Of a stretch of DNA of 64,000 bases, positions 1 through 64,000 are shown piece after piece. Within the stretch, counting starts at the first letter, position 1; the number at the start of each line of letters is the position of its first letter. The notes below the pieces were generated by a model. The model saw nothing but the letters and a program-made list of their open reading frames with translations. It ran no database searches and had not been told where the DNA came from. The stretch lies in IMG/VR virus record IMGVR_UViG_3300035181_001203, positions 1 through 64,000 of that record. One strand, written 5' to 3'. This DNA is from a virus. Both the position numbers and the translations under genes were made by a program.

Positions 1-607
1 ATTGACGAATATCAGAAAAATCAAAAATAAATCTAGCTTTCTTAGCTTTCTTCTCATATGTAGCTACTTCAAGAATTTCTAAAGCTTTTGCCCATCCTTC
101 TCGACTATCCTCAATCAAATGATAATAATCTGCTTTATAAGGAAAGCCTTCTTTAGCCAATACTTTAATACCCTGATTAATTTGATACTTAGAGTTATAA
201 TCAGCATGGTCCATAGAAAGAACGCAATTAAGAATTGGCATATTACGCCAATCTACGATGATTTGATCATCACTATAATTACGGCCTACACCTGAGCCAT
301 TCAATAATAATAAGAATTCCAAAAATGATAAAGGCGCTGTACTACAGTTTGAAAAGACTTCCATGTTACGATAAGGTTGATCAATATCACCATGCTGATA
401 ATGACGACCAGCGGGTAAAAGACGACCACTAGCGATACCATTACGTACACTAATATAATCAGCTTTACCACTTGGATGAAGTAAAGTATTACCTAATGCA
501 ACTCGTTCACTTAATTGCGACCAATTCTCACCTTGTCTTAAATACGTTCTCTTTGCAACAGCTTGACCTAATAATGGATCTAGTTCTCTAACATAAAAAT
601 TATCCAT
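1..607 (-). CDS. class II (B12-dependent) ribonucleotide reductase, N-terminal part, cut by window edge
   Basis: I translated this by hand from the minus strand; it runs off the left edge after about 202 codons. The start ATG follows GGAGG by a few bases. The protein reads MDNFYVRELDPL, then WSQLSERVALGN, SGRLLPAGRHYQHG, FSNCSTAP and LLLLNGSGVGRNYSDD. This order (N-terminal helical part, a 'grade LxPaGR' strand, an NCS cysteine, then a G-rich GSGVG turn) is that of adenosylcobalamin-dependent ribonucleotide reductases, which reduce ribonucleotides to deoxyribonucleotides without a small subunit. The cysteine in FSNCS would be one of the redox pair. It is the last gene seen in the sigma-RNA polymerase operon but also has its own promoter. 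The C-terminal catalytic barrel lies outside the window, so class II rather than another class is an inference from the N-terminal pattern. Confidence 0.8.
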   Translation of the reverse strand, partial: MDNFYVRELDPLLGQAVAKRTYLRQGENWSQLSERVALGNTLLHPSGKADYISVRNGIASGRLLPAGRHYQHGDIDQPYRNMEVFSNCSTAPLSFLEFLLLLNGSGVGRNYSDDQIIVDWRNMPILNCVLSMDHADYNSKYQINQGIKVLAKEGFPYKADYYHLIEDSREGWAKALEILEVATYEKKAKKARFIFDFSDIRQ

Positions 608-653
608 TTATCCTCCAATAAAAATAAGACTATCTTAAATATGGGATAGAAAT

Positions 654-682
654 GCCCCACTAAAAACATATCTTAGCGGGGC
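654..682 (-). promoter_or_regulatory. 5' leader hairpin of the reductase mRNA
   Basis: GCCCC (654-658) pairs with GGGGC (678-682), and CTAA (660-663) with TTAG (673-676). The hairpin would sit at the very 5' end of the transcript from the promoter at 694-722 and ahead of the GGAGG at 611-616. It lacks a U tract, so a stabilising or regulatory leader hairpin is more likely than a terminator for the gene upstream. Confidence 0.45.
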
Positions 683-693
683 GAAGAAATATA

Positions 694-722
694 AGTCTAA
701 CATGCGTAACACAATTTGTCAA
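694..722 (-). promoter_or_regulatory. sigma70-like promoter for the ribonucleotide reductase gene
   Basis: On the minus strand TTGACA (717-722) is followed after exactly 17 bases by TAGACT (694-699), a 4/6 match to the -10 consensus. It lies just downstream of the stop of the preceding gene. Transcription would start near 687, giving an about 80-base leader. Confidence 0.6.
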
Positions 723-725
723 GCG

Positions 726-1556
726 TTAGACTTGTGCATCTTTTTGAGTTTCTATAAATTGCGATTCCAATTGTTCTTTAGTATAGATAACTGGTTCATC
801 AAAATCTATCTTTGCATTTAAAGTATCAATTAAAGTATCAAGATCTGTTTTACTACCAGCACCCAGTTTGATTAATTTTTCAGAAACATTTACTTGAAAT
901 TTTAACCAATTATTTAATTGAACATTATCTTCTGCCAATAAAGCATCATTAACTTTAATAGAAATAATTTGTAATGCATTATCAATAAGTTTTTTAGGAA
1001 CTATATCTGATATCGTTATGCCTAGTAATACTTTTAATTTATTCCTAGAAGTATTTTTTAGAACTTGTTTTAACAAATTCTTTTCATTAACATCACCTAT
1101 ATAATTATCAATAAAAGATTCTTTATATAAAATTTGTTTATAATTAGAAATACACTCAGTATAGCTATCAATATAAATTATATTGTAGTTATTAAACTCT
1201 CTCATAATGTCAGATTTTCTAAATACACTACTTAAACACATCCCATCTATTTTACGTCTAGTATCTGTATCGAATAATATATCTTGAAAATTATCATCAT
1301 TAAAAACTGAATGCAATCCAGTCAAATTAAATTTACTTAAAAAATACCTAAAATCTGAATCAGTATATGAACCAAGTAGTATTCCTTTTGGAATAGGTTC
1401 TTTAACTAATTCAGATTTTATATATTCAAATGGATCTTCAAAATTAAACTGCACCGACGGAAGATACATTTCAAGCAAATCTCCAAATGTTCCCTTATCG
1501 CATTTGCTAATAGCGGCAAAATAATAAAGTAACTTTTGGAAAGGATATTTTATCAA
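726..1556 (-). CDS. hypothetical protein, 276 aa
   Basis: I do not recognise this protein. It is soluble-looking, rich in Asn, Ile, Lys and Asp, with no membrane segment, signal peptide or cysteine cluster. The frame opens with TTG inside the sequence TTGA, overlapping the TGA stop of the upstream gene, and I see no strong Shine-Dalgarno, so translation is probably coupled. It lies between the 588-residue protein and the ribonucleotide reductase at the distal end of the operon that carries the RNA polymerase. A role in the virion or in transcription is possible from position only. Confidence 0.7.
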   Translation of the reverse strand: MIKYPFQKLLYYFAAISKCDKGTFGDLLEMYLPSVQFNFEDPFEYIKSELVKEPIPKGILLGSYTDSDFRYFLSKFNLTGLHSVFNDDNFQDILFDTDTRRKIDGMCLSSVFRKSDIMREFNNYNIIYIDSYTECISNYKQILYKESFIDNYIGDVNEKNLLKQVLKNTSRNKLKVLLGITISDIVPKKLIDNALQIISIKVNDALLAEDNVQLNNWLKFQVNVSEKLIKLGAGSKTDLDTLIDTLNAKIDFDEPVIYTKEQLESQFIETQKDAQV

Positions 1557-3319
1557 AGTGAACCAAGATTATAACTAATATTATCCAAAGCAAAAATAGC
1601 TTGGGTTAATTGCGTTTCATCTATATTGAATAAAGTACGATTCATACGTTTAATGATTAATAGTTTACATAGACGATCTAACATTTCATATAGATCAGGA
1701 ATTAAAAGTTTAAATCGTTTAATATTATTATAAGTAACAAGATTTAAACCTAAAGCTAAGTCAATATTAGACTTATCGCCACTTGCTAAAGCTACTTTTA
1801 AAAGATCTGAATCTTCTGTAATTTTATTAATTACTGATGCCATTTTAGTTAATTTTTCATCTTTAACTTCTTCTTTACTTTCTTTTGCATTCCCTTGGAA
1901 AGTATAAACACCATCTTTTTCTGCATTCATTAAAGCATATCTAGCATCATCATGAGATAAGCCACATCTTACTAAAACGACTATTGCATCATTTTTACCT
2001 AAATCTTTTAATTTAGTACTATCAATACCACTAATTCCCGCATCATTAATAGTAAATTTATTATTAAGCTGTTTTGTAATCTTAACTGTCAAACCAGCAT
2101 TTTTAATTACGTCTTCAGGAGTTCTAATCCAATCAGCATGCATATCATCTGGATATACTTTTACTAAATTAGCAAAAGATGAAATTAAATAATTTTTAGG
2201 ATCTAAAGGTATAATTGTTTTAATATCAGAAGAAGTTCTAAGATTAATATTATCAAGAGAATCAGTTAATACGGAATAAATTTTATCTCCACCCATATTG
2301 GATATACTATTAATATAGAATGGACCATAAAAATTATCGCCAATAACAATACCAGCATAATCACCAGCTTTGGCTTGTTCAGTATGAATTTCCATTCCTC
2401 CATCTTGGTTTTCTCTTGCAACTAAAGAACCCATATATCGTGGCAAATATTTACCACATTCTGTTATAATAATATTGCTATCAGTGGAATTATTTTTTTC
2501 GGTTAAAGAAGATAATCTAAAATGATTAAATGAACGAGCTTTAACATACTCTCCATTTATATCAACAAATCCTATTCTATTTTTAGTTTGTTTAAAATTA
2601 TTTTTTAACTCTTTTTTATCTATCTCTAATACAACTTTAGGAGGCATGCTTGAAATAATCATATCTTTATCATACATTAATTTTGTAACAACTTCTTTTC
2701 CAAACTTTTTAGCAAATTCAGATAATTTATATTCTACGTCTGGATTTTTAATATCTCTTACAACTATTGGTTTATTAGAAGAAGCTTCTTTAATAAATAC
2801 TCTAGCTACATACTCTTCGTCATTACTTGGAATATTTCTATTACAAAATTCTTCAATAATTTCAGGGTATTCTTCAGCAATCTTCTGAAGAGTATCTTTA
2901 TGTTTTTCAATAAAATTAATTTTGATATCGCCTGTATCCTCAAAAAGCGATGCCGTTTTAAGAAGTTGTCCCCTTTCAGATTGGGATACAAGTTTAAAAG
3001 GCCACGTTCGTTTTTCTATTAGATTAATGGAATTCTCTGTTAGTGGCAGATACTTCCCATTGTCAATATAAATATCTAATGGATTTAACTCGTATTCATC
3101 AATAATAAAAGGAATACGTTGTGGCTTTCCAATCATAGAGATATAGCCTACGGCATTTCCTTTGATTGGATCAACTTTGGCAAATGTTACATCGCCAACC
3201 AATTTTGAAAGCGTCGGAAATTTGGAAATCAGATGATTTACAATCTGATCACCCCAAGAATTAGAATCCGATGTTAAACGGACACTAGTGTTAACGGAAA
3301 ATAAATCGCTTAATGACAT
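1553..3319 (-). CDS. hypothetical protein, 588 aa, next to the phage RNA polymerase
   Basis: The frame can be opened five codons earlier at a TTG, but the ATG at 3319 (MSLSDLFSVNTS) has GGAG about 9 bases upstream and is the better start. The family is unknown to me. The chain has mixed alpha/beta composition, a Lys/Glu-rich stretch around residues 135-165, two GNN/GG-rich turns mid-protein (DNFYGPFY; SNMGGDK) and a helical C-terminal third. It has no signal peptide or membrane span. It is the first gene downstream of the polymerase, separated by a 270-base gap with a hairpin, and is coupled to the next gene. A polymerase partner or a virion protein co-packaged with it are both possible, but nothing in the sequence decides. 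Confidence 0.75.
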   Translation of the reverse strand: MSLSDLFSVNTSVRLTSDSNSWGDQIVNHLISKFPTLSKLVGDVTFAKVDPIKGNAVGYISMIGKPQRIPFIIDEYELNPLDIYIDNGKYLPLTENSINLIEKRTWPFKLVSQSERGQLLKTASLFEDTGDIKINFIEKHKDTLQKIAEEYPEIIEEFCNRNIPSNDEEYVARVFIKEASSNKPIVVRDIKNPDVEYKLSEFAKKFGKEVVTKLMYDKDMIISSMPPKVVLEIDKKELKNNFKQTKNRIGFVDINGEYVKARSFNHFRLSSLTEKNNSTDSNIIITECGKYLPRYMGSLVARENQDGGMEIHTEQAKAGDYAGIVIGDNFYGPFYINSISNMGGDKIYSVLTDSLDNINLRTSSDIKTIIPLDPKNYLISSFANLVKVYPDDMHADWIRTPEDVIKNAGLTVKITKQLNNKFTINDAGISGIDSTKLKDLGKNDAIVVLVRCGLSHDDARYALMNAEKDGVYTFQGNAKESKEEVKDEKLTKMASVINKITEDSDLLKVALASGDKSNIDLALGLNLVTYNNIKRFKLLIPDLYEMLDRLCKLLIIKRMNRTLFNIDETQLTQAIFALDNISYNLGSL

Positions 3320-3370
3320 TCTCTTTAGCTCCAAGAAAAGTCTAAGAGGTTGGGCTACCTGGAATAAACT

Positions 3371-3487
3371 TTGTTTAAAGAATTGTTTCTCGAAATTAGT
3401 AAATATATTTTTGATAATAAGGATAATTCTATTATTGATGATTTATCTACTAATATTATAATCAGAGTAATAGAATGGTTTGATTAA
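3371..3487 (+). CDS. possible 38-aa ORF on the plus strand ahead of a terminator
   Basis: A TTG-started frame (LFKELFLEISKYIFDNKD...) ends with TAA seven bases before a strong plus-strand terminator. Its acidic/hydrophobic composition looks protein-like, but there is no clear ribosome binding site or promoter. It may be the remnant of a gene or chance. Confidence 0.22.
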   Translation: MFKELFLEISKYIFDNKDNSIIDDLSTNIIIRVIEWFD

Positions 3488-3493
3488 ATGAAC

Positions 3494-3533
3494 AAGGTGC
3501 AATTTGCTATTACAGAGATTGCACCTTTTTTTT
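3494..3533 (+). terminator. Rho-independent terminator in the gap between the polymerase and the 588-aa gene
   Basis: AAGGTGCAAT (3494-3503) pairs perfectly with ATTGCACCTT (3518-3527) and is followed by a run of eight T on the plus strand. On the minus strand, the direction of the flanking genes, the following sequence is only moderately T-rich, so its polarity points to an unexplained plus-strand transcript. It may also attenuate minus-strand transcription out of the polymerase gene. Confidence 0.7.
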
Positions 3534-3591
3534 AGCTATCCCTCATTACTGAATTATATCAGAATCTTTAAATTTTAACACCAACTTTCAA

Positions 3592-6500
3592 TCAGTATCT
3601 TCCACCTGGCCCATCCTCTATTTGGCCTGTTACGAAAGACGCAATTGGAGAATATCCATGTATGTCTGAATCGTATCCATAAGTAGCGCCTTCTTGTAAT
3701 CCGCGTTTTAAATAACGATATCCCATATTAGCTAAAAAATCTCTACTTTTTAACGGAGCTTGTTGAACACCCATTAAAGTTCTATCATAAGATATTGGTT
3801 CATGTTTAACTTCAATTTCTTTATGCTTATGTTTAATTGAATTAATCATAGCGGAGTTGACTCTATCTCCAGCTTTATATCCAGCAACATCTTTAGCTAA
3901 CGTCATGCCATAAGATTCTTCTGGAGATAATTTATGAGTTTCATTTGTTTTTTGATTCCAATTATAAATAGATGAAAGTGGTACTATATCATTTTTAACA
4001 AAATGAGTATGAGTTCCTTCATCTTTTACTATTCCAAATCCAGTCATACCTCTTACTACAGTTTCTAAGTTTCGTCTATCTACCTTAATACCAGAATCAT
4101 TATATAATTTGCTAATTGAATTTGTAATTTTTTGAATTCCTTTAATCTCACCTAAGAGTTTAATTGCATCTTTTGGATGTGGAATACCATAATTTAAAAC
4201 ATCACCTATATTAACATGATCGCCAACTTTTACTACTAAATCTCCAGAATGAGGATTAATAAAGTGTTCTACGTTATCAATATCAACGTGCCAACCACCA
4301 GCAGAACCGGGAGTAATTTTAGTTATCTTTCCTGTTTTAGTAGCCATTGTTGCTTTATTTTTAAAAGTCTCAGGAGCTTGTAAAAAGTTCTGTATATGCT
4401 CAAAACCACCAAAAGCACCACCACCACCTGAAGCTGTTCCTCCAGTATGGAATGTTTTCATAGCAGCTTGAGTTAAAGGTTCAATTATAGCTTGACTAGA
4501 TTTAATACCTACATTATCTCCAATAGGAACTAAATTACCAAATTCATCCATTCCATAACATTTTTGACAAATACCATGTGGAGCTTCACAAGTAGCGGGA
4601 GAGCGTACAGTTACTTCATTATATTTCTTTTTAATAGAATCATAATTAGATTTTGTTACTAAAGTTCCATCAGTTAAATATCTACCAATTAAATAAGGAT
4701 CATCAGTTGACATAGGAATTCCATGATGCGTTTTGCAATCATGTTCTGAAATTACAATATTCATAGTTGTATTAACTACTTCTTTATTTAAAGCTCCAGG
4801 TTTAGAAGTCATTAATTGTTTATCTAATGATCCTTTACGAGCAGAATATAAAGTTGTCCAGTAATCTGCAAAAGGCATACCTTGACCATAATTAGAAAGA
4901 ACTGGTCTAAGAATTACCTCACCATTATGGTCCGTCATCATTCCTGGAGCAAAATTAATAGAAGAAACATTATTTGATGAACCCTTACTTCCTGAAACTA
5001 CAATTTTAACAAAATTATTTGAAAGATCATTAAGAGAAGAATCTTTCATTGCCTTATCAGCTTTAAGTAAAGATTCTTTTTTAATTTTATCAGATACATT
5101 AGAATTAAGAATTTTCATAGCACTACTAAAGTGCTTATTAACTTCTTTTGAATTGTCGGGAAGATCAGCTAATGATAATGAGAATCCAGCCTTAGTGCCA
5201 TACTCATCACCTAACTCTTTTAATTTAGTTACTACTTCACTATATTTATCTGGATGCTTTTCAGCTAATGATTCTAATGTTTTTGTAATAGAAGTTTTAT
5301 TAGCTTCTTTTTCTATGTGATTAATATCAGCAGGAAATAATTTATTTATTTCTGCTAATCCTTTAGGTGTTTTAGATAATAAATATAATCCGATAACCGC
5401 TTCTTGATCAGGTGTATAATTAAGTGTACGCGCCCTCGGATTATATAAATTTTTGCTAGGTAATAAAGAGAAAGATTCTTTTCTAGCTTTTTCTGTAGCA
5501 GGAACATGAAGCACAAGAGTATCGCCATCATAATCAAGACTAAATGGCTTAACAATAATTCCAGGGGTTTCAATTGATAATCCTTTAGTTAATGTTGGTT
5601 GAAAAGCCATAATGGAAAATTTATGTAATGATGGAGCCCGATTCATTAATACTGGGCGATCAGACATTGCAGCTTGAACTGCCTTCTTTCCAATTTCAGT
5701 AAAATTATCAATATGTTCTTCAGCTTCTTTATGTTTATATCCTTGATTTATTAATTCTTTAATAGCAAAAGGTTTATAAATTACTTTAGCCATTTTTTCA
5801 GGAATCGCAATTTGATCCATGTTAAGATTATTATTTAGAATTGCAGTTGCTCTACCAGAAAGATCTTGTTGTTTTCTCAATACTTTGCTTTGAAAGAAAC
5901 CGTGCTTAGGACTTGATTGATTTGTAATAATATTAACTACACCCTTAACTTCTTTCATTTCATTCTGTTTTGATATAGGAGTCATTAATCCTTGAATAGC
6001 TCCAAGTGCTTGATATAATGTGTTAGATAATTCTTTTGTTTGTCCAAATTCTTTTATAGCTTCATTTGTTAAACCTAAATCTCTGTATAAATAATTTAAT
6101 GAATGCGTCTGTAAAGCGCCCCCTGGAAGTTCAAATACAGGTCTGAACTGTGGAGGGATAACAGGCACAACTGAAGTAGTATAAGCTTCATCTGGTTTCA
6201 TTTTTAAACTATCTAATGACTTAAAGATTTTTAACTTTTTGAGCATTATATCTTTTTTTGTCTTTGGCGCAGTTTTTATAGCATTTAATAAATTATCTAT
6301 TTGCTCTTTTACATTGATTTCTGATAACATTTTTTTAATTTTTTCATGACCATTATCTTCGTTGATTATATTTTTAAATTCAGAATCTTTTAAGTCAAGA
6401 ATAGTTTTTACAGCACCTTCAAACATAGGATTTACAACTGGATGTACTAATGTAATTTTAGACCACTTTTGTCCATTAGATCCACCAGTTTTTCCAATAT

Positions 6501-9500
6501 CAAATAATCCACCTTTTATTGGTTCTAGATTATGATCAAGCATTCTAAAGTTTTCAATCTCATTATTTCCAGCTAATTTTAAACTATCTTTATCTGTTAA
6601 TGGTGTTAGGATTTTTTTAGATCCATCGTTACGAACATTAACACCAGCAGCATTAAGAAGTCCTTCAAACTTCTTATAAACAAATGGAATTTGAGGTTTT
6701 GGTAATGGCAATCCATTTTGTAAATTTTGCCAGAATTGAGCATTACCATCACCCTTAATGGTTGAAATTTCATTAAGAATTCCTCTTGCTCCATGAGAAA
6801 GCAATCCATAAAGCGTTAATTGATCAATAGCCTTAGAGCCATCATCGCCACCTTTAATTGGTTTATTATCTATATCATATGTGCCAGTATCTCTGGCTGA
6901 TAAGTTCCCTTTTGCTACTTTGAAAAGTTTTTCAACATAAGGCTGTCCTACCATAATCTGACCAAAACTTTTTCCAGTTTTAGGATCAAATAATTCTTCG
7001 GTATCAGAAATATTATGCTTCTTCAATTCTTTTTTTAATTTATCTAATTCGTTGTGTTCAGCAAAGTTTTGAACTACATAAGGACGACCAGTCTTTAATG
7101 CAATTTTACTAGCTGAATTTTCTAGCATCTGTCCTATACTCATACGAGTAATAACGCTTAATGGACTAATAATTACTTCAGTAGATTTTCCATCTTTTGA
7201 TTGTGGCATTTCGTTATCTGGAACTATTGCAGTAATTACGCCTTTATTCCCATGACGTAAAGCGAGTTTATCTCCTGGTAAAGCAGGAGATTCATATTTG
7301 CCATGAATTTTAATATTCTTACTATTATAAACTGCTTTAGTTATTACTCCAGGAACTAATTGATCCCATGTTCTAGAAACATCTTTGTATGGTTGGACTA
7401 AAGATTTATGCAATCTATTTAAAATTAAATCTTCATTTGTTCCAGATGCTTTTTGTAATACTAAAGCATATGGATCACCTGGCTCTAAAATAACATTCTG
7501 TTTTGCGAGTCCATTATCATCAATCTTATCTAATTGTGCTTTTGTATATTTTGTAGGATACATTGAAACAAATTTCTTCTTATCTACAATAATAGAATGA
7601 TCATCTTTTTCAATATAATCTTGATACATATGATTTGAAGTTAATTTTTTTGCTCCAGTTTCAGAAACTACAATACCATCTTCAAAATTTAATCCCTTCC
7701 AAGGCATATATGCTAATCTCATATTAGTGCCTAAAGCCAAAGTACCATTTCTTGTAAAATTAGAGTCAGCAATTACATCGCCATTTTTAAAAGAATCACC
7801 CTTTTTAAGATGCTCAATTTCATGATGCATATATGATTTATTTTGTAGATCATAATTATTAAATAAAGGTAATTGATAAACTTTTCCTGACTTACCCTTA
7901 AAAGTTAAATGTGATTTTGAAATATCTTCGATTACTCCATCTTCAGGAGCTATCAATGTAATATCATGAGCAGAACCAAAATAATGTTCTACAGTTTGAT
8001 TTTTTTCTATTGGAGATTGTATTTGGACTAATGGAGCTTCACGATGTTTTAAAGAAATAGCTTGGGTAATATGTCTAGAAGCCATACCTGCTCTATTACC
8101 CTGATTATAATTTAATGACGGTAAAGCCTGTGATGACATTGTGAAAGCAGCATGACTAGAAGGAAGTTGATGGGTAATATTTGATGCATTAGTTTCAATT
8201 TGTTTACCTTCTTTAATTGCAGTTACGTTACCTTTTAATACTTGATCTGGTAAAGCAATAGTATGATGATAAGCATCAATAGCACTTACATATTCAGTTT
8301 TCCCAGTTTTAACATTTTTTAATTTAGTTTCTAAATCATTGCCTGCTTTTCTAGTATTAACTGTTAAGTTTAATGTTACACCAATCTTTTTAGACTCTGG
8401 AGTATTAATAGGATCTAAAAACCCTAAATGAGTTGGATGTAATGCCTGTGAATCAGCCATGATTGATTCAGCATTTTCAATACCACCTTCACCAGTAATT
8501 GTAGTTTTATAACTAGCATTAATAATTGATAATGGATTAATTTGTGAAGGGATTTCAGATAATGCAGCAGAATTAAAGAAAGAAAATATATGCTGATTAA
8601 TATGGCCTGAATGCATAATGTTTTCAAGCTTATCACTTTTCTTCATTTTATTTTCAATATCAAATTGTATTTTTCTACGATTTTTATTTAATCGTTCACC
8701 AATAAAATCTTCTACAGTGTGAATAGTTTTAAATGCTAAAGCATCACGATCATCAGGTTCCTCTAATCCACGAGAAACATTAACAACTTTTTCAAAACCA
8801 CGCAATAAAGCTCTACCATCTAAATGACTAAATTCTTTTCCTAAAGTAATTTTAGTTACTTTAGGATCTAGTTTAGCATTTGATAATTCTGTGGCTAATT
8901 GACTTGAAATCTCTGCATGACTACTTGGAAGCTCAAGTTTTGGATTTACAGATTTAAAGAAACGTTTAATCTCTTCATCTGATTTATTACCTAATATTTT
9001 AATATTAGCGTTATAAACATCTTCACCAAAGGCTTTTTTAATTTCAGTATCATTGATTCCAAGAATTCTTAAAACAGGTATTGCCTTAATATTAGCTTGA
9101 TTAACATTAATTTCAAGTTTTTTAGTTAATGGATCTACAGATAATCTTAAATTTTTAAAACCATTTGGATTTATATGTGCTTCAATCTCACCATTTTGTT
9201 TAATACGAGAATAAATACCAGGGCGTAATCTTAATTGGTTATCAATATTATATTCAGTTCCTTGAACTACATATGTCCCTGAATTAGTCAAAACAGGAAT
9301 AGTTGCAATTTTTTGATGCTTCTTGTCTAAAATATTTCCTTTACTATCTTTAAGAATAACATCACCATATAAATTTATTCCATAAGTTTTATCATGTGCT
9401 TTAGCTTCAGAGATAGCATGATAATTTCTTGGATCTGCTTCATCAAATCCCTTTGTTACGATATTTTTAATTTCTAAAGTTTTTCCTCCAGCTTGGATAG

Positions 9501-9573
9501 GAAAAATATTATTAATATTATTCTCAACTACATTTGCTATTTTCTTGGTTTGCTCAATCGGTGATAATAACAT
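3592..9573 (-). CDS. single-chain fused beta-beta' DNA-directed RNA polymerase, 1,993 aa
   Basis: This is a complete two-barrel multisubunit-type RNA polymerase in one chain. The beta half has HPTHLGFLDPINTPES near residue 390, NMRLAYMPW..FEDGIVVSE near 624 and GDKLALRHGNKGVI near 770. The beta' half starts near 1010 (IENFRMLDHNLEPIKGGLF), then DLSGRATAILNNN near 1240, VLMNRAPSLHKF near 1310, the metal-binding loop LDYDGD near 1345 (NADFDGD in bacteria), the downstream zinc site HDCKTHHGI plus TCEAPHGICQKC (1611-1670), and MKTFHTGGTASGG of the trigger-loop region near 1710. The N-terminal beta' zinc ribbon is absent: GLFDIGKTGG runs straight into HPVVNPMF. At 1,993 residues it is far shorter than bacterial beta plus beta' (about 2,750), so lineage insertions are missing. 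AGAGGT precedes the ATG. No alpha or omega gene is seen; the sigma-like gene at 13,786-14,454 heads the same operon. It could be packaged in the particle or made in the cell. Confidence 0.97.
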   Translation of the reverse strand: MLLSPIEQTKKIANVVENNINNIFPIQAGGKTLEIKNIVTKGFDEADPRNYHAISEAKAHDKTYGINLYGDVILKDSKGNILDKKHQKIATIPVLTNSGTYVVQGTEYNIDNQLRLRPGIYSRIKQNGEIEAHINPNGFKNLRLSVDPLTKKLEINVNQANIKAIPVLRILGINDTEIKKAFGEDVYNANIKILGNKSDEEIKRFFKSVNPKLELPSSHAEISSQLATELSNAKLDPKVTKITLGKEFSHLDGRALLRGFEKVVNVSRGLEEPDDRDALAFKTIHTVEDFIGERLNKNRRKIQFDIENKMKKSDKLENIMHSGHINQHIFSFFNSAALSEIPSQINPLSIINASYKTTITGEGGIENAESIMADSQALHPTHLGFLDPINTPESKKIGVTLNLTVNTRKAGNDLETKLKNVKTGKTEYVSAIDAYHHTIALPDQVLKGNVTAIKEGKQIETNASNITHQLPSSHAAFTMSSQALPSLNYNQGNRAGMASRHITQAISLKHREAPLVQIQSPIEKNQTVEHYFGSAHDITLIAPEDGVIEDISKSHLTFKGKSGKVYQLPLFNNYDLQNKSYMHHEIEHLKKGDSFKNGDVIADSNFTRNGTLALGTNMRLAYMPWKGLNFEDGIVVSETGAKKLTSNHMYQDYIEKDDHSIIVDKKKFVSMYPTKYTKAQLDKIDDNGLAKQNVILEPGDPYALVLQKASGTNEDLILNRLHKSLVQPYKDVSRTWDQLVPGVITKAVYNSKNIKIHGKYESPALPGDKLALRHGNKGVITAIVPDNEMPQSKDGKSTEVIISPLSVITRMSIGQMLENSASKIALKTGRPYVVQNFAEHNELDKLKKELKKHNISDTEELFDPKTGKSFGQIMVGQPYVEKLFKVAKGNLSARDTGTYDIDNKPIKGGDDGSKAIDQLTLYGLLSHGARGILNEISTIKGDGNAQFWQNLQNGLPLPKPQIPFVYKKFEGLLNAAGVNVRNDGSKKILTPLTDKDSLKLAGNNEIENFRMLDHNLEPIKGGLFDIGKTGGSNGQKWSKITLVHPVVNPMFEGAVKTILDLKDSEFKNIINEDNGHEKIKKMLSEINVKEQIDNLLNAIKTAPKTKKDIMLKKLKIFKSLDSLKMKPDEAYTTSVVPVIPPQFRPVFELPGGALQTHSLNYLYRDLGLTNEAIKEFGQTKELSNTLYQALGAIQGLMTPISKQNEMKEVKGVVNIITNQSSPKHGFFQSKVLRKQQDLSGRATAILNNNLNMDQIAIPEKMAKVIYKPFAIKELINQGYKHKEAEEHIDNFTEIGKKAVQAAMSDRPVLMNRAPSLHKFSIMAFQPTLTKGLSIETPGIIVKPFSLDYDGDTLVLHVPATEKARKESFSLLPSKNLYNPRARTLNYTPDQEAVIGLYLLSKTPKGLAEINKLFPADINHIEKEANKTSITKTLESLAEKHPDKYSEVVTKLKELGDEYGTKAGFSLSLADLPDNSKEVNKHFSSAMKILNSNVSDKIKKESLLKADKAMKDSSLNDLSNNFVKIVVSGSKGSSNNVSSINFAPGMMTDHNGEVILRPVLSNYGQGMPFADYWTTLYSARKGSLDKQLMTSKPGALNKEVVNTTMNIVISEHDCKTHHGIPMSTDDPYLIGRYLTDGTLVTKSNYDSIKKKYNEVTVRSPATCEAPHGICQKCYGMDEFGNLVPIGDNVGIKSSQAIIEPLTQAAMKTFHTGGTASGGGGAFGGFEHIQNFLQAPETFKNKATMATKTGKITKITPGSAGGWHVDIDNVEHFINPHSGDLVVKVGDHVNIGDVLNYGIPHPKDAIKLLGEIKGIQKITNSISKLYNDSGIKVDRRNLETVVRGMTGFGIVKDEGTHTHFVKNDIVPLSSIYNWNQKTNETHKLSPEESYGMTLAKDVAGYKAGDRVNSAMINSIKHKHKEIEVKHEPISYDRTLMGVQQAPLKSRDFLANMGYRYLKRGLQEGATYGYDSDIHGYSPIASFVTGQIEDGPGGRY

Positions 9574-9603
9574 TTATACCTCTTACGATAATTCTAACAT
9601 AAA

Positions 9604-9628
9604 CAAAAAAGCCGCACAAGGCGGCCTT
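9604..9628 (-). terminator. Rho-independent terminator upstream of the polymerase gene
   Basis: On the minus strand GCCGC/GCGGC pairs across a five-base loop and is followed by six T. It lies between the last small glycine-zipper gene and the polymerase, so it would reduce polymerase expression relative to the baseplate genes unless read through. Confidence 0.8.
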
Positions 9629-9650
9629 AATGTTAAATATTTTAAGTCTT

Positions 9651-9959
9651 TTACATAAAATATATAGTTGGTGATTGGTCTTTATTTTTATGTTTCACAT
9701 AAGAATAAACTGCACTAGCACCTAACATAGCTCCGCCTACTCCAGCCATACGAGAACCATATCTATGAAGTATTCTTTCTTTATTAAAACCCTTCATATG
9801 ATCTACTGCTTCTTTAGCAGCAAATCCTAATGTTCCACCAGCAACAGCAGCACCAATATTTCTCTTATTAAGAGACTTAGACGAACTACCATCATCATGC
9901 TGATTAACAACTATGATTGGATTACTTTGGAGTTGATAAGCTAATTTAATTAGAGACAC
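9651..9959 (-). CDS. small glycine-zipper protein with MSLIKLA N-terminus, 102 aa
   Basis: It begins at a GTG with AGGGGA upstream. The first seven residues, MSLIKLA, are the same as in the next two upstream genes. A Gly/Ala-rich segment (GAAVAGGTLGFAAKEA, about residues 36-51) and a second one (GVGGAMLGASAVYSYV, about 73-88) form glycine-zipper-like membrane-inserting helices. Function is unknown. Small zipper proteins between baseplate and virion polymerase genes could be internal or ejected proteins. The GTG start and the shared leader argue for a real gene family rather than chance. Confidence 0.75.
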   Translation of the reverse strand: MSLIKLAYQLQSNPIIVVNQHDDGSSSKSLNKRNIGAAVAGGTLGFAAKEAVDHMKGFNKERILHRYGSRMAGVGGAMLGASAVYSYVKHKNKDQSPTIYFM

Positions 9960-9992
9960 AAAATCCCCTACTTTCTAACTGCCCATGCTTAT

Positions 9993-10433
9993 TTATAGTT
10001 TTGCTCCTTTAATTGCCTTATCTATCATATTTTCAACAAGTTTCTGTTGAAGTTTAGGATCTTTAAAATTGTGAGTTCCTACTTCTTTAGCAGACCGATA
10101 TACTTCTGGCATCATTCCAAGATCTACTCTATTAACTCCTGCCGCCATTTTAAATCTTGAGCCAAAACCACCTGGCTTTAAGCCTTGAGCTTTAACTGCT
10201 TTCCCTATTCCATGTGCTTGATACGCTAATGTTCCTGCACCAGCACCAGCCCCACCAATAGTAGCGCCAAGTAATGCGTTACGTAATCTATGATCTTTAT
10301 CTCCAGCCATAGCACCACCAATAGCACCTACACTTGCGCCAATAGCAGTATTGCGAACTAGTTGATTGGCAGCTAACGATTTTCCGGCAGCTACAATGCC
10401 ATGATAAGCCGAAGCAAGTTTAATTAAACTCAT
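9993..10433 (-). CDS. small glycine-zipper protein with MSLIKLA N-terminus, 146 aa
   Basis: ATG follows AGGAGA by eight bases. The protein opens MSLIKLASAYHG, then has a long Gly/Ala-rich zipper (GASVGAIGGAMAGDK, residues 32-46, and GATIGGAGAGAGTLAY, about 56-71), followed by a basic and helical C-terminal part. The same architecture (leader, zipper, helical tail) is seen in its neighbours. In other phages glycine zippers occur in ejected or membrane-active virion proteins; that role is an inference here. Confidence 0.8.
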   Translation of the reverse strand: MSLIKLASAYHGIVAAGKSLAANQLVRNTAIGASVGAIGGAMAGDKDHRLRNALLGATIGGAGAGAGTLAYQAHGIGKAVKAQGLKPGGFGSRFKMAAGVNRVDLGMMPEVYRSAKEVGTHNFKDPKLQQKLVENMIDKAIKGAKL

Positions 10434-10482
10434 TACTAATCTCCTAGTTCTAAAGCTAATTTCATTGTAGATATATTTATTC

Positions 10483-10872
10483 TTAGTTTACAGCATTTTG
10501 AATTTGCTTACCAAGTTTAGTTCCTTGTTGTCTTAATGAAGCCATTAAATTAGTTCCATAACTAGGTAAGGGAGCAGAAGATTTAGCTGCTGTAGCAATA
10601 GCTTTTTGAGCTACTCCCATTTTATTAGCTCCTTGAATAACATTTTTACCTAGAGTTCCAACACCGCCAGCAAGACCACCAATAGCTCCGCCTTTTAAGG
10701 CTCCAGATAATGTTTCACCAGGTTTAGCAGTTACAGCTCCAGCTAATGCTCCAGTCCCAGCACCAATAGCCGCATTTCTAACTGTTGGGATTGCCATTAA
10801 CTTAGAGCCAACACTTAAAGCTGTATCTAATAATCCAGCATGTTTTTCTAATGCAAGCTTGATTAAGCTCAT
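10483..10872 (-). CDS. small glycine-zipper protein with MSLIKLA N-terminus, 129 aa
   Basis: An upstream TTG is in frame, but the ATG at 10872 has GGGAG seven bases before it and gives the same MSLIKLA start as the two downstream paralogues. Residues about 30-75 alternate Gly/Ala (GAGTGALAGAVTA; GGAIGGLAGGVGTLG). The start overlaps the stop of the baseplate J-like gene, so it is coupled to it. Tandem duplication of a small virion protein is the simplest origin. Confidence 0.8.
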   Translation of the reverse strand: MSLIKLALEKHAGLLDTALSVGSKLMAIPTVRNAAIGAGTGALAGAVTAKPGETLSGALKGGAIGGLAGGVGTLGKNVIQGANKMGVAQKAIATAAKSSAPLPSYGTNLMASLRQQGTKLGKQIQNAVN

Positions 10873-12584
10873 TACCAACTCCCTTTAATAAATGTAATAT
10901 CTGTTGGATTAATAAAATATCTACAAGTCCTATAAGTGGCTGACAAGCCATTCTTAATCTTAGGATAAATTTGTCTAGTTGACAAGTAGCAATTTGATGA
11001 ACCATCAATATTATCAACAACCATTTTAGCAAAACATGGGTATGAAGTTGATGTTTGTACTCCAGTAATTTCACCAGTTGAATCAAATAAATATGGAAGA
11101 TTTGATGATAATGTATTAGTAGGAACAACTACTGGATCAGCCCATAATTCACTAATACGAACAGGAGCATCAAAATCCTTAAGTAAAGTGCTTAATCTAA
11201 TAGGTTCTTGTAGTGACCATCCATTAATCATATTAGCAATATTCGTTGCCCATAGCTGTTCATTAACATAATAATTTTGATCATATACAATAACTAATTG
11301 TTTTACTTGAATAGGAATAAATGATTTAATTAAATTTACAGATGTTATTACTCTTGCATCAGAACCTATAAATGTTTGTATGTCTTCAAAACTATTTAAT
11401 GTATTATAATTAAGAGTAATTACTTCAGTAGCATTAATAGCAGAAGTAGTTAAAACAGTTATTCTTAATGACTCATAAATTGAATAACGATAATTTTTTC
11501 CATATGCTTTTTCTACTGGATCCGGTAAAACTTCAACAATATAATCTACTTCTCCATTTACTTTAGTTTTGAATGTAGTATTTGTTATAGTTGAATTCAT
11601 CCAATCAAAAGAAATAACTGGCATAATTGGTAATGGATTTGCAGATTGTAATTTGGTCCAGGGGAGAAGTGATTGAGCCCCTGGTAACGCAGTATCTACA
11701 GCATTCCAATCAAACCCTTTATATCTACGAAGAGTAAAAGTATAACCAGTACTATCTGCATTTCTAGTTGCTGTGGTTGTAAATGTTGTTGGAATAGATT
11801 CAGTTCTTATATAAATATCTGTCATACCACCAAAATGTCCAGACCATGATTTAGCAGCAACGGCAATATCTCGTTGCATTTCTGGATCACCATATCCAAT
11901 AGATAAACAATCTGTAATGTTTGGATATGCAGTTTTTAAAATAGTATATATTGAATCAGGGCCAACAGCATTACGATTAGTAAGTGATTTTTTAATTGAT
12001 TGAATAAATTCTGCATCTGTTTCTGCTGATAATGGGACAGATGATGATTGTAAATTATTAACACTATTTAATTGTGGATGACTTATACTTGTAGTTTTTA
12101 TTGAATTTGGAGCAACTGGAGTTAATGATAATGAACTAGAACAAATAATAGTCGCAACTCTATAAGTTATTCCTGCTAAAACAACAGTTGGTAATAATTC
12201 ATATGTAAAAAGATAATTCTGTATTGGATAGAATACGGCATTTTGAGAAGTTCTAAATTCATCTGTAGTAGATACTACTAATGGTTCAACTACACCAGCA
12301 ACATTATTTAAATAAATTTGAATAGATATATTAGTTAATGATTGTGTTCGACGTGTTATGAAAAATAATTTTGCAAACTCATCTAATTGAGAACTTGACA
12401 TATTCTCTAATTGCATTGATCGTAAAGTAGTTGCATTAATATCAAATAATGGTTTAGCTAAAACTGAAAATGGCAATATAACCATATTATAAAATGCACT
12501 AGATTCAGACATATCTATATCTGAAAATCTAGGGTCTGCCTGTAATATATCTAAAGAGAATTTAATGATATCTGTGCTATTCAT
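10872..12584 (-). CDS. baseplate J-like / gp6-like wedge protein, 570 aa
   Basis: The middle of the chain (about residues 175-240) has the baseplate J signature: LSAETDAEFIQSIKKSL, an NAVGPDSIYTILKTAYP helix, and ITDCLSIGYGDPEM. These correspond to the 'ETDEeFR.R...r....G....y...a..vpgV..a.v' pattern of gpJ/gp47 families, which form the peripheral ring of contractile-tail baseplates. N- and C-terminal regions are beta-rich. It follows a gp25-like gene, the usual baseplate order. Length is greater than the about 300-400 aa of simple gpJ proteins, closer to T4 gp6. Confidence 0.65.
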   Translation of the reverse strand: MNSTDIIKFSLDILQADPRFSDIDMSESSAFYNMVILPFSVLAKPLFDINATTLRSMQLENMSSSQLDEFAKLFFITRRTQSLTNISIQIYLNNVAGVVEPLVVSTTDEFRTSQNAVFYPIQNYLFTYELLPTVVLAGITYRVATIICSSSLSLTPVAPNSIKTTSISHPQLNSVNNLQSSSVPLSAETDAEFIQSIKKSLTNRNAVGPDSIYTILKTAYPNITDCLSIGYGDPEMQRDIAVAAKSWSGHFGGMTDIYIRTESIPTTFTTTATRNADSTGYTFTLRRYKGFDWNAVDTALPGAQSLLPWTKLQSANPLPIMPVISFDWMNSTITNTTFKTKVNGEVDYIVEVLPDPVEKAYGKNYRYSIYESLRITVLTTSAINATEVITLNYNTLNSFEDIQTFIGSDARVITSVNLIKSFIPIQVKQLVIVYDQNYYVNEQLWATNIANMINGWSLQEPIRLSTLLKDFDAPVRISELWADPVVVPTNTLSSNLPYLFDSTGEITGVQTSTSYPCFAKMVVDNIDGSSNCYLSTRQIYPKIKNGLSATYRTCRYFINPTDITFIKGSW

Positions 12585-12590
12585 TCAATC

Positions 12591-13010
12591 TCACTTTACT
12601 GGTAACTTTATTATTGTGTTACTATTATTTGTAGATACTCTTATTGATAATACTAAAGCTGCATTTGTTTTATCAAATAAAATATCTTTTAATTCTAAAG
12701 TTTTAATTCTATCGTTAGCTGGAATATTATTTACAAGCTCATCTGATTGAATTTTCTTTTTAATTAATAATAAATTACTAGAAAAGATAGCTTTAAAATC
12801 GCTAGATCCTAAAGAATCAAAACTATACTTACCAATAGAAGTTACTTCTCCACCATTGATTGTAGAAAAATAAGTTATTTTGCTTTCAGATAAAATTAAT
12901 GTTTGAACTTTTTGTAATAAATTTTCAAAATTATTATTCATACTGGAAAAATTAATTCCAAAAGAAAGATTGCCATATAAATCTCTAGATGTAAAATTGA
13001 TATCACGCAT
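12591..13010 (-). CDS. gp25-like baseplate wedge protein candidate, 139 aa
   Basis: Short, with the helix-strand order of the gp25/GPW family: a GGEVTSIGKYSFDSLGS turn (about residues 52-68), a helix AIFSSNLLLIKKKIQ, then NDRIKTLELKDI and a beta-hairpin ending ALVLSIRVSTNNS. In gp25 proteins this is the region '..G....FGs.l......I...I...EpRI.v..v'. It overlaps the stop of the upstream gene by 8 bases and precedes the J-like gene. Similarity is weak, so the call rests on pattern plus position. Confidence 0.45.
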   Translation of the reverse strand: MRDINFTSRDLYGNLSFGINFSSMNNNFENLLQKVQTLILSESKITYFSTINGGEVTSIGKYSFDSLGSSDFKAIFSSNLLLIKKKIQSDELVNNIPANDRIKTLELKDILFDKTNAALVLSIRVSTNNSNTIIKLPVK

Positions 13011-13419
13011 TTGTATTATCTTTTATGAGGGATAATTTTAATTGAAGCTTACTAGAAATACTTCTAATGCTTTGAGACTTTAATTTATTATTAGTTACAG
13101 AAGTAAGCTGATTATCTATTTCGGTATTTTGAGAAGATAAAGAATTTGTCCTAACTGAAATACTTGCAGCATATTCAGTTAAGTAATCTTTTGGTTTCTT
13201 ATAAATTTCAATTAAAGACCTTTTAATAGCAACTTGGTCATAAAATCCATTACTCAATTGAATTAATTGCTCAGAACTAGAAACATTATGCAATGCATTT
13301 AATTCAGTTGATGGATCAATATCTAAAATTAAATTTGGAGCAGAATTATTACCAGTTAAATAATTACTTAACTGTTTTAAGTATTGAATTGAACTATTAG
13401 CATAACTTTTAAATGACAA
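13003..13419 (-). CDS. hypothetical protein, probably baseplate-associated, 138 aa
   Basis: Unrecognised. Ser/Leu/Asn-rich, mostly helical, with no cysteine or membrane segment. It overlaps both neighbours (about 10 bases upstream, 8 bases downstream) and lies between the sigma-like gene's follower and the gp25-like gene, so a baseplate or assembly role is inferred only from position. Confidence 0.7.
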   Translation of the reverse strand: MSFKSYANSSIQYLKQLSNYLTGNNSAPNLILDIDPSTELNALHNVSSSEQLIQLSNGFYDQVAIKRSLIEIYKKPKDYLTEYAASISVRTNSLSSQNTEIDNQLTSVTNNKLKSQSIRSISSKLQLKLSLIKDNTNA

Positions 13420-13786
13420 TTGTAGATACTCCAGTAGATGTATCGCTCAATGCTCTAAGAGAAATCATACTATTTTGTATTGATAAAGTAATTGCATCGC
13501 CCCAAAGTTTAGCTCGTTTTTGTAGATCTGCAAGCTGTAGGGTATCATCTTGAAATAATGCTCTGACAACTCCGACAGTATAAAAAGCAACGGGATCGCC
13601 AGCGGTTACTTTAAATTTGGGATAGGTCAGATCCAGGGGATCACCAAACTGACCTGAAGGATTTATTTCTATATCACCAAATTTTTGAATTAATGCATCA
13701 TCAGCAGCATCCTTGGCGACAAGTCTAATTTCTACGCTAATGCCACCATCAATTAATTTAGTTGTTCTCTGAATTGAGGAAGCCAT
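13409..13786 (-). CDS. hypothetical protein, probably virion-associated, 125 aa
   Basis: The ATG overlaps the TAA of the sigma-like gene (TAATG). The sequence is beta-rich in its first 60 residues (DGGISVEIRLVAKD; DPLDLTYPKFKVTAGDP) and helical at the end. I do not recognise the family. Local GC content is higher than in flanking genes. Function unknown. Confidence 0.7.
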   Translation of the reverse strand: MASSIQRTTKLIDGGISVEIRLVAKDAADDALIQKFGDIEINPSGQFGDPLDLTYPKFKVTAGDPVAFYTVGVVRALFQDDTLQLADLQKRAKLWGDAITLSIQNSMISLRALSDTSTGVSTIVI

Positions 13787-14454
13787 TATTTGAACCTCTT
13801 AGCAAGCGAAGTCTTTAAGCGGGAGACTTCGTATGGTTTCATTTTAAATTTCTTACCAAACTCTTGTGGAGATAAAATTTCCGCACCACCAAAACCAGTT
13901 AATGAATCAAATTGTTTTTGTTCTTTTTTATTCATTTGATTTCTAACGGAAAAAATTCTATCGCTCATTTTACTATCAGTATTAGTTGCATTAGTTTGAA
14001 ATTCTGTATCTGAATCATTAATTAAATCTGCCCTATTGTTATGAATAATACGTTCAATATGACTTTGTGGTAAATGCATATAATCTGATAAATCTTCTAC
14101 TGTAGGTTCTCTTCCTAATTCATCACTTAAGTATGCTTTAGCTTGATTTAATCTGCCTAGCTGTTGTATCTGATGCTCAGGGACGCTACTAGCATTCTGA
14201 TGTAAATAGATAAGTCTAGATAGTTGAGAAATATGATTATATAAGTGAGTATTGATTGCTGCTTTTTCTGGATCAAAGGTTTTGAATGCTTCTAAAGCAT
14301 AATGATTACCATATGTAGTAAGCACCGCATCTGGTATAATTCCTCTCCATTTATTAATATTTGCTTTTATGTATGGAGAATATGCATCGAGCAGAAGTTG
14401 CCCGTTTTCTTTTGTTGGATTTTTTTGGTATTGTAAAATAAGTTCATTTGACAT
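13786..14454 (-). CDS. phage sigma-70-family-like transcription initiation factor, 222 aa
   Basis: The layout matches a small sigma factor. Residues about 20-85 resemble region 2 (LLDAYSPYIKANINKWRG, then ALEAFKTFDPEKAAINTH, where FDP and the T are typical of 2.1-2.3). Residues 92-137 resemble region 3 (VPEHQIQQLGRLNQAKAYL, ELGREPTVEDL, LPQSHIERII). Residues about 172-222 form a region-4-like helix-turn-helix (SPQEFGKKFKMKPYEVSRLK). Sigma factors bind core RNA polymerase and recognise -10/-35 DNA. It heads the operon that ends in the phage polymerase, so it is the obvious partner. There is no Shine-Dalgarno, and the -10 box of the promoter ends 8 bases before the ATG, implying a leaderless mRNA. 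Similarity to bacterial sigmas is clear in region 3 and weaker elsewhere. Confidence 0.75.
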   Translation of the reverse strand: MSNELILQYQKNPTKENGQLLLDAYSPYIKANINKWRGIIPDAVLTTYGNHYALEAFKTFDPEKAAINTHLYNHISQLSRLIYLHQNASSVPEHQIQQLGRLNQAKAYLSDELGREPTVEDLSDYMHLPQSHIERIIHNNRADLINDSDTEFQTNATNTDSKMSDRIFSVRNQMNKKEQKQFDSLTGFGGAEILSPQEFGKKFKMKPYEVSRLKTSLAKRFK

Positions 14455-14462
14455 ACAACGTA

Positions 14463-14491
14463 ATTATAGCATGATAAAACCTAGCTATCAA
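14463..14491 (-). promoter_or_regulatory. host-type promoter giving a leaderless sigma-factor mRNA
   Basis: On the minus strand TTGATA (14486-14491), a 17-base spacer and a perfect TATAAT (14463-14468). Transcription would begin at about 14456-14454, on or within two bases of the sigma ATG. It is back to back with the plus-strand promoter at 14509-14523. Confidence 0.75.
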
Positions 14492-14508
14492 TGACGCAAA
14501 AATATATG

Positions 14509-14523
14509 GCTTTTTGTTATAAT
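14509..14523 (+). promoter_or_regulatory. extended -10 promoter (TTTTTGTTATAAT) for the small membrane protein
   Basis: TATAAT at 14518-14523 preceded by TTTTTGT. I see no good -35 at 16-18 bases. The same core recurs before the 16-kb ncRNA, the lipoprotein and the 56-kb gene. Confidence 0.6.
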
Positions 14524-14542
14524 ATATTTGGAGGCTATTTAT

Positions 14543-14689
14543 ATGGCTAAGCAATACCTCAGAAAAAAACCTTTTTGGTATGCATATGTTCCCCTACCCT
14601 GGTGGGTAGGATTTGGAATCATCATGCTTACGCTGTTGTGGATTTTCAGCAAAACAGGACTACCTGTTGAGCTTGAAACAAGAGTATAA
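14543..14689 (+). CDS. 48-aa single-pass membrane protein
   Basis: Too short to be found by ORF length alone, but well supported: an extended -10 promoter, GGAGG eight bases before the ATG, and a terminator that overlaps its stop codon. The peptide starts MAKQYLRKKPFWYAYV, giving a basic N-terminus, then one hydrophobic span (WWVGFGIIMLTLLWIF, about residues 20-35) and a short acidic tail. Predicted inner-membrane protein, N-in by the positive-inside rule. It stands alone, divergent from the sigma gene. Candidates are a host-takeover or superinfection-exclusion peptide; no family is recognised. Confidence 0.75.
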   Translation: MAKQYLRKKPFWYAYVPLPWWVGFGIIMLTLLWIFSKTGLPVELETRV

Positions 14690-14704
14690 TTACTCTTGTT
14701 TTTT
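14677..14704 (+). terminator. Rho-independent terminator of the 48-aa gene
   Basis: AACAAGAGTA and TACTCTTGTT form a perfect 10-bp stem with a TAAT loop, followed by TTTT. The TAA stop codon lies in the loop. Confidence 0.9.
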
Positions 14705-14959
14705 ACCTCTTCAAAAACCGCTTGACCTTTGATCTTTCTGTGATACCATTTATATATGCCAACGGAATTCGCTGGCTACCATTAGATTACCGACTTGCTT
14801 TGACGGAATCATGGTTGAGCAGATCCACTAGATTTGTTGGATCGAATTTGACAAAGCCCCTATAATGATCCTGAATTGTTATGGGGGCTAAATAATGTAT
14901 AAAGTGATAATTTTATTAATGATAAAATATCATTAATAGAATAAGCTCCACTAATAAAA
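14705..14959 (+). other. non-coding segment with two strong hairpins before tRNA-Ser
   Basis: No ORF with a binding site is present. GATCCA/TGGATC pair at 14822-14827 and 14838-14843, and an 11-bp stem (14855-14865 with 14879-14889, one G-T pair) follows. An AT-rich 9-bp hairpin (ATTAATGAT/ATCATTAAT) lies nearer the tRNA. The segment may be a leader of the tRNA array or a small RNA. I could not place a convincing promoter in it. Confidence 0.4.
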
Positions 14960-15050
14960 GGAAGATTGGCCGAGAGGTTTAAGGCAGCGGCTTTGAATAC
15001 CGCAGATGGTTAATAACTATCCACAGGTTCGAATCCTGTATCTTCCGCCA
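14960..15050 (+). tRNA. tRNA-Ser (UGA)
   Basis: Acceptor GGAAGAT pairs with ATCTTCC, followed by an encoded GCCA 3' end. The anticodon loop TTTGAAT gives UGA, there is a long class II variable arm, and the T arm contains GGTTCGAATCC. The closing pair of the anticodon stem is a C-A mismatch. It reads UCA-type codons. Confidence 0.93.
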
Positions 15051-15104
15051 TTATATTTCAATAGAAGAGAACCTGACTATTATTCCCGTTCTTGAAACGG
15101 GCAA

Positions 15105-15148
15105 TGCTCCTAGTTTCATTGGATGGGGTATAACTAGGCACGTTTTTT
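15105..15148 (+). terminator. terminator-like hairpin after tRNA-Ser
   Basis: CCTAGTT (15109-15115) pairs with AACTAGG (15132-15138), followed by CACG and six T. A CCCGTT/AACGGG hairpin lies just upstream (15085-15101). Together they would end a tRNA-Ser transcript. Confidence 0.65.
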
Positions 15149-15289
15149 CAATGTCTTTTTTCGTAGACTAACCTGGAAGCTTAGTCATAAAAAGACTGTT
15201 AACGACCCTCTGCACAGGCCATCGTTAATTGAGGTTTTTGGTCATCCGAGAAAAAGAAAACCATTAAAAAACCTAATCTAGACGAATAA
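15149..15289 (+). promoter_or_regulatory. structured leader ahead of the 187-aa gene
   Basis: GTCTTTTT (15153-15160) pairs with AAAAAGAC (15189-15196) around an inner GACTAA/TTAGTC stem. TTAACGA (15199-15205) pairs with TCGTTAA (15222-15228). No start codon in it has a binding site. It may be the 5' leader of the next gene or an RNA of its own. Confidence 0.45.
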
Positions 15290-15853
15290 ATGGATCTTCT
15301 GATAATGGAAAAATATTTAAGAAATAGAGATAATATGCATTATTCATTAGGTTTTAATATTTTGAAGCCACAATATAAAATTACTTATTGGAAATTTTGG
15401 ACTCATGTTCTTAACCCTCGCACATACTGGCGATTGGTAAAGAATTTTTGTTATCGTGGATTTTATGGATATTCAAAAGAAGATTATTGGGATGGTGAAA
15501 GTTATCTAGAATCAGTAATCTATGGAATTATTAAAGATCTTCGAGAAAATCATATTAATCATCCATCCAATCTTTCAAATGAATCTTGGAATTCTATTTT
15601 AGATGAAATAATCGAAGGTTTAGAGGCAGCGAGTGAGTTGAGAATGGAAGATACGGTTCCTAAAGGAATCTATTCTGAGGGACCGTGGAAGTTTGTTCCA
15701 TCTGAACATGATCCAAAACTTTTCAAGATAATTGATGAATCAAATCATGTTTTTGACAAAGAAGGTTACGATAAATGGCAAGCTCCTTTACTCAAAAAAA
15801 GAAAAAGAGCAATGCTGTTAATCTGTAAATATTGGTTAAATTTTTGGGATTGA
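15290..15853 (+). CDS. conserved phage protein of unknown function, 187 aa
   Basis: The only sizeable protein gene inside the tRNA/ncRNA array. It has the pattern I associate with a widespread phage family of unknown role: an aromatic N-terminal part (YWKFWTHVLNPRTYW), GFYGYSKEDYWDGESYL, then LRENHINHPSNL and WNSILDEIIEGLEAA. The C-terminal part is basic (LLKKRKRAMLL) and ends in hydrophobic residues. No strong Shine-Dalgarno precedes the ATG at 15290; a start at the downstream Met-5/Met-6 region cannot be excluded. Family assignment is from remembered pattern, not from a search. Confidence 0.75.
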   Translation: MDLLIMEKYLRNRDNMHYSLGFNILKPQYKITYWKFWTHVLNPRTYWRLVKNFCYRGFYGYSKEDYWDGESYLESVIYGIIKDLRENHINHPSNLSNESWNSILDEIIEGLEAASELRMEDTVPKGIYSEGPWKFVPSEHDPKLFKIIDESNHVFDKEGYDKWQAPLLKKRKRAMLLICKYWLNFWD

Positions 15854-15864
15854 AATTTTTCTCA

Positions 15865-15940
15865 TCCTCCTGTAGCTTAATGGATTGAGCAGCGCCCTTC
15901 TAAGGCGCGGGTCTAGGTTCGATTCCTAGCAGGAGGACCA
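15865..15940 (+). tRNA. tRNA-Arg (UCU)
   Basis: TCCTCCT pairs perfectly with AGGAGGA, followed by encoded CCA. Anticodon stem GCGCC/GGCGC with loop CTTCTAA gives UCU, reading AGA, a common Arg codon in this AT-rich genome. T arm CTAGGTTCGATTCCTAG is canonical. Confidence 0.95.
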
Positions 15941-16125
15941 GTTCATTTTGCAATTTTGATACCTGAGCGATTGTAACTCCCCACTATAGGGATAATCACT
16001 TAAGCCCATTGCAATATCGCAATAGTTTTCATGCTAACCGTGTATTCAATCGGGAGGATGACATTGGACTTCGAGACTCCAGACTAGATTTGCAAATGCC
16101 ATGCTTTTGGCTGAGTATCAATTTA
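15941..16125 (+). other. non-coding spacer between tRNA-Arg and the large ncRNA
   Basis: About 185 bases with moderate GC and no supported ORF. A few short complementary segments occur, but no helix as strong as those further on. It holds the upstream region of the promoter at 16126-16155. Confidence 0.4.
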
Positions 16126-16155
16126 TTGCAAAATACTATATTTATTTGTTATAAT
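16126..16155 (+). promoter_or_regulatory. promoter of the large structured ncRNA
   Basis: TTGCAA (16126-16131), an 18-base spacer and TATAAT (16150-16155) within TTTGTTATAATATA, the extended -10 element shared with other plus-strand units. Start predicted near 16162. Confidence 0.7.
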
Positions 16156-16161
16156 ATACAT

Positions 16162-17043
16162 GGGAGAGTATAAACTTTGGAATATTATGGTCTAGGTTTC
16201 GTCAACCTAGTTAATACCTCGATGACAGAGCTATAGAGTCCCACTTTCTGCGGAATTGTGGATTGGCTTTATAGATGAATGGGGAGCCATAATAACCACG
16301 GAATATACTTTCCATAAAGTTTGAAGAGTTCTTTTCAAAAACTCTGTGTTTGGCGGTAGATGAATGACCGTTCCCCTCATAATAGCTTGATTGGGGTTAT
16401 GAGAATGCTGAAGATCAAGCGTTTGACCGTATCGAATAACGGTCTTGTGATTCCCCACAAATAAACAAGAGGGAGCCACCGCTAGGGCTTGCCGTGTTGA
16501 CAAGCGCGCTACTAGGTGGACAAGCAAGTAAAACACATAAGGTGTTGGTCTGCTTACCACAGACTACGGGTTAAAGAATTCCCGTTAAACTTGCAACAGC
16601 CATATATAGATAGGTCTATCGGCGGATAGGTTTATCGAAAATATGGCTCAACTAGTTCAGTCTCGCAAACTGAATTAGTTGCCAGGGCTTGCTAATTAGG
16701 GACGCCTAATAGCAAGAACCTGGGAAACGTTTATCAGTGGCGATTCACTGATGGGTTAAGAAGTTAGCCTGTAAGACCTTTCTATTCTAACGAATAGTAG
16801 GCAAAAAAACTTCAGATACCAACGCCAAGCCTACCTCATCAGGCCGCGTTGAAAATATGGATGAGGGAGTTGCCGGACCTAATAGAAACCGGATAGGGAT
16901 AAGTGCATTTAGAGTTGCAACTCTAAGCCCGAACATATTAAGCCCGAGCAAATGCAAATACTCGGGCGCTTTTCTGAAAGGATCACTTCGGAGCTAGTAC
17001 AATCATCGGATTGTATTAATTCCATACCCGGAAGTGATCCTTT
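16162..17043 (+). ncRNA. giant ornate structured RNA with several pseudoknots (GOLLD/ROOL-like candidate)
   Basis: About 880 bases without a credible protein gene, GC-richer than the flanking genes and almost wholly covered by perfect helices. Hairpins: 16192-16210; CAACTAGTTCAGT with its partner (16649-16661/16669-16681, 13 bp); nested CCAGG, CTTGCTA and TTAGG stems (16682-16723); ATCAGTG/CACTGAT (16733-16752); a GAAGTT, GCCT, CTATTC stack (16760-16813). GCCATAT/ATATGGC (16599-16647) encloses two small hairpins. Crossing pairings: CTCATAA/TTATGAG with GCTTGAT/ATCAAGC (16376-16420); the CAACGC hairpin loop CCTCATC with GATGAGG (16834-16866); CCGG/CCGG with CCTA/TAGG (16873-16897); GCATTT with AAATGC inside the GCCCGAG/CTCGGGC loop (16905-16967). 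A 13-bp helix (16977-16989/17031-17043) closes the 3' end. Own promoter, tRNA neighbours and phage context match the known GOLLD and ROOL classes, but membership is unproven. Confidence 0.8.
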
Positions 17044-17094
17044 GAGAGAAGAATTTTTAAAAATCAAGTTTTCAACGTAAAGAATAATAATAAT

Positions 17095-17182
17095 GCGGCT
17101 GTGGCGGAATCGGTAGACGCTACAGACTTAAAATCTGTCGTAGGTAAACTACATGCCGGTTCGAGTCCGGCCAGCCGCACCA
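17095..17182 (+). tRNA. tRNA-Leu (UAA)
   Basis: GCGGCTG pairs with CAGCCGC, with encoded ACCA. Anticodon stem ACAGA/TCTGT and loop CTTAAAA give UAA. Long variable arm (CGTAGG...CTACATG) and T arm GCCGGTTCGAGTCCGGC are canonical. Confidence 0.95.
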
Positions 17183-17709
17183 AAAAATACACCAAGGATT
17201 GAGAGCTTGCTTAAATGCAAATCTACGGATGCTCGAAACTGATCGTCAATGGTGGTAGCCCGATAAGATTAACTCGGGCAAACTTCACGTTCTCAATTCC
17301 AAGTCTGACGAACGGAAGTGTAATGACTTGGGTAAGGTCCACGCACTTTAAGACCTTTGGGGGTAGGGACAAGTGGATTAAAACCCCTCGTGCAAGTTTG
17401 GGAGACTGTAAAGATGCTTAAGGCATCTGTAAGCTGATTCAAAGGCCCTTGAGTAAAGGCTGTAATTTAATGGAAGCGCGGCATCCATTTTAGTTTCGTA
17501 AGGGGGGAGCGAAAGCTGAGAACCTTGTGCGAGATATGCCGATTAACAAGAAAGGTAGCCTAAGCTTATAAGTTAAGACCACTTCCAGGGTGCAAGGCTC
17601 TGGCTTGCATTAATGCAGACATTAAGTAGGCGTTTCATGAAACGCACAACTTAATACCGATAAAAGTTCTGCAATAGCCAATCAATTCGGTGATATTGGC
17701 AAACTTTAT
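17183..17709 (+). ncRNA. second large structured RNA between tRNA-Leu and tRNA-Lys
   Basis: About 500 bases with dense helices and no supported gene. GGATTGAGA (17196-17204) pairs with TCTCAATTCC (17291-17300) around GCCCGA/TCGGGC (17258-17279). CCAAGTC/GACTTGG is at 17299-17331. GGTC/GACC, GCAC/GTGC, CAC/GTG and GGGG/CCCC segments at 17336-17393 cross one another, implying a pseudoknot. Further hairpins: GATGC/GCATC (17413-17427), AATGGA/TCCATT (17469-17489), TGCAAG/CTTGCA (17591-17609), ATTAAGT/ACTTAAT enclosing GCGTTT-CATG-AAACGC (17621-17655), GCCAAT/ATTGGC (17677-17700). It starts and ends within about 15 bases of tRNAs, so tRNA processing could release it. I looked for RNase P, tmRNA and group I signatures and did not find them. 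Confidence 0.65.
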
Positions 17710-17786
17710 GGAACCTTAGCTCAGTTGGTTAGAGCATCTGACTTTTAATCAGAGGGTGCCGGGTTCGATTCCCGGAGGTTCCACCA
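17710..17786 (+). tRNA. tRNA-Lys (UUU)
   Basis: GGAACCT pairs with AGGTTCC, with encoded ACCA. Anticodon stem TCTGA/TCAGA and loop CTTTTAA give UUU. D arm AGCTCAGTTGGTTAGAGC and T arm CCGGGTTCGATTCCCGG are canonical. Confidence 0.96.
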
Positions 17787-18142
17787 ATAACCAAGTGTCC
17801 TGCATTCCAGGACTCGATATGCATAATCGCAGCTTGGTTTTTCGGAGAAGAGACTTACCGTGAGGAAGTCAACAAACTGGTGTTAAGGGATTACACCTTC
17901 TCCGAATAGAATCGCTATTAAATTCTGGTGAAGATTTAATAGCAAGCTTGTTGTCTGCTAGTGGCAACTGAAAAAACTCTTCTTACAGGAAGAGTTTAAA
18001 CTAGCTATCAAATCCTGGTTATTAGGAATGACAAAAAGGTGTAGTCTGACAGCTACATTCCCACAAATCATTCGCCTTGTCAGGGGAAACCGAAATCAAT
18101 ATGATTTCCGGCAGGATTTGATATACTAACAGAATATCACTT
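17787..18142 (+). ncRNA. third structured RNA segment between tRNA-Lys and tRNA-Ile2/Met
   Basis: Three consecutive folded blocks. AACCAAG (17789-17795) pairs with CTTGGTT (17833-17839) around GTCCTG/CAGGAC and is followed by TTT, terminator-like. TTCGGAGAAG (17841-17850) pairs with CTTCTCCGAA (17897-17906), enclosing two hairpins as a three-way junction. GCTATTAAAT/ATTTAATAGC is a 10-bp hairpin (17914-17943). ATCAAATCCTG (18007-18017) pairs over about 90 bases with CAGGATTTGAT (18112-18122), enclosing TGTAG/CTACA, TGACAA/TTGTCA and AAATC/GATTT stems. No ORF with a binding site. It may be several small RNAs or one long one released by tRNA processing. Confidence 0.6.
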
Positions 18143-18218
18143 GCGCCTATAGCTCAGCGGTCAGAGCTGGCGGCTCATAACCGCTTGGTCCTAGGTTCGA
18201 ATCCTAGTAGGCGCACCA
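18143..18218 (+). tRNA. tRNA with CAU anticodon, probably tRNA-Ile2
   Basis: GCGCCTA pairs with TAGGCGC, with encoded ACCA. Loop CTCATAA gives CAU. A paired G1-C72 excludes an initiator. The segment CATAACCGCTTGGTC resembles bacterial tRNA-Ile2 (CATAATCGCTTGGTC) more than elongator Met, so it probably reads AUA after lysidine modification by TilS. Elongator Met remains possible. Confidence 0.9.
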
Positions 18219-18299
18219 TCTATTTTTTTACTTTTCGCTATTCACAGGAGAACATATAAAAAAATGCACAACAAACTTCATTAAAACAAGTTTTATTAT

Positions 18300-18375
18300 T
18301 GGGGGGTGGCGGAGTGGTTAACGCGGCAGACTTTGACTCTGTTTTTCCTAGGTTCGAGTCCTAGCCCCCCAACCA
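18300..18375 (+). tRNA. tRNA-Gln (UUG)
   Basis: TGGGGGG pairs with CCCCCCA, with encoded ACCA. Anticodon stem GCAGA/TCTGT and loop CTTTGAC give UUG, reading CAA. T arm CCTAGGTTCGAGTCCTAGG is canonical. Confidence 0.95.
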
Positions 18376-18520
18376 ACAACGCAAGCGGTAATTGTTATCA
18401 ACGTTTGTGGGCATCGTATAAACCTTCTTTTTTTTAATTTTCTATATAGATGAAACGTGTTCTCAAGTAAACAGCATTCATTTATTAAAGCTTATGAAGA
18501 ATCAAACATTCATGAAGCAT
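18376..18520 (+). other. spacer after the last tRNA
   Basis: About 145 bases. A weak hairpin (CAACG/CGTTTG) followed by TTCTTTTTTTT near 18390-18437 could be a first terminator. Nothing else is supported. Confidence 0.35.
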
Positions 18521-18555
18521 AAAAAAGGCCCCGAAAGGGGCCTTCTCTTTTTTTT
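18521..18555. terminator. bidirectional terminator between the tRNA array and the small virion genes
   Basis: GGCCCC-GAAA-GGGGCC (18527-18542) with A6 on one side and a T8 run on the other. It would stop the plus-strand tRNA/ncRNA transcript and the minus-strand two-gene unit that converge here. Confidence 0.93.
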
Positions 18556-18569
18556 AGCTATTCAATAAA

Positions 18570-18866
18570 TTAACCAATGGCTCTGCGAACAGCCCCAGCA
18601 ACAGCAGGAGTCGGAAATACTTTCGATATACGCTCTTTAATTAAAGCAGCATCTTCAACTTCTAATTCGCCATTTCCAGACCAAACGGCTTCACCGATGC
18701 GATCAAGCTTGATTTTCGCATCAAGAGAAAGAGCAGCATCTTCCTGTAAAGGTGATTTAAGAGCTAAAGTAATGACATCTTTTAAAGTCAAGTTAGGTGA
18801 ATTTTCATTTAGCTTAAGTGGTTCACCCGTAAAGTCTTTCAGTTCTTGTGAGAAATCAATCTTCAC
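18570..18866 (-). CDS. conserved small phage protein of unknown function, 98 aa
   Basis: Begins at GTG with AGGAGA a few bases upstream. The pattern MKIDFSQELKDFTGEPL, then LTLKDVITLAL, DAKIKLDRIGEAV, LEVEDAALIKERI and a C-terminal PAVAGAVRRAI resembles a very common short phage protein with an N-terminal 'KiDF.q.l.dldG.pl' strand, found near virion genes. No biochemical role is established to my knowledge. Second gene of a two-gene unit with a strong promoter and a terminator, so probably made in quantity. Confidence 0.75.
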   Translation of the reverse strand: MKIDFSQELKDFTGEPLKLNENSPNLTLKDVITLALKSPLQEDAALSLDAKIKLDRIGEAVWSGNGELEVEDAALIKERISKVFPTPAVAGAVRRAIG

Positions 18867-18906
18867 GACTATCTCCTATTATGGCACGATCATTGTGCCT
18901 GGGTTA

Positions 18907-19290
18907 TTAAGCGGTTAAAATACCTCTATTGATTAAGTCTCGATGAATTAAATTATCTACTAAATTAGCTACTTCTTCACCTAAAATTTCACCACCAACA
19001 CAAACCTTAGAGAAGTATTGAGCGAAAGTGGCAAAATCAAGGTTAATAAAACCTCTAGATTGATCATTCATAGTTGGCATTGGAACATTTTGATCTTGCG
19101 TAGTAACAAGACCAATCTTATTTCCATTGGCATCAACTACATATGTTTTCTTTTCATAATTAACTTGTGCATTAAATGCTGCTACCAAAATACCATTTTG
19201 ATCAATTATAACTCGATTAATACCAATGTTTGTAGCTGCATACTCAGAAACTACATTTCCTGAGATTGAACCTGGAACTGGAATGGCCAT
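18907..19290 (-). CDS. hypothetical protein, highly expressed two-gene unit, 127 aa
   Basis: The first in-frame ATG overlaps the Shine-Dalgarno itself (ATGGAGGT); the next ATG at 19290, five bases after GGAGG, is the true start and gives MAIPVPGSISGNV. The protein is beta-rich in its first two thirds (VIIDQNGILVAAFNAQVNY; YVVDANGNKIGLV) with a helical C-terminus (GEEVANLVDNLIHRDLI). Unrecognised. A consensus promoter (TTGACA-N17-CACAAT), an ideal ribosome site and a strong terminator mark it as an abundant protein, possibly structural. Confidence 0.8.
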   Translation of the reverse strand: MAIPVPGSISGNVVSEYAATNIGINRVIIDQNGILVAAFNAQVNYEKKTYVVDANGNKIGLVTTQDQNVPMPTMNDQSRGFINLDFATFAQYFSKVCVGGEILGEEVANLVDNLIHRDLINRGILTA

Positions 19291-19306
19291 AATTACCTCC
19301 ATTTAA

Positions 19307-19335
19307 ATTGTGACACAACCAGAATTGGCTGTCAA
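19307..19335 (-). promoter_or_regulatory. strong sigma70-like promoter for the 127-aa/98-aa unit
   Basis: TTGACA (19330-19335), a 17-base spacer and CACAAT (19307-19312) on the minus strand. Start near 19300, giving a short leader with GGAGGT. The -35 box overlaps the 3' end of the broken hemerythrin frame. Confidence 0.75.
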
Positions 19336-19721
19336 GTTTTTCTGTTTAAGAATTTCACCAAAGGTTTGTCATGTTTATATAAATGTTTAAACCAATTCTT
19401 ATTAGACAATGTAAATTTTATAGTAAAATTTAAAATTTCGGATTATAATTTAGCGTGTAATACTCTTAATTTTTTTATTATTAATTTATGCTCTTTTACA
19501 TATTCTTCTAATTATGGATATTTAGAATCTTTCATTAAATTTTCTTCATTTTTAATATGATATTCTTCTGGTTTAATTAAATTTTCAAATAATTTTACTA
19601 CAATTTTATCTTCTGTACGTCTAGAGATAATTGTAGATAATCCATTAACTATATAAATTAATTCATTATGTTCTTTATCTATTTGTTCATAACCTATTTT
19701 AGATAATTTACGTTCTCTCAT
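19332..19721 (-). pseudogene. hemerythrin-like protein interrupted by two in-frame TAA codons
   Basis: One minus-strand frame of 129 positions spells a whole hemerythrin domain. The first 69 residues (IGYEQIDKEHNELI; EEYHIKNEENLMKDSKYP) carry the first His and the HxxxE iron ligands. Then TAA (19512-19514), LEEYVKEHKLIIKKL with one His of the HxxxH pair (the other is Tyr), a second TAA (19443-19445), and ILNFTIKFTLSNKNWFKHLYKHDK with the last H....D ligand pattern, ending at TGA. Hemerythrins bind O2 at a di-iron site in a four-helix bundle of about 130 residues, exactly this length. Both stops are one C-to-T change from CAA, and the missing His is TAT for CAT. Decay is the simplest reading; a truncated 69-aa product or readthrough are alternatives. 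The ATG has no clear binding site. Confidence 0.75.
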
Positions 19722-19728
19722 TTAATAT

Positions 19729-20262
19729 CTATGATTTTATAAATATCCAGGGGGCACTTAGATAATCGTCAGGTTCTACTAAACAGGCTGGTTTATTAAA
19801 TATAAATCCCATTTTTTCATAAACTAATTGAGTAGATTCTGAACAAATATAAGCATCATTTGATTTAAACCAGATCTTCCATTCTTTATTAAATAATCTA
19901 CCCATTCCATGCTGCAATAATAAATTAAGTATTGTTAAATATCCATACTTTTTACCAACAAAATATGAAGTAGCTGTCTTTAATTTATCTTGTTCTAATG
20001 GAAGTTGAGAATTATTTAATCTAGCAATACCAGCTAAACGAAAATCATCTGCTCTATTATATAACTCTGCTTCTGTCATAGAAAGTATACGAATGCCTTT
20101 AGTACCTGCATCTAAGATGATATGTTTATCACCTTCCTGATTAATATATAAAGCTACATGGGTAATCTTATTCCCAGTTATTAATCTAATAAGTTTTGGA
20201 ATAATATTAGAAAATTTCCATGCTGGGGCTTCATATAATAAAACGTCCCCTGGGTTAAACAT
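19729..20262 (-). CDS. permuted papain-fold (YiiX/NlpC-P60-like) hydrolase, 177 aa
   Basis: GDVLLYEA at residues 5-12, THVALYI with His35, ILDAGTKGIRI and the late Cys140 in AYICSESTQLVYEKMG give the His-before-Cys order of circularly permuted NlpC/P60 enzymes (YiiX, LRAT-like). These cut amide or ester bonds in peptidoglycan or lipids. GNKITHVALYI is the typical strand around the catalytic His. No signal peptide. AAGGAG lies seven bases before ATG. Neighbours are tail genes and a hemerythrin remnant. It may act in host wall entry or lysis; the substrate cannot be told from sequence. Confidence 0.75.
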   Translation of the reverse strand: MFNPGDVLLYEAPAWKFSNIIPKLIRLITGNKITHVALYINQEGDKHIILDAGTKGIRILSMTEAELYNRADDFRLAGIARLNNSQLPLEQDKLKTATSYFVGKKYGYLTILNLLLQHGMGRLFNKEWKIWFKSNDAYICSESTQLVYEKMGFIFNKPACLVEPDDYLSAPWIFIKS

Positions 20263-20276
20263 GCAATTGCTCCTTA

Positions 20277-20290
20277 TATTGTGTTATAAT
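20277..20290 (+). promoter_or_regulatory. extended -10 promoter for the lipoprotein gene
   Basis: TATAAT (20285-20290) in TTGTGTTATAATATATATG, sharing GTTATAATATA with the promoters at 14509 and 16144. No convincing -35. The element is nearly palindromic, so it may also serve the divergent hydrolase gene. Confidence 0.55.
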
Positions 20291-20311
20291 ATATATGAAA
20301 GGAGAGCTTAT

Positions 20312-21838
20312 ATGAAGCTCCATAAAATTTTTCTAACTCTTTCCATTTTAGCAGCCCTTATGGGATGCTATGGAGGAAATAACGAAAGTAGCAATGGAAA
20401 CAATAATGTTGCGATACAGACACCTAAAACAACTTATGGGTTTTTTAGGAACTTACAGCCAAAAACTACTGTAAAAGCCCAAGTGGTAAATGGACAAACT
20501 GTGGGTAATCCTTCAATCACAATGGCAACAGCAAGAGAGGGGCATAAAGCTATCTCTATCGGAAATGGAAAATTCATGCTTATTGGCGGTGAACGAATTG
20601 TTTCTGCGAATGGACAAGATCTGCCTTCTTCTGATCCATCGGTTATTGATATATTTGATTCAAATACAGAACAATTTACGCATTTAGATACTATCACAAA
20701 TGTAAGTAGACAATGGAGTAGTGGAGGTGGAACTAATTTTGCTATGGTTCAAATGCCAAATAATAAAATTCTAATTATCGGTGGAGCAAGTAATGGTATA
20801 TCTGAAACTATTGAAGTTTTTGATCCATTAGATAATTCAATTCAACTTATTACTGGAGTGTTTCCAGAAAGGTCAATTAATAATGTTGATCATGCATTTT
20901 ATATTGGAAATAATAAGGTTTTATTAGTTGGAACCTATTTTATTGATAATAATGGACTTCATAATAAAGGGAATGCTGTAATTGATCTTACTACAATGAC
21001 AGGATCATTTATCAATACTCCGTATAATGCGATTAATGGAAATGCTGTACAGCTTTCCGACAGGAGTGTTATTTACGCAGGTGGGAACGATCCTACGATT
21101 ATTATCAATTTTTATAGTGATATTTATCGCATTGATCCAAATACTTTAGAAACTACTAAAATTGGCAACATGCTTTTTCCGAGAAGCCATTTTGGGATGA
21201 CTGTCTTACCTAATGGAAATATTGGAATTTATGGGGGTCTTGCACATATAAATGCTACCTTTGGACAAGATGAGGTTTTACGCTATAAAAGTGTAGAAAT
21301 CATTAATACAACTACGTGGATTCCAAGTCTTAGTGTCGATCTTTTAGGTTATCGTTCAATGACTCTTCCTACTGTGTTACAAACGGGTAATGTTCTCGTT
21401 GCAGGTGGTGTAAATGAAATTGGTAGACCAGCAGATAGTGAATTCGTTCATAATAGCGAGTCTAATCTTTCTGCATTTACCGGTAATCTTACTACGCCCA
21501 GGATGTTTTATTCCGTTATTCCGCTTAATAATGGAAGAATACTAATCTCTGGTGGATTATCTGATATCGGAGCAACTAATACGGCAGAAATTTATGACCC
21601 TGCTGCTAAACTACTGGTAACTTACGATACATCTACAACAATTTCAGTTAGTACAGACACAACTCCTTCAATAGTACATTTTACTTCTACCGGAACTAAA
21701 GTTACTTGGAGCATTAATGGTAATGGAACCATTGACGCGAATGGAGTGTATACTGCTCCAACCAGTCCATCAGTTGACATTATTACTGGAAGTGATGGAA
21801 CCAATTCAACTCAAGTTACTATTACTTCCATTCAGTAA
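20312..21838 (+). CDS. phage-encoded lipoprotein with Kelch-like propeller and C-terminal Ig-like domain, 508 aa
   Basis: An in-frame upstream ATG at 20261 exists, but AAGGAG and a classical signal peptide support the start at 20312: MKLHKIFLTLSILAALMGC, with lipobox LMGC, so Cys19 would be lipidated. Residues about 60-420 hold repeated Kelch-type blades (KFMLIGGERI; KILIIGGASN; NIGIYGGLAH; NVLVAGGVNE; RILISGGLSD). The C-terminus (VTWSINGNGTIDANGVYTAP) matches bacterial Ig-like domains. It is the only plus-strand gene inside the minus-strand tail block, has its own promoter, and its 3' end overlaps a convergent gene by 33 bases: the layout of a moron. A host surface role such as receptor blocking is possible but unproven. 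Confidence 0.8.
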   Translation: MKLHKIFLTLSILAALMGCYGGNNESSNGNNNVAIQTPKTTYGFFRNLQPKTTVKAQVVNGQTVGNPSITMATAREGHKAISIGNGKFMLIGGERIVSANGQDLPSSDPSVIDIFDSNTEQFTHLDTITNVSRQWSSGGGTNFAMVQMPNNKILIIGGASNGISETIEVFDPLDNSIQLITGVFPERSINNVDHAFYIGNNKVLLVGTYFIDNNGLHNKGNAVIDLTTMTGSFINTPYNAINGNAVQLSDRSVIYAGGNDPTIIINFYSDIYRIDPNTLETTKIGNMLFPRSHFGMTVLPNGNIGIYGGLAHINATFGQDEVLRYKSVEIINTTTWIPSLSVDLLGYRSMTLPTVLQTGNVLVAGGVNEIGRPADSEFVHNSESNLSAFTGNLTTPRMFYSVIPLNNGRILISGGLSDIGATNTAEIYDPAAKLLVTYDTSTTISVSTDTTPSIVHFTSTGTKVTWSINGNGTIDANGVYTAPTSPSVDIITGSDGTNSTQVTITSIQ

Positions 21839-22138
21839 ATTACAAATACTCCTAGTATATTTAGATACGTTGTAGTTAGGAAACATAACGCAAATTTCTG
21901 GGCGGTTCTCATAGATACTACATTGAGTTCCGTCCAGAAATTCACATAATTCATGATCTTTTTTATTAGCTGTTCTATAAAGAACTGGTTTAGATATTAG
22001 ATAGCCAAACTTATATATAAACTCTTTAGAAGCTACTTTAATAGTGCTTCTTAAATGTTCTGGAAGTCTATCGTAATCTATTTGACTTAGAGGTAAAGAA
22101 CCTTTACAACACTCAGTACAACCATTGCATAAATTCAT
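21806..22138 (-). CDS. YkgJ-family cysteine-cluster protein, 110 aa
   Basis: Starts CNGCTECCKGSL (CxxCxxCC), with CEFLDGTQCSIYENRPEICVMFP near residues 65-87. This is the signature of the YkgJ/UPF0153 cysteine-cluster family, thought to bind metal (zinc or iron-sulfur) but without an agreed function. Start ATG overlaps the TAG stop of the upstream tail gene (TAGTATG), so translation is coupled. Its 3' end overlaps the lipoprotein gene convergently. Confidence 0.8.
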   Translation of the reverse strand: MNLCNGCTECCKGSLPLSQIDYDRLPEHLRSTIKVASKEFIYKFGYLISKPVLYRTANKKDHELCEFLDGTQCSIYENRPEICVMFPNYNVSKYTRSICNLLNGSNSNLS

Positions 22139-22139
22139 A

Positions 22140-22784
22140 CTATACTATCACTTGGTCGCTAATGTAAATAGTACTCTCAGCTTCATAATCCGTAAATAGT
22201 TTTATGTTACCTCCTGATACCCTCGTGTTAGTATAGCGCACTTGAACAGATGATGAAGAAACGTTTGCAGATAAAACACAAGAGTATATAGTAGGTGTTG
22301 TAGTAAGGCTAATTGCTGAACTCCAAGTAGATCCACCATCTTGAGAATACGCAAAAGTAGGAACAGGACACCCTGATGGACTACTAACTGATCCATTTTC
22401 GGTTGAATCATACCAAGCACGAATTTTTAAAGTCCAACCATTAATGTTACTTATAGTCGGAGTAAAATAAGAACCTGAATCTCCCAAGTAAAATGATGCT
22501 GCGGTTACATAAGATACATAACCATACGTAGTTGTATCTACACTTGTTCCAGTAGTATCACATGCTGGTTTTAACTGGGTAATTAGAATACTATTATTTG
22601 GCCTACTCCAAGTAACATTTGTTTTACCTAACCCATCTAAAAGATAAATAGTTCCAGTGGGAACGCCAAATAATGTTCTGACTTGAGATTGATCTAGATA
22701 TATAGTTCCAGATAAACCCAATTCGGTTTCAACTTCACTCATATAAAGCGGGTCACTTGTCGAAGCACTACTTTGTAAAGTCAT
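22140..22784 (-). CDS. tail fibre tip / receptor-binding-type protein, 214 aa
   Basis: N-terminal part ELGLSGTIYLDQSQVRTLFG followed by VPTGTIYLLDGLGKTN is the 'sg.isL.d..vr.laGvpsG.isl.dl.GKs' motif seen in many phage tail proteins. The rest is Ser/Thr-rich beta sequence with several cysteines, ending in a jelly-roll-like stretch. It overlaps the end of the large fibre gene by 17 bases and is the last of the fibre block, a usual place for adhesin or fibre-associated proteins. Confidence 0.6.
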   Translation of the reverse strand: MTLQSSASTSDPLYMSEVETELGLSGTIYLDQSQVRTLFGVPTGTIYLLDGLGKTNVTWSRPNNSILITQLKPACDTTGTSVDTTTYGYVSYVTAASFYLGDSGSYFTPTISNINGWTLKIRAWYDSTENGSVSSPSGCPVPTFAYSQDGGSTWSSAISLTTTPTIYSCVLSANVSSSSVQVRYTNTRVSGGNIKLFTDYEAESTIYISDQVIV

Positions 22785-25700
22785 AGATTAACCTTTTTAA
22801 TTCTTCTATCTCTTTCTGCTGTTCTTTTACGCACTCAATAAGCAATGGAATGAAAGAGTTATATGTAACTGATAAATATTCTTCACCTTCAATAACGGCT
22901 TCTGGAAATGTTTTTAATGTGTGCTGAGCAGAAACACCTACATGAGTTGTAGTTTTATCTGAAGATGGAGCTAATTCATTCCAGTTAAAATAGAAGCCAT
23001 TTAAGTTTTTAACTTTATCTATGGGATTTAAAATTGGAGTTATATTAGTTTTTAATCTCTCGTCAGAAGTGGCACCAAAGTTAGTAGCGTATACAGTACC
23101 AGCATTCATATAAACTGGGCTATTGGTATATAAATAATTACCATAACCAGAACTACTAGTTGTAAATCCAGTTAAATAAACTGTACCAGTGTTTCCGCCA
23201 GCAGTATAGGGATTAGTAGCATTACCAGCAGTTAATGAAGATGCTGTCCCTGTTAATCCTGCACCCGAACCATTAAATTGTGATGCTGATACAGATGACG
23301 CAAAGGAGGCAGCGCCTGAAGCTCTGTTGATGGCAAATGCTGTTCCTACATAAGTACCTGAATCAGTATATCTACAAATAGTATAATCAGAACCAGCATT
23401 AGAACCTGTTTCAGATCCACTAATGTAAGTAGCCCACCTTCTATTTGATCCATTCTTTATAGCAAATACAGCACTATCAGGAATTGTATTGAGATTAAGA
23501 TCTTGTGTAAAGTTTCCACCTGTAGCCGATAATCCACCATTAGCCGTAATTAATCCGCTTGCTGTTACTGGACCATTGAACGTAGATGTGCCTATATTAT
23601 CAATTATTAATCTAATTGAACCGGCAGTAGTGAAATAAAGCTGTCCAGAAGCATCTGTAGCTTCGATATAATTTGCATTTGGTCTTGAGAAAGTTAATCT
23701 GGCTCCAGAAGACTCGAATTGTACCGTTCCTAGAGAGCCGGTTAATGTAATAGATGTATTGAATGTTCCTGAAGTAGCAGTTAAAGGACCGGAAATATTA
23801 GCATAGGTAGAAGCATAGACAGAGGTAGCTGATACTGTGTTTTGAGCAGAATATTTTCTAAGGGTAAGTGTAGCATCATTATTGTAATATCCTCCATACA
23901 AAGCGGCATAGGCGGTTGTGTTATATGAATCCAGCAGATTTAATCCATGAGTATAGTTAGCACCTTGTATGGTTAATCGAGCATTATCACTTGAGTCAGT
24001 AGTAGAACCTATATAGTTAATATGTGTGCCCTGTATTACCTTAATTTGTTGAGAGTCAGCAGTTGTAACAGAAACCTGACTACTAAATGTTCCTGTGGTA
24101 GCTGATAGGGCACTCATAGAGACTGAGTTAGCAAAGGTAGCTATCCCATTCCCCAGGGTAAGGCTGGTCCCATTTCCAATAGTACTTGTTAAAACAAGGC
24201 TGGCACCAGTAGAACCGCTTCCCGTAATGGTTGCTGTATTGCTTGCCTCATTAGCCGTTATAAATATTCCAGGGTTATTAGTGCTTCCAATCGAGCGAAA
24301 TACTACATTAGCTCCACCAGAAATATCCACGCCCATGCGGGATGCACCAGTAGATCCACCATTCGGACCCACAATAAGCGTTGTCGCCGCACTCAATTGT
24401 CCATTGGCTACTACACCAGCGTTGAAGGTGGCGACACCAGAACCAGCTAGGGTTAAAACCAGTGTCCCGCCAGGTTTGAATCTTATCAGATTTGATCCAG
24501 ACACATAGTTTGTAGAAATATCTAAATTATTCTGACCAGCATCACTAAATAGGAATGTTGCAGACTGAGAACCAAGCCCATTTAGAGCACCAAGCAAAGT
24601 GATCTGTGAATAGCTATTTGAGCTTGGTGCAAAGGTTCCCGTAGTAGCAGTTAGTGGTCCCAGGGTAGTTAAACCGTTCTGTAAAATATCAGCTATTCCA
24701 GAGGTTTGAATTTCATATACATTACAAGATGCCAGATACCAAGTTACAGCGCCAGCAGGACCATTTAAATAAACATGCCCACCACTACTAAAAGTTCCAG
24801 TATTACCACAATGAGAAACCCTAATGTATTCTTCCCATTTTCCAGTCCCAGCAGTAGGAGTTAACCAATAACTGTTATTATTTGTTCCCTGTGAATTTTC
24901 AGCTAGACCTAATGAATAGCCTACAGGTATCTTGGCTCTGAATCTTTGGACATAAGTTCTATTTGGCGCAGAATTTATAGCTAACCAAAATCCACCTAAC
25001 CCTGGAGATACCGCATTACTTCCATCATAAGCAATAGTTAATTTATATCCAGTTCTGTTGGGTGCTTGTGAATCTGCTACTCTGGTAATAGTTAGAGAAG
25101 TTCCGCCAGAGTTATTATATACACTCACACTATTTAACCCAACAGCAAACTCTTCATCAGTATAAAGAGGTTTGCCAGCAGAAATAGCAGCATACCATAA
25201 ACTCATTAACCCATTTTCAGGATTAGCTGTTGAACTGATACCAAGAGAACCAATAGTTGATAGATTACTGTATGGAGTTGTTAAATAGGAAGAAAATGTT
25301 CCTGAAGTAGCAGTTAGGGAACCGTTAAAATTACCGTTACCACTTCCATCAATAGAAGCTACAATACCATTAGAACCATTACAGAAATGAGTTCCGCCTG
25401 TTCCAGCATAATAATTTAGATAAACAGCATTAGCACCAGCAGTAGGATCAAGATGGAGATTAGGTGAGGTTTGTCCAGTAGAAAAGAGCCTTCCACCGGT
25501 TGTGATATTAGAACTAAATACTCCTGAAGCAGCGTAAATATTACCCAAAGAGGTAACATTCCCGTTATCCTGGATAGTTAGAACATCTGTATCCACGCTT
25601 GAGCTTCGGCGAGAAAAAGCATACTTCCACCCAGTACCATCTCCGAAGTATGTTTTTCCAGCCCAAGGCGATCCCAAGCCGCCCACCAGAATCACAGAAG

Positions 25701-26226
25701 AATATGCGGAACTGGCAGCAGATAACGCCCCAGTATTCAAGGCAACGGCTCCAGTAAAGGTGTCACCAGCCTTGTTAATTGGAGTATAGTTTAAGGCAGT
25801 AGTAACATCGGAAGAGGTTAGAGTTACTGCACCAGTTCTTGAATTGAATGAATCTACCTTTGTTCCAGTTAAATAGGTGCTGTTGTCATAAGATACAGTA
25901 GTTCCAGAAACCTTTACAAATCCAGTTCCGTTTAATGCAGCCTGCTTACTGTTAAATGTATTCCAATCAGTTCCACTCAAAGCACCTGTCACACCTGAAG
26001 ATGCTAATCCAAGTGAAAGTGTTTGTCCAGATAAAGAAAGCCCGTTAGCTGTTCCCAGTGTAACGGGCGCATGAATATCTGTTAATAATGCAACTGTTCC
26101 AGTATTATTTGGAAAAGTATAAGTTCTATCCGCAGTATTGGCATGAGTTAAAATGCCTTGATAAGTATTTCCAGTTATAACAATTGATGGATTTGATAAC
26201 TTAGTAACTGGCGATCCAATGATCAT
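22768..26226 (-). CDS. large tail fibre with C-terminal S74 intramolecular chaperone, 1,152 aa
   Basis: A long Ser/Thr/Gly/Ala-rich shaft with recurring units of the type LTATSGTFSS, ASGVFSS, GLSATGGNF. It ends in a peptidase S74 (endosialidase-type) chaperone: residues about 1,050-1,150 contain TSDERLKTNITPI, NGFYFNWNEL, HVGVSAQ, LSVTYNSFIPLLIECVKEQ and a C-terminal coiled coil. The Ser and Lys of SDERLK are the self-cleavage residues in this family, so the trimer folds and then sheds the chaperone. Its length and position downstream of another fibre gene suggest the main distal fibre. Confidence 0.9.
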   Translation of the reverse strand: MIIGSPVTKLSNPSIVITGNTYQGILTHANTADRTYTFPNNTGTVALLTDIHAPVTLGTANGLSLSGQTLSLGLASSGVTGALSGTDWNTFNSKQAALNGTGFVKVSGTTVSYDNSTYLTGTKVDSFNSRTGAVTLTSSDVTTALNYTPINKAGDTFTGAVALNTGALSAASSAYSSVILVGGLGSPWAGKTYFGDGTGWKYAFSRRSSSVDTDVLTIQDNGNVTSLGNIYAASGVFSSNITTGGRLFSTGQTSPNLHLDPTAGANAVYLNYYAGTGGTHFCNGSNGIVASIDGSGNGNFNGSLTATSGTFSSYLTTPYSNLSTIGSLGISSTANPENGLMSLWYAAISAGKPLYTDEEFAVGLNSVSVYNNSGGTSLTITRVADSQAPNRTGYKLTIAYDGSNAVSPGLGGFWLAINSAPNRTYVQRFRAKIPVGYSLGLAENSQGTNNNSYWLTPTAGTGKWEEYIRVSHCGNTGTFSSGGHVYLNGPAGAVTWYLASCNVYEIQTSGIADILQNGLTTLGPLTATTGTFAPSSNSYSQITLLGALNGLGSQSATFLFSDAGQNNLDISTNYVSGSNLIRFKPGGTLVLTLAGSGVATFNAGVVANGQLSAATTLIVGPNGGSTGASRMGVDISGGANVVFRSIGSTNNPGIFITANEASNTATITGSGSTGASLVLTSTIGNGTSLTLGNGIATFANSVSMSALSATTGTFSSQVSVTTADSQQIKVIQGTHINYIGSTTDSSDNARLTIQGANYTHGLNLLDSYNTTAYAALYGGYYNNDATLTLRKYSAQNTVSATSVYASTYANISGPLTATSGTFNTSITLTGSLGTVQFESSGARLTFSRPNANYIEATDASGQLYFTTAGSIRLIIDNIGTSTFNGPVTASGLITANGGLSATGGNFTQDLNLNTIPDSAVFAIKNGSNRRWATYISGSETGSNAGSDYTICRYTDSGTYVGTAFAINRASGAASFASSVSASQFNGSGAGLTGTASSLTAGNATNPYTAGGNTGTVYLTGFTTSSSGYGNYLYTNSPVYMNAGTVYATNFGATSDERLKTNITPILNPIDKVKNLNGFYFNWNELAPSSDKTTTHVGVSAQHTLKTFPEAVIEGEEYLSVTYNSFIPLLIECVKEQQKEIEELKRLIYDFTK

Positions 26227-26230
26227 GCTA

Positions 26231-28723
26231 TTAACCCATAATGATTACTGTATATGTTCCGGAACCTGGGACACCATACCCAAATGAAAGGGTTATATCT
26301 CTTGTTGTATAGTTAATTGCAACGTCACACTGAACTTCTTGCGTTGAATTCGTTGTAGCTAAGTTTGTATCATAAACTTTAACAATCATATATTGATTTG
26401 TAATACCATGTGTTGCGCCGGTAATTGAGAATGTTGGACCAGCACCAGTAATAGTTGTTGTGAATTTTTTAACTGGAGTGAAAGCTAATGCTGTTGTAAT
26501 ATCAGTTGAAGTTAAAGCGGCAAATGTTGGAGCACCACCTGATACTTGTCTTAAGAAGTTGTTTGTAGAAGTAGTATTTACAGCAGTATAGGCAATTAAG
26601 CCAGAAGCGGCATTAGCATAAGGAACACCATACTGAGCAGGAGCACTAGTATAATAAAGCAATGTACCAGAGGCGCCTGGAAGTGTGATCGTAGCATTAG
26701 CACTAGAAGCTAAGGTTGTGACAAATGCACCAGTAGTTGCTAAGGTTGCGCCAGCGGCAATGCTTAAAGTTGCGTTTGAACCACCAGTAGGAGTAATTAC
26801 CAGGGTTGACCAATAAGGCGCACCGGCAGTTGCACCAGCTAAAGCTAAGTTTGCTGTTCCCGGTAAAGCAAGTCTGCTAATTGTTGTTGTTGTATCGTGA
26901 TAAAGAATACCATATTGAAGATAAGTTGTCGAAGCATTAACTTTAACACTTAATGTATCACCAGTAATATCAATACCATTACCAGCAGTTAATGTTGCTC
27001 CACCATTGAACTTAACAAAGGTTAAACCAGTTGTTCCTAAAGTAATTGGTCCTGGAGTGCTTAATACCCACTGACTTCTACCAGCAGTAGTTCCTTCTTC
27101 AACATAAACATACATACCAGTAGTAACTTTAGCAGAAGTATCCGCATCAGTTGCTCTAGTCCATACACCATTAGACCCAGTACCTAAAGTAGTTACAACG
27201 TAAATACCATTTTCAGCCGGAGCAGTTTGATTCTTAACAAGAATACGATCATTAGCTGCAAGTGTAACACCATCTAATGTATTAGGTGCCGCAGAAGCTA
27301 CTGTTACGTTTGCAGTAGTAGCTGCACGAACAGATTGTTTCCAATCATTTAAACCTAATGCAATATTATCTACATATGTTTTATTAACTACATCGGTACC
27401 AAGTGTAGGCGTAAAGTTAAGAATTAATTTATTACTACTATTAAGAGTAATTGTAGGATCTGTTCCCATTACAGGTGAACCTGTTCCGGTAGCAGTTGTC
27501 CATGCTGGAGCAGCAGCATTTGATGATTGTGTTAATACTGAAAGAGCCGCTGGAGCAGTAATATAATAGATAGCATTAGAAGTATTTGCCGCATAAACTA
27601 ATTGATTATTAGCTCCAGGGGCAGCGGTATTGTAGACCATATTCGCGGTTGCCACAGGAGGCAATGCTAATGTTAAGTTAGCACTCTGAGTTAAACTAGT
27701 AGAGAATGCGCCTGTTGTAGCAAAAGCATTAGAGAATGATACAGCAAAAGCTGGAATAGTTAATGAGCCAGAAGCAGGTAATGTTAAAGTTCCTGCTGAC
27801 CAATTTGGAGCAGCATTATTAGCACCTGATAAGAATACTCTACCAGCAGCACCGGGCTGAGCTACAAATGATGTAGTATCAGTAGCAGATTGATAAGGAA
27901 TACCCCAAGCTGCACCAACTAAATTAGTTGCCTTAGCAACTGTTAAAGTATTAGCATTTGTCCATACTGGAGCAACTGCTGCTGAACCAGTAGGAGTTTC
28001 AGTCAAGATATAAGTACCGGCTACCGTAGGACCAGCTAAACGAGTTGCAGCGCCAGAAGCGCCACCATATAACAAATCGCCTAATGTAGTCATTGGATTT
28101 TGGAATCCATTGGCTACCCATGATCTTACACCATCTGTAGTAGATGAAAGAACATATCCTGAAGTTGCTGGATTACCTAAAGCCGCTTCATAAGCAGTTG
28201 CGGCTGTAAATGCAGCAGTTCCTAGCGTTCCACCAGCACCAATATTAAGAGTTGATGAGTCTGTACCAGCAAGAGTTAATGTATTTGATACTGTTAAAGT
28301 TTTTGTGGTAGTTGAACCACCAGTAATCGCAAATCCGGTAGTGTTTGGTAAGATTGTGCAATTACTAAATAAAGGTCTAGTAGCAGAAGCTACTAAAATA
28401 GCCCCTGGGACTGTAGAAGTTACAGCAGCAGGGACACCAGTATTATCATGAGCTAGGATACCACTATTTATAGCTATTCCAGCTAGTGTAGATGAGTTGG
28501 CCCAATATGAAGCATAATTGGTTCCACCAGTTCCACTAAGCGTTCCACTTGCAGAAGTAAGAAATGATACCCATGTTCCATTCAAATACGCATTGAATGT
28601 ATGAGTAGTTGTATTAGTATAGATCATACCTTCTTGCGGAGAAGAAGGTGCGGCAGTTGCTTGATGAACTACAGCATTTAATAATTGATTACCATTAAAA
28701 TTATAATTTGTTCCAATTAACAT
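26231..28723 (-). CDS. tail fibre / needle-like protein, 830 aa
   Basis: Low-complexity Ala/Thr/Gly/Ser chain with fibre repeats (LGDLLYGGASGAATRL; TLNIGAGGTLGTAAF; ALAFTPVKK). The N-terminus has the small 'PQEGMIYTNTTTHTFNAYLNG' style block often at the start of phage fibres. Shares the segment GGTLGTAAF...LSSTT.GVRSW with the 463-aa fibre at 33,245-34,636, so the two are related. A mid-protein segment, LAANDRILVKNQTAPAENGI, is common in phage fibres. Confidence 0.8.
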   Translation of the reverse strand: MLIGTNYNFNGNQLLNAVVHQATAAPSSPQEGMIYTNTTTHTFNAYLNGTWVSFLTSASGTLSGTGGTNYASYWANSSTLAGIAINSGILAHDNTGVPAAVTSTVPGAILVASATRPLFSNCTILPNTTGFAITGGSTTTKTLTVSNTLTLAGTDSSTLNIGAGGTLGTAAFTAATAYEAALGNPATSGYVLSSTTDGVRSWVANGFQNPMTTLGDLLYGGASGAATRLAGPTVAGTYILTETPTGSAAVAPVWTNANTLTVAKATNLVGAAWGIPYQSATDTTSFVAQPGAAGRVFLSGANNAAPNWSAGTLTLPASGSLTIPAFAVSFSNAFATTGAFSTSLTQSANLTLALPPVATANMVYNTAAPGANNQLVYAANTSNAIYYITAPAALSVLTQSSNAAAPAWTTATGTGSPVMGTDPTITLNSSNKLILNFTPTLGTDVVNKTYVDNIALGLNDWKQSVRAATTANVTVASAAPNTLDGVTLAANDRILVKNQTAPAENGIYVVTTLGTGSNGVWTRATDADTSAKVTTGMYVYVEEGTTAGRSQWVLSTPGPITLGTTGLTFVKFNGGATLTAGNGIDITGDTLSVKVNASTTYLQYGILYHDTTTTISRLALPGTANLALAGATAGAPYWSTLVITPTGGSNATLSIAAGATLATTGAFVTTLASSANATITLPGASGTLLYYTSAPAQYGVPYANAASGLIAYTAVNTTSTNNFLRQVSGGAPTFAALTSTDITTALAFTPVKKFTTTITGAGPTFSITGATHGITNQYMIVKVYDTNLATTNSTQEVQCDVAINYTTRDITLSFGYGVPGSGTYTVIIMG

Positions 28724-28735
28724 TAAGTACTCCTG

Positions 28736-29152
28736 CTAACTTAAATATGCTTTGCCTGAAAACGATCCGGTAAATGATACAATAACATTATTTAAATCAA
28801 CGTATTGTATATCTCCTACTATAACATTATTTCCTGAATCTGTCACTATGACCCCTGGGAACTTATTTAAGTTATGATTAATACTCCAAACAGCAGAACC
28901 GATAATTTGATTATGTATATATTCTTGAGCAATACTTGTTAATTGTGCCCATGTAACTAAATCAGATTCTAAAATATATTTTTTACCATCTTCCTGAACA
29001 AATACTACCATTCCATACTTTAAATTATCTGCCGGAATACTATTACGTTCGGCTAAAGTAGCACATATACGATATGATCCTCTTAGATTTTTATCATCTA
29101 AAAGTGCAAATTGACCTTTGGGAACAATTTCTGAAATCAATGAAATTGGCAT
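28736..29152 (-). CDS. tail fibre accessory protein, 138 aa
   Basis: The N-terminal half carries GSYRICATLAERNSIPADNL and GMVVFVQEDGKKYIL, and the C-terminal half WSINHNLNKFPGVIVTDSGN...VSFTGSFSGKAYLS. The latter is the 'W.i.HnLgk.P.v.V.ds.g..v......d.n.v.v.F.ga.sG.a.l' motif of phage fibre C-termini. The stop of the tiny ORF just upstream abuts its ATG (TAAATG). Confidence 0.7.
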   Translation of the reverse strand: MPISLISEIVPKGQFALLDDKNLRGSYRICATLAERNSIPADNLKYGMVVFVQEDGKKYILESDLVTWAQLTSIAQEYIHNQIIGSAVWSINHNLNKFPGVIVTDSGNNVIVGDIQYVDLNNVIVSFTGSFSGKAYLS

Positions 29153-29245
29153 TTAGCACCTAAAATTTTCTAATAGGAATCTTATTATTTTTATAAAAAC
29201 AATATCTACATCAATTCCAAGATTATCTTTTATCCATTCTCTCAT
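29153..29245 (-). CDS. 30-aa small protein between fibre genes
   Basis: Found by hand. ATG overlaps the TGA of the upstream fibre gene (ATGA), and its TAA directly precedes the ATG of the next, so the frame fills the gap exactly. The peptide starts MREWIKDNLGIDVDIVF and is amphipathic with a basic C-terminus. Perfect packing supports a real gene; function unknown. Confidence 0.5.
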   Translation of the reverse strand: MREWIKDNLGIDVDIVFIKIIRFLLENFRC

Positions 29246-30408
29246 ACAATACTCACAGTTACTACACCTAATCCAGAATTATCACTTCTCCATAAATCAT
29301 ATCCGATTGTAACGCCATAAGTATTTGTGATTTGAAGATTACTTGAAATTAATTGAAATCCACCTTCAAAACCACCAACATAAAATGTAGGAATTCCAAA
29401 AGAAGATGGAATAGCTAAAAAAATGTACTCATTAGGATTTGCTGTTACTGTAAATGTTTGTATAAGATTATTTGATAATATAGAATTTTGTAATTGTGTA
29501 ATTGAAGTTCCGATTATTCCAGTTCCCCAAAATTTTCTTGGTAGCCATGATATTGATAATGATGCAGTTTTTACATTATTATCTAAATCATGAGCTTCTA
29601 AAGTAAAAGTTACTGAAGTTTGATTATAATTAGTATAAGTTCCAGGGGATGTGAATGAGTTGTATGGTGGTGCGAGTGGAATCCAACTATTCAAAACTGA
29701 ATCTTTAAGACGGGCTGACGAAAGTGAAGAATTATAGCTTGCAGAAAAAATGATATTACTAATAGACTGTCCTAATTCTGCATTTTGGACTGAAGATGTG
29801 AAAGAATTGATCGCAAAGGCTGGAGCCAGATCCGACACACTTAATTTTTTCCATAGAGTCTTACTCCCATCATTGAACAGCCAGGTATTCGGGCTACCTG
29901 TAATTGGTGGTAAATTACCGCTATTTCCATCCCCATCCTCAAGATCAATTGGAGTCTGAGGATCAAAAATGAACTCATTATAATTCACCATGCGACCAAC
30001 AACCACTAACCAACGATCACCGTTAATTAATGATGGTCGCACAAATGTTAATTTTCCATCTTGTCCTAAATAAAGAGTATCAATAGTAGATGGAATAATT
30101 TGAGAGTTAGTTGAATAATTTTTTCCATGTATTAAAGCTGCTCTAACAGTTTGACCACTTAATCCAGCTTCAAGAGTAACGCAATCTACATATGGAACTT
30201 TTCTATAAGTTAATACTGGTAAATTATTTGAGGAAACTGGTATTGCAGTACAATCAACTAAAGCACAACAAGTATTAATATCAGTATTTTGGAATAATGT
30301 AACATAATCTATTACTACAGAAGTAATCGGGAGCCCTAATGTATCTCCCGATTTAGCTTCTGTAATTTGTTTAGTTCCAGCATCAAAATAAAGTGGCTTA
30401 ATTTCCAT
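29242..30408 (-). CDS. fibre/baseplate protein with an LEAG-SGQ domain and Ig-like part, 388 aa
   Basis: Residues about 65-165 contain VDCVTLEAGLSGQTVRAALIHG, LYLGQDGKLTFVRPS, NGDRWLVVVGRMVN, EFIFDPQTPIDL, a module also present in the 280-aa protein at 35,116. The second half is an Ig-like beta sandwich (TYTNYNQTSVTFTLEAHDLD..KTASLSISW). Unnamed family. A structural protein of the fibre or baseplate periphery is likely from context. Confidence 0.65.
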   Translation of the reverse strand: MEIKPLYFDAGTKQITEAKSGDTLGLPITSVVIDYVTLFQNTDINTCCALVDCTAIPVSSNNLPVLTYRKVPYVDCVTLEAGLSGQTVRAALIHGKNYSTNSQIIPSTIDTLYLGQDGKLTFVRPSLINGDRWLVVVGRMVNYNEFIFDPQTPIDLEDGDGNSGNLPPITGSPNTWLFNDGSKTLWKKLSVSDLAPAFAINSFTSSVQNAELGQSISNIIFSASYNSSLSSARLKDSVLNSWIPLAPPYNSFTSPGTYTNYNQTSVTFTLEAHDLDNNVKTASLSISWLPRKFWGTGIIGTSITQLQNSILSNNLIQTFTVTANPNEYIFLAIPSSFGIPTFYVGGFEGGFQLISSNLQITNTYGVTIGYDLWRSDNSGLGVVTVSIV

Positions 30409-30419
30409 TCAAAATTCCA

Positions 30420-30638
30420 TTAGAATATTAAAAACATTCTTGTTGCATCATAACTAGATGGTGTATAACTTACAGTAAACGCTAAATTCTTACCGCCAAA
30501 TGTAAGATTGATATCTTGACTATAAATGGTATCTATTAATACTTGAAAAGATTTTTTATCAAATCTAAGTAAAGCGGAAGTGCCACTCGGATTACCAGTG
30601 ACTTGAAATCCACCATGAAATTGAAGCGATGATGCCAT
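30420..30638 (-). CDS. hypothetical protein, 72 aa
   Basis: Small, beta-rich (SLQFHGGFQVTGN; INLTFGGKNLAFTVSY), compactly placed with 10 bases or fewer from its neighbours. Not recognised. Probably a minor tail component. Confidence 0.65.
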   Translation of the reverse strand: MASSLQFHGGFQVTGNPSGTSALLRFDKKSFQVLIDTIYSQDINLTFGGKNLAFTVSYTPSSYDATRMFLIF

Positions 30639-30639
30639 A

Positions 30640-32799
30640 TTATGATACTACGGTTAATTTTGGATATACAGCAACACCATTAGGTAAACCAGCGGTGGGT
30701 CTAAATCTTCTACGTAATCCAATTGTATTCGTTCCTAGTCCTGCTGTCCATGCAGAACCATTCCAGTATTCAAATACACCATTTGTAGTAGAAGATGAAG
30801 ATTGAGTTAATACATCAGCGTTAGTATCAGAACGATAATAATCAATTTGCATAACATTAGGGAATACGCTAAATGAAGTTGATTGAATAAATCCAGTAGT
30901 TCCGTCTGTTGAAGAACTATCATCCATATTCCATCGAAGCGCGGAAGGTATATCATCCTGAACTTCATAAATTACATATAATCCAAATATTCTGGCTGGA
31001 ATACAAGTTAAGCTAAGAATCTTAAACTCAAATTTAAACTGAATAGAAGTAGCCGCAGTAATACCAGACATATCAAAATTAGCTGGTAGAAGAGTCCATG
31101 CACCACTATTATCTGTAATACCACTTGTTCTATAATAAACTTTATAACCTTCTGGAGAAATACCTAATGTATCACCACCAATATTCTGAGCTTCATTTAC
31201 ACAAAGCCTCCAGAACTTAGAAGCTCCCGGTGTTTGAATTGCAGGAGTAATATAAACATTATAGGGTGCTTTATTTTGATAACCCCAATGCGCTGCAATA
31301 GGAATTAAATAGATTTGATTTAGTGCAGCAGTTGTTCCATGCCTTGCTAATACACATAAACCACCATCTGCATAGGTTGTCATAAGAGTAGAATCGGTTG
31401 ATGGATATGGATAAGCAGTAGCATCAGATGAAGATTGGTGCTGAACCTTGCTATCACCTAACCAAATATGATCAAGTTGAGAAGAATCAGTTCTATATTG
31501 AGTTACATAAGATTTAAAAGCGGTTGCTGAACTTGATATCCAACCAAGCCTATCGAGACTATCAAAAAATTCAAGACTACTCATTGAGTTTGTAGCTGGA
31601 ATTGTATTAGTACTTCCTGGAGGAACTTCTACCATTGAATCAGCTAAAAATGTAGTTGAACCACTTGTTATAGAAGTCAGTGGACAACGATATAATCTGG
31701 TAGTGGTAGTAAAATATAAACAGTTAACACCAGAACCAGCGCCATGATTAAGTGTTGCAATTCTACAATTAAAGTTTTGTGATACGTTTCCAGTAACAGT
31801 AGGTGCTCCTGTAACAAATTGATAAGCTGTAAGATCAACACCAGAAGAAAGAGTAAGGGCTTTTTTAACATTATAAACATAAAACTTAGCTGTAGTAGAA
31901 GACCCATCTAACACATAAAGATTCTGAGTCAAATTATCTGCGGATACAGCATCTAAAGCAAAACCAGCCGCAGTTGTATTTGTAATAGTTGAAGCATCTT
32001 TTAACCAATATACCGCTCTTAAATTATCTGTAGAAGAAGCTAACGCTATTGCATTTGCTGTTGAAGTTAATGACCAACAAGCTGAGGATAGACTTAATCC
32101 TTTAATTACGCGAATACCACCATCAGTAGTAGTTGCATTAGTAGTAGCTACAATTAAACTATAATCTTCAATGATATATGGAGTTCCGGCTGCAATTGTT
32201 CCTGCTGACGAAGCTAAGGTTAAACTGGAATCGGATGTTATAGCTGTAGCAGGAGCAATATCATACCAAGTTGTAATATTATCGGGATTAGTTGAACCAA
32301 AACCAATTCTTGCACCCGCATTAATACGTTTTGTAAACCAATCAGTTCCAGTTCCAGTTACAGCAGTTCCAGAAACGGCTACAGTTCCAGTAGATGTTGT
32401 GCTTCTCTGTAATCGAATAGCACGAACGGTAGCAGCAGTAGGCCAAGTAAATGAGATCGCACCAGAATAGGTTAAAGTATTAGCAGAAAGATCATAGATA
32501 TATAACATGAAGTTTCTAAGTGTAGCAGCAGTTGAAATATCAGCTAATACAATGGCCCATTTAGTACTACTGATTTTTAACATATGCGGAAATCCACCTG
32601 GTTTAGCAATAGTAGATTCCATTGGCCTACCAACCATAATAGGAAGTGGACCAATAAACGGTGTTGTCCCTGTCCAAGAATCAGTCCCTTGAAAAAACAC
32701 AGGACCATAATTATGTTTAGTCGAATCATAATTATTCGCATCTGTTAAAGGAAATCTAACAGCATTCCCAGTCATTAATAATTCGACAGCCGTTTTCAT
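30640..32799 (-). CDS. large beta-rich tail protein, 719 aa
   Basis: Ser/Thr-rich chain with repeated 4-strand-like units suggestive of a beta-propeller (MLKISSTKWAIVLADIS; DNLRAVYWLKDAS; GLCVLARHGT). Contains GTVAVSGTAVTGTGTDWFTK near residue 155, a segment typical of phage fibres. No catalytic motif seen. Probably a structural or adhesive tail protein. Confidence 0.7.
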   Translation of the reverse strand: MKTAVELLMTGNAVRFPLTDANNYDSTKHNYGPVFFQGTDSWTGTTPFIGPLPIMVGRPMESTIAKPGGFPHMLKISSTKWAIVLADISTAATLRNFMLYIYDLSANTLTYSGAISFTWPTAATVRAIRLQRSTTSTGTVAVSGTAVTGTGTDWFTKRINAGARIGFGSTNPDNITTWYDIAPATAITSDSSLTLASSAGTIAAGTPYIIEDYSLIVATTNATTTDGGIRVIKGLSLSSACWSLTSTANAIALASSTDNLRAVYWLKDASTITNTTAAGFALDAVSADNLTQNLYVLDGSSTTAKFYVYNVKKALTLSSGVDLTAYQFVTGAPTVTGNVSQNFNCRIATLNHGAGSGVNCLYFTTTTRLYRCPLTSITSGSTTFLADSMVEVPPGSTNTIPATNSMSSLEFFDSLDRLGWISSSATAFKSYVTQYRTDSSQLDHIWLGDSKVQHQSSSDATAYPYPSTDSTLMTTYADGGLCVLARHGTTAALNQIYLIPIAAHWGYQNKAPYNVYITPAIQTPGASKFWRLCVNEAQNIGGDTLGISPEGYKVYYRTSGITDNSGAWTLLPANFDMSGITAATSIQFKFEFKILSLTCIPARIFGLYVIYEVQDDIPSALRWNMDDSSSTDGTTGFIQSTSFSVFPNVMQIDYYRSDTNADVLTQSSSSTTNGVFEYWNGSAWTAGLGTNTIGLRRRFRPTAGLPNGVAVYPKLTVVS

Positions 32800-32800
32800 A

Positions 32801-33241
32801 TTAATATCCCTTTGCTACAGCGATTAACAAAGCTTTGGAAAGTGAAGAATTGTATTGAAATCCAAGAATATCTGTCTTGTTTGCAGTTGTGTTTCCTGAA
32901 TAAGAAAGAATATCTGCACCATAACCAATACCAGTTCCTAATGTTACAACTCGACCACCAGTTCCATCTTGTAGCAATTCCAGGGTGAATTTCTGTCCGT
33001 CTGATCCACCAGTAAAGTTAATAGTACAGGAACCAGTTAATGTAATTCTAGCTACCGGAGTTGTGATTGTGGTTAGATCAATATTAATAGTAGTTGCATA
33101 AGATATGGTAGTTACACCTAAACTACCACCTGGAGGCGCAGCCCAGGTTCCATCTGCTCTTAAAAAATTGGTTGTTCCACCACCCGAAGGTGGAACTAAA
33201 CCTTTTAAGACACTAGTGAATAAATTACCAAAATAACTCAT
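32801..33241 (-). CDS. small tail fibre protein, 146 aa
   Basis: N-terminal GLVPPSGGGTTNFLRADGTW is the well-known phage fibre motif 'G.VPa.ggg....FLr.DGtW..P'. The remainder is a short beta domain with ARITLTGSCTINFTGG and SDGQKFTLELLQDG. It sits 1-4 bases from both neighbours. Confidence 0.75.
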   Translation of the reverse strand: MSYFGNLFTSVLKGLVPPSGGGTTNFLRADGTWAAPPGGSLGVTTISYATTINIDLTTITTPVARITLTGSCTINFTGGSDGQKFTLELLQDGTGGRVVTLGTGIGYGADILSYSGNTTANKTDILGFQYNSSLSKALLIAVAKGY

Positions 33242-33244
33242 TTA

Positions 33245-34636
33245 TTAGATGATGTACCAAGCAGTTCCATTATAGACGATTGTAATAGAATTCCACTGAG
33301 CAGTAAGTGTAAATGAAGCGGCACCATCAATATTTTTACCATTACCATTAATTGTAATAGCGTTATTAGTAGCGTCAATTTTCTTAAAAGTCATACACTG
33401 ATTTGTAACTGGAGCAGCTAATAAAGTAATAGTAAATGCACCACTAGTAGCATCACAAAGGATACATTTATCTGTTACTAATGTTGGATTATAAGTTGCA
33501 GATTTGGTCTGAGTAGGAAGAAGACCTAAGTTACCTTGATACTGTAATTTCTGGAAAGCTTGAAGAATTGTATCAGTAGCCGCTAATTGGGTAGAGTCTG
33601 TACCAAGAGCAAAACCAGTTAACGTTTTACCAACTACCGTAGCAGCCGATAATGTAGTAGTCATACCAGTTGAAGTAACATCACCGGTTAAGTTACCAGT
33701 AAATCCTGTAGCATTGCCGCTTAATGTACCAACGAAAGTTGTTGATGTGATTGAGGTCATGCCAGCTAACACTGTCTGAGTGCCTGAACTAGCATTAATC
33801 TTTAATGAAGTAGTACCTAAGAAAAAAGATTGATCAACAGCCGCTACGGTAACAGCACCAGTTTGACCATTAACTGAGATAACATCAGGTGAACCACCTT
33901 CAATCTTATCCCAAGTTGTACCATCAAATGCAATAATGTCACCAACTGACCAATTATTATTTCCGTCAATTGTAGTATTACCAGCTACCGAAACTTTATA
34001 GTAATAACCTTTAGTTCCTGTTCCACTTACTAATGTTGGTGAGTTTGTAGAGGCATTCCAAGTGCCTTGATAATTCATCCCACCAACTATTGAGGCAGGT
34101 AATTGAGCAAGAGCTACTTTTCCGGTTCCATCTAATCCGCAAATACCATTATTACTATTTATTAATGTCCATACTGGAGCAGCAGAAGCGGTACCTGTAC
34201 CAGTTTGAGTTAATACTGCCATTGTTGTAGAAGTATTACCAGCTAATCGAGCCGCCGCAGGAGTAGCATTTTCATACATAATATCACCCAATGTATTCAT
34301 TGGGTTAGTGAAACCGGCTGTCATTGCAATCCAGCTTCTTACTCCACTAGTAGTTGAGCTTAATACCCAGCCATTAGTACTTGGATTACCTAATGCGGGT
34401 TCAAATGCACTTGAAGCTAAGAATGCAGCGGTTCCTAAAGTTCCGCCTGGACCTATATTTAGAGTTAACGAATCAGCAGAAGCATCTAATGTAATAGTTT
34501 TATTAACTTGTAGAGTTTTGCTAACTGTTCCACCGGCTAATGTAAAACCAGAAGCAAGTGCATTAAGCGTTAAGTTATTAAAACTTCCAGCAGTTACGTT
34601 CCCAATAAAAATAGGACTATTAGGGATATATGACAT
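33245..34636 (-). CDS. tail fibre protein, 463 aa
   Basis: Fibre-type composition. Contains NIGPGGTLGTAAFLASSAFE and VLSSTTSGVRSW, shared with the 830-aa fibre; GLDGTGKVALAQLPA; a VNGQTGAVTVAA unit; TGFALGTDSTQLAATDTILQ then AFQKLQ; and a C-terminal beta domain with KCILCDATSGAFTITL. The AFQKLQ unit is repeated in the next upstream gene. A side fibre or fibre adaptor is likely. Confidence 0.78.
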   Translation of the reverse strand: MSYIPNSPIFIGNVTAGSFNNLTLNALASGFTLAGGTVSKTLQVNKTITLDASADSLTLNIGPGGTLGTAAFLASSAFEPALGNPSTNGWVLSSTTSGVRSWIAMTAGFTNPMNTLGDIMYENATPAAARLAGNTSTTMAVLTQTGTGTASAAPVWTLINSNNGICGLDGTGKVALAQLPASIVGGMNYQGTWNASTNSPTLVSGTGTKGYYYKVSVAGNTTIDGNNNWSVGDIIAFDGTTWDKIEGGSPDVISVNGQTGAVTVAAVDQSFFLGTTSLKINASSGTQTVLAGMTSITSTTFVGTLSGNATGFTGNLTGDVTSTGMTTTLSAATVVGKTLTGFALGTDSTQLAATDTILQAFQKLQYQGNLGLLPTQTKSATYNPTLVTDKCILCDATSGAFTITLLAAPVTNQCMTFKKIDATNNAITINGNGKNIDGAASFTLTAQWNSITIVYNGTAWYII

Positions 34637-34648
34637 GATTAAATCCTT

Positions 34649-35110
34649 TTAGAATAAAAACCAATTTCCATTAAAAAATACCAAATCAAAAGCGTTACTA
34701 TTTAATAATATATAAGAAGTTTGTTTTTCAATTGTGTCTGAACTATAAGGAATAAATGTGACTGTTCCAGTACCAACATTTCTTAATCTATACTTCTGAT
34801 TATTAATTCCCTTTGGTAAAAATATATTACAATCAATAGGAGAATTAATAATAGCAGCATTTTGAGCATTAGATAATACGGTAGTTCCAGTTAAATATTC
34901 GATTCTTAATAAATTATCTTTAGCAAGCATTTGTGATTGTAATTTTTGAAAGGCAATTAAAATTTGATCTAAACTTGATAATGGAGTTTCATCTGAAGTA
35001 GTAGTAAGACCAGTTAAAGGTGTAGAAAGAACAATATCACCAATATTTGAAGGTGATAAGGCAACTTCTTCAAACTGATCATTATTATCTAACGTTAAAA
35101 CCTTTTGCAT
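34649..35110 (-). CDS. short tail fibre protein, 153 aa
   Basis: Contains LSTPLTGLTTTSDETPLSS then LDQILIAFQKLQSQ, the same 'plTG..tt..t.l...D.il.AfqKLQ' element as the 463-aa fibre, and a C-terminal fold (YRLRNVGTGTVTFIPYS...VFFNGNWFLF) of fibre-knob type. Probably evolved by splitting or duplication from its neighbour. Confidence 0.7.
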   Translation of the reverse strand: MQKVLTLDNNDQFEEVALSPSNIGDIVLSTPLTGLTTTSDETPLSSLDQILIAFQKLQSQMLAKDNLLRIEYLTGTTVLSNAQNAAIINSPIDCNIFLPKGINNQKYRLRNVGTGTVTFIPYSSDTIEKQTSYILLNSNAFDLVFFNGNWFLF

Positions 35111-35115
35111 AATAT

Positions 35116-35958
35116 CTACCGTGCAAGCTTGATTGAAGGTCGAGGATCAAAAATAAAGTAATTAGTATTACCAATTGATCTACCTACAAAACACGAATAT
35201 GTTGCATTTGTATCTCTTGGAGTTGCGATTACACCAAGGTTATTTAAAAAGTATAATTGATCTGAAGTAAAAAAGAAAGGAGTAAGATACGCCTGATTCT
35301 TGATTCTTGCTACTTTTACTTCTTGATTTGCGACCCCAGCCTCTAAAGTAAGTCCATCAATAAAAGGAAAATTTAAATCATTTGCCTTAACGTTATGAGC
35401 CAATCCATCTGCCATAATCTTAAAACAAGAAAGTGCTGCCATAGGTTCAAATAATGATAATTTATCTAACGATGGATCTGGATACGGACTAGGGGGAACT
35501 ATTCCACCTGGATTTAATAGATCCAGGGGTGGATGTGGATCAAAGATAAAACTATAAGCGTTTACTCTCCGTCCAACATAAACATACCAACGATCACCGT
35601 TTGAAATAGATGGTTCAACTAGTGAAAGTAATCCATTTTTATCAAGATAAAGATTATCGGTTAATATTGTTGGATCAAAAACTGCTTGATTAAATGTATA
35701 TTGCATCCCTTTGACGCGAGCTATATTAACTCGCTGTCCAGATCTTCCTGCTTCTAAAACAACTCCATCAACAATAGGAGTACTTCGAGTTACTATATTA
35801 TTATTATAATTTGAATTTAACTGTATAGCAGAATAATCAACAGAAGCAACGCAGGCTGCTATCGGCATATCAGTAAATAAAACTGCATCTAAATAAGAAT
35901 CAGAAGGTGGGATATCACCTTCTAACATTCCGGTAATAGGATTATATTGAATAATCAT
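35116..35958 (-). CDS. protein with two tandem LEAG-SGQ domains, 280 aa
   Basis: Internally duplicated. First copy (about residues 25-145): VDGVVLEAGRSGQRVNIARVKG, LYLDKNGLLSL, NGDRWYVYVGRRVN, SFIFDPHPPLDL. Second copy (about 170-278): IDGLTLEAGVANQEVKVARIKN, LYFLNNLGVIA, SCFVGRSIG, YFIFDPRPSIKL. The same domain occurs once in the 388-aa protein at 29,242. Its beta-rich nature recalls small capsid or fibre decoration folds, but I cannot name it. Confidence 0.7.
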   Translation of the reverse strand: MIIQYNPITGMLEGDIPPSDSYLDAVLFTDMPIAACVASVDYSAIQLNSNYNNNIVTRSTPIVDGVVLEAGRSGQRVNIARVKGMQYTFNQAVFDPTILTDNLYLDKNGLLSLVEPSISNGDRWYVYVGRRVNAYSFIFDPHPPLDLLNPGGIVPPSPYPDPSLDKLSLFEPMAALSCFKIMADGLAHNVKANDLNFPFIDGLTLEAGVANQEVKVARIKNQAYLTPFFFTSDQLYFLNNLGVIATPRDTNATYSCFVGRSIGNTNYFIFDPRPSIKLAR

Positions 35959-36329
35959 TGGCTCAACATTATTAAATCGCTAGGTGCGATAAATAGTTTA
36001 GTAGGAGTAAGAGCTATGCCAATTTTTCTTAATGTTTGCCCATAATTAGATTGAGTTATCATTCCAGAGCTATATAGATATACTGGTTGCAATGGAGTAA
36101 AAGACCAAGCTAAGTTTTCAATAATACCAAATAAACAAACATCAACAAATGACCCAGCAAAGTTAGCTGTTAATGAAATACCTAAAAAATTAGAAACTGA
36201 TGTAACGTCAGGCCAATTTGTGTTTACTATTTCTCCAGTAGATAATACAGATACAGCCGCAAATGCTGGAATAGTTTCTCCAGCTTTAAACGAATCCATT
36301 ACTATTCGTGAACTATTTACATCGGCCAT
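35955..36329 (-). CDS. small beta-rich virion protein, 124 aa
   Basis: FKAGETIPAFAAVSVLSTGEIV, FLGISLTANFAGSFVDVCLFG and QPVYLYSSGMITQS follow the pattern of small phage beta-barrel proteins in which a Gly-Glu turn is followed by 'v....G.v..a' and 'G.....a..G..v.V...G', as in the DUF2190-like decoration proteins. Overlaps the next gene by 4 bases. Role inferred. Confidence 0.6.
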   Translation of the reverse strand: MADVNSSRIVMDSFKAGETIPAFAAVSVLSTGEIVNTNWPDVTSVSNFLGISLTANFAGSFVDVCLFGIIENLAWSFTPLQPVYLYSSGMITQSNYGQTLRKIGIALTPTKLFIAPSDLIMLSQ

Positions 36330-38453
36330 TTAAATTCTCTTAGGATTTTTAATCCAATCTAAATGAAGATTTATGATATCTGAATTAGCTAAATGTGGAA
36401 GCGAAACAGGCTTCTTATTAATAGTATCATAAACTTCAAAATAATGGGTTGAAAAATTATTTGCAGCAATACTAGAATCAAAAAGTTTTCCACCATAAGT
36501 TGTAGGCATATCTTTTATAGAATCATTAGCAACAGTAATTCCATTTAAGTCCATGTATTGTTTATAAGTACAGACTGAGCGATTATATTTTTTCTTTAAA
36601 GCATCCAAAGCATCTTTATCGCTATCTTGATATTTAGAAAAGAGGGTTGTAATTGCGTTTTTTACATCAGTATAAGATTTTTTAGCAACACTTAATCCAT
36701 CTAAAGGCTTAGATCCAATTAATTTTCCCATTTCATCTAAAGACATTTGATTTTGTGAAATAGTATCAATAACATTTCCTAAATCACCAAAATCTTCAAA
36801 ATAGTATCTAGGATAAGCTACATCTAAAGATATATTCTTTTGTCCGGTTGCCGACCATGCTTTTCTTATTCCGGTACAAAAAGCTATAACGTGTTCACCC
36901 ATCTTATTTAAGACAACTAGTGGGAATCCAGGTATAGGATTACAGTCTGGAGTAACCATAACAGAATATTTACGAGTTCCTAAGAAGTTTTGAGCAAATT
37001 CATAATTTAAATAATTATTAATTTTATTAATTGAATCTTGACTGTTATCAAGATTCTTTAATAAAGAACTATCAAATGCATAACTTAAATCAAGTCTTGT
37101 ATATTTGATCCCATATTCAGATTCATACTCGGAATAAGCATCTACTTCTCTAAGATTCCCTGGAACAATGTTTGGTAATGTTAATGATTTTAAATAATCA
37201 TTACTACTATAATTTGGTCCGACTATAACTTGGCAAGTTAATATATTAGAATCTACCCCTGGAATTTCTTTTCGCTGATATAAAACTCTTGTTGGTGTAT
37301 TAAAGTAATCAAAGAAAACAGACTCTTCGAGCACCTGATCAGGCCAGATTACATTACATTGAAATGGAATTCCCATAACAGAAATTGGCTTAAAAATATA
37401 TTCAGCTAATCCCTTATAACTTTTTTTGTTTTTTAGTTCAACTCCATATGTTTTACTATTTGTTGGAGATAATACAGTTACAACTTCTGGATGAGGATCA
37501 ATAGATAAATCTAAAACCTTACCGTTTGCATCTTTAGTTATTTTTGTTAATTTTTCTGATGGTAATAAAGTTTCTACATCAATTTTATCACTTCCACCAT
37601 CAGTATCTATAAAAGTTGGATTTGGAATATCATATACATTAAAAAATCCATATCTTGAAATAGTCATAGCTAATTGCCAAAAAGTATTTTCACCATATAC
37701 ATCATTATCAGTATTTGTAACAAGTTTTACGAATGTATCAACATTAAAATAATTTTTAAGATTAGCAGATGTACTTACACCATAAACCTTATTAGCGAGT
37801 TTATAGTCACATAAAAATCTATCATAATATTTAGGATTACTAGCATTATCAGACGACGATCCATCTGATAGAACCTTCTTAGTATATATTTTACCATTAA
37901 AACTATATTCATAATAAGATGTAGCACTAGTTGGAGGATTAGAAGTTGTGTCAGTTTGACTATGAATATGTGACGTTAAAATGGATGCTATAGCGCATCC
38001 AATATCAAATTGATTTTGTTGTAAAGTTTCTGCAAAGAAATTTGTTATTTGTCCATCTGCTCTCATATTCAAAACATCGCCAGTTCCTCTATAATCAGAA
38101 GAAGCGATATTTTGTAAATAAAAATCAGAACGTTTACGAATATTCCAAATAGCCCCATCAGTTAAACAACTTAATGAAACGAAAACTTCTCCTAAAAGAT
38201 TTCTTTTTCTCTGGACACCAATAATAATGCCATCAAATTCTAATGTTGGTTCATTTATAACGCCACCATCTATAATTTGTTCCCATATCTGTATTTTTGC
38301 ATATTCATGAATTCTTGTAATATATGGGCTATAATTGATAGACACATTTAATGATGCTAAAGATCCTAAAGTAGAAGCGATAACAGTAGAAAGAATAGGA
38401 ACTTGAACACCAGCAATATATGCATATTGTCTATATATTTTAGCTACACTCAT
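36330..38453 (-). CDS. baseplate hub-type tail protein candidate, 707 aa
   Basis: N-terminal 110 residues are a beta domain (YAKIQIWEQII...LEFDGIIIGVQRKRN..EVFVSLSCL) like the barrel of hub proteins that tie the tail tube to the spike ('f.g.i.......g....v.l.c'). The middle is mixed, and the C-terminus is helical and charged (KYQDSDKDALDALKKKYN). Genomic position between fibres and the transglycosylase/tape measure fits a hub (gp27/gpD role). No decisive motif. Confidence 0.45.
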   Translation of the reverse strand: MSVAKIYRQYAYIAGVQVPILSTVIASTLGSLASLNVSINYSPYITRIHEYAKIQIWEQIIDGGVINEPTLEFDGIIIGVQRKRNLLGEVFVSLSCLTDGAIWNIRKRSDFYLQNIASSDYRGTGDVLNMRADGQITNFFAETLQQNQFDIGCAIASILTSHIHSQTDTTSNPPTSATSYYEYSFNGKIYTKKVLSDGSSSDNASNPKYYDRFLCDYKLANKVYGVSTSANLKNYFNVDTFVKLVTNTDNDVYGENTFWQLAMTISRYGFFNVYDIPNPTFIDTDGGSDKIDVETLLPSEKLTKITKDANGKVLDLSIDPHPEVVTVLSPTNSKTYGVELKNKKSYKGLAEYIFKPISVMGIPFQCNVIWPDQVLEESVFFDYFNTPTRVLYQRKEIPGVDSNILTCQVIVGPNYSSNDYLKSLTLPNIVPGNLREVDAYSEYESEYGIKYTRLDLSYAFDSSLLKNLDNSQDSINKINNYLNYEFAQNFLGTRKYSVMVTPDCNPIPGFPLVVLNKMGEHVIAFCTGIRKAWSATGQKNISLDVAYPRYYFEDFGDLGNVIDTISQNQMSLDEMGKLIGSKPLDGLSVAKKSYTDVKNAITTLFSKYQDSDKDALDALKKKYNRSVCTYKQYMDLNGITVANDSIKDMPTTYGGKLFDSSIAANNFSTHYFEVYDTINKKPVSLPHLANSDIINLHLDWIKNPKRI

Positions 38454-38698
38454 AATGCATCCGAAGGATCATGTTGATATTTAACAATTCCAGTAATACC
38501 ATCTAAAACAGTTGCTATTTGATAATCTTTTATAGTAATAAAAGCTTTTTTTGTAAAATCAGTTACTAAAGAACAAATATATATTCCATTAGCATCTATT
38601 TCTTTAAAAAATACCGTGCATCCAATTCCACAAACAAAACCACCGCTATTAATAGCTTTTAAAAGTATTATATCACCCATAGTTAAACTGGGAAGCAT
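38450..38698 (-). CDS. hypothetical tail-module protein, 82 aa
   Basis: Short beta-rich protein with GFVCGIGCTVFFKEI and a strand-rich second half; overlaps the hub candidate by 4 bases (ATGA). Not recognised. Confidence 0.65.
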   Translation of the reverse strand: MLPSLTMGDIILLKAINSGGFVCGIGCTVFFKEIDANGIYICSLVTDFTKKAFITIKDYQIATVLDGITGIVKYQHDPSDAL

Positions 38699-38707
38699 GG
38701 TATATCC

Positions 38708-39607
38708 TTATTGTATATAAATTTGTTCTGAAGAAAGTCTTTCTTTAACTATTAAAGAAAAAGAAAAAGTAACAATAAAATCATTAGGAGCAACTTTTGA
38801 TCGCTGGAATCCAAATGGATATCCAGAATAAAGATTACGATCTGCGTACAATTGCAATATATTACCCTGTTCGGCTAATTTTGTCCCACGCATATAATTA
38901 TCCCAAAGGAATAACATATTCATATTCCAGGGGTTATCCATTGTATTTTTGAGAATTCCTTGAATTTGTAAAACTTCAGGACGTCTCCCATAAAATAGTA
39001 ATTGGAAATCTTCTGATGTTTCAACAATTTGCATTCTTTCTTGTGAGGCTTCTCCAAGAGACATTAAAATAAATTGTCTAAACTTATTTTGGGAGATTCC
39101 TGGAGCAATATATTGATTTTGATAATTAGGGAATATTATTGTTTTAGGATCATTTGCATTTACAATTCTAAAGAAAGCAACATCAGCAGCATCGTTAGAT
39201 CTTATTGGAGCATCAATAGAAAAATATCTATTATTATAATCCATAACATCTGTGCTGTCAAAAACTAAACTTATATTATCTTTATTGTTATTTGCCTTAC
39301 TTGTATCTTTATCTCTTACAGAAGGAACACCATTTAAGAATGAGACAGAGTAAATATTACCATTAGAGTCTGATAAATCTTCTCCATAAATTGTTAAATT
39401 AGATAATCCATCTAATTGAGCAGCTTCTATTTTTGCTACATCTGACAATACTTTAGCTAATTGATCTGACATAGCTTTTCTATTAGCTGTATTTATTTCA
39501 GCTATTTGAGACTTACTCATATTAATGAATTTTTCGCTCAGCATAGTTGAAGATAGATCAACTGCCGGAGTATTCCATAGTGTAGCTAAATATGATAAAA
39601 ATTCCAT
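38708..39607 (-). CDS. tail/baseplate structural protein, 299 aa
   Basis: Residues about 195-295 follow a pattern I recall from tail proteins of large myoviruses: ERMQIVETSEDFQLLFYGRRP, LQIQGILKNTMDNPWN, LWDNYMRGTKLAEQGN, LYADRNLYSGYPFGF and a final VTFSFSLIVKE strand. This fits a tube- or baseplate-associated beta-sandwich. The N-terminal 70 residues are helical. Family name unknown to me. Confidence 0.55.
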   Translation of the reverse strand: MEFLSYLATLWNTPAVDLSSTMLSEKFINMSKSQIAEINTANRKAMSDQLAKVLSDVAKIEAAQLDGLSNLTIYGEDLSDSNGNIYSVSFLNGVPSVRDKDTSKANNNKDNISLVFDSTDVMDYNNRYFSIDAPIRSNDAADVAFFRIVNANDPKTIIFPNYQNQYIAPGISQNKFRQFILMSLGEASQERMQIVETSEDFQLLFYGRRPEVLQIQGILKNTMDNPWNMNMLFLWDNYMRGTKLAEQGNILQLYADRNLYSGYPFGFQRSKVAPNDFIVTFSFSLIVKERLSSEQIYIQ

Positions 39608-39618
39608 TGTAAGTCCTA

Positions 39619-40356
39619 TTATCTGTTCCTAGGTAATTGTTTATTAGTTGCAATTGGAATTAAATTAGCTAATTTTCCATTTGCCATACGCTCTCTTAAT
39701 AGTCCAATATCAAGTTTTGATGTGACAGATTCTAAATTATTCATTGAGTCTCTTGCGCTTTGAGTTAATGCTTGAAAAAATGGTTTGTTTGGATCTGCAA
39801 CTTCAGTTGTCTGTGGTGGAGTAAAATTTGCTTCAGATTGAATACTTGAATCAGCAGGAGCAGATAATGGACCTATTTTATATTCTTTACCTAATGCTTT
39901 TGCTAATCGTTTTGGATATTCTGAGGTTTCAAATGCTTTGCCTTTTGCTGCATCGTTTTTATAATGTTTATAAATAGCTCTAGAGATTGTTTCATTATTA
40001 AGAGGTTTTCCTATTAATTCTCTAGCTACTTCAGGTCCAGCATTATAAGCTATAGCTATTAAGTTTTGATCGTTTTGAAACTGTGGAGCAAGCCATTTAA
40101 TGTAATATGCTGCGGCTAAAGCCTGTTCGTTAACTTTTTTAGAATAGGGTTTATTTGGATGACCTACTCTTCTCCAAATATCTTTCCAAGTATTTCCAGT
40201 TATCTGAAATAAACCATTAACACCTGTTTTTGAACGAGTATCTAAATTAAAATTAGATTCAATTTGAGCAAAAGCAGTAAGTATTTGTTCGCTAACGCCA
40301 GTTACTTTACTGGCATTGCTTATTGCTAATTTAATATCTACGGGAATGTTTTGCAT
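39619..40356 (-). CDS. lytic transglycosylase (SLT domain), 245 aa
   Basis: Residues 15-130 form a soluble-lytic-transglycosylase domain: catalytic Glu33 in AFAQIESNFN, then TGVNGLFQITGNTW, ALAAAYYIKWL and IAIAYNAGPEVA. Such enzymes cleave the MurNAc-GlcNAc bond of peptidoglycan with formation of 1,6-anhydro ends. The C-terminal 90 residues are a linker with charged helix. No signal peptide; it overlaps the start of the transcript from the tape-measure gene. This is a tail-borne wall-digesting enzyme used in genome entry, not an endolysin. Confidence 0.92.
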   Translation of the reverse strand: MQNIPVDIKLAISNASKVTGVSEQILTAFAQIESNFNLDTRSKTGVNGLFQITGNTWKDIWRRVGHPNKPYSKKVNEQALAAAYYIKWLAPQFQNDQNLIAIAYNAGPEVARELIGKPLNNETISRAIYKHYKNDAAKGKAFETSEYPKRLAKALGKEYKIGPLSAPADSSIQSEANFTPPQTTEVADPNKPFFQALTQSARDSMNNLESVTSKLDIGLLRERMANGKLANLIPIATNKQLPRNR

Positions 40357-43250
40357 TATTTAATAGCATTAGCTAAGGCGTTACAAGCTCTTGTTAAAGC
40401 TTCTACAGCTTGATTATTTGGATTATCAGCAGAAACTCCAAATTGTTTATTTGCTGCATCATCAACAGGGCCTATTTGCATATCTTTAAACCAACCAGTA
40501 TGCATGAATTCACTAAAATGATTTTCTTTATCATTTTTATTTAGGTCAGCATGCATCTCAATATTTCTTACTAAAGCTTCAGCAAAATTAGAACTACCTG
40601 TAGCAATTTCAGCATTATAAATTAAATCTTTTTTATTTGTTCCTTGTGACAACCACTTTTTAACATCAGCAGCACTCATATTTTTAAAGTTATCAATGGT
40701 ATATTTGAGTTTACCAACCTTATCTTTATATGTATCAAAATTAATATTACTATATTTACCATGACCTGCATTTTGTATAGCAACAAATGCATTTCTTTCA
40801 CTAAATTCATCTTCTTGATTTCGTCTTTTTTGATATTCAGCAAATAAACCTTTACCGCCTGCTCCAATAGAACCATCTGCACGAATATACTTTTCTAAAA
40901 GATTAATTTCATCTTTTGATAAGTTATTTCCCGGCATATTTATAATTTCATCAAAAGCAGCCACATTTTCATCTTTATTATCTCCCATATTACTATAAAG
41001 TAATCTTAACGAATCAATATTTTTGCCATTAACAATTTTTTCAAATGCTTTATAAACTTTATCTGAAACTGGACTATATCCTTCAAGCTTTCCAAAATTT
41101 CTTGGATCTTGACCATATGTTGAAGCATCCCTAACAGCTTGCCCAATTGTCATTCTTGAAGAACCACCTTCACGTAAAAGAACTCTCTTTGATTTTAACC
41201 ACGGTGCGAAATCATCTATAAGCATTGTCGTAAGAACACTATCATCCTTACGTGCCTCTCTTTCTTTTTCAATTTCAGCTAATATCATATTAATGGCTTT
41301 TTCAGCATTACTTGATGATAAGTTATTTCCAGCACCACTTCCCATAGTAGCATCTTCCATGATGCTTCTTTTTATTTTAGTTGCGCTTACTACATCGCCT
41401 TTTAATAAAGATGAGTAAAGTTTTCCAATACGATCACTAAATAAACTTCTAAATGCACCAAAACTATCTCTCTCTTCATCGGTTACATTACTAGATTTAA
41501 TATCTTTATAAAAACTTTCTAATTTAATACTATTTGAATTACTATATGGGCTAATTTCTTGTCTTATACTATTTAAACTAAACGTAGTTAATTTTGTTGG
41601 ATTATTAGTTCTATCAGCTTCTTTTCTAGCAGCACTTCCAGCAGCAAGCATAGAACCCATACCACCATCAAACAAGGCGGCATCAACCTGTGCTCGTTCT
41701 TCTGGAGTTTGTGGATTTAAAACCCCTACAACAGCAGCATAAGCCTCAGAAGGAGTTTTATTCTTACTAAACTCTTGATACATACTTATCGCTGCTTTTT
41801 TAAGATTAGCATTTGGGTCTGTTGCATCTGGAAGCATTCCATGTTGCATTAATACAGTTCCCGCAGCGGTGCTACCACCTGCACGACTAGCCAAATAAGC
41901 TGCGGCTGTAGCTATAGCAGATTGTGGACTACTAGCATTACCACTAAAGCGATTTATAAATCCATATCCATACTGTCCATAACCTATAGCTCTTTCTGTA
42001 TTTTTTATAGATAAACTTCCAGCATCAATACTTCTATCTATAATTCCAGCTTCCTGTAAAGCTTTTACAGACGCTAATTCGGTTAATCCAGATTGACCAA
42101 CAATTCCTTTATTTAATCCAGATTGTAATCCCATACCAATATATGCACCACCAAGATTAGCCACAGTTGCTAAATCTAATCCAGTAGACATTGATGTAGT
42201 AATCATATTACCCATCATTGTATTTTGTTCTAAATTATTAAAACCCATTTGATTTAATTTAGCTTTTAGACCAAGGATTGAATCTTTGGTTGTATTTGCC
42301 AGGGCAGCAAACTTCTCTACTATCACAATGGTATCTTTTACAAACTTCTCCATTCCATCAACATCTTTTAAGTTTTGATCCCTAAATAATCCAGCTTGCA
42401 TCATCTTAGGTATAAACTCAGAAGCTTTTGTGTCTGGAGCTAATCTATCAGCAAGAGCATCGCCAATTAAAGGTATGTATCTAGCTCCATATGGATTACG
42501 TTCACTCTCATAAAATCTACCAATTAATGCGTCAGAAGTATCTTTATCTAAACGTCTTTGACCTGCCCCATATGAAAGATCGGTTATTTCAGTCATTTTT
42601 CTAAAGTTTTGTTTATATTCTTCTGGTTGAGCATATCCTACATTATATAATCTACCAACAATCTGATCTAATGCAAATCCTACGCCAAGTCCCGCCATTG
42701 GACTAAGAAGTTTTGCCGCTCCAGATCCTAAAGCACTAGATAAAACAGATGTTAATCCACCACCAGCTTCAATTTTTAGATCTTCGATTCTATGATTCCA
42801 TGATCTTTGCATTTGAAATTCTAATTCCTCCTGACTCATAAACTCAGGACGACGACCACCAATTTTTAATGCTCTACCAAACTCACTTTGAGCTATTCCA
42901 GAAGCCCATGCAGCTTCTCTAATAAACCCACGTTGTAATTCGTAATTACCACCGCCCAATAACATATCTTGGTATTGAGTTTCTTTAGCTTTATCAACTA
43001 CAGATTTACCTGTGTTATATATGGCCATACTAGCAGCCATAGTGCCTTGCAACACATTTGCCATATCTCTATGGAAATTATCTTGAGCAGTACGCATAGT
43101 AGCAGCTAAATTATTTTGCCCAAGATTCATTACAGCTTGATTGTTTTGTAAATAAGAATAATCCATCATTTGAGAAGATGGATTAGGTATATTCTGACCA
43201 AACTGTTGACTAGGATCATTCGGTTGATTGTAATATGGCATATCTGGCAT
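40356..43250 (-). CDS. tail tape-measure-type protein, 964 aa
   Basis: Long, helix-rich, directly downstream of the frameshifted chaperone pair and upstream of the transglycosylase, the conserved position of the tape measure. Residues about 180-215 are hydrophobic and Gly/Ala-rich (SALGSGAAKLLSPMAGLGVGF), a probable membrane-inserting segment. Other long Ala/Gly stretches (SAIATAAAYLASRAGG) follow. If it is the ruler, 964 residues at about 1.5 A per residue give a tail near 145 nm. The Gln/Asn-rich N-terminus is unusual. Confidence 0.75.
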   Translation of the reverse strand: MPDMPYYNQPNDPSQQFGQNIPNPSSQMMDYSYLQNNQAVMNLGQNNLAATMRTAQDNFHRDMANVLQGTMAASMAIYNTGKSVVDKAKETQYQDMLLGGGNYELQRGFIREAAWASGIAQSEFGRALKIGGRRPEFMSQEELEFQMQRSWNHRIEDLKIEAGGGLTSVLSSALGSGAAKLLSPMAGLGVGFALDQIVGRLYNVGYAQPEEYKQNFRKMTEITDLSYGAGQRRLDKDTSDALIGRFYESERNPYGARYIPLIGDALADRLAPDTKASEFIPKMMQAGLFRDQNLKDVDGMEKFVKDTIVIVEKFAALANTTKDSILGLKAKLNQMGFNNLEQNTMMGNMITTSMSTGLDLATVANLGGAYIGMGLQSGLNKGIVGQSGLTELASVKALQEAGIIDRSIDAGSLSIKNTERAIGYGQYGYGFINRFSGNASSPQSAIATAAAYLASRAGGSTAAGTVLMQHGMLPDATDPNANLKKAAISMYQEFSKNKTPSEAYAAVVGVLNPQTPEERAQVDAALFDGGMGSMLAAGSAARKEADRTNNPTKLTTFSLNSIRQEISPYSNSNSIKLESFYKDIKSSNVTDEERDSFGAFRSLFSDRIGKLYSSLLKGDVVSATKIKRSIMEDATMGSGAGNNLSSSNAEKAINMILAEIEKEREARKDDSVLTTMLIDDFAPWLKSKRVLLREGGSSRMTIGQAVRDASTYGQDPRNFGKLEGYSPVSDKVYKAFEKIVNGKNIDSLRLLYSNMGDNKDENVAAFDEIINMPGNNLSKDEINLLEKYIRADGSIGAGGKGLFAEYQKRRNQEDEFSERNAFVAIQNAGHGKYSNINFDTYKDKVGKLKYTIDNFKNMSAADVKKWLSQGTNKKDLIYNAEIATGSSNFAEALVRNIEMHADLNKNDKENHFSEFMHTGWFKDMQIGPVDDAANKQFGVSADNPNNQAVEALTRACNALANAIK

Positions 43251-43253
43251 ATT

Positions 43254-43622
43254 TTAACTCTTATTAAATTGTCTATTTACTTCAAGAGGATCTAACTTAT
43301 TTTTTGTATCAACAGAAATTCTAAGTTTATCTCCAAATTTAGTAAGATTTTCTCTTGCTTTTTCCATCAAACTTTCATCTTCATCTTTGACTTCAGGGAA
43401 TAAGAATTTAATCATATTCTTTCTAGTTGTTTCTACGCCTTCCTTATTTCCAACCGATGCTTGAGCTTGCATAATATTATATAATAATTCTTTTTTAATC
43501 TCTGTTTTTATTCCTTCTTCTTTCATATACATTAATAAAGGTTTAAACTCATCTGGGCAAAAGTTTAATTGACCTCTAGCAGCTAATAAAGCAATTCGCT
43601 GGCCCCTAGAAGTCTCTAGGAG
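43254..43622 (-). CDS. T part of the gpGT-like frameshift product
   Basis: The frame is open from the slip site (43622), well before any start codon, and reads LLETSRGQRIALLAARGQL, then PDEFKPLLMYMKEEGIK and continues to 43254. A free ATG at 43532 (MYMKEEG) has no good ribosome site, so the region is best read as the C-terminal extension of the chaperone made by -1 frameshifting: full fusion 43254-44113, about 286 residues. Charged, helical C-terminus (EKARENLTKFGDKL) that would contact the tape measure or tail tube protein. Confidence 0.8.
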   Translation of the reverse strand, partial: LLETSRGQRIALLAARGQLNFCPDEFKPLLMYMKEEGIKTEIKKELLYNIMQAQASVGNKEGVETTRKNMIKFLFPEVKDEDESLMEKARENLTKFGDKLRISVDTKNKLDPLEVNRQFNKS

Positions 43623-43628
43623 TTTTTT
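43605..43628 (-). promoter_or_regulatory. programmed -1 ribosomal frameshift site
   Basis: On the minus strand A-AAA-AAC (43622-43628) is in phase with the CTA AAA AAC codons of the short chaperone. CCTAGA-GACT-TCTAGG just downstream is a 6-bp hairpin, and the zero-frame stop TAG lies within it. A -1 slip enters exactly the frame of the downstream ORF. The hairpin begins only one base after the heptamer, closer than usual. Confidence 0.8.
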
Positions 43629-44113
43629 AGTGCTTGCTCACTATTAAAAGCTTTTGATGTAAGAGTAGCAAAAACCATAAGCCATTTAGAAATCTCACGA
43701 ACATTATCTTCGTTGAGTTCTTCAATAAAACTAATTCGTTCTTCAATTGAGCCTTGAGAAACTTGTGTAGTATTATTCTGGATCTTTATACGAACAAGCT
43801 GTAATGCAATATTGGTATTTTTAGTATATGTATCAATAATGGCGCGAGAAGTATCTTCATGATCTTTTGTAAATTGTCGAACAAGATCATACCCTAAAAT
43901 TCTTTCCTTTTCAGAGATTGTTGAATAAGTTAAATAATAAAGATCTTTAAATACTTCAAAGGTTTTTGTGTAAGTGCCTAGTGTAAGAATTTGAATAAGA
44001 ATATCTTTTAATTCATCAATATTAGTTGTATAAAGAACTTTCCCTTCATAATCCTTTATTTCAAAAAAACTATTATCAACTTTTGCTTCTTGACTTTCGA
44101 CTAGCTCTGCCAT
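43616..44113 (-). CDS. tail assembly chaperone, gpG-like short form, 165 aa
   Basis: Helical acidic protein (FFEIKDYEGKVLYTT; DELKDILIQILTLG; RISFIEELNEDNVREISKWLM). It ends ALKNS-TAG three codons after the slippery heptamer A-AAA-AAC. Short chaperones like this coat the tape measure during tail assembly and are also made as a -1 frameshifted long form. Order G, GT, tape measure is conserved across long-tailed phages. Start ATG with AGGAGG about 8 bases upstream. Confidence 0.8.
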   Translation of the reverse strand: MAELVESQEAKVDNSFFEIKDYEGKVLYTTNIDELKDILIQILTLGTYTKTFEVFKDLYYLTYSTISEKERILGYDLVRQFTKDHEDTSRAIIDTYTKNTNIALQLVRIKIQNNTTQVSQGSIEERISFIEELNEDNVREISKWLMVFATLTSKAFNSEQALKNS

Positions 44114-44135
44114 ATGGCCTCCTAATGTTATTATA

Positions 44136-46061
44136 TCATGATTGTGCAGGGATGAAACCCCACTTTGCTTTTAAGAAAAATAAAGATATAGATTTGCCAG
44201 GGTAGTATCCCGAAAAATGAATATTATTTACTTTTTTAACATCGCCTGAAATTCTTACACTTAAACTCCAATTATGGCATCTAATTTGTTCTCCAGCATG
44301 AGGTATTTTATTTATAGATGATGCTAAATTATATTTTTGTAGAGTACAACTATTTAGCTTTATATATTTTCTAACCTGCGTATCAAATGCATCAGTTCGA
44401 TAACTAATACCATCTGCAACTGTTTGTGCTGGAATAGTAACTCCAGTAGTAGGAACTATATATGCTGCCCACGTAAATATAGGATTATTTAAAATAACTC
44501 CAGTAGAAGAATCAATTTTAATGCTACCGTCAATATCTCCAGGGGGCGCAGTTATTGTGTTTGTAAACGTCCATGCTCCAGTAGCATCTGGAATAAAATC
44601 AGTAACAGTAAAATCTGCGTCTGTCAATATTTTTACTTTAACAACTCTATTTGTAATATCAAGAACCTTAAAAAGTAGCGGAAATGGAACTATTGTTGTT
44701 CCTTGAACCCAAGTAAATGTTAAAGGTTTTTGAGTAATGGGATTTATATAATAATAAGAACTTCCAATCTGAATATCTGAAACTTTTGTAATATCTGTTA
44801 AATATAAACCAAAAGTTCCGTCACCATTATTAATTAATTTATTATAATCAAAAGTTTCTTTACCATAGTTATAATAAGATCCAATTACTCTAGTTGTCAC
44901 AGAATCATTTGGGCCTAATGCATCGCCACGAGCAACAGCTCTAACAATAGTTTCACCATCATTAATAGATAAATCAAAAATTAAATTAACATCAGGCCCA
45001 AGTCTATAATCTAATCCAGCAGAAATTAATCCATCTGGTCCATCTGGAACTACTATATAGCCTTCTTCAGTTCTAGAGGCGATTGTTACAATCATTCCAG
45101 AATTAGGATCAAAATTCTTTGCCATCTCATTTAATCTAGGAATAACAACAAAATCATCATCAATATTACAATCAAATATTCCACCTGAATTTGTAAGACT
45201 CCAATTAAAAGATGATTCTTGGGTATCGGTATAAATAAAATCAGATAAAAAATCATCAGGTATAGTTTTTGCTGATGCTAAACTAACCTGTAATGCACCC
45301 TTAACAGATTGATAATAAAGGAATGAATTGATTCTATTTCGTAATAATGTTAATCCTATGTTTAATTGCATTTTAATACGTTTACCCGAATCTAATAATG
45401 TAGTTGTAGCTTTATTGGCTTCAGCTATTGCATTTTGTAATTCTACTACAGCACCTAAAAGATCAAAAATATCTGTTGATTGTTGAAGTTGAGAAAATAC
45501 TTCTTTACCACAGATTGCAATTAAGTAATTAGCGTTAGTTTCAACAAGCATCATATGTTTTAATTCTGTAATTTGAGATTCGAGTTCATCAATTTTCTGA
45601 ATAATAGTTACAATCATTTCATTAATAGAAGCTATGTAACTATTGATTAAGTTGTTAACATTAGTTACTACTTGTGTATAACACTTTGCAGCATCATAAA
45701 CTTCTTTAATTAAACTTACAGCACCAGCAGCTAATTTTTTATCTTTTGAATTCTCTGGTCCCATTGCTTGAAATTTTGTCTTAATTTCATTCATTGCAGC
45801 AATTTTAAAGTTATTTAATCCATCAATAATTGGTTGTAATGTTACGATTCCTAATCCCTCATTCATATTAAATTCATCTGAACGAGTCTTTGGATATTGA
45901 CATAATTGTTTAGGAATATATGGCTTAAAATTTCTACGACCAGCCTGAATATTGTTTAAGATACTTTGCGTTAATTGTGATTGAGTAGCTACTGGCCCAA
46001 GCTTTGAGTCTAATAAGCTAATTGTATCATTAAGTATAGTTTTATTTTCTACTTGTTTCAT
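44136..46061 (-). CDS. tail structural protein with helical N-terminus and beta-rich C-terminus, 641 aa
   Basis: Residues about 60-260 are long helices (NLINSYIASINEMIVTIIQK; IDELESQITELKHMMLVE), probably coiled coil. The rest is beta-rich with Ig-like stretches (LIFDLSINDGETIVRAVARG; YIVPTTGVTIPAQT). It lies just upstream of the chaperones, where tail tube or tail-completion genes are common. I cannot assign a family. Confidence 0.7.
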   Translation of the reverse strand: MKQVENKTILNDTISLLDSKLGPVATQSQLTQSILNNIQAGRRNFKPYIPKQLCQYPKTRSDEFNMNEGLGIVTLQPIIDGLNNFKIAAMNEIKTKFQAMGPENSKDKKLAAGAVSLIKEVYDAAKCYTQVVTNVNNLINSYIASINEMIVTIIQKIDELESQITELKHMMLVETNANYLIAICGKEVFSQLQQSTDIFDLLGAVVELQNAIAEANKATTTLLDSGKRIKMQLNIGLTLLRNRINSFLYYQSVKGALQVSLASAKTIPDDFLSDFIYTDTQESSFNWSLTNSGGIFDCNIDDDFVVIPRLNEMAKNFDPNSGMIVTIASRTEEGYIVVPDGPDGLISAGLDYRLGPDVNLIFDLSINDGETIVRAVARGDALGPNDSVTTRVIGSYYNYGKETFDYNKLINNGDGTFGLYLTDITKVSDIQIGSSYYYINPITQKPLTFTWVQGTTIVPFPLLFKVLDITNRVVKVKILTDADFTVTDFIPDATGAWTFTNTITAPPGDIDGSIKIDSSTGVILNNPIFTWAAYIVPTTGVTIPAQTVADGISYRTDAFDTQVRKYIKLNSCTLQKYNLASSINKIPHAGEQIRCHNWSLSVRISGDVKKVNNIHFSGYYPGKSISLFFLKAKWGFIPAQS

Positions 46062-46063
46062 AA

Positions 46064-46435
46064 TTATATTCTTCTTTTAAAGAGTAAAATATTGTTTTTA
46101 GTATCTATACCCATACATATAGCAATATATTTATCATCTTCTGCCAAATCTAGAATACCATTTTTAACGGTTAAGTTGCAATTTTCTGTATATACACTAG
46201 TTTTATTATATTGATCTGTTCCAGCTTCATAGTATCCAACAATAATGAAAAGATTTGATACAGGTGCCCTTTGATTTAAATTATACACTTGTTCTACTGG
46301 TTTAGACATATCAGGAGCAATAATAGCTTCTTCATTTTGAATTTGAATCCAACTTCCTATATCTGGAATAGTTGTCATTTTATTTTTTAAAATAACATTT
46401 ATTATTCTATGTTGATTTGTGAATATCTGTAACAT
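46064..46435 (-). CDS. hypothetical tail-module protein, 123 aa
   Basis: Beta-rich short protein (HRIINVILKNKMTTIPDIG; NLTVKNGILDLAEDDKYIAI). Packed within 3-9 bases of its neighbours. Not recognised. Confidence 0.65.
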   Translation of the reverse strand: MLQIFTNQHRIINVILKNKMTTIPDIGSWIQIQNEEAIIAPDMSKPVEQVYNLNQRAPVSNLFIIVGYYEAGTDQYNKTSVYTENCNLTVKNGILDLAEDDKYIAICMGIDTKNNILLFKRRI

Positions 46436-46443
46436 ATTATTCC

Positions 46444-47409
46444 TTATATGAATATAGCTTTTTGTATTTGTCTATATCTAGTATTATAAACATATAGATT
46501 TGTACCGGAAGATGCTATCATAGCAATATCATCATCATTATTTATGATTTTCGAAATATTATTTACAAGGTCTATAGAAATTAAATTAGTCCAACTTGTC
46601 AATACATAAATTACACCATTTGAATCAACACATAAAGAATATAAATCATTATTTAAAATGGTTGCATCTATAGTTCCAACAACATCATTTTGATAATTAG
46701 GGGGTGTTTGAGTTCCAACAACGACCTCTACAGTGTTTGTACTAGGTTTATATCTTCGTATTTGTGAGTTAAGAGTGAAATATATCCAATCACCAACAAC
46801 ACCATTATAAGCAAGACAATATGCAGTATTACAAATAACCTCAGATGTATATTTAAGTGTTAAAGTTCCGGTTGTAGTTAATTGCCATATTTCTAAATAA
46901 CTACTTTGATTAATTACCGTAATATAAAAATTTCCATCTGAATAAAAAATAATACCACTACACCATTTTCCACCCGTATCAGCAACTTGAGTTAAAACAC
47001 CAGAAATTACTCTATAAATTTTTCCGGTACTACCTCCATCACAACAATATAAGTTATTATTCGTATCAAAAGCAATTCCACCTATTGATGGTAAATCATT
47101 AACAATAGTTGTTTCTATATTATTTAAAATTTTTGCTATAGAAGAACCATCACTTAAATAAAAAGCATTATCAATATTATTAAAAATAAAAGCCCAAGGA
47201 TACATATAAGAAGAAGAAGCAATATATATAAATGTAATAACACTAGTTGTAGATGTACCATTTTTATTTACTCTAAAATTTATAGAATTATTAATTATAT
47301 CACAAACTCTAATATAATATGTTCCAGTATATGGTAATATATAATCACCAATTGAACGTGAATATTCTGCTATTACATTTAATGAACTGTCTAATAAATA
47401 GTACATCAT
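46444..47409 (-). CDS. NHL/beta-propeller-like tail protein, 321 aa
   Basis: An upstream in-frame ATG would add a Gly/Arg-rich stretch translated from the Shine-Dalgarno region; the ATG at 47409, overlapping the TGA of the gene before it (ATGA) and preceded by AAGGGGG, is preferred. Repeated 40-residue blades include IGGIAFDTNNNLYCCDGGS, GIIFYSDGNFYITV, SLCVDSNGVIYVLT, typical of NHL/SMP-30 propellers. Probably a structural or glycan-binding tail component. Confidence 0.65.
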   Translation of the reverse strand: MMYYLLDSSLNVIAEYSRSIGDYILPYTGTYYIRVCDIINNSINFRVNKNGTSTTSVITFIYIASSSYMYPWAFIFNNIDNAFYLSDGSSIAKILNNIETTIVNDLPSIGGIAFDTNNNLYCCDGGSTGKIYRVISGVLTQVADTGGKWCSGIIFYSDGNFYITVINQSSYLEIWQLTTTGTLTLKYTSEVICNTAYCLAYNGVVGDWIYFTLNSQIRRYKPSTNTVEVVVGTQTPPNYQNDVVGTIDATILNNDLYSLCVDSNGVIYVLTSWTNLISIDLVNNISKIINNDDDIAMIASSGTNLYVYNTRYRQIQKAIFI

Positions 47410-50400
47410 TCTAATCCCCCTTCTTCCCCTCCCCATCCTGATTGTACATAAATAGTAATATCATCATGAACAGTTCCATTAAACTGATACAATTTATAAT
47501 GATTTCCAAGAACTACAGGGCACGGAGGATCCGTAGAAACAACCTTATCAATAACATTTTGACCATAAATTATAGATGTAGCAGTACCTATTGGATTTAT
47601 AGTTAAATTAAACGTATTAATTATTCCATTATATGTAACCGTCAATGTATAAGTAGTACTTACGGTAGGATTGACTGTCACAGATCCATTATTTAAAATC
47701 GGAATATCTCCAGGGGTTATGACGCCTGTTCCAAAATTAAATTTAGCTGTTAAAACTATAGGATCACCTGGATTTATAAAAGTATTACTACTTGCTGTAA
47801 ATGTTGCTTTTAGATTTAATGTAATTGGAATTACATTTGTATCTATTGTATCCGTTCCTAAAGTAACAATTGCATACCAGTTTCCACTCATAGTTGCCGT
47901 AATTTTGTTATACCCATTTACTATTGGAACATTCTCAGGCATTAAAATAGCAGTTGCACCAACTGGCATACATATATACACATTTATAGTATCGCCATAA
48001 TAAATTGGATTAGAAGTATCAATAGAAAAATCAATAATACTAGCCTGTATAGTTTGAGTCATTATTGTTGAGTTATCATTTACTACAAGTTTAAATGATG
48101 TTAATGTTAAACCTGGAAATTGAGATGGAATATCAATTGTTAATGTATTAGATAAAATTAATAATGCATGATCAGACTTACCATTTACATAAATATAAGA
48201 TAATTTATTTTTAACAAAATCACTAAATGTCAAAGTAAATATACCCGTTGTATTAAGCATCGGAGTATAATTAAAAATTAAATCATCAGAAATTGTTAAT
48301 GGTAAAGTTACAACTTCTACCCCTGGATTCAAAACAACTACTGGATCTATCCAAAATGGACTACTCCCTGGAGTTGTATCAACATCATATAATTTATAAG
48401 GAAAATAAACTGGAGTAATACCACCATATATAACTGGTCTATTATAATTATCTCTACCATATTTTGCCGGAATTTCAGGAAGAACATTTCTCAAAGGGAT
48501 ATTGACATCTAAATCCGTAAAAATATCTATATGGACTAACTGAATACCTGTTTGATCATAATAAGTTTTTGAAATAACCAATTTAAAGTATAAGTATTTA
48601 ACAGTATTAGTTATAAATATTGGCATATTATCTAACATACCTGAATCAACTAATGATATATTTATAGTTTCTATTAAATTCCATAATAAACCATCAGAAG
48701 ATCCATAAATACCAAACTGCGAAATACTAGCAGAATAATATTTTAATCTAAATCTAATTCCTTGAATAATTGCTGGAGTTTTAAATTTAAATTGATAAAA
48801 AACACAATTAGGATCTGTTAAATCGTAATTCATGCTTGATGCTATATTTACATAAATTGGATAAGAATATGAACTATCATCAGCATACGTTATAAATAAT
48901 TCTCTTAAGTTTGACTTAATTAAAGAACCCATATAATCTACTTTTGTTGGATCAGCCACCCCATTATTAAAACCAGATGTTAATATGGGTCCAGCATATA
49001 ATACTCTACCTTTAATTCGAGAATCTATATCTGGGATAGGTTCTGTTCCACTATAACTAATCTCAACACTTACATTATCTATTCGCGGTATTTCCTGTAT
49101 AACCCTATTATAACCACCAGCAATATATAAATCTACAATTCCATCATGAATATATACAGATAAATTTGCTCCATATCTTGCTCCCTTACTTAGAGGTCCA
49201 TAAATAACAGTTTTGTTATTAATTATATCATAAATTTCATAATTTTCTCCACCACAAATTGCAATAAGACCAGGTTTATTAATCCCTTCAAGTTTTACAC
49301 AACTTGCATGTAAATGGCCAAATTTAGTATTTCCAATACTAGATATAGAACAACTTTTTTTGTCATCACTCACAACGACTTTATATATTTTATTAGAAAT
49401 AGGAGCATTCATCCAAGTTCTCGGACAAGTTGTTGCTCCACCAAAAATTAAAAATGTATTTAAATCAATTTGAATACAAGTAGATCCATATAATCCAACA
49501 GGCAAATTACCTATACTTCTCATTTCTAATGTCGTTTCATCAAACAAATGAATACTATTAGAAATAGTTTCAGTTTTATATGGAATATACGTATAATTAC
49601 TACTTGTATTTATTTTATATAATGGTGCAGATATTCCAGAAACAGCAACAAACCAACCTTTAGCAGTTGTATATCCTCTTATGGGGGTTTCGCATGCGGG
49701 ATTTGGAGTAAATGGTGGCATTCCCGGATCATTCCAATCAGTATCACCACTACATCTATATGTAGCATCACTCCACCCTTTAGTATCATTATCATAAGTT
49801 GCCGGATAAATTTTTACAACGCCAAAAACAGGAGTGGGTCTAGCATACTTCCAATAAAAAGAATTATTAGTTTGATAAGGAGTAGAACCATATATTATAT
49901 GACCTTGATATACAACTTGTGCATCTGCACTACCGCCACACGAATTACCTCCACAAATATCATAATATTCGTTTTCTGTAATATCTCCATCACTTAATTG
50001 CATTTTTTGATCAACTTCAATTTCTGCTGTTTGTAATGTTGAATATGCTCCACCTATAAATACCGTGCACGTATCTAATTTAACTTTACTTGGATTATAT
50101 GGAGTATCAAAAAATTCATTATTCTTTGGCATTAACCCTTTTTTAACAAATTTGAAACCATCGTATAATTCCCAAAAATGATTTACTTTAACTATTATAT
50201 CAATACTACGAATACTATTAATTAAATAAAAATTTTCACCAATAGTTGAAAAATTACCACAAGCATTACCAAATGGATTATTATTACTTGCATCTGGTGG
50301 AAACATTATATATTGAAATCGTACCTGGTTAGAATAAATATCATATATATTAGTAGATCCATCTATAATTTTATAATCTGAAATATATGTAATATCCTGA

Positions 50401-50765
50401 TACCCATTATTATAAGTTGAATAAATAGCTTTAATGTATTGTTCTTTAACAGTTATACTACCAAGGCTTTTACCAAAAGCTGAAAAATCTAACCAAAAAC
50501 TAGCAGGCGTCGGAAGATTATTATTTTGTTGATATGGAGTCCATCCATCCCACAACGTATAATCAGAATATGTTATTTGAAAAGTTACACTGTCACCTGG
50601 ATATGTAATATTATAAGAAAAATAAAACTTTGCTAGTGCATTTGCTTCAAAATGAACTGCTGATATATCCTGACGATAAACAATACTACTTAAAGTTCCT
50701 TTAAATCCATAAATCGCCTGGCTTGTCGAACTGATGTTATGAGATAATAAAACATAATTTTTCAT
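47406..50765 (-). CDS. giant multidomain tail protein with Kelch-like and Ig-like domains, 1,119 aa
   Basis: N-terminal beta domains; Kelch-type motifs in the middle (NTFLIFGGATTCPRTW; GLIAICGGENYEIYD; VDLYIAGGYNRVI); a discoidin-like segment near residue 680 (IQGIRFRLKYYSASISQFGI); and C-terminal Ig-like repeats (PGDPIVLTAKFNFGTGVITPG; STTYTLTVTYNG). Cysteine-rich loops (CGGNSCGG) near residue 270 are unusual for a fibre. Likely an adhesin of the tail. Overlaps both neighbours. Confidence 0.7.
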   Translation of the reverse strand: MKNYVLLSHNISSTSQAIYGFKGTLSSIVYRQDISAVHFEANALAKFYFSYNITYPGDSVTFQITYSDYTLWDGWTPYQQNNNLPTPASFWLDFSAFGKSLGSITVKEQYIKAIYSTYNNGYQDITYISDYKIIDGSTNIYDIYSNQVRFQYIMFPPDASNNNPFGNACGNFSTIGENFYLINSIRSIDIIVKVNHFWELYDGFKFVKKGLMPKNNEFFDTPYNPSKVKLDTCTVFIGGAYSTLQTAEIEVDQKMQLSDGDITENEYYDICGGNSCGGSADAQVVYQGHIIYGSTPYQTNNSFYWKYARPTPVFGVVKIYPATYDNDTKGWSDATYRCSGDTDWNDPGMPPFTPNPACETPIRGYTTAKGWFVAVSGISAPLYKINTSSNYTYIPYKTETISNSIHLFDETTLEMRSIGNLPVGLYGSTCIQIDLNTFLIFGGATTCPRTWMNAPISNKIYKVVVSDDKKSCSISSIGNTKFGHLHASCVKLEGINKPGLIAICGGENYEIYDIINNKTVIYGPLSKGARYGANLSVYIHDGIVDLYIAGGYNRVIQEIPRIDNVSVEISYSGTEPIPDIDSRIKGRVLYAGPILTSGFNNGVADPTKVDYMGSLIKSNLRELFITYADDSSYSYPIYVNIASSMNYDLTDPNCVFYQFKFKTPAIIQGIRFRLKYYSASISQFGIYGSSDGLLWNLIETINISLVDSGMLDNMPIFITNTVKYLYFKLVISKTYYDQTGIQLVHIDIFTDLDVNIPLRNVLPEIPAKYGRDNYNRPVIYGGITPVYFPYKLYDVDTTPGSSPFWIDPVVVLNPGVEVVTLPLTISDDLIFNYTPMLNTTGIFTLTFSDFVKNKLSYIYVNGKSDHALLILSNTLTIDIPSQFPGLTLTSFKLVVNDNSTIMTQTIQASIIDFSIDTSNPIYYGDTINVYICMPVGATAILMPENVPIVNGYNKITATMSGNWYAIVTLGTDTIDTNVIPITLNLKATFTASSNTFINPGDPIVLTAKFNFGTGVITPGDIPILNNGSVTVNPTVSTTYTLTVTYNGIINTFNLTINPIGTATSIIYGQNVIDKVVSTDPPCPVVLGNHYKLYQFNGTVHDDITIYVQSGWGGEEGGLE

Positions 50766-53677
50766 TAGGATAAAACCTCATATCCGGTTGTAACATTACA
50801 TATCATTGGATACATAATACCATTAGAATCAAAACCATCTACGTTAGGATCAAATCCACTATTAGGAACAAATACACGAGTATATAATATAGTTATTGAA
50901 AAATATTCTACATTTGAAACATTTGGAGTAGATATTTTAATTAAATTATAAGCATATGGAGAGGGAGAAGCAGGATTCGTCGTAAAATCTTCACCACTTA
51001 TATATAAAATATCTGAGCATGGTGGAACTAATGTTTTTGTATCTAAAATTGTTGTATATGTATTATCAGAATAAATATTAATTAATATAGAATAAAGTGA
51101 ATTTGGTAAAATTATAGGTCCATTAATAGCACTTAAATTAGCTTTATAAAGATTAGAAACCATTATATAACTACCATTTGTACTGAAAAAATATTCTTTA
51201 TTTAATTCAAGAAATACATTCTCAGTAATAGCAAAAGCTGACTGATTGTTTGTTCCAGGGGTGTCATAGCCACATACAGCGTATGGATTAATCTTCATTC
51301 CATCTGATCTCATAACTATATACTCTTCTAAAACAGTAATATCAATATTAGTATTGTAATAATAATGACATTCAATCTTATGCAATACGTTTGGATTTAA
51401 TTGTACAGGTAGATCACTTAATTTAACATAATCAAAATAACCGCTTGTTATAGACTGATATTCTCCATCATGTCCAAAATAATTAAATAACAAATTATTT
51501 GCAGTAGTATCCATTAATCGTACGTATGCAGTTTTAGGTATTTCGATACCATCAACAAAAGTTTTTGTTGTATATGTCCATAGTTGATCATTATCTCCAA
51601 TTAGTGATGGACTAAGTGTTGTATCTGGCATTCTAATATATCCGGGCCATCTTAAAGGCCACGACGATAATGGTGCGCTGCTATAATTAGACTTAAATAA
51701 ATATTTTAAACTATCTGAATAAGATAATTCATTATATATAAATGGAACTTTAGTAACTGGATTATCGAATCTTTTATATCCAGTTGTATATAAAGTATCT
51801 GTCGTATATAATGAATTTGTTCCAACAACTGAAGCTTCTTCAATATCTAAAGAAACAGTATATGGTGTATTGTTGATATCATAACCACTATCTAATATAA
51901 AATAAAATCCTGCATTAAAATTCAACGCAGCTTGTAACGAAGAGGATGCATCTGTTAAATTTTTAACATTATTATTAATATTTAAATTTGTCGCATTAAT
52001 TATTGCTTGAATAATATATGTTCCATTAAAAAGAAAGTAATTACTATCTAAAGTTAAATCATCATTAATAACGCAATATGATAGATTGTTAAAAACTTGC
52101 TTCCCTTTCATGTAAATTATATAACCTTTAAAATTATTTAAGCTTGTTACTTTTAATTTAACTATTTTTTTATAAAAATTATCATGTTGATAATTAAACG
52201 GAGTAGATTTATTAACTTGTAAAGCTGAATCAAAAGTTGTTCCACCTAAAACGTTAGTATTTTTAATAAAATTCATTGTATATTTATGATAATAATTCTT
52301 ATAAATATACCCTGAACCAAGATATTCAGTATTTATATTAAACACAAGTTGATATTTACCTTCTATAAACACATTCAATTTATCAAGATTTATAAATGTA
52401 TTATGATAAATTCTTTCTGAAGCAACATAAAAGTTATGACTATTTATATAATTAGGAGAACCAATTGGTGCATCAACACTCAATAAAGTATAACTATCTA
52501 TTCTAAAAATATATGTATTAAAACAATTTAAAATTAAATTTCCATTAAATCTTGAACTATATTTTGTGTTTCCACCATCTAAAATATTATTATGTAGCCT
52601 ATAAACAACCGCAAGATAAGATTTTTCTCCACAATAAAAATTCTGGTCAACGCATTGTATATAATTAATAGTTTCGAACAAATTTGGGCTTATTTGATTA
52701 TAATAAACTTTCTTAATTGAGACTATTTCAACATAAATACAACCATTATTATCAATCATTCCATAATGCATTTCAATATTATGACTACTATTTATATAAA
52801 AACTAAGACTATCACTTATTGTATCATCCTGAATAACATTATTAACATAAATATTTAATTTTAATGTATGTAAACTATTTATTGATAAATTAGAAATTAA
52901 TGATGTTAAATCAATTTTACCTTCATAATTTGTAGAATAAACAGGAGCTACAGTTGTTGCTACACTATCTATAACAACTTCTATTTTAGTAATACTATTT
53001 TTATCTAACGTGTTAGAAAACAATCTAAGAGTTAAAATATTTAATAAATCTTTTTCTAACCAATATGATACTACGAATAAATCTGGTAGTGTTGAATCTG
53101 GGAAAGGTAATGTTACATTATCGGTATTCCTGTTTAATAAACTTACTGATGTTTTATTATTTCCTTCACTCACATCTGAAGATGATGAATTTATAGGTTG
53201 TAATTCTGAAATATCATTTGCTCCATAAAATTTTACAATGGTTGAACCATTATCTGCTAATCGCTGATTAACTGGAACTAATTGTGGATTTAAATCTGTA
53301 GAAATAATACTTATATGACCACTATTAATATTTCCAATAACATTATAAACATATTGATATCCATTCCATATTGTCGAACCACTTGGTAAATTAATGGCTA
53401 TTGTCGCATAACATGAATTATTATTACATACAATATTATAGGCTATATCAATATTATCTCCAACATATTGTTGGAATTTTGTAGCATAATCATTATATGA
53501 TATGTTATTATTAAGATATTGAATATTATATGATGTTAAACCATTTATTACTGATGTATATAAATCTTGATATTGATCAAATGGAGTTGAATCATCTAAT
53601 GTTGTATAGAAATAGTTACCATTATTAAAATAGTTATTTGGTAATAAATACCCATCATAAGCAATAAAAATACTCAT
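50765..53677 (-). CDS. giant beta-rich tail protein, 970 aa
   Basis: Asn/Tyr/Ser/Ile-rich, with repeated beta-sandwich-like stretches (SLHTLKLNIYVNNVIQ; VLHKIECHYYYNTNID) and no catalytic motif. Composition strongly resembles the 1,119-aa protein downstream. Start and stop overlap neighbouring genes by 1-4 bases. Family unknown; probably part of the same adhesive or baseplate structure. Confidence 0.65.
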   Translation of the reverse strand: MSIFIAYDGYLLPNNYFNNGNYFYTTLDDSTPFDQYQDLYTSVINGLTSYNIQYLNNNISYNDYATKFQQYVGDNIDIAYNIVCNNNSCYATIAINLPSGSTIWNGYQYVYNVIGNINSGHISIISTDLNPQLVPVNQRLADNGSTIVKFYGANDISELQPINSSSSDVSEGNNKTSVSLLNRNTDNVTLPFPDSTLPDLFVVSYWLEKDLLNILTLRLFSNTLDKNSITKIEVVIDSVATTVAPVYSTNYEGKIDLTSLISNLSINSLHTLKLNIYVNNVIQDDTISDSLSFYINSSHNIEMHYGMIDNNGCIYVEIVSIKKVYYNQISPNLFETINYIQCVDQNFYCGEKSYLAVVYRLHNNILDGGNTKYSSRFNGNLILNCFNTYIFRIDSYTLLSVDAPIGSPNYINSHNFYVASERIYHNTFINLDKLNVFIEGKYQLVFNINTEYLGSGYIYKNYYHKYTMNFIKNTNVLGGTTFDSALQVNKSTPFNYQHDNFYKKIVKLKVTSLNNFKGYIIYMKGKQVFNNLSYCVINDDLTLDSNYFLFNGTYIIQAIINATNLNINNNVKNLTDASSSLQAALNFNAGFYFILDSGYDINNTPYTVSLDIEEASVVGTNSLYTTDTLYTTGYKRFDNPVTKVPFIYNELSYSDSLKYLFKSNYSSAPLSSWPLRWPGYIRMPDTTLSPSLIGDNDQLWTYTTKTFVDGIEIPKTAYVRLMDTTANNLLFNYFGHDGEYQSITSGYFDYVKLSDLPVQLNPNVLHKIECHYYYNTNIDITVLEEYIVMRSDGMKINPYAVCGYDTPGTNNQSAFAITENVFLELNKEYFFSTNGSYIMVSNLYKANLSAINGPIILPNSLYSILINIYSDNTYTTILDTKTLVPPCSDILYISGEDFTTNPASPSPYAYNLIKISTPNVSNVEYFSITILYTRVFVPNSGFDPNVDGFDSNGIMYPMICNVTTGYEVLS

Positions 53678-54003
53678 TGTACAATAGTCCTAAAAAATGC
53701 ACCTGTTATACCATTATTTAATACTAGTGTTGGTAAGACAATTGGCTTATAAGCTATAATTGGCTGTGTAATGTATATATTCGTTTCATATTGTGAAATC
53801 ATGCCATTTGAATTATCTTTAACAGATAATAAAATATGTTTTACACCTAAAGAATCAAATTTAACATAAATTTTTCTACCAGTAAGCGTAATTATATTAA
53901 GATGATCTAAATTTATTTGCCATGAATAACTATAATTTGCATTATGCTTAACTAAATCGTTAGCTATTAATAAAACTTTTGAAAATTGTGGAAAATATCT
54001 CAT
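53674..54003 (-). CDS. small PKD/Ig-like domain protein, 109 aa
   Basis: YSYSWQINLDHLNII, GRKIYVKFDSLGVKHILLSV and KDNSNGMISQYETNIYIT follow the PKD pattern (W-strand, 'f...G.y.v.L.v.d', final strand). Overlaps both neighbours by 4 bases. Probably a tail surface module. Confidence 0.55.
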   Translation of the reverse strand: MRYFPQFSKVLLIANDLVKHNANYSYSWQINLDHLNIITLTGRKIYVKFDSLGVKHILLSVKDNSNGMISQYETNIYITQPIIAYKPIVLPTLVLNNGITGAFFRTIVQ

Positions 54004-55025
54004 GAAATTTTAATTCCAGAAATAGGATTGGTGTCTAACTCACTGATATTAATTCCAGCAGCTTTTCTATTTACAGAACTTGTATTGTCTATTATTTTAG
54101 CTTTTTGTCTTACTAAATTAGCGTTTCTTTCTATATCACCAGTTATATCTTCATATAAATTACCATCAATCTGTCTTACAACATCACCTTTAATAATTTC
54201 TTTATATAATAATTGTCCACCCATTCCACCAATAGTTTTGTTGTAAATAGTGTTGTGTTGATCATCAACGATCACAGTTTCTATAATACCATTAGAAAAT
54301 ATATTATAAGTTATATAATTTCCACAAACTATTTGAATATCTCCAACTGGTTTTAAAATAATAGTTAAATTAGGATTTCTTTTTTTAGTTGTTGGGTCTA
54401 TATCACCAACAAATACCGTTATTCCGGCTTGTGTAAAATCAATCTGATATTCAAAATTCTCAGACATAGCATCTTCATTATCGTTTGCGCCGTTAATAAA
54501 ATTACGATCACTACCAGAGAAGCATAGTCTAGTAATTACTTCATCACCACTGTTAATAGAAAATACTCTAAAACCAGCCCCCATAGCATCGTAATTTTGA
54601 CATACCGTGCGAATCAGACCCTCAAGACCCGAGTAAATCGTCTGACACAGGGGGCTAGACCCCATCATGCTTAATTTTCCGCGTAACAAGGATAAAAAAG
54701 CACCGTCTGGACCTGAAATCATACGGTCGCCGGGTAAATGTCTATTTAATGGCAAATTTCCACCAAAGCCTGATAAGAACTGCGTTAAGTTATTATCATC
54801 TCTAGATCTGCCGACATACCAACGAGAAATCTTTGATCCACCATCCTCGTCAGTAAAAATAACTGCTATATCACCTAATTCTGGATGGTGTAAGTCTCCA
54901 GACTGTTTTAAACTACATTCAGCATATGAAACATCTTCAGTGAAGAAATTACCATCAATTGAGATAGTATCGCAACACAATCTGTTAACATCAACATAAA
55001 TTATTCTAGCTTCATGATAACTCAT
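54000..55025 (-). CDS. baseplate spike/puncturing-type protein candidate, 341 aa
   Basis: The N-terminal 90 residues look like an OB-fold (GDIAVIFTDEDGGSKISRWYVGR resembles the 'GD.V.V.F.dgd...p.vlG' core of gpV/gp5 proteins). A central GDRMISGPDGAFLSLLRG block is followed by beta repeats (ITVFVGDIDPTT; LTIILKPVGDIQIV; YITYNIFSNGIIETV) that could form a beta-helix. This layout is that of tail spikes. No lysozyme domain. Call based on pattern and position only. Confidence 0.45.
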   Translation of the reverse strand: MSYHEARIIYVDVNRLCCDTISIDGNFFTEDVSYAECSLKQSGDLHHPELGDIAVIFTDEDGGSKISRWYVGRSRDDNNLTQFLSGFGGNLPLNRHLPGDRMISGPDGAFLSLLRGKLSMMGSSPLCQTIYSGLEGLIRTVCQNYDAMGAGFRVFSINSGDEVITRLCFSGSDRNFINGANDNEDAMSENFEYQIDFTQAGITVFVGDIDPTTKKRNPNLTIILKPVGDIQIVCGNYITYNIFSNGIIETVIVDDQHNTIYNKTIGGMGGQLLYKEIIKGDVVRQIDGNLYEDITGDIERNANLVRQKAKIIDNTSSVNRKAAGINISELDTNPISGIKIS

Positions 55026-55405
55026 CTAAATTGACCTTTATCATCTATAATTTTAGGAATATCTGTTATTACTTTTGCATTAATTCTTTTATTACAGATA
55101 AGACTTGAAGGTTTTCCAATATAATTTTTAATAACTTTATCTTTTGATAATTCAAAAACTTTAAGACCCAAATCCTCATTTGAAATACCAGGGTCATTCA
55201 TAATGATATCATGTATGTCAGAATCTTCATACAAAATATGAATATGTATATCTATAAAATTATCAATATAATCACTAATCAAACTAGATAAGCTTTTCCC
55301 ATATTTTTGCAAGATTCTTGTAATCAATAACCATTTTCCCATATTCATATGAAATGAAGTTATTCTTCCCATCATTTCTGTCTTTTTAGTATTCTTAATT
55401 TTCAT
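55022..55405 (-). CDS. hypothetical protein, first gene of the minus-strand tail operon, 127 aa
   Basis: Helical, Lys/Ile/Asp-rich (GRITSFHMNMGKWLLITRIL; DIHIHILYEDSDIHDIIM). It precedes the spike candidate with a 4-base overlap and follows a divergent regulatory gap. Not recognised. Confidence 0.65.
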   Translation of the reverse strand: MKIKNTKKTEMMGRITSFHMNMGKWLLITRILQKYGKSLSSLISDYIDNFIDIHIHILYEDSDIHDIIMNDPGISNEDLGLKVFELSKDKVIKNYIGKPSSLICNKRINAKVITDIPKIIDDKGQFR

Positions 55406-55423
55406 GACAGCATCTCGCGCGCT

Positions 55424-55501
55424 TTAAAAGCAACTACCACAAAAAGAAAAACCAGGGGTTGTTGCATATATGTTCGTATTAGCTGATATTTTATTATTCA
55501 T
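55424..55501 (-). CDS. possible 25-aa peptide upstream of the tail operon
   Basis: Hand-found frame MNNKISANTNIYATTPGF followed by a CGSC pair. No Shine-Dalgarno is visible. It may be a leader peptide or chance. Confidence 0.22.
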   Translation of the reverse strand: MNNKISANTNIYATTPGFSFCGSCF

Positions 55502-55563
55502 GAGTATTAAAAAACCAATTAATGATTGTTTTAGATTTGTTAAAAGTGATAAAAATTTCTTTT

Positions 55564-55631
55564 AAAAAAAAAAAAAAAAAAAATAAAGAAAATAATAATA
55601 ATAATAATATATTATTATATATAATATACTC
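55564..55631. repeat. A20 tract followed by ATA/TAA-rich repeat and a TATAAT box
   Basis: Twenty consecutive A (55564-55583), then AATAATAATA-type repeats and TATAAT (55620-55625). The tract could act as an UP element for a plus-strand promoter starting near 55632, or as an unwinding element of a replication origin between divergent operons. Confidence 0.5.
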
Positions 55632-55945
55632 TATCGCTACTCCCATCATTAATCGAACCGACTAGAGCACAAGTCCAATGGATCTAAGATCTACACTGTT
55701 CATACCACCGTCCTACAATCATATTTGGGATGACCCTCACACGCGAAGGTGGAAAAAGGGAGGAATCCCAAAACTCGCCTCGCGCACGTAGCCGATTTTT
55801 GAAATACGATTGTAGGGCGGGGGTATGAAGGGTCGAAATACTGATTTTCATGGACTTGTGCTCCCCCTGGAATCCATTATCAACATGAGTGTTGGACCCT
55901 TCAAACACGAAACCCCGACATTTGCCGGGGTTTCTACCAGATACT
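55632..55945. ncRNA. structured non-coding element with long helices in the divergent gap
   Basis: GAGCACAAGTCCA (55665-55677) pairs over 13 bp with 55851-55863. Inside, TTCATACC (55699-55706) pairs with GGTATGAA (55822-55829), CCTACAATC (55712-55720) with GATTGTAGG (55808-55816), TATTT with AAATA and GGGAT with ATCCC. TGAAGGGTC (55826-55834), inside the 13-bp helix, also pairs with GACCCTTCA (55895-55903) outside it, giving a pseudoknot or switch that competes with part of the inner stem. GC content exceeds that of flanks and no ORF is convincing. Helices are symmetrical, so strand is uncertain; the TATAAT at 55620 favours plus. A replication origin with large cruciforms is the main alternative. 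Confidence 0.6.
55909..55934. terminator. terminator-like hairpin
   Basis: GAAACCCCG pairs with CGGGGTTTC around an 8-base loop. Only short T runs follow on either strand, so it may be the closing stem of the structured element rather than a terminator. Confidence 0.5.
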
Positions 55946-56083
55946 TGTGTTACACTAATCACTTGAGGTCGCTCCACTTTCGTAAAACTCTCAAACTTCA
56001 ACAATAAGTGTCACACAATCTTGATATAAAGTCAACTTTTTTTTAAATATTGAAACCAATAATATATTAGCAAAATATTAAGT

Positions 56084-56097
56084 CTTTTTGTTATAAC
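56084..56097 (+). promoter_or_regulatory. extended -10 promoter for the plus-strand accessory operon
   Basis: TATAAC (56092-56097) in CTTTTTGTTATAAC, matching the element at 14511. AGGAGG lies a few bases downstream, so the leader is short. Confidence 0.55.
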
Positions 56098-56113
56098 AAT
56101 ATTAGGAGGAACA

Positions 56114-57781
56114 ATGAATATTGATATTGAAATTGAAAATGGAGTTGAAGAATATTCACTTTTTAATTATTTTTACATAAGTCAACGCTATTTTGCTTCA
56201 GGGATCAATAGAATCACTGGAGAAACTAAAAAATTTATCACAACAAAAGGTTTTGATCAAATTTTAATGTCCTCTAAAAAGGGAATTGAATATAATTTTA
56301 CGAAAAAACATTTCAATCCATATTTATGTGATAAAGAGAAGCTGATTTTTAGGGAATCACAGCTTATTGAAAATCAAAAAATTATAAAAGATATAGGTCC
56401 ATCTAATTTTAGTGGTAATTATGAAGTAGTTAAAAAAAATCAGCCATATAAAGATAATTTTTATTTTGAGACAGTTCCTTTTAAGGTAGAAGGTTTTGAT
56501 CTTTTTAGATATCAAAACGATGATTTGTATTTTACACAGTATCAATCAGATGCTAGAAATAAATTGCCTCAACTTGTGAATGTTTTTGATGCAAATTTGT
56601 ATGAAAAAATTAATATAGTACATGCAGTTAATGATAATGGTGATGATTATTTTGATCTTAATTGTCTTATTCGTATTTGCGATGCAGAACTTGGATATCC
56701 AGATAAGAATTCATTCTATTCTATTATTAGAGCGGCAGGATTTGAAGGGGTTTTTAAACCCCATAAAATAGGTCCATTAGAATTTGTAAACTTAAAAGAT
56801 ATTTTACAGTTTAAAAATGATTGTGGCAACGCTTATATTCAAAAAAACATAAATAAGAAGCTTTCTAAACGCAAATTTGCATTTAGATACTTATATGAAT
56901 ACTTTAAAATTATAGAATCTTTATGTTCTAAACGTAGAAAACAATCAATAGGCTCACAAACTGGGCCTAAAGAATATAAAAAGGAAGAATTTTTACCTAT
57001 TTTTTACGATAATACAATTATGGATTTTAAAATTGTATATTTTAAAGATATTTTTACTATTGAACGTAAACATGAGCTTAAGAAGATTGTTCCAGGGGAT
57101 CCAATCTTCTATATTGATGGTCATTATGACTTTAATACTGGAGCAGTATCCTTTTATAATTTCAAATCAACAGGTGAAATAGTTAAAAAAATAAAAGAGA
57201 AGTTAGGAACAACCACTTCAATTAGATTTGCTAAAGTTATATCTGAATGGCTTCCTAATACATTTGGATATATTCCCCTTATAGTTAAACTAAGTATGTC
57301 TCAAAAAGCAAATCCTTCTCCATTATCCGATAATCTCACTCTCTATACAATTCCGATTAGAGAAGAAGGTTCAAATGAGGTTTTTGGTGCTGAGACGTAT
57401 GTAAATTTATTTGAGTATTTTGCTAACTTTGGCATACACATTCCACAAATACGTAATATGCTTAATGCAAATAGATTTAGTTCTAAGATCTTTACACTTC
57501 TCGATACAACATTTCCAGTTTATAACGTATGTAAGGATACTCGACGTAAAATACATGAATTTGACGAGATAAATGATCAGGATAATGAGCTTATAAATCT
57601 AATGTTTCCAGTAAGTTACGGAGTCTTAGTAATTTCACACATTCTTGAAAAAGCTGGTATATCCAAAAACTCTTATTGGTATTCCAACCTTAATAGGCTC
57701 TGCCAATCCTTCCCCCCTGGAGATGCAATTTCAACCGTCTATACCCCTCCTGAACTTCAGGAATATTTAAATGAGGAATAA
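56114..57781 (+). CDS. hypothetical protein, 555 aa, first gene of the plus-strand module
   Basis: Excellent start: AGGAGG, seven bases, ATG. The protein is soluble, Lys/Asn/Phe-rich, with no signal peptide or membrane span. A Lys/Arg-rich patch near residues 255-275 (KKLSKRKFAF; CSKRRKQSIGS) could bind nucleic acid; segments such as LIRICDAELGYPDKNSFYSI and LFEYFANFGIHIPQIRN suggest helical domains. Not recognised. Its own promoter and leading place suggest an early or regulatory protein. Confidence 0.78.
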   Translation: MNIDIEIENGVEEYSLFNYFYISQRYFASGINRITGETKKFITTKGFDQILMSSKKGIEYNFTKKHFNPYLCDKEKLIFRESQLIENQKIIKDIGPSNFSGNYEVVKKNQPYKDNFYFETVPFKVEGFDLFRYQNDDLYFTQYQSDARNKLPQLVNVFDANLYEKINIVHAVNDNGDDYFDLNCLIRICDAELGYPDKNSFYSIIRAAGFEGVFKPHKIGPLEFVNLKDILQFKNDCGNAYIQKNINKKLSKRKFAFRYLYEYFKIIESLCSKRRKQSIGSQTGPKEYKKEEFLPIFYDNTIMDFKIVYFKDIFTIERKHELKKIVPGDPIFYIDGHYDFNTGAVSFYNFKSTGEIVKKIKEKLGTTTSIRFAKVISEWLPNTFGYIPLIVKLSMSQKANPSPLSDNLTLYTIPIREEGSNEVFGAETYVNLFEYFANFGIHIPQIRNMLNANRFSSKIFTLLDTTFPVYNVCKDTRRKIHEFDEINDQDNELINLMFPVSYGVLVISHILEKAGISKNSYWYSNLNRLCQSFPPGDAISTVYTPPELQEYLNEE

Positions 57782-57784
57782 AAA

Positions 57785-57994
57785 ATGAAAATTTTATTAA
57801 AAACCGATAATCGTAAAAGAATTACTTTACCAAAAGAAGCTAATATTAAATCTGGTGATGTTCTTTCTTTTGAAATTTTAGAAACAGGTCAAATTATGTT
57901 GACTCCAGTTGAAATTATTCCTAAGAGGTTAATTAAAGATGGAGTTTTTACAGAAACCAATGAATCCGTTCAAATTATTATTAAGGAAGATTAA
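57785..57994 (+). CDS. AbrB/SpoVT-like DNA-binding domain protein, 69 aa
   Basis: TDNRKRITLPKEANIKSGD then LSFEILETGQIMLTPVE is the swapped-hairpin AbrB motif ('..kgRitLPke.gik.GD.l.f......G.I.L.P'). Such dimers bind promoter DNA or serve as antitoxins. No toxin gene is adjacent. Four bases after the previous stop, so co-transcribed; GAGG upstream. Confidence 0.7.
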   Translation: MKILLKTDNRKRITLPKEANIKSGDVLSFEILETGQIMLTPVEIIPKRLIKDGVFTETNESVQIIIKED

Positions 57995-58018
57995 AATCTG
58001 TATTTTTCAGGAGAGATC

Positions 58019-58312
58019 TTGAGTAATCCAATAATTAAAACCAATCATCAGCCTAGACCAGTAATATTTTTTAGTGAAATTCCAGAAGCTATTAGAGTTA
58101 ATGAATTTAATTATTATACTGAAAAAGATTATGTAGGATGTTTTTTTAAATATAAAGGTTGTTATTATGATGTATTACAATTTGTACGTCTTAATAAAAA
58201 TTCTTCTTTTCCAGGGTGGGATGGTATTATGAATCAAAGTTTCTTTTCTGGTTTATTACTTAAATGGTGCAATAATCCTGATTATGTTGTTATTGGAAGG
58301 TATTGCTTATGA
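58019..58312 (+). CDS. hypothetical protein, 97 aa
   Basis: Starts with TTG preceded by AGGAGA. Contains FKYKGCYYDVLQFVRL and FPGWDGIMNQSFFSG, a compact alpha/beta protein. Unrecognised. Overlaps the next start (TTATGA). Confidence 0.7.
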   Translation: MSNPIIKTNHQPRPVIFFSEIPEAIRVNEFNYYTEKDYVGCFFKYKGCYYDVLQFVRLNKNSSFPGWDGIMNQSFFSGLLLKWCNNPDYVVIGRYCL

Positions 58313-58500
58313 AACTTTTTCTATTAGCCTACTTCGCTGTAACAACTTGCACTACGATTTATTGTTTTGAGAAAAAGAAGGTATATTTTGATATAGACTC
58401 TGTTATTGACTGGTTTTTCTTATTTATGATGTTGTCAGGTATTTCTATTTGTATTGCTATAACAACAAAACAATCGAGGGTTAATCGAAATGTTCTTTAA
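58309..58500 (+). CDS. small two-span membrane protein, 63 aa
   Basis: ATG overlaps the TGA of the upstream gene and GGAAGG precedes it; the TTG two codons earlier is less likely. Two hydrophobic spans (LFLLAYFAVTTCTTIYCF; WFFLFMMLSGISICIAI) are separated by a charged loop. A spanin or holin-like role is possible but nothing else supports it. Confidence 0.65.
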   Translation: MKLFLLAYFAVTTCTTIYCFEKKKVYFDIDSVIDWFFLFMMLSGISICIAITTKQSRVNRNVL

Positions 58501-58684
58501 AACCTTAAAACGCATTGCTGTAGCATTAGAGCAAAACAATATTCTTCAAGAACGGATCTTACAAGAAGTCACTGATCTTAAATTATATACTGTTGCCAAT
58601 TATAAAATGCTTAAGGAAGATTTTGAATCTACTCATACAATACCTTATTCTGAAGCCAGTGAATCTAACCCTCAAAAGGATTAA
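58490..58684 (+). CDS. hypothetical helical protein, 64 aa
   Basis: Overlaps the membrane protein by 11 bases. Predicted single long helix (IAVALEQNNILQERILQEV), perhaps coiled coil, with a disordered tail. Unknown. Confidence 0.6.
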   Translation: MFFKTLKRIAVALEQNNILQERILQEVTDLKLYTVANYKMLKEDFESTHTIPYSEASESNPQKD

Positions 58685-58689
58685 TTCAG

Positions 58690-59073
58690 ATGACTTATAA
58701 TGATTTAGTAGTTGAAGTATTTCCTAATGCAACAACTGAAGATTGCGAAAAGCTTCTCTGGTATTGCAAAGCATTTCCTTTCTGTGATGTTGAACACACT
58801 AAGCGTCAGCTTAAAGAGATTTATGAGCGATCCGGCGGTAACGTCAGTGTCGCAATAGCCCTTGCTCATGATGATATTGATACAGCAATAACAGAGGCTC
58901 ATCAATCGGAGATCAACGCAGCTATGGATATAAATCTATCTTATGATTATAATAAAGATATTTACCTTCTCTGGTTAAAAAATATCCCACATGGAATCAA
59001 TCATTGGGAAATGAGAAGATTAAATGAATTATGCCAACAAGCATATTTAATTAAGAATAAAGAAGCTTTATGA
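58690..59073 (+). CDS. hypothetical helical protein, 127 aa
   Basis: All-helical, acidic (DCEKLLWYCKAFPFCDVEH; VSVAIALAHDDIDTAITEAH). Local codon use is slightly more GC-rich around residues 45-65. Unrecognised; part of the short-gene operon. Confidence 0.7.
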   Translation: MTYNDLVVEVFPNATTEDCEKLLWYCKAFPFCDVEHTKRQLKEIYERSGGNVSVAIALAHDDIDTAITEAHQSEINAAMDINLSYDYNKDIYLLWLKNIPHGINHWEMRRLNELCQQAYLIKNKEAL

Positions 59074-59155
59074 GCGTATCTTTAATGATTATTTATCATA
59101 GTTTTATTAGAAATATAGAAGAATGAGATAAACCTAATTCAAATGGAGCAGAAAT

Positions 59156-59533
59156 ATGAGCGTGACATATTTTGGATTTGCCGCAATTTGGGAAGATGGT
59201 GTAAATCTTGGCTACTCAACAAACTTAATGGACATAGCGACTAACGCCGCATTAGTTAATCTTGCAGGACAAGAGGAAACTAAAGTAGGTATTATAACCA
59301 ATATAGAGTTGTTTGAAGAGCTATTTAATGAATCTATTTTGTCTTCAGTAGATGAAACAGATAATTCAGAAGATTATAAGATTGATAAGCTAGATAAGAT
59401 TTATAAGAGAGCTTGTTCTCTCATTGAATCACAACCTGACGATAACTTTTACCTTGCATATATTGAACGAGAGCATGTTACATTATTCTATAATGGTAAC
59501 TTAATGCCTTCCACTGAACAGGATGCAAAATGA
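59156..59533 (+). CDS. hypothetical protein, 125 aa
   Basis: GGAGCAG precedes the ATG. Begins MSVTYFGFAAIWEDGVNLGY, a mixed alpha/beta protein with an acidic middle. Overlaps the next gene by 4 bases. Unknown. Confidence 0.7.
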   Translation: MSVTYFGFAAIWEDGVNLGYSTNLMDIATNAALVNLAGQEETKVGIITNIELFEELFNESILSSVDETDNSEDYKIDKLDKIYKRACSLIESQPDDNFYLAYIEREHVTLFYNGNLMPSTEQDAK

Positions 59534-59880
59534 AAAAGATTATTGACAAAGGCCGTGAACCTGTGATACACTATTTCTGTGATGGTTGTAAAAGGCAGAT
59601 AGCTAATCCTCCAGAGAATCTTAGTTACTCTCTACAAGTGGTCGGTAACTTTGGATTTGGTTCAGGGCATGATGGATTAATATTTAATCATGCATACTGT
59701 GAAGATTGTGGTATAAAAGCAATCAAAGCTATTGAATCATCTTTGAAAATTGAGATTAAAGCTGGTGACAATATTCTGTTCGATTGCGATACAGAAGATT
59801 GTGATACAGACGAAGCACAATCTCAACAAAATATTGATGAAGTTGGAATTCCTAAAGATGTATTAGAAGGATGGGATTAA
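59530..59880 (+). CDS. small zinc-binding protein, 116 aa
   Basis: FCDGCKRQ (CxxC, residues 16-20) and YCEDCGIKA (CxxC, near residue 57) make a four-cysteine zinc site spaced as a treble-clef or ribbon; SLQVVGNFGFGSGHDG lies between. The C-terminus is acidic with two more cysteines (DCDTEDCDTDE). Function unknown. Confidence 0.7.
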   Translation: MKKIIDKGREPVIHYFCDGCKRQIANPPENLSYSLQVVGNFGFGSGHDGLIFNHAYCEDCGIKAIKAIESSLKIEIKAGDNILFDCDTEDCDTDEAQSQQNIDEVGIPKDVLEGWD

Positions 59881-59881
59881 T

Positions 59882-60316
59882 ATGATTGGTCATTTACTTA
59901 CTCCAAATCAAACAATGGAAGTTAATGTAGAACCTTTTAAAGTTACAGTTTTTGATGATACAACTTATGGGCTTCTTATTAGAGAAACTCCTGTTGAAAA
60001 ACACGTTACTCACCAACTACTTCTTAAAAAAGAAAAATATATTGAGCTTATTAATAATTTAGCTGCAAATATTAATATGTGTATTACTCCAGATCCTTCA
60101 TCTAAACTGCGCGAGGATGATATTTTATCAGATCACAACTTTCTTGATTGTGAAATAGAGCTATCAAGAGCTTTAAACACAGAAGGTAAAGTTTCTTGGA
60201 ATGATATGATTGCAATAGTTAAACGCCAACGAGAAACTTTACTTGCACTCGCTTGTCTTGGCAATGAAATGGCTAAAGATGGATTAAAGTGGTATCAATA
60301 TGGATTAAATGCATAG
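59882..60316 (+). CDS. hypothetical protein, 144 aa
   Basis: Alpha/beta N-terminal half (FKVTVFDDTTYGLLIRETP), helical C-terminal half (VSWNDMIAIVKRQRETLLAL). Ends with TAG. Unrecognised. Confidence 0.65.
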   Translation: MIGHLLTPNQTMEVNVEPFKVTVFDDTTYGLLIRETPVEKHVTHQLLLKKEKYIELINNLAANINMCITPDPSSKLREDDILSDHNFLDCEIELSRALNTEGKVSWNDMIAIVKRQRETLLALACLGNEMAKDGLKWYQYGLNA

Positions 60317-60436
60317 ATAAACTTCCTCTAATTAACAAGTATATTTTAATTGTAGATAAAGAAGATTAAATAAAACTAGTTTATTGCTTTAATATTGAAT
60401 TGTCTTCATTGTCTTCATTACCTTCAAAGGATTAAT

Positions 60437-60796
60437 ATGTCCTTCCCAACCTTAAAAGAAATGCAATTACAAATGGAAGTGGATCAACTTAGAGCAGAAT
60501 TACGCAGAGCAGAGTCTAAGACGGTCCACATTACAAGAGATTACCTTAATGCTGATATGATGATTCATGATAATAAACATTATAGACTAAATCCTTATAT
60601 AGAAGTACAAGGTAATTCAGCAATGCAACGTGGCGAAAACTTTATTGCACGTTGGAAACGATATGATGAAGAAAGTTATCATCAGATTTTATATAAAGCA
60701 GATTTTGTAACCATTACTCCAGAGGCAGCAGATCATATATTAGAAGATATGCTTAGAAGTTGTCTTATTCATATAATTAAATCGAAAGTAAATTAA
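60437..60796 (+). CDS. hypothetical protein, 119 aa
   Basis: The long frame opens at 60395, but the ATG at 60437 has AAGGA just upstream and gives MSFPTLKEMQLQMEVDQLRAE..., a coiled-coil-like start. Central part VHITRDYLNADMMIHDN. Unknown. Confidence 0.65.
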   Translation: MSFPTLKEMQLQMEVDQLRAELRRAESKTVHITRDYLNADMMIHDNKHYRLNPYIEVQGNSAMQRGENFIARWKRYDEESYHQILYKADFVTITPEAADHILEDMLRSCLIHIIKSKVN

Positions 60797-60844
60797 TGAC
60801 AATAGAACGTAATATTAATATATTATTATTGGAATACTATCATC

Positions 60845-61435
60845 ATGAAGCATAATAATGTAGAAATAGAACGTAAATATCTTTCTTATGCAGAAATGTA
60901 TGAAGATAGTGTTCCTGATAAGATTTATTATAAAACATCGGTTTCACATGATCGTTATTATGTTACACCAAATGGACTTTTACGTTTACGTGATGATCAA
61001 GAAAAAGGTATTGAATTAACAGCTAAGACTTACAAAAATAATAATCTTCATAGAAGAGAAATTAATTTACCAATGATTGCAACAATTGATATTAAAGATT
61101 GTTTAGAATTTGCAGAGGTAGCTGGATGGACATTAAGACTTGAATTTAAGCAAGAACTACAGATTTGGATCTGTCCAACTGTCGTTGTTTCTCAAACAAT
61201 TATTACAGATCTTGATGGAAAACCTTATAGATTTTCAAAAGAACTCAATTGCATTACAGATCATTATGCTTTTAGAAAAGCTCAATTTGTAGAAATAGAA
61301 GCATTAGATTCAGCAGATGAAAAGTTTGCAATATCAGAAATTAGACGTTATCAAAAAATCTTGAATCTTAAATCTTCTGATATAATTAAATACTCTCTGG
61401 TGCAGCTCTTTGGCGCATTCCCGTTAAAAGGATAG
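60845..61435 (+). CDS. CYTH-fold triphosphate tunnel metalloenzyme, 196 aa
   Basis: ExExK signature near the N-terminus (VEIERKYL; Glu7, Glu9, Lys11), then RYYVTPNGLLRLRDD, GIELTAKTY and a C-terminal acidic FVEIEALDSADE. These are the tunnel residues of the CYTH family, whose members are thiamine or inorganic triphosphatases, RNA 5'-triphosphatases or CyaB-type cyclases. Metal and phosphate ligands appear intact. The substrate cannot be told. It could act on nucleotide signals, RNA 5' ends or cofactor triphosphates during infection. Confidence 0.75.
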   Translation: MKHNNVEIERKYLSYAEMYEDSVPDKIYYKTSVSHDRYYVTPNGLLRLRDDQEKGIELTAKTYKNNNLHRREINLPMIATIDIKDCLEFAEVAGWTLRLEFKQELQIWICPTVVVSQTIITDLDGKPYRFSKELNCITDHYAFRKAQFVEIEALDSADEKFAISEIRRYQKILNLKSSDIIKYSLVQLFGAFPLKG

Positions 61436-61438
61436 ATT

Positions 61439-61648
61439 ATGGTAAACGCACACTATTTTATTAAACTTGAAACTCCTAATTCTAATGAATACTTTTTGAG
61501 TATTAATGGAGCAGATATTAAGACAGTACCTGAAATGTCTGATGCTGTTCCATTTGATACTCTTGAGTCTGCAACAGCTTTAATTAATTATGTTCTTCCT
61601 ACTCCGTTAATGGGTTCTTGGAAAGTGGTGAAGAGTGGGACTAATTAA
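61439..61648 (+). CDS. hypothetical protein, 69 aa
   Basis: Starts four bases after the CYTH gene's stop. Beta-rich, MVNAHYFIKLETPNSNEYF. Overlaps the next frame by 14 bases. Unknown. Confidence 0.65.
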   Translation: MVNAHYFIKLETPNSNEYFLSINGADIKTVPEMSDAVPFDTLESATALINYVLPTPLMGSWKVVKSGTN

Positions 61649-62132
61649 TTTATTTATTTCTAAAAAATTATCAAAAGAAAAAAAGACCGAAATACCTTTA
61701 GAACCCTCTTCTATGGGGAGGGTTCTAAAGGAAATTTCTGAAGTAGGATTATCACATACAGAAACTGAAATTCTTAAAAATCTTTATAAAACAGTTCTTG
61801 TAATACCTGAACAAAAAAATAGGTTGGAAATAATTCTTTATTTAAAGAAATTAATTTTAGATGTTCCATTAACACCAGTAATAAATCCAATGGAAACTGG
61901 TGAGTTTATTTCTCATTCAAAAACAAATTTTCAATCATCACGCTGTAAATCTTTGTGGTCAATAGATGGTGGAAAAAATTGGTATGATGTAGATGGTTAT
62001 ATACCTTTGAAGTATAAAATTTATCGTTGGATACATAAAAATATTTTTCGCCTATCACAGAAAACTCCTGCTTTTATAACATCACGAATGATACCTTATG
62101 TCAACTTCCCCTACATTAAAAATATCGAATAG
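61635..62132 (+). CDS. hypothetical protein, 165 aa
   Basis: Starts at GTG within the end of the previous gene. Lys-rich helical N-terminus (FISKKLSKEKKTEIP), then helices, and a C-terminal RCKSLWSIDGGKNWYDVDGY. Unrecognised. Confidence 0.6.
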   Translation: MGLINLFISKKLSKEKKTEIPLEPSSMGRVLKEISEVGLSHTETEILKNLYKTVLVIPEQKNRLEIILYLKKLILDVPLTPVINPMETGEFISHSKTNFQSSRCKSLWSIDGGKNWYDVDGYIPLKYKIYRWIHKNIFRLSQKTPAFITSRMIPYVNFPYIKNIE

Positions 62133-62328
62133 TATTATTCTAAGTAAGAACAAGCTATTTCCCTCTAAAATAGAAGGATATAAAGTTATTTATATAATGA
62201 AGAAAACCCATAAAACATATTGTAATGTTTGTGCTTCTAAATTTAAAGACGATGTATTAACTGGAAAATTAGCTTTTTTTGAAGATGATCAAAACCTTAA
62301 ATGTAATTATTGCAAGAAAGGAATTTGA
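62098..62328 (+). CDS. small zinc-ribbon-like protein, up to 76 aa
   Basis: The conserved-looking part is YCNVCASKF...LKCNYCKKGI, two CxxC pairs. The start is uncertain: ATG at 62098 lacks a ribosome site, and an internal ATG at 62197 would give a 43-aa zinc ribbon (MKKTHKTYCNVC). Confidence 0.55.
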   Translation: MSTSPTLKISNSIILSKNKLFPSKIEGYKVIYIMKKTHKTYCNVCASKFKDDVLTGKLAFFEDDQNLKCNYCKKGI

Positions 62329-62329
62329 A

Positions 62330-62731
62330 GTGGATGAATCAAACATTGAACATATCGTTGAGACAGTCAAAGATCGTCAACCAGATGTAGCTGAAGAAAT
62401 TGTTTCTGCATTAACATTTCCAGGGGTTGACTTTATTTTTCAAATTTCAAGAGAAGAGACTTGGGAAGGAGAATGGATTTTCCGTGTTTATAATTTTACG
62501 CTGACAGCTTTTGATGAAATTAGTGAACTTAAATATATGCATTTAAGAGAATTAATGATGAATGCATTTACTTCTTATAATGATGGTGATATGTTATCAT
62601 TAAAAGTTAAAATTGACGAAATGATGGATTACTGGAAACTTCAAGAGTTTAAGATCAAGACAGCCTATAGGTCACAGAAAGATGGTGTTAATCTAAAACC
62701 ACAGAAAGATGGTGTTAATATAAAACTATAA
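62330..62731 (+). CDS. hypothetical protein with tandem C-terminal repeat, 133 aa
   Basis: The frame is open from 62279, but GTG at 62330, seven bases after AAGGA and two bases after the previous stop, is the best start. Acidic helical protein (ESNIEHIVETVKDRQPDVAE) with a tryptophan-rich middle (REETWEGEWIFRVY). The last 18 residues are a duplicated QKDGVNLK-type unit encoded by a 27-base tandem repeat. Unknown. Confidence 0.65.
   Translation: MDESNIEHIVETVKDRQPDVAEEIVSALTFPGVDFIFQISREETWEGEWIFRVYNFTLTAFDEISELKYMHLRELMMNAFTSYNDGDMLSLKVKIDEMMDYWKLQEFKIKTAYRSQKDGVNLKPQKDGVNIKL
62673..62726 (+). repeat. 27-base tandem duplication in a gene 3' end
   Basis: Two copies of a 27-base unit beginning CACAGAAAGATGGTG differ at one base. 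Being nine codons long, the duplication keeps the frame. Confidence 0.9.
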
Positions 62732-62747
62732 CAATTAAGGATATTAT

Positions 62748-63053
62748 ATGGATCCCATAACTATACAAGAAATGCACAATCATCATATAGAAGTTTACAA
62801 TAAGCTAACAAGTTTTTGTGCTCCTATGGGCTATCCTAACATCCCACAATTTGATAATCTTGTTCAAGAATTAGCTAAAAGTCAAACAATTCTTAAGCAT
62901 ATCCAAAATATGCTTTGTCATGAGTTTACTTCTATTGATTCAAAATTTGATCCATTGATTCTTTGTAATGATTTTGATAAATGGAGAGATGTAATTTTGA
63001 TTCTTCAACAAAAAATTTCTGGAGCATCAACAGTAGCAAAAAGGAATAGATAA
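62748..63053 (+). CDS. hypothetical helical protein, 101 aa
   Basis: Helical with MHNHHIEVYNKL at the N-terminus and LVQELAKSQTILKHIQNML in the middle. Overlaps the dUTPase ATG by one base. The N-terminal helix pattern resembles small phage proteins of unknown function. Confidence 0.65.
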   Translation: MDPITIQEMHNHHIEVYNKLTSFCAPMGYPNIPQFDNLVQELAKSQTILKHIQNMLCHEFTSIDSKFDPLILCNDFDKWRDVILILQQKISGASTVAKRNR

Positions 63054-63496
63054 TGTTTGAATTTATTAAAATGTATGATGATGTAGAATTACCACAATAC
63101 AAAACAATGAAATCTAGCGGTCTTGATATTAAGGCTTACATTAAAAATGATTATAATAAAATAATTATTCCTTCAATGAGTCATGCTTTAATTTCTACTG
63201 GATTAAAATTAAAATTTAAAACAGATGTTGGGACACTAAATGTTGAAGCACAAATTAGAGGAAGATCTGGATTAGCGTTAAATCATCAAGTTATAGTCTT
63301 AAACTCCCCTGGAACTATTGACGAAGATTATGAGGGCGAGATTAAGATTATTTTATTCAATTTATCAGAAAGTCATTATACCGTTCGTCACGGTGATAGA
63401 ATTGCACAAATAGTTTTTTGTAATATTTTACGTCATCATAAATATATCCAAAATTCTATTCGTGGTGAAGGTGGTTTTGGATCAACTGGGAAATAA
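63053..63496 (+). CDS. dut: dUTP diphosphatase (trimeric dUTPase), 147 aa
   Basis: All five motifs are present: SSGLDIKA (1), RGRSGLAL (2), VLNSPGTIDEDYEGEI (3), GDRIAQIVF (4) and RGEGGFGSTG (5). The trimeric enzyme hydrolyses dUTP to dUMP and pyrophosphate, limiting uracil in DNA and feeding dTMP synthesis. Length fits the family. Works with the ribonucleotide reductase at the other end of the window. Confidence 0.97.
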   Translation: MFEFIKMYDDVELPQYKTMKSSGLDIKAYIKNDYNKIIIPSMSHALISTGLKLKFKTDVGTLNVEAQIRGRSGLALNHQVIVLNSPGTIDEDYEGEIKIILFNLSESHYTVRHGDRIAQIVFCNILRHHKYIQNSIRGEGGFGSTGK

Positions 63497-63535
63497 AATA
63501 ACTGTAAATCATCTTATAATTAAGGAGATTGATTA

Positions 63536-63814
63536 ATGGACTTCTCACAAGCTTTAATCCTTTGTAAATCTGGCTCTAAAATTACTCGTACTGGTTGGAA
63601 TGGTAAAAATATGTATGTAGTTTACCAGAAAGGCTATCCAGAAGGTATTAATATTAATAAAAATACTGCTGAAGCTACCGGCATTCCGGAAGGAACGCTT
63701 TGCAAGTTTACCCCATATCTAATGATGAAAACCGCAGATACAGATCCCACCTTCTGCCCCTGGTTAGCTTCTCAAACTGATATTTTGGCTGAAGATTGGA
63801 TTGTTTTACCATAA
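63536..63814 (+). CDS. DUF2829-family protein, 92 aa
   Basis: MDFSQALILCKSGSKITRTG followed by WNGKNMYVVYQKGYPEG and a C-terminal DILAEDWIVL are typical of DUF2829, a small fold common in phages ('f..Al..lk.G..v.R.gWng...yl......p.w..s..DllA.DW.v'). AAGGAGATTG precedes ATG. Role unknown. Confidence 0.85.
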   Translation: MDFSQALILCKSGSKITRTGWNGKNMYVVYQKGYPEGININKNTAEATGIPEGTLCKFTPYLMMKTADTDPTFCPWLASQTDILAEDWIVLP

Positions 63815-64000
63815 TGACTTGGGCAACCTATCAAAAAACTATTAGGACTGATTGTGGGTCCGTAAAAATTTGGTATAAACGAAAAGATGGAACGACTTTT
63901 TATTTAAATCCACATCTTATTAGAGAACGTAAAATTGGTTGGATGGCGATTAAAGGAATTGTTAAGGCTCATAAAGAAAAAGATGCAATTATTAATGCTA
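63814..64000 (+). CDS. hypothetical protein, N-terminal part, cut by window edge
   Basis: ATG overlaps the TAA of the DUF2829 gene. The 62 visible residues (MTWATYQKTIRTDCGSVKIW...) are basic and mixed alpha/beta. No family recognised. Confidence 0.65.
   Translation, partial: MTWATYQKTIRTDCGSVKIWYKRKDGTTFYLNPHLIRERKIGWMAIKGIVKAHKEKDAIINA

Follow-up and report, generated by a model that had tools for sequence, protein, structure and literature searches.

An untranslated RNA of about 0.9 kb, built of several domains, is predicted between two tRNA genes of an uncultivated phage. It is read here as a functional, stand-alone molecule, the first to be recognised of a new class of phage RNA, which would act as a scaffold and join to copies of itself; we give this reading a probability of roughly 0.55. 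The window, the whole 64,000-nt stretch of DNA that was analysed, corresponds to bases 1-64000 of the 112,653-base virus record G000. Within it, the segment 16162-17043 belongs to a cluster with six tRNAs on the plus strand and is flanked by tRNA-Arg(TCT) at 15866-15940 and tRNA-Leu(TAA) at 17095-17182, as called by ARAGORN, so that its position beside phage tRNAs is just as an initial annotation of this DNA had described. GC content rises from about 30% to 42-43% at the locus, whose features, all on the plus strand, are as follows.

16127-16163, plus strand: promoter, with a TGCAAAA box (16127-16133) and an extended -10 element TGTTATAAT (16147-16155), then ATACATGG
16162-17094, plus strand: giant RNA, inferred extent (fold z -8.72; homologous RNAs in G001 and G002)
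16163-16313, plus strand: 5' domain; the terminal stem that closes it, 16163-16172 x 16304-16313, begins at the inferred transcription start (MFE folds)
16345-16450, plus strand: T domain, with hairpin 16352-16372 and hairpin ACCG-UAUCGAAUAA-CGGU at 16426-16443
16376-16382 x 16397-16403 crossing 16385-16391 x 16414-16420, plus strand: putative pseudoknot of the T domain
16441-16525, plus strand: core, with P1 (16445-16449 x 16456-16460), P3 (16476-16480 x 16515-16519) and P4 (16481-16493 x 16499-16509)
16451-16455 x 16471-16475, plus strand: core pseudoknot
16441-16525, plus strand: invariant core motifs ATTCCC, GGGAG, GCNAGGG and CGCGCU (four copies, three phages)
16566-16585, plus strand: hairpin ACGGG-loop-CCCGU with conserved GAAUUCCCGUUAA (G001 alignment)
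16649-16681, plus strand: hairpin whose stem covaries under a conserved UCUCGCA loop
16872-16898, plus strand: conserved element CGG-UAAUAGAAA-CCG-AUAGGG (G001 alignment)
16904-16967, plus strand: HK domain, with the kissing-loop hairpin 16909-16926 (UUGCAA) and hairpin 16942-16967 with conserved GAGCAAANGCAAAUACUC
about 16905-16909 x 16951-16955, plus strand: HK pseudoknot
16977-17043, plus strand: 3' hairpin; its perfect stem has 13 bp (helix scan; fold energy -39 kcal/mol)
17095-17182, plus strand: tRNA-Leu(TAA), directly downstream of the RNA (ARAGORN)

The initial annotation had noted some 880 bases without a gene, and the coding analysis agrees. The sole open reading frame longer than 60 amino acids in 16162-17043 is antisense, starts with GTG and spans 109 codons; a Pfam search with it gave no match, and the counterpart in the related phage G001 has stops throughout all three antisense frames, so no plausible gene lies in the segment.

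The claim that the RNA has its own promoter was likewise borne out. A 17-mer, TGTTATAATATACATGG, occupies 16147-16163, and eight sites in G000 match TGTTATAATATANATGG with 0-1 mismatches (14515, 16147, 20282, 73627, 84448, 85381, 85669 and 86168), most of them with a GCAA(A) box upstream. Copies in G001 precede the homologous RNA (L006 6270) and a noncoding leader (L006 9958). With up to 3 mismatches allowed, block shuffles yielded 3-15 matches, and weight was therefore given only to sites with 0-1 mismatches. Where transcription is expected to start, 7-8 nt past the -10 hexamer, the window and G001 each show the onset of a long stem; that of G001 comprises 15 bp (L006 6255-6241 x 6132-6118). 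The RNA is thus modelled to start about 7 nt past the -10 element and to end either with the 3' hairpin, at 17043, or where tRNA-Leu begins. No T run directly follows the 3' hairpin, which is possibly the RNA 3' end or a processing site. The G001 RNA likewise has a tRNA-Leu directly downstream, as seen from its sequence and a group I intron call. Near the locus, the segment 13786-14454 encodes, among baseplate-like genes, a small protein weakly similar to sigma-70 (Sigma70_r3) that may recognise the shared TGCAAAA/TGTTATAAT promoters.

The plus strand of the RNA folds far more stably than shuffled sequence, with -317.5 kcal/mol over 891 nt against -238.4 +/- 9.1 in shuffles (z = -8.72), while the antisense strand reaches z -6.46. 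Among 250-nt windows, 16601-16850 (z -7.8) and 16801-17050 (z -6.9), both on the plus strand, give the strongest fold signals of the whole 64 kb. The G001 and G002 relatives score -8.0 and -9.4, respectively. At least twelve perfect helices and at least four crossing pairings had been claimed at the outset. Seventeen perfect Watson-Crick helices of at least 7 bp, with partners within 160 nt, were counted, compared with 5.8 +/- 2.5 (maximum 13) in 60 dinucleotide shuffles; the helix count stood, yet three of these helices (GACCGTT/AACGGTC, TTTCTATT/AATAGAAA and GAGTTGC/GCAACTC) are absent from G001 and are probably chance, as far as that comparison goes. The long-range helices 16366 x 16438, 16779 x 16881 and 16867 x 16917 were dropped for not being kept in G001. 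The seventeen include five crossing pairs. Two crossings are supported, namely TTCCC/GGGAG in the core, present in four of four copies, and GCATT/AATGC around hairpin 16942-16967; that of CTCATAA/TTATGAG with GCTTGAT/ATCAAGC is suggestive.

Comparison with related phages demonstrates, at the level of sequence, that selection for base pairing has preserved the core and some hairpins. In the core, of about 85 nt and present as four copies in three phages, 93.8% of alignment cells hold standard pairs, and sliding the partners by 1-3 columns lowers this to 39-47%; the alignment was fitted to the structure of the model and so leans towards it. Ten of the 25 core pairs are altered on both sides, and the observed score was reached by none of 500 shuffles. 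P4 is nearly all replaced between copies (CUUG/CAAG, UCAAUU/AAUUGA, CUGAUA/UAUUAG and CCACUU/AAGUGG), and this variable helix is bounded by the invariant AGGG and CGCGCU. The core pseudoknot TTCCC/GGGAG is itself invariant, and covariation therefore speaks neither for nor against it. The HK domain shows six double changes with all cells paired (14 of 500 shuffles), and the UCUCGCA hairpin three double and two single compatible changes, with 100% of cells paired compared with 21-38% when slid (60 of 500 shuffles). Slid controls are clear for both elements; the shuffle counts are modest, since each comparison involves two sequences and the structures were drawn from those same sequences. The HK pseudoknot consists of four invariant pairs and a fifth that is a compensated change from A-U to U-A once a single gap is shifted manually.

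These data bear on two other explanations. That the locus is chance structure or a functionless repetitive palindromic element is close to negligible: other G000 windows do occasionally fall below z -3.5, but the structure signal here is the window's highest, and covariation across three phages refutes the explanation for the core. A regulatory or decoy RNA, binding a host protein or RNA through the loops AUUCCC/GGGAG, UCUCGCA, UAUCGAAUAA and GCAAANGCAAAUAC without any self-association, would fit the several loops that are identical across phages while their stems differ, and the shuffling of domains as of independent binding modules; such an RNA has no known partner, however, and the pseudoknot bundle exceeds what a simple decoy needs, which leaves it quite unlikely. 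The initial annotation had proposed a giant noncoding structured RNA, and had named an absence of covariation in homologues, or signs of translation, as what would speak against it; homologues in two phages covary in several helices, and no sign of translation was found. Read from its sequence, the locus thus carries the marks of a large ornate phage RNA, being noncoding and pseudoknotted with covariation-supported structure.

The first homologue was reached through the sigma-like protein neighbouring the RNA (58% identity). It lies in G001, an uncultivated phage of 157,395 bases whose DNA polymerase is 63% identical to that of G000. The G001 counterpart, about 1 kb long, is flanked by tRNA-Arg and tRNA-Leu, with the shared promoter in front. 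The local alignment spans 16447 to about 16850 of the window, plus the HK and T domains. Domain order differs between the two: T, core, hairpins and HK in the window; HK, core A, hairpins and core B in G001. The single G001 RNA carries two core copies (L006 5968-5884 and 5465-5385, minus strand), and the window one. The HK counterpart occupies L006 5965-6079 (minus strand), whereas the T counterpart is separate, at L006 3427-3535 (minus strand) directly before tRNA-Ile, with two double changes beneath an identical loop. By this alignment, the phages carry their domains in shuffled order.

From the core sequences of the window and G001, a covariance model (R1) was built; it matched 103903-103993 of G002 (32.7 bits, E 1.1e-4), an uncultivated phage of 168,567 bases with a DNA polymerase 42% identical to that of G000. 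This copy starts a highly structured noncoding stretch of about 700 nt between protein genes. Aligned with the G001 RNA, it scores 247.5, where 100 shuffles reach no more than 214, the alignment including a common hairpin, GACTTTGGGTTT-stem-TATCCAGAAA-stem. The full-length alignment with the window scores 211, not above the best shuffles, so that outside the core it is G001 that connects G002 with the window. The HK domain, the T domain and the self-complementary loop are all absent from the G002 RNA. As currently defined, the family comprises three phages, all uncultivated; against isolated phages, every database match of the G000 polymerase falls below 60% identity, with those listed at 31-35%.

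Placement relative to tRNAs bears on whether the RNA is instead a structured leader or spacer of the tRNA operon, its folds guiding processing of the tRNA precursor, termination or stability. In line with this are the position between tRNAs, the structure of other spacers in the cluster (17601-18250, z -3.5 to -6.8), the lone T domain just before the G001 tRNA-Ile and the tRNA-Leu that follows the RNA in both phages. Against it, the G002 relative is flanked by protein genes and the surrounding 9 kb that were read contain no tRNA, the RNA has its own promoter, and 900 nt of conserved pseudoknots are more than a processing signal needs; we regard this explanation as unlikely.

In viral contigs the exact core pattern was found in G001 only; two matches in bacterial genomes had no stems and were taken as chance. 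An exact-pattern scan with TAGAGTTGCAACTCTAA returned two contigs whose surroundings read as repetitive protein-coding sequence, and none of the 109 stretches with the TTGCAA...GCAAANGCAAATAC pattern had both stems. Weak core matches in G007 and G008 (16.8 bits) were rejected for lacking GGGAG. The polymerase relatives G003 and G005 proved to be fragments without tRNA, core or sigma gene, and blastn searches of annotated phages and plasmids, with this RNA or its relatives as query, returned nothing relevant.

Known RNA families were searched widely. At the gathering thresholds of Rfam release 15, the window contains tRNAs only; at lax thresholds, the RNA locus and its G001 and G002 counterparts gave nothing credible besides tRNAs and the G001 intron. 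That intron, a group I intron interrupting the G001 tRNA-Leu (L006 5220-5019, minus strand), scores 47.2 bits, just below the Rfam cut-off, and its detection indicates that the scan can see weak known structured RNAs. Between 14900 and 18500, models of group I and II introns, tmRNA and RNase P RNA gave no match besides a 15-bit tmRNA_permuted fragment on a tRNA, which is at chance level (E 4.6). That the RNA is catalytic, a ribozyme or intron remnant, is therefore hard to uphold: the compact pseudoknotted core with its invariant loops and the group I intron in the neighbouring G001 tRNA-Leu would suit it, yet at E up to 2-5 none of the three RNAs matched a ribozyme or intron family of Rfam, although the weak group I intron was found, and no gene is interrupted at the window locus, making this reading very improbable.

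GOLLD is encoded by phages or prophages, often by tRNA islands, and exceeds 800 nt, with pseudoknots and kissing loops (PMC12286853). The present RNA resembles it in size, phage origin, pseudoknots and tRNA neighbourhood, the last in G000 and G001 but not in G002, and differs in its core, where the AUUCCC/GGGAG pseudoknot and GCNAGGG...CGCGCU are unmatched by any Rfam model. The GOLLD model (RF02032, cut-off 150 bits) had no match in the whole G000 or G001 records at E up to 10; in G002 it found only a 27-nt, 6-bit fragment away from the RNA. ROOL, a large phage RNA near tRNAs, has several pseudoknots and symmetric kissing loops (PMC12286853). Its likeness extends to tRNA adjacency, large size and pseudoknots, and the self-complementary UUGCAA loop, conserved in G001, may correspond to its kissing loops. 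Its model (RF03087), run at E up to 10, matched nowhere in the whole records of G000, G001 and G002; the 14 control genomes likewise yielded no match, so that this negative is provisional. Size, phage origin, nearby tRNAs and pseudoknots would fit a divergent GOLLD or ROOL, but with both models matchless in G000 and G001 and the all-Rfam scans negative, such membership is scarcely plausible. Of the two options first raised, a new member or a new class, the latter is favoured by the absence of GOLLD and ROOL matches in G000 at E = 10.

Two of the remaining comparisons, with ICP1 and phage K, concern RNAs described as GOLLD/ROOL-like in size or position (PMC7567579, PMC9241854). The most abundant noncoding RNA of ICP1, about 800 nt in the gp139-gp140 gap, lies away from tRNAs (PMC7567579); it is large, untranslated and, like the G002 copy, remote from tRNAs, but models R1-R3 had no significant match in ICP1 70000-119000. 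The long noncoding RNAs of Staphylococcus phage K are abundantly transcribed beside phage tRNAs (PMC9241854) and share this placement and large size; R1-R3 nonetheless had no credible match in 1-49000 of that phage, the best being R2 (16.9 bits, E 0.015), far from the tRNAs. OLE RNA, also large and ornate, dimerises partly via a kissing loop (PMC12286853), and it is absent from the all-Rfam scan matches.

The hairpin at 16909-16926, reported initially as TTGCAA on TTAGAG/CTCTAA, has exactly those coordinates and that sequence. In the window it reads TTAGAG-TTGCAA-CTCTAA and in G001 TGATCG-TTGCAA-CGATCA, the loop being identical and three stem pairs changed. It is the only hairpin with a self-complementary hexamer loop in either RNA, and G002 has none. 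Chains of GOLLD, ROOL and OLE are joined by symmetric kissing loops (PMC12286853), and by analogy self-association through the UUGCAA loop would be the most likely mechanism for the window and G001 RNAs. The conservation of this loop on a changed stem strengthens this suggestion; the missing loop in G002 means that dimerisation through UUGCAA would not be universal, and the loop could be conserved for some other reason.

Under the favoured reading, a stand-alone scaffold RNA, transcription would occur during infection from a promoter of the phage's own type, and either the 3' hairpin or RNase P, cutting at tRNA-Leu, would define the 3' end. Through the self-complementary UUGCAA loop, copies of the scaffold would dimerise or build a larger complex, as GOLLD and ROOL do, and this assembly may hold some component of the host or the phage, for instance tRNA or ribosomes. 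The RNA may thus work in a GOLLD/ROOL-like way while, by the model searches, belonging to neither. A broader proposal is tentative and below even odds: a new giant-RNA class with exchangeable domains and a core occurring once or twice per chain, forming an RNA-only complex in infection on a domain plan unlike GOLLD or ROOL. Very few giant ornate RNA classes have been described, and two of those from phages, GOLLD (a 14-mer) and ROOL, form homo-oligomeric RNA cages. A further unrelated phage class, if true, would mean that phages have reached giant structured RNAs more than once, and would supply independent sequences for comparing shared traits such as tRNA neighbourhood, kissing loops and an own promoter. 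With shuffled domains and a core repeated in one chain, the modular build of giant RNAs becomes testable.

Several minor observations concern the surroundings of these RNAs. Two more long noncoding spacers between tRNAs, at 17183-17709 and 17787-18142 of the window, have no Rfam match; stable folding (z -3.5 to -6.8) is seen on either strand in windows across 17601-18250, and these spacers may be additional structured RNAs. A possible 525-aa phage lipoprotein is encoded at 20261-21838, with a signal-like start and, by eye, Kelch-like repeats, and lies behind the shared promoter at 20282. In G002, the tRNA cluster includes, at L040 2976-4076 and 5186-5611, an open reading frame that by eye resembles a TnpB-type transposon protein and a phage-encoded tmRNA. 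In G001, the noncoding leader of about 0.45 kb at L006 9945-9457 (minus strand), directly before tRNA-Thr, has a perfect copy of the shared promoter in front and looks structured by eye.
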